Below, piece by piece: positions 1 through 25,706 of a DNA stretch of 25,706 bases (position 1 is the stretch's first letter; each line of letters opens with the position of its first letter). Origin of the DNA: a virus. The stretch is from the IMG/VR virus record IMGVR_UViG_3300025646_000324, positions 1 to 25,706 of that record, one strand, 5' to 3'. The notes beneath the pieces were generated by a model, which did no database searches, had not been told where the DNA came from, and worked only from the letters and a program-made list of their open reading frames with translations. The translations under genes and the position numbers were made by a program.

Positions 1-2
1 TG

Positions 3-3000
3 GCTGAGCATTACCCTGAAACTGATGACCAGTTTGTCGCTCGCATCAAGGACCCGACAACGCAAGCTGAGGAAGTCTCCTTCGACGACTACAAGCGCTA
101 CAGGGAACTGGATACTGGCATGGAGCTGCTAGATGCTCCTGGTGTCATTGTTCAGGCCGCTGGTATCGCAGCCAAGGAGCTATACAACGGAGCCAAGGCT
201 GCCGTAAAGCTGGGATTGCAAGGCGAGGGCGGCAAAGCAGCAGCATCACTAGCCGAAGGCGCTACCAGAGGAACCTCAGACCTCACAGCACTCGGCGCTC
301 GCATTGGTGAGGGTGTGTATCAACACCTCGAGCCATACTTCAAGGACTCTGGTAACGTTGAAATTGACCGCTATCATCGGTTCCTAGCACTCAAGTCACT
401 GGACAACATCCGTGAAGCAGCCAGAGCAGGGGACGAAACCCTGCTTGAGGAGTTCGGTTTAACACCAGACATGATCGACAACGATCTGGCTGAGGGCAGT
501 TCCTACTTCCTAGACCCGTCCATGTTCGTTGGTTTTGGTTCTGGCAAAATCACTCAACTAGCTGCCAGGGCAGCATCTAAGCCAGTCCGAATGACTGGAG
601 CAGGACTCACTAAGACGGCACAAGGAATCCGTGGGGTTGCTGACAAGCTGTCTGGAGTTAAAGCATCTGCCACTCAAGCCCTCGACGATGCTACCGCTGG
701 CTATGGTAAATATGCTGGTGCAGGTATTGCAGGAGCTGCAGCGACCAGTCTAGGCGCTGGTCCCGCATTGGGCGCTGCTGGCACAGCTTTGCTAGGATTG
801 CCAGCGCTAGAGGTAGGTGGAGCTGCGCTGTCAGCTTTCGGGGATGCCATGCGCAACACTCCGTCTCGCATTGGAGGACTAAGGCAACTAGCGCTCGATA
901 CACCCGATACACTGGCTGGTAAAGTAGCTGGCCAACTTCAGTTCCTGGACAAGCCCATTGAATACCTCGGCAGAGCCGCTGGAGGTGCTGCAGTGGGTGC
1001 AGGAGTCGGGTCTGGCATAGGATTGCTTGCAGGAGGCATTGAGGGCGCTGCACAGGGCTTTGGAGCTGGTTTCAGCAGTGGAGCGGTTGGTGGCATAGCA
1101 GGACGACTTACAGAAGGCCTCAGGGGCACTGCGCTACGTCGAGCTGAGGTCAACGACTACCAGAACTGGAGAAGCAGAGTCGATAAGCCACTGGGTGAGT
1201 ATTTTGATAGGTATTTCAGAGATCATTCCAGCCGCATCAAAGGCATGGACCTAGTTCAGCTTGTTCAGACAGCGGCAGCTGAGAAGAACTACAACGTCCA
1301 GATACTCGAGCCCAAAGACTATGACGCACGGTTCAAAAACAACTCAGAAGGCGTTCAGCTGATCGAGGGGCAGCAACCAGTGGTCTATCTGCGTGGTGTT
1401 TTTGACGGCAAGAACGGCAAGGACAGTGCTCTGCGTGTGCTGGCTCATGAGGTGTTTCACACGATAGCTAGGCTTGATGGATTTGATGTTTTGGCAGCCA
1501 GGATTGGGCAGGAAGCTGCCGCGATGTATTCTAAGGATGAAATTGGTCAGTTCATCAGAACCTATGAAGGCAAGCTTGATGGCAAGCGCGGGAATCTGAC
1601 TGAGACCAATCAGAACAAAATCATCGAGGAGCTTGCCGCTGAGTATTTCGCTGACCTGATCGTCGGTAAAGACAGTAGCTACATACTGCAGGGCGATGGA
1701 ATCATTGCCTCAATCAGAAACATGATGGCACGCCTGATTCCAGGCAAGCTATCCCGTGTCATTGAGGCGTTTGAGAGCCCTGTGTTTGGACCAATGAAGC
1801 AAGCCAACCCTGCACTGCGCAGAGCGCTTGGCGACTTAGTCAAAGCAAGAAGGAAGGCATACAAGAACGTCATGCTCGGAGATGGCACACCTACACGTGT
1901 CTACAACGAGACTGACCTCGGTAATGACGAAATCTACAAGGAACTTGAAGCACTCGGTGCGGCCTACACTGACAACAAAGGCCGTCGACAAATGCTCAAA
2001 CCTGCAGCTGAGAAACGGATTGAGAAGGACAGAGCGCAAGCCGTTGCAGCAGCACTCGACAAAGTCCCAACATCGACTGTGGACGCGGAGGGTGGAGGCT
2101 TGGTTCGACAACCTGATGGCTCGTATGTAGGCAATCGATTTAGCCCATCTCAGATTCAGGCGATCATTAATGAGCCTGGGATGCCGAACAAAATCATTGA
2201 GGTAATGCAGGTGATTGATCGGGCCCAAGGCGTCGTCAATACCACATACGCTGCTGCGACTGCTAAAGTTCAGCGCAAAGGCGCAAAGAACAGAGGCAAG
2301 TTTGTTACCCGCTACCGGAATCTGCCATACAGCAATCGTGACGCAGCGTTGTATCAGATTGTAGTCAGTCCATCGGCTGGCACGATGAGGGTTGAAGGAC
2401 TGGACATGTCATTCCTGCAAGCTAAGGCTGCTACGAATTGGGAAAGCAATCCAGCGTGGCAGCAGAATTTCGGGAACGTGGACAGCATGATCGCTGACCT
2501 CAAGACCTACATCAATGCCCTGGGTGGCAATACACCTACAGCGCAGGTGTTGGGTTCAGAGACTAAGCGCAATCTGCTGAACAAATTCCTTGGCGTTCGC
2601 AACGTCAGAGGCAACCCGCTGATCTCGCCTGAATACAATGTCAAGGAAGGCGAGCATCCATGGAGAGCATTCCGACTGGATCGTATCATCGCCATGAAGG
2701 CGAGGAACGAGGCTACGCCGACTAGGTTCAGCCAGAGGGCATACGAGCAAGCACAAGGCAACTTTAGTCCGTATGATCCGAGCTACGGAGCTGGGGAGCG
2801 TATTTCAACCAGAACACCTATGGCGGTTAAAGGCAACGTCGGGGACCCGATTGCCGAGCAACTCACCGTTGGCATTGAGCCATACCGCAGAGACCCAGTG
2901 CTCGCAAACAAGGCAGCATCATTAATCAAAGGCTCACGGATTTTGACACCAAGACAGTCGAGTCGCAGCGACATGCGTGTCATCGAGGATTACATACAGC

Positions 3001-4325
3001 ACGGTGTTGATAACCTCCTGTGGCTGCACGACAACGCTCCAGAGGTAGTCAGGCAGACAGGGAAGCTTTGGTATGATGGCGCTCGCAAAATCGTTGACGG
3101 ATGGTCGCAGAAGTATGGCCACAAGCCTGAGAAAATCGCTGCAGTCATAGCAGCATTGTCACCAGGCACTGATTGGTTTCAGAACGTTGATAGAGCCAAG
3201 CGCATCATTGAGTTCAAGCTAGGCAAAGCAAACGCTCGGTGGACACCGAAAATGAATGAGGCAGCTGAGCGCTTAGGGACATCTGACACAACTAAAGCTG
3301 TGATGAAACTCATAAGGAACAAGTCCTACAGTCAAATCACAGACCCAATACAACGAGCTTACTGGTTCAGAGCATACGATGAAGCTTACAACGCCAAATC
3401 GTATCCGGTTATCAGCCCCGACGGAACGTTTGGAGGGCCACAGAAAACGGACAGCGGTGAAGCACGAAAAATTGCTTGGGGCGACTACGGCGTGATCGCT
3501 CGATCGTTTCAGATTCTAGACTTACCCGAAAGCACAAGAACAGCAGTTGCGGAAAACCTCACCGCGCCAGGTAGCCTGAGTCACAAAATCAGGAACTTCT
3601 ACAACAACATCATTAACCCAGCCGGAGAGTTTGGTGATGTGACTGTGGACACACATGCGGTAGCGGCCATCTACCTCAAGCCTTTTAGTCAAAAAAGCCC
3701 TGAGGTTACTCACAACTTGGGAGCTGGTATCAGCAATACGCGATATGGCATCAGCGGGACCTATGGCATCAATGCCGAAATTTACCGTAGAGCTGCCGAA
3801 CGCAGAGGGCTGCTACCCAGAGAAATGCAATCAATCACATGGGAAGCAGTTAGAGGGCTTTATTCGCCCGAATTCAAACGAAATAAGAAGTATGTTGCCA
3901 AAATCGACACCGTATGGGACCGTTTTCGGAGAAGAACAATCTCGCTCGATGAAGCCAGAAAATCCATCACAGAACTTGCAGGAGGTTTCTCAAGACCCGA
4001 TTGGGCAGAGCGTGGTGGCAATGATTCAGGAGCTGGGTCTACCAATGACCAAGAAGTCCTACCTCGAGGTGATATTCGGGGGCGAGATTCCCGAGGAAAT
4101 TCCCCAGGAGACGCTCAACGAGATCCCTCCCAGCTTGACCTGAAATTTTCTCCTGCTCGCTCCCTCAACAACCGAGGTGGTGCCATCTACACCAACGAGC
4201 GAGGGAACAGAGCTATCCAGCTGTCTAGCAGGTCAGGCGTCAGAGTCTACTCAGATCGCGGCAAACGAATCGGTCCTGTGTTTAGCTCAGTGGAGAAAGC
4301 GCAGGATTACTTGAGCAGGAGGTAG
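3..4325 (+). CDS. Giant virion/ejection-type polyvalent protein with metalloprotease motif (5' partial)
   Basis: The frame is open to the left edge (first codons AEHYPETDDQ), so the ATG at 120 is internal and the true start lies outside the window; at least 1440 residues are visible. Numbering from the Met at 120: residues about 190-335 hold two Gly/Ala-rich hydrophobic stretches that could contact membrane. A zinc-protease HEVFH motif is at 443-447, with a candidate third ligand in EELAAEYFAD near 504-508. A conserved-looking module (AAVIAALSPGTDWFQNVDRA) lies near 1010-1030, and a short basic C-terminal module ends in EKAQDYLSRR. FSP motifs recur at F674, F882 and F1343, between blocks. Such multi-domain proteins in tailed phages are usually internal virion or DNA-ejection proteins, sometimes called large polyvalent proteins. 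The role is inferred from size, architecture and position on the structural side; the HExxH is seen directly. Confidence 0.75.
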   Translation, partial: AEHYPETDDQFVARIKDPTTQAEEVSFDDYKRYRELDTGMELLDAPGVIVQAAGIAAKELYNGAKAAVKLGLQGEGGKAAASLAEGATRGTSDLTALGARIGEGVYQHLEPYFKDSGNVEIDRYHRFLALKSLDNIREAARAGDETLLEEFGLTPDMIDNDLAEGSSYFLDPSMFVGFGSGKITQLAARAASKPVRMTGAGLTKTAQGIRGVADKLSGVKASATQALDDATAGYGKYAGAGIAGAAATSLGAGPALGAAGTALLGLPALEVGGAALSAFGDAMRNTPSRIGGLRQLALDTPDTLAGKVAGQLQFLDKPIEYLGRAAGGAAVGAGVGSGIGLLAGGIEGAAQGFGAGFSSGAVGGIAGRLTEGLRGTALRRAEVNDYQNWRSRVDKPLGEYFDRYFRDHSSRIKGMDLVQLVQTAAAEKNYNVQILEPKDYDARFKNNSEGVQLIEGQQPVVYLRGVFDGKNGKDSALRVLAHEVFHTIARLDGFDVLAARIGQEAAAMYSKDEIGQFIRTYEGKLDGKRGNLTETNQNKIIEELAAEYFADLIVGKDSSYILQGDGIIASIRNMMARLIPGKLSRVIEAFESPVFGPMKQANPALRRALGDLVKARRKAYKNVMLGDGTPTRVYNETDLGNDEIYKELEALGAAYTDNKGRRQMLKPAAEKRIEKDRAQAVAAALDKVPTSTVDAEGGGLVRQPDGSYVGNRFSPSQIQAIINEPGMPNKIIEVMQVIDRAQGVVNTTYAAATAKVQRKGAKNRGKFVTRYRNLPYSNRDAALYQIVVSPSAGTMRVEGLDMSFLQAKAATNWESNPAWQQNFGNVDSMIADLKTYINALGGNTPTAQVLGSETKRNLLNKFLGVRNVRGNPLISPEYNVKEGEHPWRAFRLDRIIAMKARNEATPTRFSQRAYEQAQGNFSPYDPSYGAGERISTRTPMAVKGNVGDPIAEQLTVGIEPYRRDPVLANKAASLIKGSRILTPRQSSRSDMRVIEDYIQHGVDNLLWLHDNAPEVVRQTGKLWYDGARKIVDGWSQKYGHKPEKIAAVIAALSPGTDWFQNVDRAKRIIEFKLGKANARWTPKMNEAAERLGTSDTTKAVMKLIRNKSYSQITDPIQRAYWFRAYDEAYNAKSYPVISPDGTFGGPQKTDSGEARKIAWGDYGVIARSFQILDLPESTRTAVAENLTAPGSLSHKIRNFYNNIINPAGEFGDVTVDTHAVAAIYLKPFSQKSPEVTHNLGAGISNTRYGISGTYGINAEIYRRAAERRGLLPREMQSITWEAVRGLYSPEFKRNKKYVAKIDTVWDRFRRRTISLDEARKSITELAGGFSRPDWAERGGNDSGAGSTNDQEVLPRGDIRGRDSRGNSPGDAQRDPSQLDLKFSPARSLNNRGGAIYTNERGNRAIQLSSRSGVRVYSDRGKRIGPVFSSVEKAQDYLSRR

Positions 4326-4344
4326 TGCTCGTCGTCCAATCGGA

Positions 4345-4620
4345 TTACAGATCAAATGGTTTGATCGTTTCCATCGGAATGGTCGGGTCGTGTTTTTGAT
4401 GTCTTGATTCCCAAGCTTGCTTCACGGCCCCCAAAACGATTCCAATAACAATCAGGATCATGGGTAAGCAAATAATCACCATGCATCCAAGCGGAGTCAG
4501 CGCCGTGGCTTTGTTCCTGGCGCGCTGGTAGCACCTCTGGTGCAAATAATGGCCATCGTCTGCCAAGATCCCTGGCTCATTTGTTATCATCTGCTTGCAG
4601 ATGTCGCAAACTTTGGACAT
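4345..4620 (-). CDS. Small zinc-finger/membrane protein, unknown function
   Basis: Predicted 91 aa. The N-terminus has CDIC (residues 5-8) followed by HYLHQRCYQRA near 24-34, a Cys/His pattern like a short LIM or zinc-ribbon knuckle. Residues about 42-65 form one hydrophobic segment (LGCMVIICLPMILIVIGIVLG), then a polar tail. The likely product is a small membrane protein with a cytoplasmic metal-binding head. It converges on the giant virion gene, ending 20 bp away, and its last codons contain a 7-bp hairpin (GATCAAA/TTTGATC, 4350-4366). No clear Shine-Dalgarno is seen. A strong minus-strand terminator lies 70 bp upstream, so it needs its own promoter. Function unknown; a lysis-region or superinfection protein is possible but unsupported. 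Confidence 0.55.
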   Translation of the reverse strand: MSKVCDICKQMITNEPGILADDGHYLHQRCYQRARNKATALTPLGCMVIICLPMILIVIGIVLGAVKQAWESRHQKHDPTIPMETIKPFDL

Positions 4621-4690
4621 ATCAGATTAGGACCACAGAACACCGAATCGCGCCATTGCAAATTCAGCTTGGGTTTGTAACCACGCCACG

Positions 4691-4721
4691 AAAAACCCCC
4701 ACCAGCCGAAGCCAGTGAGGG
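4691..4721 (-). terminator. Strong intrinsic terminator, minus strand
   Basis: Read on the minus strand, CCCTCACTGGC and GCTGGTGGGGG pair over 11 positions (with G-U wobbles) around a TTCG tetraloop, followed by TTTTT. It lies just upstream of the small zinc-finger gene and would insulate it from RNA starting near 4946. Confidence 0.75.
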
Positions 4722-4819
4722 CGTTCCATATTCAGCAATTACTAAACCACTCCAACCCACACACGTTGGAGGGCGAGGACGATAGTAGGCGTAGAGCCAA
4801 CCTGTCCAGACCAAACACG

Positions 4820-4857
4820 AAAAACCCTGCTCCAGAGTATCCAACTGCGGAACAGGG
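4820..4857 (-). terminator. Intrinsic terminator, minus strand
   Basis: On the minus strand CCCTGTTCC pairs with GGAGCAGGG with one mismatch, a 15-nt loop between them, followed by TTTTT. It is the first of two tandem minus-strand terminators and shares the flanking 12-mer CACGAAAAACCC (plus-strand sense) with the second. Confidence 0.6.
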
Positions 4858-4952
4858 CCTTCGTGTAGCCGTATGTCAGTTTGTGCTAGGTGTCCTTCGC
4901 ACAACAAATCCCTGTCACCCTGACAACAACGCGCCATCAGGCAGGTTCACTG

Positions 4953-4980
4953 ATTCTCGCAGGTGTAATACACCCGTCAA
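4953..4980 (-). promoter_or_regulatory. Operator copy 1 inside a minus-strand sigma70-like promoter
   Basis: The perfect palindrome GGTGTAATACACC at 4962-4974 is preceded directly on the minus strand by TTGACG (4980-4975). A 16-bp spacer then leads to GAGAAT (4958-4953, 4 of 6 to TATAAT). On the plus strand no comparable hexamers surround it, so this copy appears to control leftward transcription into the candidate small RNA, not the gene at 5035. Confidence 0.5.
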
Positions 4981-4991
4981 CGGGTTTTTTT
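4972..4991 (+). terminator. Possible intrinsic terminator, plus strand
   Basis: ACCCG (4972-4976) and CGGGT (4981-4985) form a short hairpin with a TCAA loop followed by seven T's. The stem is short but the T-run is good. It would end rightward read-through from the virion gene, and it overlaps operator copy 1 and the -35 of the leftward promoter. Confidence 0.4.
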
Positions 4992-5034
4992 GGGGTTGGA
5001 AGCAGTTTTGTGATCGGGTAGAAAACCGACAATC

Positions 5035-5448
5035 ATGAAGACCTACAAATGCGAGTATGGCAGGTATATCGATGGCAATTTGGTGGCAGAAAAAATCCAA
5101 GCGGAAAGTCACAGGGAAGCATATGAAAAATTCCTCGCTAATCAGGGGGTGTTCCCCGAGGCTGTCGTTGTTACTTCTGGCTTTATGGATGGGGGAACAA
5201 TTTTTAACGACCACATCGAAAAAACACGCGAGGAATTAGCTGACAGCCAAGCAATTGCCATCAAGCAGACTGCAACCGAAGACGCAGAGGCATCTCTAAC
5301 CTCAACCGACATGCTGCTGAAGCAGCTGATAGCGAAGCAGGATGAGACAAATCAGTGGCTTCTCAAAATCAGGCGGGCACTGATATCCATTTTCATAATC
5401 ATTGCGATGTGGCATTTGTTCGGGTGGCGAATTATTCCGATACGCTAA
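5035..5448 (+). CDS. Membrane-anchored hypothetical protein
   Basis: Predicted 137 aa, start ATG (MKTYKCEYGRYIDG). The N-terminal half is a small soluble region (…SHREAYEKFLANQGVFPE…). Residues about 90-110 form a coiled-coil-like stretch (DMLLKQLIAKQDETNQWLLKI), followed by a C-terminal hydrophobic segment (ALISIFIIIAMWHLFGW, about 114-131). The LIAKQDETNQWL-plus-anchor pattern resembles C-terminally anchored proteins common in Planctomycetes/Verrucomicrobiota (from memory). It ends inside the last 17 bp of the convergent glycosyltransferase-like gene. Function unknown. Confidence 0.6.
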   Translation: MKTYKCEYGRYIDGNLVAEKIQAESHREAYEKFLANQGVFPEAVVVTSGFMDGGTIFNDHIEKTREELADSQAIAIKQTATEDAEASLTSTDMLLKQLIAKQDETNQWLLKIRRALISIFIIIAMWHLFGWRIIPIR

Positions 5449-6055
5449 GCCACCCACTCAACATCTCAGCTTTCTGCTCAACGCTACCTCGAACCCCATC
5501 AGCCATCGTGCAGATGGCATGAAAGCAGAGGACTTTAGGGATGGGCACAAGTCGCTGGGTTTTGGTGTTGGCAAAGCAGGGTGGTAGCACCTGGACGCGG
5601 TCTTTAGCCACTGCCCTCAAAGCATCCTGATCATGAGCACCAGGGTGCGAGTGCATGTATGCCAAGCAATGATGCAGAAGCCACATCAGTTCGCTCGTAT
5701 TCCTGCCCACAATCAATCCAGCATTCAGGTTGGCTTGCTCGTCCTCGCACATAGCCCAAATACCATCTGAGCAGGTCTGAGACAGCTCTGTGAATGCTCC
5801 AGGCATCCAGACTATGTCCAGGTCAGCAAACGCTGTCACAGAGCCTTGTGGGATGATTTTTAGGGCTTTGATGGCATTCTCCAGCTGCCATCTGATAGCA
5901 GACAACCACTCGCCCTGCATGAAGTTGCCAGGATCTGAGCTGGAGCGCTGAAAATGAATCCACTCCACAGGTTCACACCTCCTCAAGCTGGGCTCGAAGT
6001 AGTTTCGCCTGATGCCGTCATGGCTAGTGGTGCCCGATGTGACTAGGTAGACCAT
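5432..6055 (-). CDS. Nucleotide-diphospho-sugar transferase-like protein
   Basis: Predicted 207 aa. The segment VTAFADLDIVWMPG near residues 72-85 carries the acidic DxD-type motif that binds the metal-nucleotide sugar in GT-A glycosyltransferases. LNAGLIVGRN near 108-117 matches the following NxGxxxxR/N strand of the nucleotide-diphospho-sugar transferase family. The end, PKVLCFHAI, also fits that fold. The start overlaps the upstream gene (6043-6603) by 13 bp, so the two are very likely co-transcribed from the promoter at 6637-6610. The pair may modify host surface glycans (seroconversion/superinfection exclusion) or virion proteins; acceptor and sugar cannot be told from sequence. Confidence 0.65.
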   Translation of the reverse strand: MVYLVTSGTTSHDGIRRNYFEPSLRRCEPVEWIHFQRSSSDPGNFMQGEWLSAIRWQLENAIKALKIIPQGSVTAFADLDIVWMPGAFTELSQTCSDGIWAMCEDEQANLNAGLIVGRNTSELMWLLHHCLAYMHSHPGAHDQDALRAVAKDRVQVLPPCFANTKTQRLVPIPKVLCFHAICTMADGVRGSVEQKAEMLSGWLSVSE

Positions 6056-6603
6056 ACGAGTTCAGGGTCGCCGTGAGGAAACGGCAGGATGGATGGTTTG
6101 GGACCTAAAGTAACGATGCGGTGCATTGGCTCAAAATCAGCCCTCAGCTTCATCAGGTGACCTCGCATCACGTCCTCAGGGATACGAGCAGGGTCAGGTG
6201 TTCCACCGTCGTAGAAATGAGTCTCAGGCTTACTGTAGTCCATATCACACCCAACTAGATTCAGCTCTGTGGCAATGCCGTGCAGGGTAGCTTTGTTTAG
6301 GATGTCGTAGGCTGCGTTGACGACCATCGTCCCGTTGTAGGGGCAGGAATACCAGTGAGGTCGATGGAGGTATGAGGCACACATACGGAAGCCTCTGAAA
6401 TGATCTGTGTCCACTCCGGTGACCCTGCGCATGTCGTAATTCTGAGACCACAGGAAGTCTTCAGAGACATACCACGTGGCGTGCTTCTGACCGACTACTC
6501 GGATGGCGTTATTGAGGCAGTGAGCTTGGTCGAAGGAGTCTTCGTTTTTGGCCCACCAATGAGGCGAGTAGGGGGCTGACCCTACCAGCAGGACTTTCTG
6601 CAT
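6043..6603 (-). CDS. Putative glycosyltransferase / DUF115-like protein
   Basis: Predicted 186 aa, start ATG at 6603. It begins with a Rossmann-like strand and loop (MQKVLLVGSAPYS). Later it has VNAAYDILNKATLHGIATELNLVGCDMDYS (about 93-122) followed by ETHFYDG. Ordering of a conserved N-terminal GSAP loop, an 'NG..V' helix and a 'L.G.D.DY' strand resembles sialyltransferase-like (GT42) or DUF115-type enzymes, but I cannot assign it firmly. It is first in a two-gene operon with the sugar-transferase-like gene. The operator copy at 6619-6631 is 15 bp from its ATG, and a predicted start point falls almost at the ATG, so the message may be nearly leaderless. Confidence 0.6.
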   Translation of the reverse strand: MQKVLLVGSAPYSPHWWAKNEDSFDQAHCLNNAIRVVGQKHATWYVSEDFLWSQNYDMRRVTGVDTDHFRGFRMCASYLHRPHWYSCPYNGTMVVNAAYDILNKATLHGIATELNLVGCDMDYSKPETHFYDGGTPDPARIPEDVMRGHLMKLRADFEPMHRIVTLGPKPSILPFPHGDPELVWST

Positions 6604-6609
6604 GAGACC

Positions 6610-6637
6610 AGAATATCAGGTGTAATACACCTGTCTA
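6610..6637 (-). promoter_or_regulatory. Operator copy 2 within promoter of the glycosyltransferase-like operon
   Basis: CAGGTGTAATACACCTG (6617-6633) is a perfect 17-bp palindrome. On the minus strand TAGACA (6637-6632, 5 of 6 to TTGACA) directly precedes GGTGTA, and a 16-bp spacer leads to TATTCT (6615-6610, 4 of 6). The palindrome therefore fills the promoter spacer, a classic repressor position. Confidence 0.55.
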
Positions 6638-6653
6638 GAATGGATAGACTAGT

Positions 6654-6676
6654 TGTCAATAAATTGACATTAAAGT
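6654..6676. repeat. TTGACATTAAA repeat and inverted repeat left of the tRNA (possible attP arm site)
   Basis: TGTCAAT-AA-ATTGACA (6654-6669) is an inverted repeat, and its right half extends into AAATTGACATTAAAGT (6661-6676). The same 16-mer recurs exactly at 7005-7020 on the other side of the tRNA. Short repeats flanking the crossover point are what arm-type integrase sites look like; regulatory sites are the alternative, since TTGACA is also a -35 hexamer. Confidence 0.45.
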
Positions 6677-6769
6677 CGATAACGGCAATTAGGGGTGTTG
6701 GCTGCGCATTTTTATAAAACTCACAAAACGCTCAAGAATAACGGGTTCATTGTCCCCCTCGACCCGGGC

Positions 6770-6862
6770 GGAGAGATGGCTGAGTGGTCGAAAGCAACGG
6801 TTTGCTAAACCGTCGTCGTGGGATAACTGCGACCGCGGGTTCGAATCCCGCTCTCTCCGCCA
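6770..6862 (+). tRNA. tRNA-Ser (anticodon GCU)
   Basis: The acceptor stem is GGAGAGA/TCTCTCC. A D-arm with GCT/AGC follows, then anticodon stem ACGGT/ACCGT with loop TTGCTAA (anticodon GCT, reading AGC/AGU). A long class-II variable arm (GTCG…CGAC), the T-arm GCGGG-TTCGAAT-CCCGC, discriminator G and an encoded CCA complete it. All stems pair, so the gene is full length, not just the 3' fragment that phages often carry. It sits 165 bp upstream of the integrase start and is the likely attachment target. Confidence 0.95.
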
Positions 6863-6887
6863 TTAAGTTTTCCCAAAAATGCGAAAG

Positions 6888-6911
6888 CCCCTGTGTTTAC
6901 AGGGGTTTTTT
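6888..6911 (+). terminator. Intrinsic terminator after tRNA-Ser
   Basis: CCCCTGT (6888-6894) and ACAGGGG (6899-6905) form a perfect 7-bp stem with a GTTT loop, followed by six T's. It closes the tRNA transcript 26 bp after the CCA. Confidence 0.85.
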
Positions 6912-6995
6912 CATGTCGTAATTCGCTCATTTGACCCTCCGACAGCCTTTGTGAACGTTTTCACAAAGCATTTCAGGGTGCTTATTTTTTGCTTG

Positions 6996-7018
6996 TTGAC
7001 ATTAAAATTGACATTAAA
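6996..7018. repeat. Tandem TTGACATTAAA repeats between tRNA and integrase (possible attP arm sites)
   Basis: TTGACATTAAA occurs at 6996-7006 and again at 7008-7018, a 12-bp period. The second copy lies in a 16-mer identical to 6661-6676. The pair ends 9 bp before the integrase ATG, so bound protein here could also autoregulate integrase. Confidence 0.5.
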
Positions 7019-7027
7019 GTTCAGCCC

Positions 7028-8188
7028 ATGCCTAAGCCGAGGTCCAAATTTTCCATCAGTCGCTATACCTATAACAACGGTAAGCGAGCATGGTTGGTGT
7101 CTGGAACAATGCGTCACGGATTGCGTGTTAGGAGGTTCTTTGAGGACTACGATAAAGCCGAGCGATGTAGGCAGCAGATCGAGTTTAGCGAGAAGTCAGA
7201 GACCGAGGTTGATACCTATGCCAAGACTCGGCTGACAAGCGGCCAAATCGCTGACGCGGAGATGGCTTATCAGCTACTTGGTAAGCTTCCGATTGCTTCA
7301 CTGTCTGAGGCTGTTGATTGGTGCTCCAAGAACTACGTAGCCCCAGAAACGACCAAGTCTGTCCATGAGGCTTACCAGGAGATGATGAAGGACAAGGCCA
7401 GGGTCAACTTGCGAAAACGCTCCTTGGACGAACTGAGGGTCATGATCGGCAAAATCGACCAAAAGCTGGGTGCCCTGCAGATCCATCAAGTTACCTCAGC
7501 GAGTCTTGAGGAACTGATTCCTTCGACCGCATCGCCTCGAACCAGAAACAAGTATGTCGTCAAGTTTGCTCAGTTCTTCAACTGGGCAATTAAGCGAGGC
7601 TACATCCAGAGCAATCCTGCTGATGGCATTTCTAAGGCCAGAGTGGATGCTGTCGAGAACATTGCGCTGTCCATGGCGCAGGTTAAGGCAGTTCTTAAGG
7701 CGTCATACGGAACTCCTATCCAATCCTTAGTAGCATTGCAGCTGTTTGCTGGGCTAAGGAGCGAGGAAGCTTGGCGACTTGATTGGTCACAGGTGGACCT
7801 CGATGACAAAGCGCTCTATGTCAAACCTGATGGCGCTAAGAAGCGCAGCGCCAGAACGGTTGAATTGCATGATGAAGTTCTGCCCTGGCTAGATTTGTCG
7901 CAGCCTATCGCCCCAGAGGTTAAGGAGGGTGTTCCATCAACCTACCGATACCGTCAGGCATTTGAGCAGATGAGGGCTGATGCCAAAATTACGGACCGCA
8001 AGTATGACAACGTGCTTCGACACACCGCCCTCAGCTTCTACTCAGCCAAGACCCAGAGCCTTGATAAGACCGTTCACTGGGGCGGCACTGGGGTTGGGCC
8101 GTTCTTCCAAAACTACAAGTCACGGGTCAAACTCAAGGACGTCAACGCCTACTGGAGCCTGACGCCTGAGTCACTGGGGTTGGAGTAG
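7028..8188 (+). CDS. int: Tyrosine-type site-specific integrase
   Basis: Predicted 386 aa from ATG 7028 (MPKPRSKFSISRY). A 13-residue-longer version would need a TTG at 6989 and would run through the repeats, so ATG is preferred. The N-terminal arm-binding-like region is basic. The central region (…SVHEAYQEMMKDKARVNLRKRSLDELRVM… to …FFNWAIKRGYIQSNPA) is a typical SAM-like core-binding domain. Catalytic elements are R244 in AGLRSEEAWRLDW, VLRHTALSFY (Arg box II; the usual His three residues before R is Asn), HWGG, and the nucleophile Y363 in FFQNYKSRV. It directly follows a complete tRNA-Ser, as expected for integration into a tRNA 3' end. No strong Shine-Dalgarno is seen. Confidence 0.93.
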   Translation: MPKPRSKFSISRYTYNNGKRAWLVSGTMRHGLRVRRFFEDYDKAERCRQQIEFSEKSETEVDTYAKTRLTSGQIADAEMAYQLLGKLPIASLSEAVDWCSKNYVAPETTKSVHEAYQEMMKDKARVNLRKRSLDELRVMIGKIDQKLGALQIHQVTSASLEELIPSTASPRTRNKYVVKFAQFFNWAIKRGYIQSNPADGISKARVDAVENIALSMAQVKAVLKASYGTPIQSLVALQLFAGLRSEEAWRLDWSQVDLDDKALYVKPDGAKKRSARTVELHDEVLPWLDLSQPIAPEVKEGVPSTYRYRQAFEQMRADAKITDRKYDNVLRHTALSFYSAKTQSLDKTVHWGGTGVGPFFQNYKSRVKLKDVNAYWSLTPESLGLE

Positions 8189-8197
8189 GGCGGGGAA

Positions 8198-8315
8198 GTG
8201 TATTTAAAACGATACACTTGGTATTGATTGGGCAAAACAACCGCCTTGGAGTGTATCGAATACGATACGCATGTGTATCTAATACGATACGCTACGTGTA
8301 TTCAAAACGATACAC
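8198..8315. repeat. Array of four 20-bp imperfect palindromes (iteron/centromere-like)
   Basis: Copies lie at 8198-8217, 8251-8270, 8273-8292 and 8296-8315; the last three repeat every 22-23 bp, about two helical turns. The consensus is GTGTATYNAAWACGATACRC, with half-sites G(T/C)GTATCG facing each other. The array lies between the 3' ends of two convergent genes, a poor place for promoter operators. It is more like plasmid iterons, a partition site, or a cooperative binding site at an origin. No gene is seen in 8189-8359. Confidence 0.75.
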
Positions 8316-8359
8316 TAACTAATAAAGAACTGATCAAAGAAACTGAGCAATTTCTAGGT

Positions 8360-11300
8360 TTAAGTTTTTGCGAGTTGGACGTGCCCTAGGTGCCATTGCC
8401 ACAAGGCCCTGGCAATGCTTTCTTCTGCGAGGGTATAGGAAGCTTGATCAGCACCCAAAACATAGCCCAAGGCGATGCTAGAGCAGTCAGCACCCATTTC
8501 CTGGACAGCTTGTCGCAGCTTCTCAAAATGGCTGTTGAAGTTTTCGAATTGCTCAACTGCAGCTTTAATCCAATCTCCGCTTGCTGGAATTGAGAAATCA
8601 AAAGTTTCAAACACGCTGCGCAAAGCTTTACACACGTTGTTTCGGGCATAATACCCCCGACGACCTCCCGTAAAGAAATACGCAAGCTGGGTCATTGCCC
8701 CAACTATGATCCGCGGCTCTTCCTCGCTGGCGCTGGGTTCGGCCATGTATGCGTTTAGCAGAACCTCAAAAGCTTGTTCGGGAGTGCGGTTTGCTTGTTT
8801 GCGCTCTTTATCAGCTACATCAACAAAGCTTTGACTAAATGGCCACAGACCACTTTTACCGCAGGCTGCTAAAAGCGCGTTTTCGGTGTGAACATCCAAG
8901 TCCCCACAAATCTCCAAGACATTCTCGTGATAGGTCTGCGTCTCCGGCCACAGATCTGCATTGATGTTCTGCGTGTCAGCTGCTTTCTCAGCTACCGTTT
9001 CCCTGTTTAAGTATGGGCCGCAGTTAGGATTTTCATGGGTAACCCCATCCCAGTGGTTTATTGCTTGGGCCAACGCTGATACGTGATCAGTTGTGGGCTT
9101 GTAAATGCTTTCAATGTAAGCTGCGTATTCTGAGCTGTTATGATGTCGAATCCGGCTAAGTCTGTCACAGGCTTCCCTTGCAGACTCTCCAACCCCACCT
9201 CTTCGCAAGCTTTTGACATCGTCAAATTGACCTCTAGCTCCATACCTGCGGTCTCCAACACTGACGGCTTGATCCTGCGTGTTTGTGGTTACAGTTGGGG
9301 CATCCCAGTTATTATTTAAATGGTCCTGCCAATCCCACTGGCCTTTAATCGTGGGTTTCAGGGGGGGTGCAGCAAAGTTAAAAAGTGCGGCAGCATCAAG
9401 GAAGTCGTCGGAGACGCGTTGACTTTCAAGCTTGGCAACAATTTGCTGTGCTGCTCTTTGAAATTGATCAAATTGATCTGCGTTTATGTCTTTTATTCGC
9501 ATTCCAGACATCGGAATGATTGTTGACTCCGCAATCAGATTGACGGTTTTGACAACTTTGGGGTGTAGGATGTGTAACTGCTGATCCGTCCGCGCACCAT
9601 AAAGAAAATAAACTACCAGGCTTGCGATGAACTCGCTGGTTTTGGGAAAGTCTATGTCAGGCGACACGCTTTCGGTGCGCTGTGTTGTCAGCATTTCAAA
9701 AAGAACCCCCGGCGAGCAGAGTTCCTTCAATGGAGCTTTCCTATGTTCGTCAATAAAGCATGACAACTGCCCCAGCGCTTCAAACTTATTAGGCTGAGAT
9801 CCGCGATACCTAACCCACATTATGCAGGCCATGATGCAGACATGAGTGGGGACTTTTTTGTCGGACCACATTTGTCTGATTCCGCGATAGTCAATCCTTG
9901 AACCGGGCAAAGCTTCAACCGAATCGGCAAAGTCTGGCCATACACTTTCAATACGCTTAAGCAGCATGCGCTTGGGGTAAGCCCTTCTATCTGCTTGATC
10001 ATAGCCACTTATGGCATTTTGAAACGCAATCCAATGAGAATTCCTGTCGTTAAGTCTGACTTTATGAGAAGGCTCGACTTTTTGTGCCTGCGGCGTTGTT
10101 GTCGTTTGGCCGCCTTGCTTTACGCTTCCCGTATCGGGTCTTACCACGTGCCGCAAGTCCATCAAGAGCGCTGGTCCTGAAAAGCCGAATGGTCCAGGCA
10201 TACCTGGCGCGTGTATTGGCGTTTCTCCTTCACGGGAAAGCACCATTTCCGGAGTAGGTTCTTGCGTTGTTTCTATATGCAGCCATGTGGCACTAAACAC
10301 CGAGCTAAGGGCATCCCACTCGTCGCTATCAAAGTCAACCTGAAACGTTTTTCCCGTTGTGGTGCGAAACCTCAAATAGACAACAGTTGGATGGTGCAAA
10401 TTTCGGACAGGCAGGTAGGCCCCTTCAAAAGAGCATTCCCTTAGGTCCTGTTCACTGAGTTCATCCAGCATTGTCAATTTGGATGCGAATTCGCGATCCC
10501 GCTGCAGCTCACTCCAATCACCCAGTAATCCCTTCTCCGCCTTCTTTGGTAAGCGAAACTCTGGCTCACCTGGCACTTCCTCCCATACTTCGCATTGCAC
10601 AAAGCAAGGGAAAAAGTCTTTCTCTGAGTGCGTGGTGCCCTTGAGCATACCATCACTACCAATGCTGTGATAAATCAAGTCACTGCGTCTTCTGTAAAAT
10701 GCCTTCGTGCTCTCACCCTCAGGTAAACCTAAAGGCTCTAGTGGGTATCCGCTTCTACCGTGTGGCTCTATGTCAACCTGGACGTCGTATCGCTCACCGT
10801 CACCGTATTCTTTCCTGATGACGTATTTGCAGGGTAGGAATGGGATGCTGTAGGCGTAAGCCGCAGGCACGTCAGGGTAGTTTACTGTTACCCTTGAGGC
10901 GCGCTTATCAGCAATCAAAACACCTGCAGCTTGCCGGATCAGCGTAGCACCGTGTTGAATAAGAGGTAATTTAAGCAGTCTGCCAGGGCTAGGGTCTATG
11001 GCGTTGCCTAAAAGAGTCCACAATTCGACGCCATCTACTGTATCGTCAGACTCATGGGCTTTTTGCCAAATGCCTTGATAATCGAGTCTAAGCATGGACT
11101 TGTAGGCCAGCCCAAGTGTTGTTTCCAAAACATCAAGAACATCAGTTTCAGTCCTGCCGCTCGCCTCAAAATGCTGAACTGTTTTGGCAAAATTGTTTTT
11201 CGGGGTCTCGTCCATATCGCCAAAGTAGAACCTGGCAATTTGGCTGTCTTTACTGTTGTCCAATTGGTCAATGACCCCGCTCAAAACGTAAAGCGCTCTG

Positions 11301-11995
11301 TGTTTGCCCACGATGCCACCGTAGAGATCAAGCGTAAGTCCGCCAATCAGCTTATCATCGTCAGGTTCTATTTTGGTGATTTTGCAAAACCTCTTGCCGG
11401 TGGTAGTTAGGAAATCTGTGACATAGTGGTTTGCGTATCCTGAGTAGCGAACCGCAAGTGCCGTATTTACTTCCTCAGTAGTCAAATCCGATTCGTCGGT
11501 CAGCTTTTTGGGCAAAGGCAGGCGCCGTCTCCAGAAATATTTTTTTTCCTCTGTCTTGCTGTCAACTTTTTCGAAGACACCCAGCTTGGTGTAGTAGGCA
11601 AGGACGTCTTCTCCTGAAGTTGGATCCCTGTAAGTTTCGGCTTCCGTAGCTAAACCTACTTGCTCGAGTTCGGACGCGTGTTCAATCAGTGCGCAATCTA
11701 CTAATTCCTCCAGATCAAAGTGCGACAATTGTGGTTTAGACTGTCGCCGTCCGCTGGCTTTGTTTAGAGGGATCGATTTTTTAACCAAAGAAGTCGTGCC
11801 TGGCTCCAGGGTGGGGTCGTGCTTTGGTCTGATTTTTCCGCTGGCTATGAGCTTCTTCCACAAGGCCACAGCCATCTCATCGACCAGCTCCGCATCCTTC
11901 CAGCCAAATTCTTCACGCAGCGATTGCACGATGAACTTGGTGGTGGGATTACCAAGCTTTGACTGCAGCCCCTTTATTTTGGGTGTTTCGCTCAT
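8360..11995 (-). CDS. 1211-aa orphan protein of unknown function
   Basis: A single uninterrupted 1211-codon frame on the opposite strand to the flanking phage operons. The start ATG at 11995 overlaps the stop of the upstream small gene (ATGA) and has an AAAGGAC Shine-Dalgarno, so translation is probably coupled. I recognise no catalytic motif: no P-loop, DEAD box, zinc-finger cluster, signal peptide or clear membrane segment. Residues 1-110 are charged and may include a basic linker (GRRQSKPQ). A Gln/Thr-rich linker (KQGGQTTTTPQAQK) near 655 suggests two large lobes, and another linker lies near 920 (NTQDQAVSVGDRRYGARG). Soluble and multi-domain. Placement beside the integrase and a palindrome array, in reverse orientation, marks it as an accessory gene: defence, superinfection exclusion or replication/maintenance are possibilities, none shown by sequence. 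Confidence 0.85.
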   Translation of the reverse strand: MSETPKIKGLQSKLGNPTTKFIVQSLREEFGWKDAELVDEMAVALWKKLIASGKIRPKHDPTLEPGTTSLVKKSIPLNKASGRRQSKPQLSHFDLEELVDCALIEHASELEQVGLATEAETYRDPTSGEDVLAYYTKLGVFEKVDSKTEEKKYFWRRRLPLPKKLTDESDLTTEEVNTALAVRYSGYANHYVTDFLTTTGKRFCKITKIEPDDDKLIGGLTLDLYGGIVGKHRALYVLSGVIDQLDNSKDSQIARFYFGDMDETPKNNFAKTVQHFEASGRTETDVLDVLETTLGLAYKSMLRLDYQGIWQKAHESDDTVDGVELWTLLGNAIDPSPGRLLKLPLIQHGATLIRQAAGVLIADKRASRVTVNYPDVPAAYAYSIPFLPCKYVIRKEYGDGERYDVQVDIEPHGRSGYPLEPLGLPEGESTKAFYRRRSDLIYHSIGSDGMLKGTTHSEKDFFPCFVQCEVWEEVPGEPEFRLPKKAEKGLLGDWSELQRDREFASKLTMLDELSEQDLRECSFEGAYLPVRNLHHPTVVYLRFRTTTGKTFQVDFDSDEWDALSSVFSATWLHIETTQEPTPEMVLSREGETPIHAPGMPGPFGFSGPALLMDLRHVVRPDTGSVKQGGQTTTTPQAQKVEPSHKVRLNDRNSHWIAFQNAISGYDQADRRAYPKRMLLKRIESVWPDFADSVEALPGSRIDYRGIRQMWSDKKVPTHVCIMACIMWVRYRGSQPNKFEALGQLSCFIDEHRKAPLKELCSPGVLFEMLTTQRTESVSPDIDFPKTSEFIASLVVYFLYGARTDQQLHILHPKVVKTVNLIAESTIIPMSGMRIKDINADQFDQFQRAAQQIVAKLESQRVSDDFLDAAALFNFAAPPLKPTIKGQWDWQDHLNNNWDAPTVTTNTQDQAVSVGDRRYGARGQFDDVKSLRRGGVGESAREACDRLSRIRHHNSSEYAAYIESIYKPTTDHVSALAQAINHWDGVTHENPNCGPYLNRETVAEKAADTQNINADLWPETQTYHENVLEICGDLDVHTENALLAACGKSGLWPFSQSFVDVADKERKQANRTPEQAFEVLLNAYMAEPSASEEEPRIIVGAMTQLAYFFTGGRRGYYARNNVCKALRSVFETFDFSIPASGDWIKAAVEQFENFNSHFEKLRQAVQEMGADCSSIALGYVLGADQASYTLAEESIARALWQWHLGHVQLAKT

Positions 11996-12174
11996 TGCGT
12001 CCTTTTGGACTTGGTCTTGAGTTTGGCCGCAACGTTTCTGGTCACGAGGTCTGTGAGGTAATCCGAGCGTGTTGCATGCCTGGATGTGGCCACTACTTGG
12101 TCCAAATCGTCAAACAACTCACTCTCTAGCCACACTGATACCAGTCTTTTTCCCGCTTTTCTTTGGTTAGCCAT
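11992..12174 (-). CDS. Ribbon-helix-helix (CopG/Arc-like) DNA-binding protein
   Basis: Predicted 60 aa from ATG 12174 (MANQRKAGKRLVSVWLESEL); an upstream ATG at 12204 adds 10 residues unlike the fold. The pattern KRLVSVWLESELFDDLDQVV followed by RSDYLTDLVTRNV gives a beta strand plus two helices, the RHH fold of small dimeric repressors. Its stop overlaps the start of the 1211-aa gene by 4 bp. It likely represses its own operon, or binds one of the two repeat sets (12319-12392 or 8198-8315). Family is fairly clear; target is inference. Confidence 0.7.
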   Translation of the reverse strand: MANQRKAGKRLVSVWLESELFDDLDQVVATSRHATRSDYLTDLVTRNVAAKLKTKSKRTQ

Positions 12175-12245
12175 AATACATCTGCTTGGTCGGGAAGCAG
12201 GCAATAAGCTCGTTCAAAGCTTGCTTGAACTCAAACGAAAACTGC

Positions 12246-12392
12246 AAAAATCGGTATCCTCAAAAAAGTGCAGCACACAAAAACATCAAAAAGCCAAGTA
12301 AAAACAGCAATTCCTTGCGACACAAAAAACAGTATACCAAAAAGCGTGAAAATTCTTCTAGACACAAAAACGGGTATACCGTAAATTGCGTG
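12246..12392. promoter_or_regulatory. Divergent control region with GTATACC repeats
   Basis: Two related 30-bp segments, 12319-12348 and 12361-12392, share GACACAAAAA, then a GTATAC palindrome, then an A-rich run and GCGTG, 42 bp apart. A weaker third copy (CGGTATCC) lies at 12252-12259. The region 12175-12395 separates the leftward RHH/1211-aa operon from rightward small regulators, the usual layout of a lysogeny-type switch. No convincing -35/-10 pair was found by eye. Confidence 0.5.
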
Positions 12393-12395
12393 CAA

Positions 12396-12566
12396 ATGAG
12401 AGACTCACATCCCACCCAAGAGCAACTTCTCCAGCTACAGGTCCTCGCCAATTACAGCGAAACATCCATTTCCGAGGTGCTTGACATGATAATCAACGCA
12501 GCTCTCGAGGGAATCCCAGCAAATCAATCCAAAGAATCACAAGCCGCGCAGACAATCGCAAATTAA
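12396..12566 (+). CDS. Small regulator-like protein, 56 aa
   Basis: From ATG 12396 the product is MRDSHPTQEQLLQLQVLANY…, 56 aa. A longer frame back to 12186 would include the repeat-rich control region and low-complexity Lys/Asn sequence, so the shorter start is preferred. The core (TQEQLLQLQVLANYSETSISEVLDMIINAALEG) reads as two helices joined by a turn, like the helical half of an RHH or antitoxin-type repressor. It is the first rightward gene from the divergent control region and is followed after 7 bp by another tiny gene. Function is inferred from size and place. Confidence 0.45.
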   Translation: MRDSHPTQEQLLQLQVLANYSETSISEVLDMIINAALEGIPANQSKESQAAQTIAN

Positions 12567-12573
12567 CGATATT

Positions 12574-12735
12574 ATGAAACACCACTCATCAGACAATAAG
12601 GAGGCCCAAGCCAAGACTCGGGTAAACATGTCCCCAGATCTGTTTCGCCGGATGCTAGAGGTCGCGCAAACAACAGGCAGGCCTCCCGTGCTTGCTCTGC
12701 AGCTAATCGGTGCAAGCGGAATAAAAGACAACTGA
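12574..12735 (+). CDS. Small ribbon-helix-helix-like protein, 53 aa
   Basis: ATG 12574 gives MKHHSSDNKEAQAKTRVNMS… and ends at TGA 12733-12735. The segment KTRVNMSPDLFRRMLEVAQT followed by GRPPVLALQLIGASGI matches the strand-helix-helix of RHH proteins (RVxMSPDLxxxLxxxAxxxGR). It lies between a 56-aa regulator-like gene and the 220-aa gene, with gaps of 7 and 9 bp, so it is probably in one operon with both. No Shine-Dalgarno is seen. Confidence 0.55.
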   Translation: MKHHSSDNKEAQAKTRVNMSPDLFRRMLEVAQTTGRPPVLALQLIGASGIKDN

Positions 12736-12744
12736 ATCAATTTT

Positions 12745-13407
12745 ATGGAAAAATACTCATCACACGATAACGGGACTGTCACGTGTGGCAGTCAGTCAAC
12801 AGAGAAGGAACGTAGGCTCGATGATCTAGAAAAAGCCGTGGACAGACTCCAGGAATTGCTAACTGGTATCGAAGCGAGCACCAACAAGACATTTGGTGTT
12901 GCCCACCTAAACGGTGCGGTTGATCGCCTTGGGCAGTGCTGGAAGACATACCAAGAGGTTTCCAGGGAGGATCCAGCCGTGGAAATGAAGAACATCGCTC
13001 TGGCAAAGCAAATTTTAAGCTTGGCCAACCAGGAAACCGGGCAGGATCACACTCTGGAGGAGGTCTTGCGTGATGATAGTTTCCTTGCTGCCGTAGACAT
13101 GGCAGCTTCGGTTTACAAACGAATCAACAACACTTTCTATGGGGTCTGGGCCTTAGATAAGTTGAAAGGGGACAATCTGGCTGACCTACACAGGTTTCAC
13201 CAGCAGTTCCAATCTCTTGTTGGACTGGAAGAGGGCAGCCCAGTTCTTGCGCTCCACAACCAAATATCGCGATGGTATAGATTCGGCGACACTGTTTCTG
13301 CGAGCGACTTCAGACGGGTCAGCGCCGTGCTTGATCGTGCCTTTGAAGCTCATGTTCTGGGCGAGAAGCTCACTAGGATCAAACCATCTACCCGAAGGGC
13401 AGCTTGA
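12745..13407 (+). CDS. Hypothetical coiled-coil protein, 220 aa
   Basis: Starts ATG (MEKYSSHDNGTVTCGSQSTE). Residues 20-50 have heptad-like hydrophobics (KERRLDDLEKAVDRLQELLTGI), suggesting a coiled coil. The rest is mixed helical (…VDMAASVYKRINNTFYGVWALDKL…), with a basic C-terminus (KLTRIKPSTRRAA). No membrane or catalytic motif is seen. It ends 1 bp before the VRR-NUC ATG (TGATATG), so the two are probably translationally coupled and may act together in DNA metabolism. Family not recognised. Confidence 0.65.
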   Translation: MEKYSSHDNGTVTCGSQSTEKERRLDDLEKAVDRLQELLTGIEASTNKTFGVAHLNGAVDRLGQCWKTYQEVSREDPAVEMKNIALAKQILSLANQETGQDHTLEEVLRDDSFLAAVDMAASVYKRINNTFYGVWALDKLKGDNLADLHRFHQQFQSLVGLEEGSPVLALHNQISRWYRFGDTVSASDFRRVSAVLDRAFEAHVLGEKLTRIKPSTRRAA

Positions 13408-13408
13408 T

Positions 13409-13792
13409 ATGAGGCGGGCAGCTAGAACTGATGGCAACCAAAGGGCTATCGTATCAGGACTCCGGAGAGAAGGGATGAGTGTTCTAGACCTATCTGCCGT
13501 CGGTAGAGGCTGCCCTGACATCGCCGTAGGTTACGCAGGGTCTAATTGGCTCTTCGAAATTAAAGACGGCTCCAAGCCGCCTTCAGCGAGGCGACTCACA
13601 CCGGCCGAAAAGTCCTTCCATAACACCTGGGCTGGTCAGGTAAGTGTGGTCACCTCGTTGGATGATGCGCTCGGCATCGTCAAGCAAACCCCTGGAAGCA
13701 ATTCCAAGGGTCCTTCCGAGCAAATTTTTACTCACGAAATGAGCCAGATCGAAACTGGACCAGTCACTGACTCACAACCAAAAGAGGTCTAA
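13409..13792 (+). CDS. VRR-NUC domain nuclease
   Basis: Predicted 127 aa from ATG 13409, immediately after the upstream stop; the in-frame ATG at 13217 would overlap that gene by 190 bp and adds unrelated sequence. The fold signature is RTDGNQRAIVSGLRREGMSV, then GCPDIAVGY (P36-D37), then WLFEIKDG (E50, K52): the PD…ExK active site of VRR-NUC nucleases of the PD-(D/E)XK superfamily. The Gln/Glu after 'N' (Q11) and the short length match phage members, which are proposed structure-selective nucleases in recombination or replication. A polar tail follows the domain. Operator copy 3 follows the stop. Confidence 0.85.
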   Translation: MRRAARTDGNQRAIVSGLRREGMSVLDLSAVGRGCPDIAVGYAGSNWLFEIKDGSKPPSARRLTPAEKSFHNTWAGQVSVVTSLDDALGIVKQTPGSNSKGPSEQIFTHEMSQIETGPVTDSQPKEV

Positions 13793-13793
13793 C

Positions 13794-13817
13794 GGGTGTA
13801 ATACACCCATATATATT
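13794..13817 (+). promoter_or_regulatory. Operator copy 3 and promoter before the SSB-like gene
   Basis: GGGTGTAATACACCC (13794-13808) is a perfect palindrome. CTAACG (13789-13794) is a weak -35, and after 17 bp comes TATATT (13812-13817, 5 of 6 to TATAAT). Transcription would start near 13824, just after the ATG at 13818, which would favour the second ATG (13833) for this promoter. Confidence 0.5.
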
Positions 13818-14417
13818 ATGAAAGCAATAGAAATGGCGGCTATCGAGAAGCCGGAAAGACAGCTGACAGCAGAAGGCACGTATCCCACTGAAGTTCGCGC
13901 AGTGGTCGATTGTGGCACTCACAGGGGATACGAAGGGAAGGGGAGTGTTCGTAAGTTCATTATGGTTCACGAGGTTCTTGGGCAGACTCGGACTTTTGGT
14001 GAAAAAGTCGTTCCTGAAAACATGTCGTTCTGGATTCAGGTAAAAATAGGGGATAGGGGTGAACTTCGTTTGTTCGATACCAACAAGAATCGGAAATACA
14101 TCGAGACAATGATGAACCGCAAATTTGTTCCCGGTGAAAAATTCGATCCTTCTGAGTTGGCCGGCAAGAAGTGCTTGTCGAAAATTGAACACCGCCAAAA
14201 CAAGCGTGGAGACGATATTGCTGTCATCACTGACAACATGCCCCTGCCAAAAGGAATGCCTGTTCCTGACGCGATTGGGCCAATCTGGGTATATGACCTG
14301 GATAAGCCTGACGAGAACATCGACCAGCTCGCACCATACATGATCACACAGATCGAGCAGTCAGATGAACGTCGTTCTCAACCCGTTGAGGAGGAAGTAA
14401 CAGATGGCCCTTTCTGA
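13818..14417 (+). CDS. Phage single-stranded-DNA-binding-like protein
   Basis: Predicted 199 aa (ATG 13818) or 194 aa (ATG 13833, MAAIEKPERQ). The body is beta-rich with an OB-like pattern (GTYPTEVRAVVDCGTHRG…SVRKFIMVHEVLGQTRTF…MSFWIQVKIG…KCLSKIEHRQNKRGDDIAVI). The C-terminus is acidic and ends EEEVTDGPF, resembling the acidic …PF tip by which SSBs recruit partners. It sits directly upstream of, and overlaps by 14 bp, the RecE-like nuclease gene, the common place for a phage ssDNA-binding protein. Assignment rests on tail, composition and context, not on a unique motif. Confidence 0.65.
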   Translation: MKAIEMAAIEKPERQLTAEGTYPTEVRAVVDCGTHRGYEGKGSVRKFIMVHEVLGQTRTFGEKVVPENMSFWIQVKIGDRGELRLFDTNKNRKYIETMMNRKFVPGEKFDPSELAGKKCLSKIEHRQNKRGDDIAVITDNMPLPKGMPVPDAIGPIWVYDLDKPDENIDQLAPYMITQIEQSDERRSQPVEEEVTDGPF

Positions 14418-15285
14418 TATCCTTGGGCTTGATGCCCACATACCTGATGGCGTGTATCCTGACATGGATGAGAGGGATTACAGGGCACAACGTCATTACG
14501 TTAGCACCAGCAACTTGAAGAAAATTCATTGCCCTTCTGAATTTCTAGCTGACATCACCGGCCAAGCAAAAATGCCGGATACGGACTGCCTAAAAAAGGG
14601 CCGCAGAGCACACGAAAGAATTCTGGAGGAGTTGAAATTTATAAAGTCTTACGGCGTCCTCGAGGGCGATGAAAACGATGGCAGAACCAAGGCCGGGAAA
14701 GAAGCGCGAGCTAGGATGCAAGAAAAAGGCCTTATTCCGCTAAGGACGGACGAGAGCGACATGTATGAAGAAATCCAAATGGCCTTTTGGAATCTGCCTG
14801 GAATGCATGACAAGTATTCTGACGCCATGACTGAGGTTTCGCTATTCGTGAACAACTTCAGGCATGGCATTCATGCAAAGTGTCGGATCGACATGTGGGA
14901 CCAGAAGTCAGGGACAGTCATTGACCTCAAAACCACAAGACCCGGAGGTTCAAGCCCATACGAGTTCGAGAAAACATCAAGGCGATTAAAATATCACTGG
15001 CAACAGGCTTCATACACCAAAATGGCAGCTCGCTTAGGGCATGAGATCAAGCGATGGATATGGGTAGTTGTCGAGAAGGCAGCACCCTACACAGCAGCCT
15101 TTTACGAGTTCGGGCCAGCAGATGTTGAAAGGGCTAACAACGAGGTAAATGCTGCATGGGATAGCCTTGAATCCTGCGTCAGGCTTAATTCATGGCCATC
15201 ACACACCCCCAACGAACCAATGTTAATAAGTTTGTATGGGGATCAAGAGGGGGTTGGAGGGGGATTGCCCAACCAAGCCGCATAA
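14404..15285 (+). CDS. RecE/Exo VIII-like PD-(D/E)XK exonuclease
   Basis: Predicted 293 aa, ATG 14404. The motif series of this nuclease family is complete: H70 in KKGRRAHERIL, E144 in MTEVSLFV, RIDMWD with D163, IDLKTT with D174 and K176, and QQASYT with Y204 (QxxxY). These match the putative exodeoxyribonuclease 8 PDDEXK-like domain (DUF3799 type), which degrades one strand from dsDNA ends to give 3' tails for annealing. The start overlaps the SSB-like gene by 14 bp, so both are one operon. I see no RecT/Beta-type annealase in the window; the SSB-like protein or a gene outside could supply that step. Confidence 0.85.
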   Translation: MALSDILGLDAHIPDGVYPDMDERDYRAQRHYVSTSNLKKIHCPSEFLADITGQAKMPDTDCLKKGRRAHERILEELKFIKSYGVLEGDENDGRTKAGKEARARMQEKGLIPLRTDESDMYEEIQMAFWNLPGMHDKYSDAMTEVSLFVNNFRHGIHAKCRIDMWDQKSGTVIDLKTTRPGGSSPYEFEKTSRRLKYHWQQASYTKMAARLGHEIKRWIWVVVEKAAPYTAAFYEFGPADVERANNEVNAAWDSLESCVRLNSWPSHTPNEPMLISLYGDQEGVGGGLPNQAA

Positions 15286-15292
15286 TCTGATT

Positions 15293-15601
15293 GTGCGCAA
15301 AAAGCTCATCCTGAAGAGGGAGGCCTGGGGCAAGCTCCCAGGTCCCCTCCAGGAGGCAGCAAAGCGGTTTCAAGCCAAGGAGATTTTTTTCTTTGAACCC
15401 AAAATAGAGCTGCCAGCCGCATCGCCGGGAGGAATTCATTATCGACCAGATTATCACGATTACGTTGCTTACGTTCGGCAATGCTTGAAAGAAGGGGAGC
15501 GCAGGCCAGGGATTTTAAAGTCGTTTATCCAGGGTCTAAGAAGCACGGGTGAAGAGGGGAAGCACCTCATTGATCAAATTAAAACTAAACTGCTCAAGTG
15601 A
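15293..15601 (+). CDS. Hypothetical basic protein in replication operon
   Basis: The start is uncertain. GTG 15293 leaves an 8-bp gap after the nuclease gene and gives about 102 aa; ATG 15236 gives 121 aa but overlaps that gene by 50 bp. The sequence is basic (RKKLILKREAWGKLPGPLQE…KRFQAKEIFFFEP…HYRPDYHDYVAYVRQCLKEG…), with no known motif. The stop overlaps the GTG start of the winged-helix gene (GTGA), implying coupled translation. Function unknown; the context suggests replication or recombination. Confidence 0.55.
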   Translation: MRKKLILKREAWGKLPGPLQEAAKRFQAKEIFFFEPKIELPAASPGGIHYRPDYHDYVAYVRQCLKEGERRPGILKSFIQGLRSTGEEGKHLIDQIKTKLLK

Positions 15602-16032
15602 ACCATAAACGACCATTTATACCGTCATGGCTTTTTAAGCAGGGCTGGACGCACAGCCAGTTTGCAGTTTTTTCCTACATCTGCATGAGGGGTGAGTGCT
15701 GGGAATCAAAGCGATCTATCGCCAGAGCGCTTCAAATGGGCACGAACGCTTTTTACAAAAATTTGAACGCGTTGGTTGAAGGCGGGTGGATAACGAAGAG
15801 CCAGAAGGGACGAAGCACTTCACTGCGTTGCTGCTTCGTGAATAACCAATTTATGGGAGAAGAACTACAAAATGAACAGGCCCAGGAGATTGACACTTCT
15901 GACTATGGTCAACGCCACGCACAGCTTTACAACTGTGCCGCCAAGACCAAAAACATCATTAGGATGCCCGAAATTCAGCCTGAGAGTGAGGACGACTCAG
16001 AAAGGAGGATGCCAACCGCATGGATGCAATAA
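15598..16032 (+). CDS. Winged-helix DNA-binding protein (possible replication initiator/helicase loader)
   Basis: Predicted 144 aa from GTG 15598, overlapping the previous stop by 4 bp. Residues about 5-65 (PSWLFKQGWTHSQFAVFSYICMRGECWESKRSIARALQMGTNAFYKNLNALVEGGWITK) read as a winged helix-turn-helix like those of phage replication proteins and DnaD N-termini. The C-terminal half is polar and acidic. It ends 13 bp inside the DnaB helicase gene, the usual position of an initiator or loader. Confidence 0.65.
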   Translation: MNHKRPFIPSWLFKQGWTHSQFAVFSYICMRGECWESKRSIARALQMGTNAFYKNLNALVEGGWITKSQKGRSTSLRCCFVNNQFMGEELQNEQAQEIDTSDYGQRHAQLYNCAAKTKNIIRMPEIQPESEDDSERRMPTAWMQ

Positions 16033-17366
16033 AGCCATATGACACGAGAAGGGCTGCGCCTAAGCAGCTGTCTGTTCCAATCCCGATGCCTGCTGATGAA
16101 GTTGCAGAGAAAGCGATAATCGGAACGGTCCTTGACGGTGCAGTGCAGGCGGCTTTTGAGCTTGGGGTCACGTCCGATTTTTTCTCTAACCCAGACGCAA
16201 AGCGTATTTGGGGAGTAATTGAGAAAATGCACGAAAGCAATCAGCCCATCAACCTACACACAGTTAAATCTGAGATGAGTGGTGGCGGCATGTATCTGGT
16301 TGACGCACTAGACTCAGCGGGATTGCCTTCAAATTTTCGCTACTACTATGACAAAGCCAACGACGTGCGATGGAGGCGGAAGGCTGTTTTTAAATTGATC
16401 GAGACGGCTGAGTGCCTAAACGACAAGTCAATTGAACTGGATGAGGCTGTCAATAAGTGTCAGTCAACGTTCTTTGCTTTGAGCAACTCCCAGTGCGACT
16501 TAAAAGACCAAGTTCAGATGTGGGATGAGGCAGGTAGGTTAATTGAATCTGCTTACGGGAAAGGATTGCCAGATGCCGGTCTCAAAACTGGCCTGCTGCC
16601 CGTAGACCGGATTTTAAGGGGCTTTGCACCAGGATCAATGAACATCATTGCTAGTCGTCCTGGCATGGGCAAAACATCGCTAGCAGTTCAGATTGCTGTT
16701 AATGCGGCTAGTAGCGGAAAGAAAGTGGCCTACTACTCACTAGAAATGCCGTCTTTCCAAATCATTAATCGTTGCCTGTCTTGTTTCTCAGGCCTTGACA
16801 TCAACCACTACCTGGAGACCGGCACCATTCATGATCAAAATGCTCTAGCTAAAGCTCTAACAAGACTTCCCAAGCTTGGCATACATATAGAGGACAACGT
16901 TAACAAGAACATCAACCAGATATGGTCAGAGTCACGCCGTCTTGTCCGCGAACAGGGAACCGACTTATTCATCATTGACTACATGCAGCTTATCTCACCA
17001 ACAAAGCAGCGCGACAATCGCGTGCTTGAGGTTTCAGAAATCAGTCGAAGCATCAAGAAAGCAGCCATGGAGACAGGGAAACCGTTTCTAGTCCTTGCCC
17101 AAATGAATCGAGCTATCGAGGAGCGAGGTAAGGATGCTGAGCCTCGTCTAGCTGACCTGCGTGAGTCAGGGAGCCTCGAGCAAGACGCTGACACAGTCAG
17201 CTTCATTTCTAAAGGCAACACAAGCGACATGGACCACGTTCGGCTCATGGTCAAAAAAAACCGACATGGAAGCATTGGCACCGCCAACCTCAATTGGACC
17301 CGTTTTAATAATCGCTACCGCACCTACGGTCAGCAAGTTGAAGAAATAGATAAACCTCTGATCTGA
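16020..17366 (+). CDS. dnaB: Replicative DNA helicase, DnaB family
   Basis: Predicted 448 aa, close to normal DnaB length. The N-terminal domain (AEKAIIGTVLDGAVQAAFELGVTSDFF…) is the all-helical collar. The C-terminal RecA-like motor has Walker A SRPGMGKTSLA near 211-221, Walker B FIIDYMQLIS near 317-326, and LADLRESGSLEQDADTVSFI, the DnaB Arg/sensor segment. As a hexamer it would unwind the phage replication fork 5' to 3'. The start overlaps the winged-helix gene by 13 bp, and its stop TGA overlaps the ATG of the dNMP kinase gene. No primase is visible in the window. Confidence 0.95.
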   Translation: MDAIKPYDTRRAAPKQLSVPIPMPADEVAEKAIIGTVLDGAVQAAFELGVTSDFFSNPDAKRIWGVIEKMHESNQPINLHTVKSEMSGGGMYLVDALDSAGLPSNFRYYYDKANDVRWRRKAVFKLIETAECLNDKSIELDEAVNKCQSTFFALSNSQCDLKDQVQMWDEAGRLIESAYGKGLPDAGLKTGLLPVDRILRGFAPGSMNIIASRPGMGKTSLAVQIAVNAASSGKKVAYYSLEMPSFQIINRCLSCFSGLDINHYLETGTIHDQNALAKALTRLPKLGIHIEDNVNKNINQIWSESRRLVREQGTDLFIIDYMQLISPTKQRDNRVLEVSEISRSIKKAAMETGKPFLVLAQMNRAIEERGKDAEPRLADLRESGSLEQDADTVSFISKGNTSDMDHVRLMVKKNRHGSIGTANLNWTRFNNRYRTYGQQVEEIDKPLI

Positions 17367-17878
17367 TGAAACCTGACAAAAAGCCAGTTCTTGTATTCGG
17401 CTACAGTGGCAAAAAACACTGCGGCAAAAGCACAGCAGCTCATCACCTAGAGATGAAGCTTGCTCAACAAGGGCACTTGGTTGCCCGTCTTAGCTTTGCA
17501 ACCCCAATTAAAACAGACATAGCCGCATTGGACTCAAGAGCACTTGACCCAGAGTGGAAAGAGCATTTTCGGCCACTATTTCAGCACTGGGGGTCACTCG
17601 CTAAGGAGCTGAATGGGCGCGACTACTGGCTTAACAAATGGGAAGAGGCATGGAACAGCTACAAAGCCAAAGGATACACTGCCGTCATCGTGGACGATGT
17701 CCGTTTTCCTTTTGAAGCTGACTTTCTTAGGAGCATAGGAGGAAAAGTCATTCGCATCCTCAGGCCGGACACCGACTCAAACACCGATCTGCATGAGAGC
17801 GAAGTGATGATCGATAAAATAACACCAGATCAGGTCATTGTTAACAAGGGGTTGGAGGACTTCCTCTGCCAGGTGTAA
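17366..17878 (+). CDS. Deoxynucleoside monophosphate kinase
   Basis: Predicted 170 aa, ATG overlapping the helicase stop by 1 bp. The P-loop is GYSGKKHCGKST (12-23). QHWGSLAKELNGRDYW (73-88) matches the substrate-lid region, VIVDDVRFPFEADFLRSIGG (107-126) is the typical 'DVRF..E' strand and helix, and ILRPDTDSNTDLHESE completes the family. T4 gp1-like enzymes phosphorylate dNMPs to feed phage DNA synthesis. Its C-terminal codons contain operator copy 4, which lies 2 bp before the next gene's ATG. Confidence 0.85.
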   Translation: MKPDKKPVLVFGYSGKKHCGKSTAAHHLEMKLAQQGHLVARLSFATPIKTDIAALDSRALDPEWKEHFRPLFQHWGSLAKELNGRDYWLNKWEEAWNSYKAKGYTAVIVDDVRFPFEADFLRSIGGKVIRILRPDTDSNTDLHESEVMIDKITPDQVIVNKGLEDFLCQV

Positions 17879-17884
17879 TACACC
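17872..17884. promoter_or_regulatory. Operator copy 4
   Basis: GGTGTAATACACC at 17872-17884, 1 bp before the ATG at 17886. CTGCCA (17866-17871, 4 of 6 to TTGACA) precedes it, but the -10 position (CACAAA) is poor. A promoter here would start after the ATG, so the site may act as a roadblock inside the operon. Confidence 0.5.
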
Positions 17885-17885
17885 C

Positions 17886-18335
17886 ATGCACAAAACGAAG
17901 GAACAGTTTTTAAAAGACTTTAAGGACAGTGTGCCAAGCGTCCTTGCTGTTGCTAGGTATCTGCGTTCACAGGGCCTTGAGGTTTCCTTAGGAGACACTG
18001 AATACCAAAACCCTTTGAACTACGTAGACAAGGGGGACATCTGGGTGCTGAAAGACAACGGCGAGCCAGACTACAGAGTCGAGGTTCGCCAGCTAAAGCA
18101 GGAACACTTCACCTGCGCAGATGATTTCCGCTACCCGGTGATGACTCACTACTTCTGCCATGACTGGGAGAAGCTGCAGCCAAAGCCAGCCTGGGTCTAC
18201 CTCGTGAACAGCGACTGCACTTGCGCTGCCAAAATTAAGTGCGGCAACGCTGTCGCAAACTGGATCGTGACCCATGCACCGAAGTATGCGTCATACGCAA
18301 TTGCCAAGGATCAACCTGAATACGTGAAGCTATGA
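17886..18335 (+). CDS. Hypothetical protein, possible PD-(D/E)XK-like fold
   Basis: Predicted 149 aa from ATG 17886 (MHKTKEQFLKDFKDSVPSVL); an earlier in-frame ATG at 17838 lies within the kinase gene. The order helix, then GDIWVL, then DYRVEVRQLKQEHF resembles the D…ExK core of restriction-like nucleases, with R in place of the usual first Lys. A Cys pair in NSDCTCAAKIKCG adds a possible metal site. The region FRYPVMTHYFCHDWEKLQPKPAWVYLVN fits a further strand layer. I treat the nuclease idea as weak. The stop overlaps the next gene (ATGA). Confidence 0.6.
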   Translation: MHKTKEQFLKDFKDSVPSVLAVARYLRSQGLEVSLGDTEYQNPLNYVDKGDIWVLKDNGEPDYRVEVRQLKQEHFTCADDFRYPVMTHYFCHDWEKLQPKPAWVYLVNSDCTCAAKIKCGNAVANWIVTHAPKYASYAIAKDQPEYVKL

Positions 18336-18517
18336 GCAATGAGCAAAGCAAAGAACCTGATATTAGCCAGGAGCAACTGAACAGAATGTTTGCAAGAGGC
18401 GAAGAGCACTTTTGGGCTAAGCGGGGCATCAAAATCAAGAACAGTTGGAGAAACTACAACTGCACCCCGCCCAAGGCCGAGAATTTGCCCGATGAACGGG
18501 CGAAACAAAACCAATGA
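18332..18517 (+). CDS. Small hypothetical protein, 61 aa
   Basis: ATG 18332 overlaps the upstream stop by 4 bp. The sequence is polar (MSNEQSKEPDISQEQLNRMFARGEEHFWAKRGIKIKNSWRNYNC), with a helical N-terminal half and no motif I recognise. Coupled translation and even spacing to the next gene support it as real. Confidence 0.5.
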   Translation: MSNEQSKEPDISQEQLNRMFARGEEHFWAKRGIKIKNSWRNYNCTPPKAENLPDERAKQNQ

Positions 18518-18535
18518 AAACAAAAAGGACGAGAG

Positions 18536-18943
18536 ATGAGTAAGCAAGAAAGCAATGAAACGATCACTCTAGTTGTTTCACGTAGAGTAAACATCAACCA
18601 GGATACAGTATACCAGCTTAAGGAAAAGGATCTAAAGGAAGCTGTAGAGGCGGCAACAGGCAAAAGCTTAGATGAGATTACTGATGACGCGTGCGCAGAG
18701 GCTTTAAATGACCTGGAACCGATTGAGGTGGTATATGCGCTTTGGGAGGGCGAGCCATTTGGCGATGCCGATATCACCCGATATGAGGGATCAGATGTTG
18801 GCCTCTCCATCAGGCGTGATCACTGGAAAAATGCGTATGTGATTTCCAACAGTTCCATAGACCTCCACGCCATCCAGGATGATAGAGAATTAGCTGAAAA
18901 AATCGACAGGCTGGCCCAAGCCAAGGAGGTGGCACATGTCTGA
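18536..18943 (+). CDS. Hypothetical protein, 135 aa
   Basis: ATG 18536 has a good Shine-Dalgarno (AAGGACGAG). The N-terminus (NETITLVVSRRVNINQDTVYQLKEKDLKEAVEAATGKSLDEI) looks like a beta strand plus helices; the middle is acidic. No catalytic or membrane motif is seen. It overlaps the next gene by 8 bp within a run of four or five small unknown genes after the replication block. Confidence 0.6.
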   Translation: MSKQESNETITLVVSRRVNINQDTVYQLKEKDLKEAVEAATGKSLDEITDDACAEALNDLEPIEVVYALWEGEPFGDADITRYEGSDVGLSIRRDHWKNAYVISNSSIDLHAIQDDRELAEKIDRLAQAKEVAHV

Positions 18944-19430
18944 GTCAAGCACAGCTGAAATCAAGCCGTATATTGATAGTTGGCGATCTACAGGGTATAG
19001 CCCTTCGGCCATAGCCAAAACAGCGGAAACCATAGATCCCGCTTGGGACACTCAAAGTGACAAGTTCATAGGCCCGCAGCACATAGAGATCTATAAGCTT
19101 CACCATGAGCTTAATTCAGAAATGCCGTTGAGCTGGAGCTTCGGAAAAAAAATAGGTGACCAGCTCGCTGCACTAGGCGACGAGAATCAAATTGATGCGG
19201 TCTTTAAGAGGGCTGAGGCATTTAATGAGATAGCCTTTGCGTTCTCCCTGCCCGAGCGATACGAAGAGGTGGTCAAGGAAATCAGAAAATTGGAATGCGA
19301 TCTCAAAGACCCTGAGACGAAAAATTCCAACAAGGCATATATCAATAGCAATCTGCGCAGCGAGAAAGCCAAACTAGAAGAACTAGCCAAAACAATGGAA
19401 GCAAAAGGAATGGAGGTTCCAAATGTCTGA
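18936..19430 (+). CDS. Hypothetical helical protein, 164 aa
   Basis: ATG 18936 is preceded by a strong AAGGAGGTGG ribosome site. The C-terminal third (YEEVVKEIRKLECDLKDPETKNSNKAYINSNLRSEKAKLEELAKTMEAKG) is charged and heptad-like, probably a coiled coil. It overlaps neighbours by 8 bp at each end. Family not recognised. Confidence 0.6.
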   Translation: MSESSTAEIKPYIDSWRSTGYSPSAIAKTAETIDPAWDTQSDKFIGPQHIEIYKLHHELNSEMPLSWSFGKKIGDQLAALGDENQIDAVFKRAEAFNEIAFAFSLPERYEEVVKEIRKLECDLKDPETKNSNKAYINSNLRSEKAKLEELAKTMEAKGMEVPNV

Positions 19431-20214
19431 AGAAGTAATTCAAATTAGCCGAGTAGAATTTGTGCCATCGCGCTGGATTAAAACAATCAACATAGACAAC
19501 GCAGACGAACTCAGAGAGGTGCTTCAACTTGAAGCGATGTCGAATGACGACCTGAAGTCTTATGTTGAAAACAACTTCGAAACGGTTTGTGAGCGCTTGC
19601 TTGAGGAGCGCGACATAGACCTGGAAGACTTGTTTGATTGCATCGCAGCCAAACCTGAATATGACGACCCAACTGACATTGATCATTTTTGTCACGAGTC
19701 CAGAGGGCTTGATCACATGGATGAAGGCGAGAATATCCAAGTTGCAGTAGATTTTGAATCAATCCGCTGCTCAAGTTGTGATGGGTCACCGCACATCGAC
19801 GAGGATATTGACAAGGCCATGCGTGACGAAATCGGAATCCGAGTTAAAGAGCTGCGCGGCATGCTAATTTGCACCAGGTGCATGAAGGCACACTTAGCTG
19901 GAGAGCTGTTTTTTCCTGACGACCTCAGTTCTGCAGGAGAAAAAGCCTACAACGAAATCAACAGGGCAGGCGATTGGAAGGAAGTTTGGGCAAAAGTCTG
20001 CAAATACGAGAGCGGCTCTCGCAAGGGGGCGTTGCTAATGGAAAGGGTGATGTGGATGGATGAAATCGCAATGGCGAGATGTCACTTAAAATCAGGCAGT
20101 CTTACCGAAGAACACAAGGAGGCCAGGCAAGACCACATGAATATGATTATGGGCTGGGTTAAAGAGATAGACACTTGGCTCGAGAAGCCCTACGAGCCTC
20201 TATCATATGCCTAG
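19423..20214 (+). CDS. Hypothetical protein with four-cysteine zinc-knuckle pattern, 263 aa
   Basis: ATG 19423 has a GGAGG site nearby. The N-terminal part is acidic (…ELREVLQLEAMSNDDLKSYVENNFETVCERLLEERDIDLEDLFDCI). CSSC near residues 114-117 and CTRC near 151-154 make a CxxC…CxxC pair that could bind zinc. The C-terminal part is helical. It is the last gene of the replication-side operon; its stop (TAG at 20212-20214) is 2 bp before operator copy 5. Function unknown. Confidence 0.6.
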   Translation: MSEEVIQISRVEFVPSRWIKTINIDNADELREVLQLEAMSNDDLKSYVENNFETVCERLLEERDIDLEDLFDCIAAKPEYDDPTDIDHFCHESRGLDHMDEGENIQVAVDFESIRCSSCDGSPHIDEDIDKAMRDEIGIRVKELRGMLICTRCMKAHLAGELFFPDDLSSAGEKAYNEINRAGDWKEVWAKVCKYESGSRKGALLMERVMWMDEIAMARCHLKSGSLTEEHKEARQDHMNMIMGWVKEIDTWLEKPYEPLSYA

Positions 20215-20216
20215 TA

Positions 20217-20229
20217 GGTGTAATACACC
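20217..20229. promoter_or_regulatory. Operator copy 5 before the methyltransferase gene
   Basis: GGTGTAATACACC at 20217-20229 (AGGTGTAATACACCT is palindromic), 27 bp before the ATG of the methyltransferase. No good -35 hexamer precedes it; TAAATA or AAATAT could be a weak -10 at 16-17 bp. Confidence 0.5.
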
Positions 20230-20256
20230 TGATAAATATGGAACAAAGGGGAAATC

Positions 20257-20952
20257 ATGCGAGTGCTGGACCTGTTTAGTGGAATAGGCGGGTTCAGCCT
20301 CGCAGCAGAACAAGTTGGATGGGAAACTGTCGGTTTTTGTGAATCAGATGAATACTGCAAGAAAGTCCTTAGAAAGCACTGGCCAAGTGTCAGGATCTGG
20401 GAAGACATTAAAAAGCTCGCTCAAATCGAAGAACCAATCGGATGCGACGTCATCACAGGAGGCTTTCCATGCCAACCATTCAGCAATGCCGGGAAGCAAA
20501 GAGGCACTCATGACGACAGATACCTCTGGCCGCAGATGCTTAAAGTTATTGAACGCGAAAGACCCGCTTGGATCATTGCTGAAAACGTTGCTGCCATCAT
20601 CCCGATGGGGCTCGACAAAGTGCTATTTGACTTGGAAGCCCAAAGCTACTCCGCAAGGGCGCTTGTTATTCCAGCTGCATCTGTCGGCGCCCCACACCCC
20701 AGGCAAAGGGTATGGATTATTGCACACTCCAACATCCAAAATGGTTCAAGGCTCACCGTCACAAAGCCACAGCGGGTGGATGAGGCAAGACCGCAAAAGT
20801 GGTGGGAAAATGAACCCAGCTTGGGTCGAGTGGCTGATGGGATACCCAACAGGACACACCGCCTTAGATGCTTAGGCAACGCTATTGTGCCTCAAGTTGC
20901 AACTGAGATTTTTAGGGCGATAAAAATAACCAATCAGTTTCTGATTCGGTAA
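20257..20952 (+). CDS. DNA (cytosine-5)-methyltransferase
   Basis: Predicted 231 aa, ATG 20257 with AAGGGG upstream. Motif I is LDLFSGIGGFS (4-14), motif IV GGFPCQPFS with nucleophile C72, motif VI ENV (E109), motif VIII RQRVW (149-153), and GNAIVP (207-212) closes the fold. It transfers a methyl group from S-adenosylmethionine to C5 of cytosine. The stretch between motifs VIII and IX, which holds the target-recognition domain, is only about 50 residues, short as in many phage enzymes. No cognate restriction gene is seen, so it is probably an anti-restriction solo enzyme. It ends 19 bp inside the convergent LRR gene. Confidence 0.93.
   Translation: MRVLDLFSGIGGFSLAAEQVGWETVGFCESDEYCKKVLRKHWPSVRIWEDIKKLAQIEEPIGCDVITGGFPCQPFSNAGKQRGTHDDRYLWPQMLKVIERERPAWIIAENVAAIIPMGLDKVLFDLEAQSYSARALVIPAASVGAPHPRQRVWIIAHSNIQNGSRLTVTKPQRVDEARPQKWWENEPSLGRVADGIPNRTHRLRCLGNAIVPQVATEIFRAIKITNQFLIR
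20315..20875 (+). other. Overprinted second-frame ORF inside the methyltransferase gene
   Basis: A 186-aa open frame shifted by +1 relative to the methyltransferase. Its C-terminal two thirds contains CYLTWKPKATPQGRLLFQLH, then GYGLLHTPTS, then MNPAWVEWLMGYPTG. I recall very similar segments (CYLTWK..GRLLFQL, GLLPTPT, LNPxFVEWLMGFPxGWT) in phage methylase-associated proteins. The same DNA in frame one encodes motifs VI to X of the methyltransferase. No Shine-Dalgarno is visible at its ATG. Whether it is translated, frameshifted into, or a relic cannot be decided by eye. Confidence 0.4.
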
Positions 20953-21902
20953 AATCGTTTAGTAGCGCCTTCGTCCAGATCTACCTCTGAAGCCCCGCCA
21001 GTAGCCACAATAACAATCCTCCAGAGTTTCCACGGACCATCTGGGCTATCAGCCACATCGATAGTCTTAACCTCTCCTGGTACGCCTTTTACGGTTACTA
21101 CTGGCGCAAGACGAATTTCTAACGATTCCTCAGGGCCTACAAGCTCCGCGTCCTGCACGAGAAAACCATTTGGCCAGGCTGTTTCAAGCCCAATGCGAAT
21201 AGCCTCTGATTCGGAGTGGTAACGTTCCGGTATGCGGACTTGGGTCAGATACAGGCTGCTCGCAAAAGCCTTATCACCAATTTCGCTTGCACCACTCGGA
21301 ATGGTGACAGATGTCAGTTTTGAGCACATAGAGAATGCCATGCCTTCGATAGTCCTTACGCTACTGGGTAAAACGATACTTTCCAATCCGCTCTGGCTAA
21401 AAGCCACGGATGAAATTTTAGTTATTCCTTCTGGTAGATCGATTTGCTTAAGCCCAGCGCAGCCGTTAAACGTGCCCTCTGGAATCTCCGGAATCGATAC
21501 CGGCCAGTCAACCACAGTAAGCTTTATACAGTTGTAAAAAACAAATTCCTTGAGCGTGGCTTTAGGCGGTATTGAGATGCTCAAAAGAGAGTGAGCGCCC
21601 TGGAAGGCATGTTTTCCAATTTCAACCACGCTGTCCGGAATCTGGACTGACGTTATTAGCGTGCGGTCCATGAACGCGTATTCTCTTATTTTGGTAACAG
21701 GATAGCCGTCAATTTCATCCGGTATCACCAAGTCTCCTCTAGTGTTGGTCGCGCATCCGTAGATGTGAACCTCAAACCCGATTGTCTCATAAAAAAGTGA
21801 TCCCCACTGGCCCTTCTGTGCAGTGACTTCCAGACAAAGCGCCAAAGACATCACTCCTAAAGCAAAGCGTAACATCAGATTCATCACTCGATTTCCTATC
21901 AT
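20934..21902 (-). CDS. Secreted BspA-type leucine-rich-repeat protein A
   Basis: Predicted 322 aa, ATG 21902 (alternative ATG 21884). An N-terminal signal peptide (MNLMLRFALGVMSLALCLEVTAQ) precedes about six degenerate 23-residue LRR_5 repeats (…ITSVQIPDSVVEIGKHAFQG…, …LTSVTIPSGASEIGDKAFAS…). A C-terminal module follows (IRLAPVVTVKGVPGEVKTID…DGPWKLW…KRFYRIRN). This module ends many exported verrucomicrobial proteins (from memory). It lies 16 bp downstream of a paralogue with the same architecture, so the two are a tandem duplication in one operon. An extracellular or cell-surface binding role is likely; the ligand is unknown. Confidence 0.85.
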   Translation of the reverse strand: MIGNRVMNLMLRFALGVMSLALCLEVTAQKGQWGSLFYETIGFEVHIYGCATNTRGDLVIPDEIDGYPVTKIREYAFMDRTLITSVQIPDSVVEIGKHAFQGAHSLLSISIPPKATLKEFVFYNCIKLTVVDWPVSIPEIPEGTFNGCAGLKQIDLPEGITKISSVAFSQSGLESIVLPSSVRTIEGMAFSMCSKLTSVTIPSGASEIGDKAFASSLYLTQVRIPERYHSESEAIRIGLETAWPNGFLVQDAELVGPEESLEIRLAPVVTVKGVPGEVKTIDVADSPDGPWKLWRIVIVATGGASEVDLDEGATKRFYRIRN

Positions 21903-21918
21903 AACAGTCAGTGCGAAT

Positions 21919-22869
21919 TCAATCCCTCACCCTGTAGAAGCGCTTTTCAGCGCCTTCGTCTAAGGCAATTTCAGTCACGCCGCCCTCACCTATAACAACG
22001 GTTTGCCAATCAGTCCATGGACCGTCTGCGGTCTCAGACACTTCAATGGCCACAGCTTTCTTGAATGTGCCTGTGACAGTTATCACTGGAGCCAGGCGAA
22101 TTGATAGATCTGATGAGCCAGGTGCACTGGTACTAAGGAAAAAGCTGTCTGGCCAGAGGTGTGCTAAAAGAAGACGATTTGCCTCTGATTGACTATGATA
22201 TGCTTCTGGTATGGTGATCGAGGTCAGGCTATCGCAACCCATGAAGACCTGTCCCCCAATGCTGGTGACGCCCTCGGGGATGGTGATCGAGGTCAAGCTG
22301 CTGCACCATATGAATGCATTACGTCCGATACTGGTGACGCCCTCGGGGATTGTGATCGAGGTTAGGCTATTGCACCAAGCGAAAGTCATGTCCCCAATGC
22401 TGGTGATCCCCTTAGGGATGGTAATTGAGGTCAGGCTGTAGCAGCTATTGAAGGCATTAACTCCGATGTTGGTGACGCTCTCTGGGATGGCAATCGAGCT
22501 CAGGCTGCTGCATTCGAGGAAGGCCCCATCTCCGATGCTGGTGACGCCTTCAGGGATAGAAATTGATGTTAGGCTGTTGCAGCTCCCGAATGCCCCCCAT
22601 TCAATGCTGGTGACACTGTCGGGGATTGTGATCGAGCTCAGGTTTCTGCACCTCTCGAAGGCTAACTCCCCGATGCTGGTGACAGGTAGGCCTTCAATTT
22701 CATTGGGAATGACCAACTCACCCTCAGCTAATGTCTTGCAGTCAGTAATCGCCACCTGACCATCAGCAATTTCATATTTCAGGTCACCGAGTGTACCAGC
22801 ACAAACGCTGGAGCTAAGGATTGAAAGAACCAACACGAGCCAGATGGAATGCATTAAGGGCTTTCTCAT
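21919..22869 (-). CDS. Secreted BspA-type leucine-rich-repeat protein B
   Basis: Predicted 316 aa from ATG 22869 (MRKPLMHSIWLVLVLSILSSSVCAG), a clean signal peptide; an ATG at 22920 adds 17 residues and would place the start beside the terminator. Seven near-identical 23-residue repeats (SLTSITIPEGVTSIGxxAFxxC) form an LRR_5 array, followed by the same C-terminal module as its neighbour (IRLAPVITVTGTFKK…DGPWTDW…KRFYRVRD). The repeats are far more regular than in protein A, implying recent expansion. It is first in the leftward operon and would be exported. A lysogenic-conversion factor is plausible. Confidence 0.85.
   Translation of the reverse strand: MRKPLMHSIWLVLVLSILSSSVCAGTLGDLKYEIADGQVAITDCKTLAEGELVIPNEIEGLPVTSIGELAFERCRNLSSITIPDSVTSIEWGAFGSCNSLTSISIPEGVTSIGDGAFLECSSLSSIAIPESVTNIGVNAFNSCYSLTSITIPKGITSIGDMTFAWCNSLTSITIPEGVTSIGRNAFIWCSSLTSITIPEGVTSIGGQVFMGCDSLTSITIPEAYHSQSEANRLLLAHLWPDSFFLSTSAPGSSDLSIRLAPVITVTGTFKKAVAIEVSETADGPWTDWQTVVIGEGGVTEIALDEGAEKRFYRVRD
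22211..22693 (-). repeat. Seven tandem 69-bp repeats encoding LRR units
   Basis: Units begin at 22211 and every 69 bp after. They share core words such as GGTGACGCCCTCGGGGAT and ATCGAGGT(C/T)AGGCT, while a middle segment varies. Each unit encodes one 23-residue leucine-rich repeat. Similar adjoining units make copy-number change by recombination or slippage likely. Confidence 0.8.
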
Positions 22870-22924
22870 GATGGCACTTCCTACCATACCGCAGAGCAGA
22901 TAATCAATAGGCAACAGCATTCAC

Positions 22925-22960
22925 TTAGGCCCCTCACGACCACAAGGGGCCTAACTCTTT
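22925..22960. terminator. Strong, probably bidirectional terminator
   Basis: TTAGGCCCCT (22925-22934) and AGGGGCCTAA (22945-22954) form a perfect 10-bp stem with a 10-nt loop, followed by CTCTTTTT. It separates the leftward LRR operon from the rightward packaging operon. Confidence 0.8.
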
Positions 22961-22974
22961 TTCCAACCAAAGTG

Positions 22975-23003
22975 TTGACAGGTGTAATACACCCTCAGAC
23001 AAT
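22975..23003 (+). promoter_or_regulatory. Operator copy 6 inside the packaging-operon promoter
   Basis: A consensus TTGACA (22975-22980) is followed by exactly 17 bp that begin with GGTGTAATACACC (22981-22993), then GACAAT (22998-23003, 4 of 6 to TATAAT). Transcription would start near 23010, 35 bp before the terminase small-subunit ATG. This is the clearest example of the palindrome filling a promoter spacer. Confidence 0.65.
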
Positions 23004-23044
23004 TGGGAGGGCGGTTGGCAGAACGATAGGCAATCGTCGGCAAT

Positions 23045-23533
23045 ATGCCTGCTAAATCACTTACTCAATGGGGAGCAAGGGACCCAGGAGCTACACTGAC
23101 AACAGGTAGCGACCTGAAGAAAAAGGATCCTGAACGCTACCACTCAATTGTAAGGGCTCTCAAAGAGGGGATAGGGCACGACTCGCTAGTCCGTGTATTC
23201 AGCACAAGTCGAGAAATGCTCAAGGCGATAGAGTCGACTGAGAAAATAGAAGCAACCTCCCAAGAGCAAATCCTGCAACGTCTTACACGCACACGAGACC
23301 TGTGTGTGAGCAAGTATCATGAGGCACTGGAAGCAGGTGAGGTGAAGGCGCAATCTCTACCCGTAGCTGTTGGCATTTTCACTGACAAAATCGTCCAAAT
23401 CAGTGGTCAACCCTCGACAGTAATTGAACATAGATCGATTTCACTGACACCTGACGCACTGCATAGCCTTAAGTCTCAATGTAAGCCCTCGGAAGTCATT
23501 GAAGCAGAAGTTGTTGAAAGCCGTGAGTCATAG
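23045..23533 (+). CDS. Putative terminase small subunit
   Basis: Predicted 162 aa, first gene of the packaging operon. Residues about 25-65 (KKDPERYHSIVRALKEGIGHDSLVRVFSTSREMLKAIES) read as a helix-turn-helix, as small terminases use to bind the pac/cos site. A middle helical region (SQEQILQRLTRTRDLCVSKYHEALEAG) suits oligomerisation, and the C-terminal tail is acidic (EVIEAEVVESRES). Position about 600 bp before the large subunit supports the call. No catalytic motif is expected in this family. Confidence 0.6.
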   Translation: MPAKSLTQWGARDPGATLTTGSDLKKKDPERYHSIVRALKEGIGHDSLVRVFSTSREMLKAIESTEKIEATSQEQILQRLTRTRDLCVSKYHEALEAGEVKAQSLPVAVGIFTDKIVQISGQPSTVIEHRSISLTPDALHSLKSQCKPSEVIEAEVVESRES

Positions 23534-23629
23534 TGGCTCAACTGAACGAAATGTAGGTTGTGCGAAAAACCACAGCAGATAGGGGGCGGGGGGGATCAAT
23601 TGTTCCAGAATTGCTCAACAATCGAGCGG

Positions 23630-23941
23630 ATGTCCACACACACAACAAATGACAAAGCACTCCCTGATACGGGAGGTAAGAAGCAGGTCCGAGGTCGTCG
23701 TGCTAAACGCAGGTCGATGCTGGAATCACCAGAACTACGCTGGAAGGCGGGAAGACAGGAACGATGGGTTACGGTCACCAAACGGCCACTGAACCGTCGT
23801 CTTATCGAAACCGATGTCGGGTTAGTTCATGTGAAGGACAACACGAGGTTTCAGGTAGGACTCAACTTTCCCTGCTGGGTAGAGCAGGACTCAGGACGAG
23901 TGATAGCACGTGGGCTACCTCGTCAACTTCATAGGTGGTAG
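23630..23941 (+). CDS. Small basic hypothetical protein in packaging operon
   Basis: ATG 23630 gives 103 aa (MSTHTTNDKALPDTGGKKQV); a TTG at 23558 would add 24 residues through a G-rich tract and is less likely. A very basic patch (RGRRAKRRSM) precedes a compact region (ERWVTVTKRPLNRRLIETDVGLVHVKDNTRFQVGLNFPCWVEQD) that could be a small beta domain. It overlaps the next gene by 7 bp. Function unknown. Confidence 0.55.
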   Translation: MSTHTTNDKALPDTGGKKQVRGRRAKRRSMLESPELRWKAGRQERWVTVTKRPLNRRLIETDVGLVHVKDNTRFQVGLNFPCWVEQDSGRVIARGLPRQLHRW

Positions 23942-24165
23942 CTGATTCACAGATTTTCAAGTTCAGCACCAAGCAGTGTATGAACGACCCTGAGAAGGCT
24001 CAGGACGCCATGGATAGGTGTTGCGAGATGTGCAGCATGATATGGGACGTAGACAGCCTTACAGTGCGATTCTGGGACAGTTTAGACGGTCCCTGGCTAG
24101 ATGACTGGACTGAGGCTACCCGAGACAGCTTCTACGTAGAGATCGAGTCTGATGACTACAGTTAG
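23935..24165 (+). CDS. Small acidic hypothetical protein
   Basis: GTG 23935 gives 76 aa; ATG 23980 (MNDPEKAQDAMDRCCEMCSM) gives 61. Composition is strongly acidic (DGPWLDDWTEATRDSFYVEIESDDYS), with a Cys cluster DRCCEMC. It overlaps the basic gene upstream and the terminase start downstream. Family not recognised. Confidence 0.5.
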   Translation: MVADSQIFKFSTKQCMNDPEKAQDAMDRCCEMCSMIWDVDSLTVRFWDSLDGPWLDDWTEATRDSFYVEIESDDYS

Positions 24166-25706
24166 ATGGAGTCCACACCCAATCCTGCAAATACCCAGTA
24201 GGGAGGAAGCAGAGCAGATGGCTGAGGCAGGTGTCCTCGAGCAGTATTACCAGCAGCGAGAGCAGTTGATCGAGCTGGAGAAGAAAGACCCCTACACCTA
24301 TGGGATGGACCACCACAACACGACAGGTGTGTTCACTCACTGGGAGGATGCTGATAAGGCATTGGATGATCCGAACATCGACATTCTGTATATTTTCGGA
24401 GGTAACCGAGCGGGCAAGTCGAGGTATATTGCAAGCAGGGTTGTCAGGGCGATGGTAAACAATCCCAAGTTTGCTGTTTGGTGTTGCCACAGCAGCAACG
24501 ACAGTAGCATTCAGGTTCAGCAGCCTTACGTGTGGGAGTATTTGCCACTGCCGTGGAAGGAGCAGAAACGCTCAGTGCGCTCCGTGGTCAATATCGGCTA
24601 CACGCAGAAGAACGGCTTCAGTAACCGCACATTTGTGGGACCAAACCACAGCCAAATGTGGTTCAAAAATTTTACACAAGACCTGAGCACGCTCGAAGGA
24701 ACTGAGCTTGATTTGATTTGGTGTGATGAGCTTGTTCCGCTGCAGTGGATACAGACGCTGCGCTACAGGCTTGTCAGTCGCAAAGGCAAAATGATTGTGA
24801 CTTTCACACCGATTGATGGTTACACGCCAACTGTGAAAGACGCCATGGAAGGAGCCATCATTGAGGAGACAAGACCAGCCAAATTGCTGGATTCAAAGTC
24901 ACCTCAAACGATTGCTGGGGTTCCGAAAGGCGAAATGCCATACACCGCCAGAACTCGTGGTGGTAACGGCAAAATCATGTGGTTCTTCAGCGAGTGGAAT
25001 CCCTATACGGATTTCGACCGCATGAAGAAAACCCTGGCAGGAAGAACTCGTGAGGAGGTTGAGATTCGTGGCTATGGCTACGTGAGCAACCCAATCACTG
25101 GCAAGTTCCCGAGGTTCACAGATGCAAACATCGTATCGAAGGACCAGATACCTAAGACAGGCACCAACTACATGTGCGTTGATCCAACTCCTGGTGACAG
25201 GAACTGGTTCATGCTTTGGGCACGTGTTGATGAACTGGGCAGGGTGTTCGTCTATAGGGAGTGGCCAGACATGGCTAACTATGGTGAGTGGGCTTTGCCA
25301 TCGTCCAAACTGGACGGCAAACGAGGCCCAGCTCAGACAGCTGACTGCGGTCGCAACCTGAGCCAATACAAGCAGCTGATCCGAGAGCTTGAGCGTAACG
25401 ACGGTGGAATTCACGAGCGCTACATTGACCCACGAGCAGGTAGAACCGCTGTCCTAAGCCAACGTGAGCACAATCAAAGCCTGATTGACTTGCTTGCCAC
25501 ACCTGATCGAGGTGCTGGTGGCGAGATCACTAAGGACGGCTTGTTGTTTGTGCCAGCACCGATGGTCACCGTGGATGAGTCATGTGCCCTGGTGAACAAC
25601 CTGTTTGGATACAACATGAGCGAGGAGGTGTCCGTGTTGAACGAACCAAAACTATACGTCAGTGAGGAGTGTCAGAACCTGATTTACTCGCTGAAGACAT
25701 GGACCA
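24152..25706 (+). CDS. terL: Terminase large subunit (3' partial)
   Basis: Open to the right edge; 518 codons are visible. ATG 24152 (MTTVRWSPHPILQIP) overlaps the previous gene by 14 bp, like other junctions here; ATG 24218 has a GGGAGGA site 11 bp upstream and is a fair alternative. Numbering from 24152: Walker A FGGNRAGKS (82-90), Walker B LDLIWCDE (186-193), coupling motif VTFTPIDG, then the RNase-H-like nuclease beginning MCVDPTPGDRNW (D344) and a later YIDPRAG. It is the motor that packages phage DNA into the prohead and cuts it. The remaining nuclease residues lie partly beyond the window. Confidence 0.93.
   Translation, partial: MTTVRWSPHPILQIPSREEAEQMAEAGVLEQYYQQREQLIELEKKDPYTYGMDHHNTTGVFTHWEDADKALDDPNIDILYIFGGNRAGKSRYIASRVVRAMVNNPKFAVWCCHSSNDSSIQVQQPYVWEYLPLPWKEQKRSVRSVVNIGYTQKNGFSNRTFVGPNHSQMWFKNFTQDLSTLEGTELDLIWCDELVPLQWIQTLRYRLVSRKGKMIVTFTPIDGYTPTVKDAMEGAIIEETRPAKLLDSKSPQTIAGVPKGEMPYTARTRGGNGKIMWFFSEWNPYTDFDRMKKTLAGRTREEVEIRGYGYVSNPITGKFPRFTDANIVSKDQIPKTGTNYMCVDPTPGDRNWFMLWARVDELGRVFVYREWPDMANYGEWALPSSKLDGKRGPAQTADCGRNLSQYKQLIRELERNDGGIHERYIDPRAGRTAVLSQREHNQSLIDLLATPDRGAGGEITKDGLLFVPAPMVTVDESCALVNNLFGYNMSEEVSVLNEPKLYVSEECQNLIYSLKTWT

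Follow-up and report, generated by a model that had tools for sequence, protein, structure and literature searches.

In phages of the Vibrionaceae, an antiviral hotspot lies between the cI repressor and the integrase (Rousset et al. 2022, PMC9122126), and the defence gene tha of the S. aureus phage 80alpha has been described with the transcript of the lysogeny module (PMC11087260). A slot between integrase and regulator thus has precedent, and such a location is compatible with cargo that defends the lysogen. The locus analysed here, in a window of 25,706 bp (the whole stretch of DNA under analysis), resembles the Vibrionaceae hotspot (PMC9122126) in that an optional gene stands between integrase and regulator and opposite to the lytic genes; it differs in that it belongs to another phage lineage, matches no known defence family and shows turnover in few genomes, any antiviral role of the gene being putative. 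As in the Tha/Ith system of 80alpha (PMC11087260), transcription of the accessory gene would go with that of the lysogeny module, although no HEPN domain was found in the window and neither a demonstrated inhibitor gene nor a sequence relation connects the two. Two protein families complete the comparison: the OGG-like family PF21790, stand-alone bacterial proteins of about 260 aa that are putative 8-oxoguanine DNA glycosylases, and the ribbon-helix-helix (RHH) phage repressors of PHROG 4738.

The window is a linear virus record of metagenomic origin (IMGVR_UViG_3300025646_000324) and, like most of its relatives, a genome fragment. Its left side holds a gene for a 1401-aa DUF7178 protein (plus strand), small cargo that includes a glycosyltransferase-like ORF (minus), a tRNA-Ser and the integrase (plus); the middle holds a palindrome array, the 1211-aa ORF and the RHH gene (both minus) and an early/replication operon (plus) with nuclease-like proteins, a replication-initiator-like protein and a DnaB-like helicase; on the right follow a cytosine methyltransferase, two leucine-rich-repeat proteins (minus) and the terminase (plus), the names helicase, leucine-rich-repeat and terminase being given by eye from the sequence. 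The features of the region are:

6770..6862, plus strand: tRNA-Ser (GCT), found by ARAGORN and Rfam; adjoins the integrase, probable attP
7025..8188, plus strand: tyrosine integrase (PF00589, 8e-8; PHROG 1, 9.5e-33)
8198..8316, no strand: array of four palindromes of about 20 bp, GTGTAT-N8-ATACRC
8360..11995, minus strand: ORF of the 1211-aa accessory protein; no database match, distant homologue p642 in the sister phage L004
8363..8992, minus strand: C2 (aa 1002-1211), possibly another degenerate OGG-like domain, from the C1+C2 profile
9311..10075, minus strand: degenerate OGG-like domain C1 (aa 641-895), aligned to the p642 C-terminus and, by HHalign, to a profile of OGG-like proteins and p642
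11570..11650, minus strand: N-terminal motif YxDPxxGExxxAYxTxLGVxE (aa 116-142), common with p642
11992..12174, minus strand: 60-aa putative RHH regulator (PHROG 4738); orthologues in L004, L019, L022 and L030
12309..12385, no strand: imperfect direct repeat of 35 bp in two copies, upstream of the RHH gene, operator candidates
12399..12566, plus strand: small RHH-like ORF, called from sequence, first gene on the early-operon side; no family match in Pfam or PHROGs
12574..12735, plus strand: another small ORF, RHH-like and called from sequence, also on the early-operon side; no credible family match in Pfam or PHROGs

The minus-strand pair is as the initial annotation described it: the RHH gene ends in a stop codon that overlaps the start codon of the 1211-aa ORF as ATGA (first A at 11995), and both genes are oriented opposite to the integrase and early operon. 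When the window was shuffled 20 times by dinucleotides, no open frame exceeded 273 codons, which places the 1211-aa ORF far beyond chance, and the ORF resembles the remaining genes of the window in codon usage (RSCU correlation 0.59). The description of a very large soluble protein without a recognised motif likewise fits, since the protein looks soluble, with a highest 19-residue hydropathy mean of 1.08; direct searches gave no match in Pfam (toxin families included), PHROGs, NCBIfam, PADLOC or PDB, among 50,697 phages or 72,556 plasmids, or in IMG/VR and GTDB genomes, these last two scans using a few exact short peptide patterns that exclude close relatives only. No PADLOC defence family matched the protein up to E 5.

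An integrase search led to the sister phage L004, whose integrase is 73-74% and whose terminase is 93% identical to that of the window; it is part of a 44-kb contig, and the same stretch also occurs on a second contig, L003. The portal-, scaffold-, capsid- and tail-tube-like proteins of L004 look podovirus-like. Searching with an exonuclease alignment yielded more relatives, of which L019, L022 and L030 carry the whole integrase-to-early-operon stretch with a readable RHH gene; a terminase alignment found no prophage relative among GTDB genomes. In both the window and L004 the slot reads integrase, large gene (minus), RHH gene (minus), early operon (plus), the large gene of L004 being a 642-aa ORF in the same slot (p642; L004 11677-13605, minus strand), whereas in L019, L022 and L030 the integrase and the RHH gene have no large gene between them. 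One cargo family is seen in the slot, in two divergent forms, and since this family was seen in two phages only, slot turnover is thinly sampled. The accessory position first proposed is upheld by this comparison: the phage is temperate and podovirus-like, and the 1211-aa gene is optional cargo that it carries between integrase and regulator, probably for use while the prophage is dormant. The large protein represents a genuine family, hitherto undescribed, whereas the slot is of a known kind. So far, homologues of the large gene were found only in this phage lineage, an outcome that the initial annotation had named as one that would count against its reading. The tRNA-Ser lies directly upstream of the integrase and its 3' part, from the anticodon arm to the acceptor end, is identical in L004, where it alone stands upstream of the integrase; it thus marks the probable attP, and after integration the prophage would have the large gene close to one of its ends, flanked by integrase and regulator. 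As the tRNA-Ser is complete in the window and reduced to its 3' part in L004, the attP region of the one is unlike that of the other at the 5' end.

The RHH protein was recognised weakly, by the transcriptional-repressor family PHROG 4738 (E 7e-4); NikR-type models gave 0.001-0.03, below the cut-off, and Pfam gave no match. It resembles the RHH phage repressors in this weak match and in its place at the early-operon switch region, and is a putative repressor. Four related phages have an orthologue in the corresponding position, which makes five counting the window: that of L019 is 34% identical (tblastn), further ones were found by alignment or profile, and that of L004 (13889-14095) is a separate gene matched by a profile of the other RHH proteins at E 1.7e-8. 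Because L019, L022 and L030 keep the RHH gene without the large gene, the putative RHH regulator is a lineage-wide one at the early-operon boundary and the large gene is an optional insert. In L004 the RHH gene and the large gene (start at 13605, minus strand) lie about 280 bp apart without translational coupling, a feature of the window only. The earlier picture of a 1211-aa protein with its own repressor thus keeps its genes and their overlap, while the dedicated pair found no support. The same observations bear on a type II toxin-antitoxin-like maintenance pair, in which the RHH protein would be the antitoxin and the large protein the toxin; a small RHH gene followed by a larger one across an ATGA overlap is the expected layout, but this reading is disfavoured because the RHH gene is inherited without its partner in three phages, besides being uncoupled in L004. 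The large protein matches no toxin family, the known toxins of RHH pairs are far smaller than 1211 aa, and we regard such a pair as extremely improbable.

Both repeat sets noted at the flanks are real, but the palindromes are on the integrase side of the large gene, next to its 3' end, and not at its promoter. GTGTAT-N8-ATACRC occurs at four places, in the window confined to 8198-8315, where 0 would be expected; the 35-bp direct repeats at 12309 and 12351 are identical at 26/35 positions, and none of 300 shuffles was equally good. At the junction of integrase and slot, L004, L019 and L022 carry palindromes of other sequence, and the assignment of the array to the large gene is weakened since two of these phages, L019 and L022, have a palindrome at this junction and no large gene. 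A role of the large protein in lysogeny control, where it would co-regulate or bridge DNA with the RHH protein or bind the array, and so act in prophage silence or in integration and excision, would accord with the ATGA coupling in the window, with palindromes on the integrase side, with a gene placed beside integrase and immunity region and with domains derived from a DNA enzyme (see below). We nevertheless consider it unlikely: three related phages have the RHH gene alone, the two genes are about 280 bp apart in L004, and phages that lack the large gene (L019 and L022) have a junction palindrome too.

Two further repeats were observed. The window and L004 both carry, beside the large gene at its 3' end, a conserved tandem repeat of about 13 bp, AACTRATCAAAGA-like (window 8318-8352, L004 11627-11662); the two phages are otherwise unalike there, and the repeat may represent integrase arm sites. 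The palindrome RGGTGTAATACACCY has six copies in the window (4961, 6618, 13794, 17871, 20216 and 22980) where 0.01 matches are expected; its AAT loop is always on the plus strand, the copies lie mostly close upstream of plus-strand gene starts, and the core is also present in L002, L004, L007, L008, L012 and L017; a dispersed (stoperator-like) operator, a promoter element or an mRNA hairpin are possible.

The relation between the two large proteins rests on both of their ends. A common N-terminal motif aligns by BLASTP at 52% over 27 aa (E 9e-5; 1.3e-6 for the phmmer pair), and the C-terminal blocks are colinear, with 0/500 shuffles equally good at a gap opening of 8; these alignments establish p642 as a syntenic, very divergent homologue of the 1211-aa protein. 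Residues 451-616 of p642 match PF21790 at E 3.6e-7 and 27.9-30.5 bits, above the curated cut-off of 27 bits and with most of the profile covered. A tblastn search with this domain returned plasmid proteins, mostly of about 260 aa, at E down to 2e-12, from Pseudomonas, Agrobacterium, Rhizobium, Roseomonas, Paraburkholderia and Bradyrhizobium; the four that were checked match PF21790 at 4e-13 to 2e-16, and a profile of the plasmid OGG-like proteins recovers p642 at 5.9e-32. The bacterial relatives keep GPAYFTK...YILDQW, with small variations in two, and the p642 counterpart is PATYCSLIYF...YMLSSH, in which Ser occupies both the column of the Lys of FTK and that of the Asp of ILD. We take this Lys and Asp to be the HhH-GPD catalytic pair, as in OGG1-type enzymes. 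By alignment, the p642 C-terminus is an OGG-like (PF21790) domain that lacks the catalytic Lys and Asp. A fused N-terminal RHH domain in p642 was also considered and dropped, the lineage RHH profile giving E 0.36 and L004 having its separate RHH gene.

For the 1211-aa protein the same relation is fainter. A Pfam search gave no PF21790 match, and a single-sequence hmmsearch against the OGG family gave E 0.1, near noise. HHalign of C1 against a profile of OGG-like proteins and p642 scored 30.5, the best of 60 shuffles reaching 19.7; the C1+C2 profile scored 42.8 (P 1.3e-5), the shuffle control covering C1 only, and C2 alone was not significant. C1 reads FIASLVVYF...HILHPK, with Ser in the Lys column and His in the Asp column, and in C2 (GAMTQLAYF...YYARNN) neither column is conserved. 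We hold with moderate confidence that the 1211-aa protein contains two OGG-like copies, apparently more degenerate than that of p642. AlphaFold2 models of p642 and C1, built with few homologues, were unusable (pLDDT 44 and 41), and Foldseek with the poor p642 model was uninformative. Compared with PF21790 proteins, the p642 domain aligns over nearly the whole profile, and C1 and C2 match weakly, above control; the phage domains differ in lacking Lys and Asp, in lying within proteins of 642-1211 aa that add large unrelated N-terminal and middle parts, and in being probably duplicated. An active enzyme on DNA bases, with its active site relocated or of a different kind, would follow naturally from descent from a glycosylase-like family, but both catalytic columns are gone in 3/3 phage domains (p642, C1 and C2) and we think it very improbable. 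A parallel to Brig1 was set aside, as Brig1 belongs to the uracil-DNA-glycosylase superfamily, which has a different fold (PMC11078745).

The reading we prefer, with confidence somewhat short of even, is that the 1211-aa protein is a lysogeny-side accessory protein that would handle DNA without glycosylase chemistry, most likely in superinfection exclusion or defence. Its gene would be read in the lysogeny direction together with that of the RHH regulator; we infer that a lysogen would make the protein from the RHH-controlled promoter, that its glycosylase-derived domains would bind DNA without excising bases and that it would guard the lysogen against incoming phage DNA. Against this stand the missing PADLOC match, a family seen in two phages only, the OGG-family hmmsearch at E 0.1, the L004 arrangement, in which large gene and RHH gene do not form an operon, and the central part of the protein, aa 160-640, which none of the comparisons made explains. 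More tentatively still, and rather doubtfully, the protein would be a catalytically dead tandem DNA-binding module built from a DNA glycosylase fold, a new type of prophage antiviral or counter-defence protein. If true, prophage accessory slots outside the phages of Enterobacteria and Vibrio, which are well studied, would gain an undescribed family, and the fold of a base-excision enzyme would have been reused by phages without its chemistry.

Two free-standing bacterial PF21790 proteins have Lys and Asp intact (L039 8049-8570 and L043 7941-8732); one of their genes adjoins a Shedu SduA-domain gene and the other an NB-ARC gene, which makes these proteins candidates for defence-linked glycosylase-like proteins. 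Plasmid-borne free-standing relatives, one beside Shedu, are candidates of interest in their own right. They also suggest a counter-defence decoy: bacterial OGG-like proteins may serve in defence, and an inactive glycosylase homologue would occupy or block their DNA sites or partners. Phage copies that retain the domain with the active site lost are what a decoy would look like; yet the defence role of the bacterial proteins is putative, other bacterial copies stand among metabolic genes or transposons, and the lysogeny-side orientation is unusual for counter-defence, so that we judge a decoy quite unlikely.

Elsewhere in the window, the 1401-aa DUF7178 protein (120-4325) has a 1522-aa homologue in L004 with a different C-terminal half and the same last ~50 residues. 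Between this large virion-side protein and the integrase lies a second cargo site of the lineage, with variable minus-strand cargo, glycosyltransferase-like and others (window 5432-6603, L019 5674-6621, L026 5977-8199). The cytosine DNA methyltransferase (20257-20952) has 231 aa only and matches PADLOC type II methyltransferase models, with no restriction enzyme recognised adjacent. The two leucine-rich-repeat proteins (20934-22920, minus strand) are secreted-looking and of BspA type, which is unusual for phage cargo; the sister phage has similar genes (L004 7724-8494, L007 3294-6029).

Follow-up and report, generated by a model that had tools for sequence, protein, structure and literature searches.

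The window analysed here is the whole 25,706-base stretch of the IMG/VR virus record IMGVR_UViG_3300025646_000324. It contains a gene on the plus strand (gene A) that encodes the catalytic chain of a C5-cytosine DNA methyltransferase and, within gene A, a second open reading frame in the +1 frame that encodes a different protein, B (Table 1). Protein A belongs to Pfam family PF00145 (E 6.7e-43, model positions 1-169 of 324 covered) and to the PHROGs family phrog_363 (E 7.3e-75). The catalytic and AdoMet motifs of PF00145 members (I, IV with its cysteine, VI as ENV, VIII and X) are all present. The AlphaFold model of A has a pTM of 0.78 and is confident over most of residues 1-140, with a dip at 71-90 around motif IV, and over 212-230; it is of low confidence at residues 161-210 (pLDDT about 48-61). 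Structural matches of this model in the PDB are M.HhaI (Z 22.8, 205 residues, 2.8 A rmsd), which Foldseek also found, and M.HaeIII.

Table 1. Features of the A/B locus and the basis on which each was assigned
Feature	Position	Strand	Basis
Protein A, C5-cytosine DNA methyltransferase catalytic chain, 231 aa	20257..20952	+	ORF list
A motif IV, GGFPCQPFS, with catalytic Cys-72	20458..20484	+	sequence; invariant G69, P71, C72, S76
A motif VI, ENV (109-111)	20581..20589	+	invariant columns E109, N110, V111
A motif VIII, RQRVWIIA (149-156)	20701..20724	+	invariant R149, R151
A EPSLGRVADGIPNRTHRL, site of motif IX in ordinary enzymes	20812..20865	+	low model confidence; alignment
A motif X, LGNAIVP	20872..20892	+	invariant columns L206, G207, N208
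+1 ORF with TTG start, 186 aa, inside A's ORF	20315..20875	+	ORF list
Protein B from first ATG, 175 aa, 528 nt	20348..20875	+	ORF list, translation
B core CYLTWKPKATPQGRLLFQL, predicted beta hairpin over A codons 122-141	20621..20677	+	conservation, model
B variable 'PTPT' segment (GLLHTPTS...), presumed target recognition	20714..20806	+	alignments; in-cis copies in L203, L206, L208
B KMNPAWVEWLMGYPTGHT, likely motif IX	20807..20860	+	placement; alignment to motif IX of ordinary enzymes

Alignment with ordinary enzymes and motif calls found no motif IX in A itself, and no folded target-recognition region of its own was found in A by Pfam match or by model confidence. In ordinary C5 enzymes the PF00145 match runs to about model position 323, whereas in dual-coded ones it stops near 170-220. 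Because the match stops early and the model is of low confidence at 161-210, A appears to be a catalytic domain without an evident small domain. The original prediction had assigned motifs I to X to frame one; motifs I to VIII and X are indeed there, but motif IX is missing from it and probably corresponds to MNPAWVEWLMGYPTGHT in the +1 frame.

Gene A overlaps, in its final 19 nt (20934-20952), a convergent gene on the minus strand (20934-21902) encoding a BspA-type leucine-rich repeat protein, next to which lies a second gene of this type (21919-22920, minus strand). At the other end of the window, the 1401-residue product of ORF 120-4325 matches DUF7178 only (best stretch residues 963-1057). 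The neighbours of A/B encode a DnaB-like helicase, a deoxynucleotide kinase and a PDDEXK-like protein, which would fit a phage replication region.

The +1-frame product and its relatives

No stop interrupts the +1 frame between 20288 and 20872 and, besides the first ATG, a TTG at 20315 and a GTG at 20339 are alternative starts for B; counted from the ATG, B takes up 76% of gene A. The three stretches originally singled out in this frame, CYLTWK..GRLLFQL, GLLHTPTS and MNPAWVEWLMGYP, are all present in the translation, and the suggestion that the product belongs to a conserved phage family was borne out by a match to phrog_1008 (E 3.5e-25), named 'DNA methyltransferase' in PHROGs v4. Searches of Pfam (up to E 10) and NCBIfam yielded no family for the window's B, and a PDB sequence search with B found no relative. 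The fold of B is poorly predicted (pLDDT 61.9, pTM 0.26). Foldseek comparison of this low-confidence model with viral structures gave no match at E 0.001, and the best Foldseek match, to a cytosine-specific methyltransferase (E 0.013), was obtained with a model too poor for it to count. The predicted hairpin of the B core nevertheless reaches a pLDDT of up to about 95 at its centre, and W107, L121, L105 and T106 within the core are conserved among 93 B proteins. The PTPT segment consists of one module in the window's B and of several in many relatives.

Absence of homologues, which would have told against two conserved proteins at this locus, was not what protein searches with the +1-frame product found. 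Two B queries retrieved 76 and 96 relatives in phage records, a longer B-frame ORF retrieved 209, of which a few were examined, and relatives were found on 117 viral stretches and 323 genome stretches, from which the best 80 viral and the best 80 genome matches were examined as loci. According to their titles, these best 80 genome records come from Bacillota, Pseudomonadota, Bacteroidota, Parcubacteria, Verrucomicrobiales and others; among 398 genomes of one phylum, 4 had B relatives. Gene A overlapped B, with B in the +1 frame, at 80 of 80 viral loci, 80 of 80 genome loci and all four further genome loci, and none of these loci contained B without A. The locus sets are partly redundant: the contigs of L007/L008 recur as L037/L038, and certain others differ very little from one another. 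The frame is also open in close relatives, namely L007, whose A is 100% identical to that of the window, and L008 (92% identical). In the Paenibacillus larvae phage Lily, B is LILY_63, deposited as 'g62 internal gene', and several P. larvae phage records have two methyltransferase features at the A/B site. Cultured members of the family include Lily and the Lacticaseibacillus phage Lc-Nu. Judged from these records, phages and prophages from many phyla have kept the overlapping pair.

Selection on both frames

Stop codons in the alternative frames of A were compared with those expected when synonymous codons are shuffled within each A gene, counting codons after 60 in 117 genes (the window and 116 loci, duplicates included). 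The +1 frame contained 290 stops where 777 were expected, and in the translations those present lie mostly at gene ends, whereas the +2 frame contained 1528 where 1638 were expected. Taken alone, the window has 4 stops in the +1 frame against 6.0 expected, which is not unusual (P 0.21); its longest open +1 run was reached by none of 100 codon shuffles.

For a codon alignment, 15 of the 117 genes were first dropped (truncated, frame-swapped, A ending early, or L035/L036), and the remaining 102 were reduced to 79 non-redundant genes under 90% identical. Kappa, the codon identity beyond expectation, was 0.08 at A codons 1-55, rose to 0.43 at codons 60-165 and 0.47 at codons 175-205, and was 0.07 at codons 206-231, beyond the end of B; the synonymous conservation of A tracks the ends of B and is confined to the overlap. 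Divergence at third relative to first codon positions, measured in three identity classes, was 1.56-2.62 outside the overlap and fell to 1.13-1.27 inside it. Over the overlap, purifying selection acts on both frames, as in an overlapping gene pair.

Against a profile of B, every one of the 79 genes scored above all 20 of its own codon shuffles. The +1 frame of the window reached 229 bits with a profile from which it had been left out, against 149.5 for the highest-scoring of 1000 shuffles. The shuffled versions of the 79 A genes, however, still have a median score of about 100 bits, so the raw similarity of B is in good part an echo of A, and it is the excess over the shuffles that constitutes the evidence.

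As a negative control, 25 genomes carrying dual-coded loci were searched for PF00145; 30 loci were returned, and the 18 without a B match, which are ordinary C5 methyltransferases, served as the control set. Stops were not depleted in their +1 frame (336 against 320 expected), and their +2 frame had 550 against 570 expected. A separate observation concerns L213:1685-1870, an otherwise ordinary methyltransferase in which a 62-residue +1 stretch weakly matches the B profile (8.6e-8) and may be either an echo or a remnant.

Most loci had been retrieved with B as the query. When A was used instead, 30 viral loci were obtained. Single-sequence searching placed a B relative in the +1 frame of 28 of them, and L035 was added as a B-carrying locus when profiles were used. 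Among 16 non-redundant genes of this A-query set, kappa was 0.38/0.55 inside and 0.30/0.18 outside the overlap, a difference reached by 3 of 2000 column permutations. The contrast is smaller than in the set dominated by B queries, partly because the frame of B is open back to the start of A at many A-query loci. The prediction of dual coding is thus backed by stop depletion, synonymous constraint, codon-position divergence and the ordinary methyltransferase control: the +1 frame encodes a real, conserved protein family, and its dual coding with A is under selection.

Likely location of motif IX

The C-terminal end of B, LNPxWVEWLMGYPxGWT, resembles motif IX, and ordinary enzymes have a sequence like LTPRECARLQGFPESF just before motif X. 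When the B profile was aligned by hhalign with a profile of ordinary enzymes, the best alignment fell on motif IX and was weak (P 0.021); Pfam did not recognise motif IX of the B type on ORFs holding IX and X together. At 176 of 206 loci motif IX lies in B and motif X in A; L007 and L037, each with an A 100% identical to that of the window, are among them. In this count the identity of motif IX rests on position and the weak profile match. At five of the 206 (L026, L158, L189, L204, L205) both motifs are in B and A stops shortly past motif VIII, and at four (L199, L203, L206, L208) both are in A. Eight loci are frame-swapped, motif X was not called at 11, many of which are cut by the contig end, and two fall outside these classes.

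Several of these arrangements place the parts of B in cis with A. In L199:1347-2369, on the Candidatus Megaera plasmid CP113869, motif IX (LNPDWVEWLMGYPISWT) is in A's own frame and the enzyme is a single chain, while the +1 frame still encodes a B-like core and PTP segments before it reaches a stop. In the actinobacteriophages DLane, Rita and Leonard (L203, L206, L208), arrays of LPTP modules are divided between the frames, the first modules lying in +1 and the later ones, together with motifs IX and X, in the frame of A. In phages DrYang and Upyo (L204, L205), which are annotated with two genes, adjacent or overlapping, the B ORF holds PTP modules, IX and X. The end of B is likely motif IX, and its movement between frames is a stronger argument for this than the hhalign match. 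Since the segment preceding it is in cis in some enzymes and in the +1 frame in others, including the window, it is most simply regarded as the recognition part of one and the same enzyme.

Repeats and frame-swapped loci

Long repeats occur in the region at 8 of 8 frame-swapped loci and at 10 of 173 canonical ones (Fisher 1.8e-9, with thresholds set post hoc, loci that are related, and three canonical loci without coordinates left out). The repeats in frame-swapped loci are G8-G12, (CA)10 and (AG)7-11. G-tracts lie near A codons 154-156 (L009, L012-L014, L017, L019, L020), dinucleotide repeats lie near A codons 239-251 (L070, L106, L116, L137, L140, L155), and L034, L123 and L133 also have long simple repeats in or beside the recognition region. 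The sequences of L012 (G11, canonical), L017 (G12) and L019/L020 (G10) share 94-97% identity, each alignment having one gap, and their G10, G11 and G12 tracts place the recognition segment and motif X in different frames. The frame-swapped loci look like products of phase variation, the alternative being homopolymer errors in metagenome assemblies. It is possible, though we consider it rather less than probable, that these loci generate specificity by frame switching, with arrays of recognition modules readable in two frames. A one-base slip in a G-tract, a slip in a dinucleotide repeat or a small indel would then change the routing of modules and of motifs IX and X, directing them to a trans-acting subunit, to the catalytic chain in cis, or to silence.

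Discussion

We think it likely that this locus specifies one C5-cytosine DNA methyltransferase whose two subunits are encoded in overlapping frames. Frame A would yield the catalytic chain, with the AdoMet fold and motifs I-VIII and X. The +1 frame, read from an internal start, would yield chain B, its N-terminal core overprinted on motifs IV-VIII and followed by the recognition segment and motif IX, which in single-chain enzymes are placed between VIII and X. B would supply target recognition in trans, and A and B would assemble and methylate phage DNA, probably protecting it against host restriction. Dual coding under selection, an A chain with neither motif IX nor a folded recognition region, and a motif IX that moves between frames are observed; that B is initiated internally, that the chains assemble, that B recognises the target and that the enzyme counters restriction is what we infer.

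The original prediction had one family arising by overprinting the other. The overlap does appear overprinted, though not in a single direction. Over motifs IV-VIII, A looks ancestral and the B core overprinted, because the core of A is that of a universal family and the core of B had no relatives outside the overlap in the searches made. In the recognition and motif IX part it is the sequence of A that looks overprinted, because there the +1 frame holds methyltransferase-like sequence. On this view both proteins would combine an ancestral part with a new one.

A different route to the same activity would be a ribosome that shifts frame near motif VIII and fuses the catalytic part of A to the recognition segment and motif IX of B, with no separate B. 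This would yield a single-chain enzyme, and in L019/L020 a one-base change in the G-tract does fuse the A core genetically to the PTP segment and motif IX. We consider it unlikely, however, since well before the shift point, at A codons 60-150, the frame of B is already open and under constraint, and since Shine-Dalgarno-like matches of 4-6 nt with suitable spacing occur at 118 of 155 loci with an ATG no more than 15 codons from the upstream stop, a count that has no null. Because of this constraint and these start signals so far upstream, programmed frameshifting was rejected as the main route; of the two mechanisms originally offered, dual coding stands, and frameshifting is less likely than internal initiation. 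B is probably translated from an internal start. In the window, the ATG at 20348 and the TTG at 20315 are among the candidate starts, and we saw no clear Shine-Dalgarno sequence at the ATG; the C72C1 pair is one example of a relative in which the internal Shine-Dalgarno sequence is plainer.

B could instead be a real overprinted protein with a role of its own, for instance as a regulator or anti-restriction factor, rather than an enzyme subunit. Small anti-host proteins are frequent in phages and the B core has no recognised domain, but among the loci examined B never occurs without A, A is without motif IX where B has a motif-IX-like end, and the segments of B are in cis in single-frame relatives; a separate role therefore seems quite unlikely to us. 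Insertion of an HNH homing endonuclease was rejected, no Pfam HNH domain being found in the window's B (up to E 10) or in four further B-frame ORFs. It is very improbable that B is not a protein and that its openness and similarity merely echo the conserved sequence and codon usage of A, and this was rejected: shuffled A genes do retain enough score to inflate naive B homology, but real scores exceed every shuffle, stops are depleted in +1 and not in +2, codon-position divergence changes within the overlap, synonymous conservation falls at the end of B, and the signal is absent from the 18 ordinary methyltransferases.

If A and B are the halves of one enzyme, the overlap is open to immediate functional test. 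The two-subunit reading would explain both the phage and prophage 'DNA methyltransferases' that have no motif IX and no recognition domain and the companion family annotated as hypothetical or as methyltransferase, and it would mean that cloning one frame or recoding the gene gives a dead enzyme. The pair would also offer a system in which two proteins have swapped ancestral and overprinted parts and of which some relatives look phase-variable.

Comparison with known systems

To our knowledge, long same-strand overlaps conserved over great distance have rarely been described in bacteria and their DNA phages. Multispecific phage C5 methyltransferases of the SPR/phi3T type have several target-recognition domains in one chain and one frame. 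The present family shares with them a phage setting and arrays of putative interchangeable recognition modules, but here the arrays lie mostly in a second frame. Among natural split enzymes, we know of no overlapping frames in M.AquI, and the small subunit of M.EcoHK31I is reportedly (in a paper of 1995) read from another frame inside the large-subunit gene.

M.EcoHK31I (YGGCCR) is a bacterial restriction-modification enzyme, whereas A/B belongs to phages and prophages, and the two are likened here by motif layout. According to PMC3404938, M.EcoHK31I is a natural two-polypeptide enzyme whose large subunit has motifs I-VIII, X and a predicted target-recognition domain (TRD), and whose small subunit has motif IX. 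The large chain with I-VIII and X and the small chain with IX are common to A/B; the TRD predicted in that large subunit (PMC3404938) differs from the present case, where the recognition-like segments are in B. The corresponding region of A is of low confidence in the window's model, and the PTP segments of B are the putative TRD. M.AquI is described in the same source as naturally split between motifs VIII and IX (PMC3404938). Its second subunit contains the distal variable region, IX and X, whereas the window's B has IX without X; the five relatives with both motifs in B (L026, L158, L189, L204, L205) are closer to M.AquI.

Arsenault et al. (2025, PMC11855218) described HNH endonucleases hidden out of frame within methylase genes of phages; like B, these proteins are encoded in a different frame of such a gene. 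They are sporadic homing insertions (PMC11855218), whereas the B overlap spans the core of the gene and is conserved across phyla. Existing annotations, phrog_1008 and LILY_63, cover B, but neither states its nature or its conserved pairing with A, and no published description of the A/B overlap was found in the open-access PMC literature. Set beside these systems, A/B is most likely a new variant among the natural split C5 methyltransferases.
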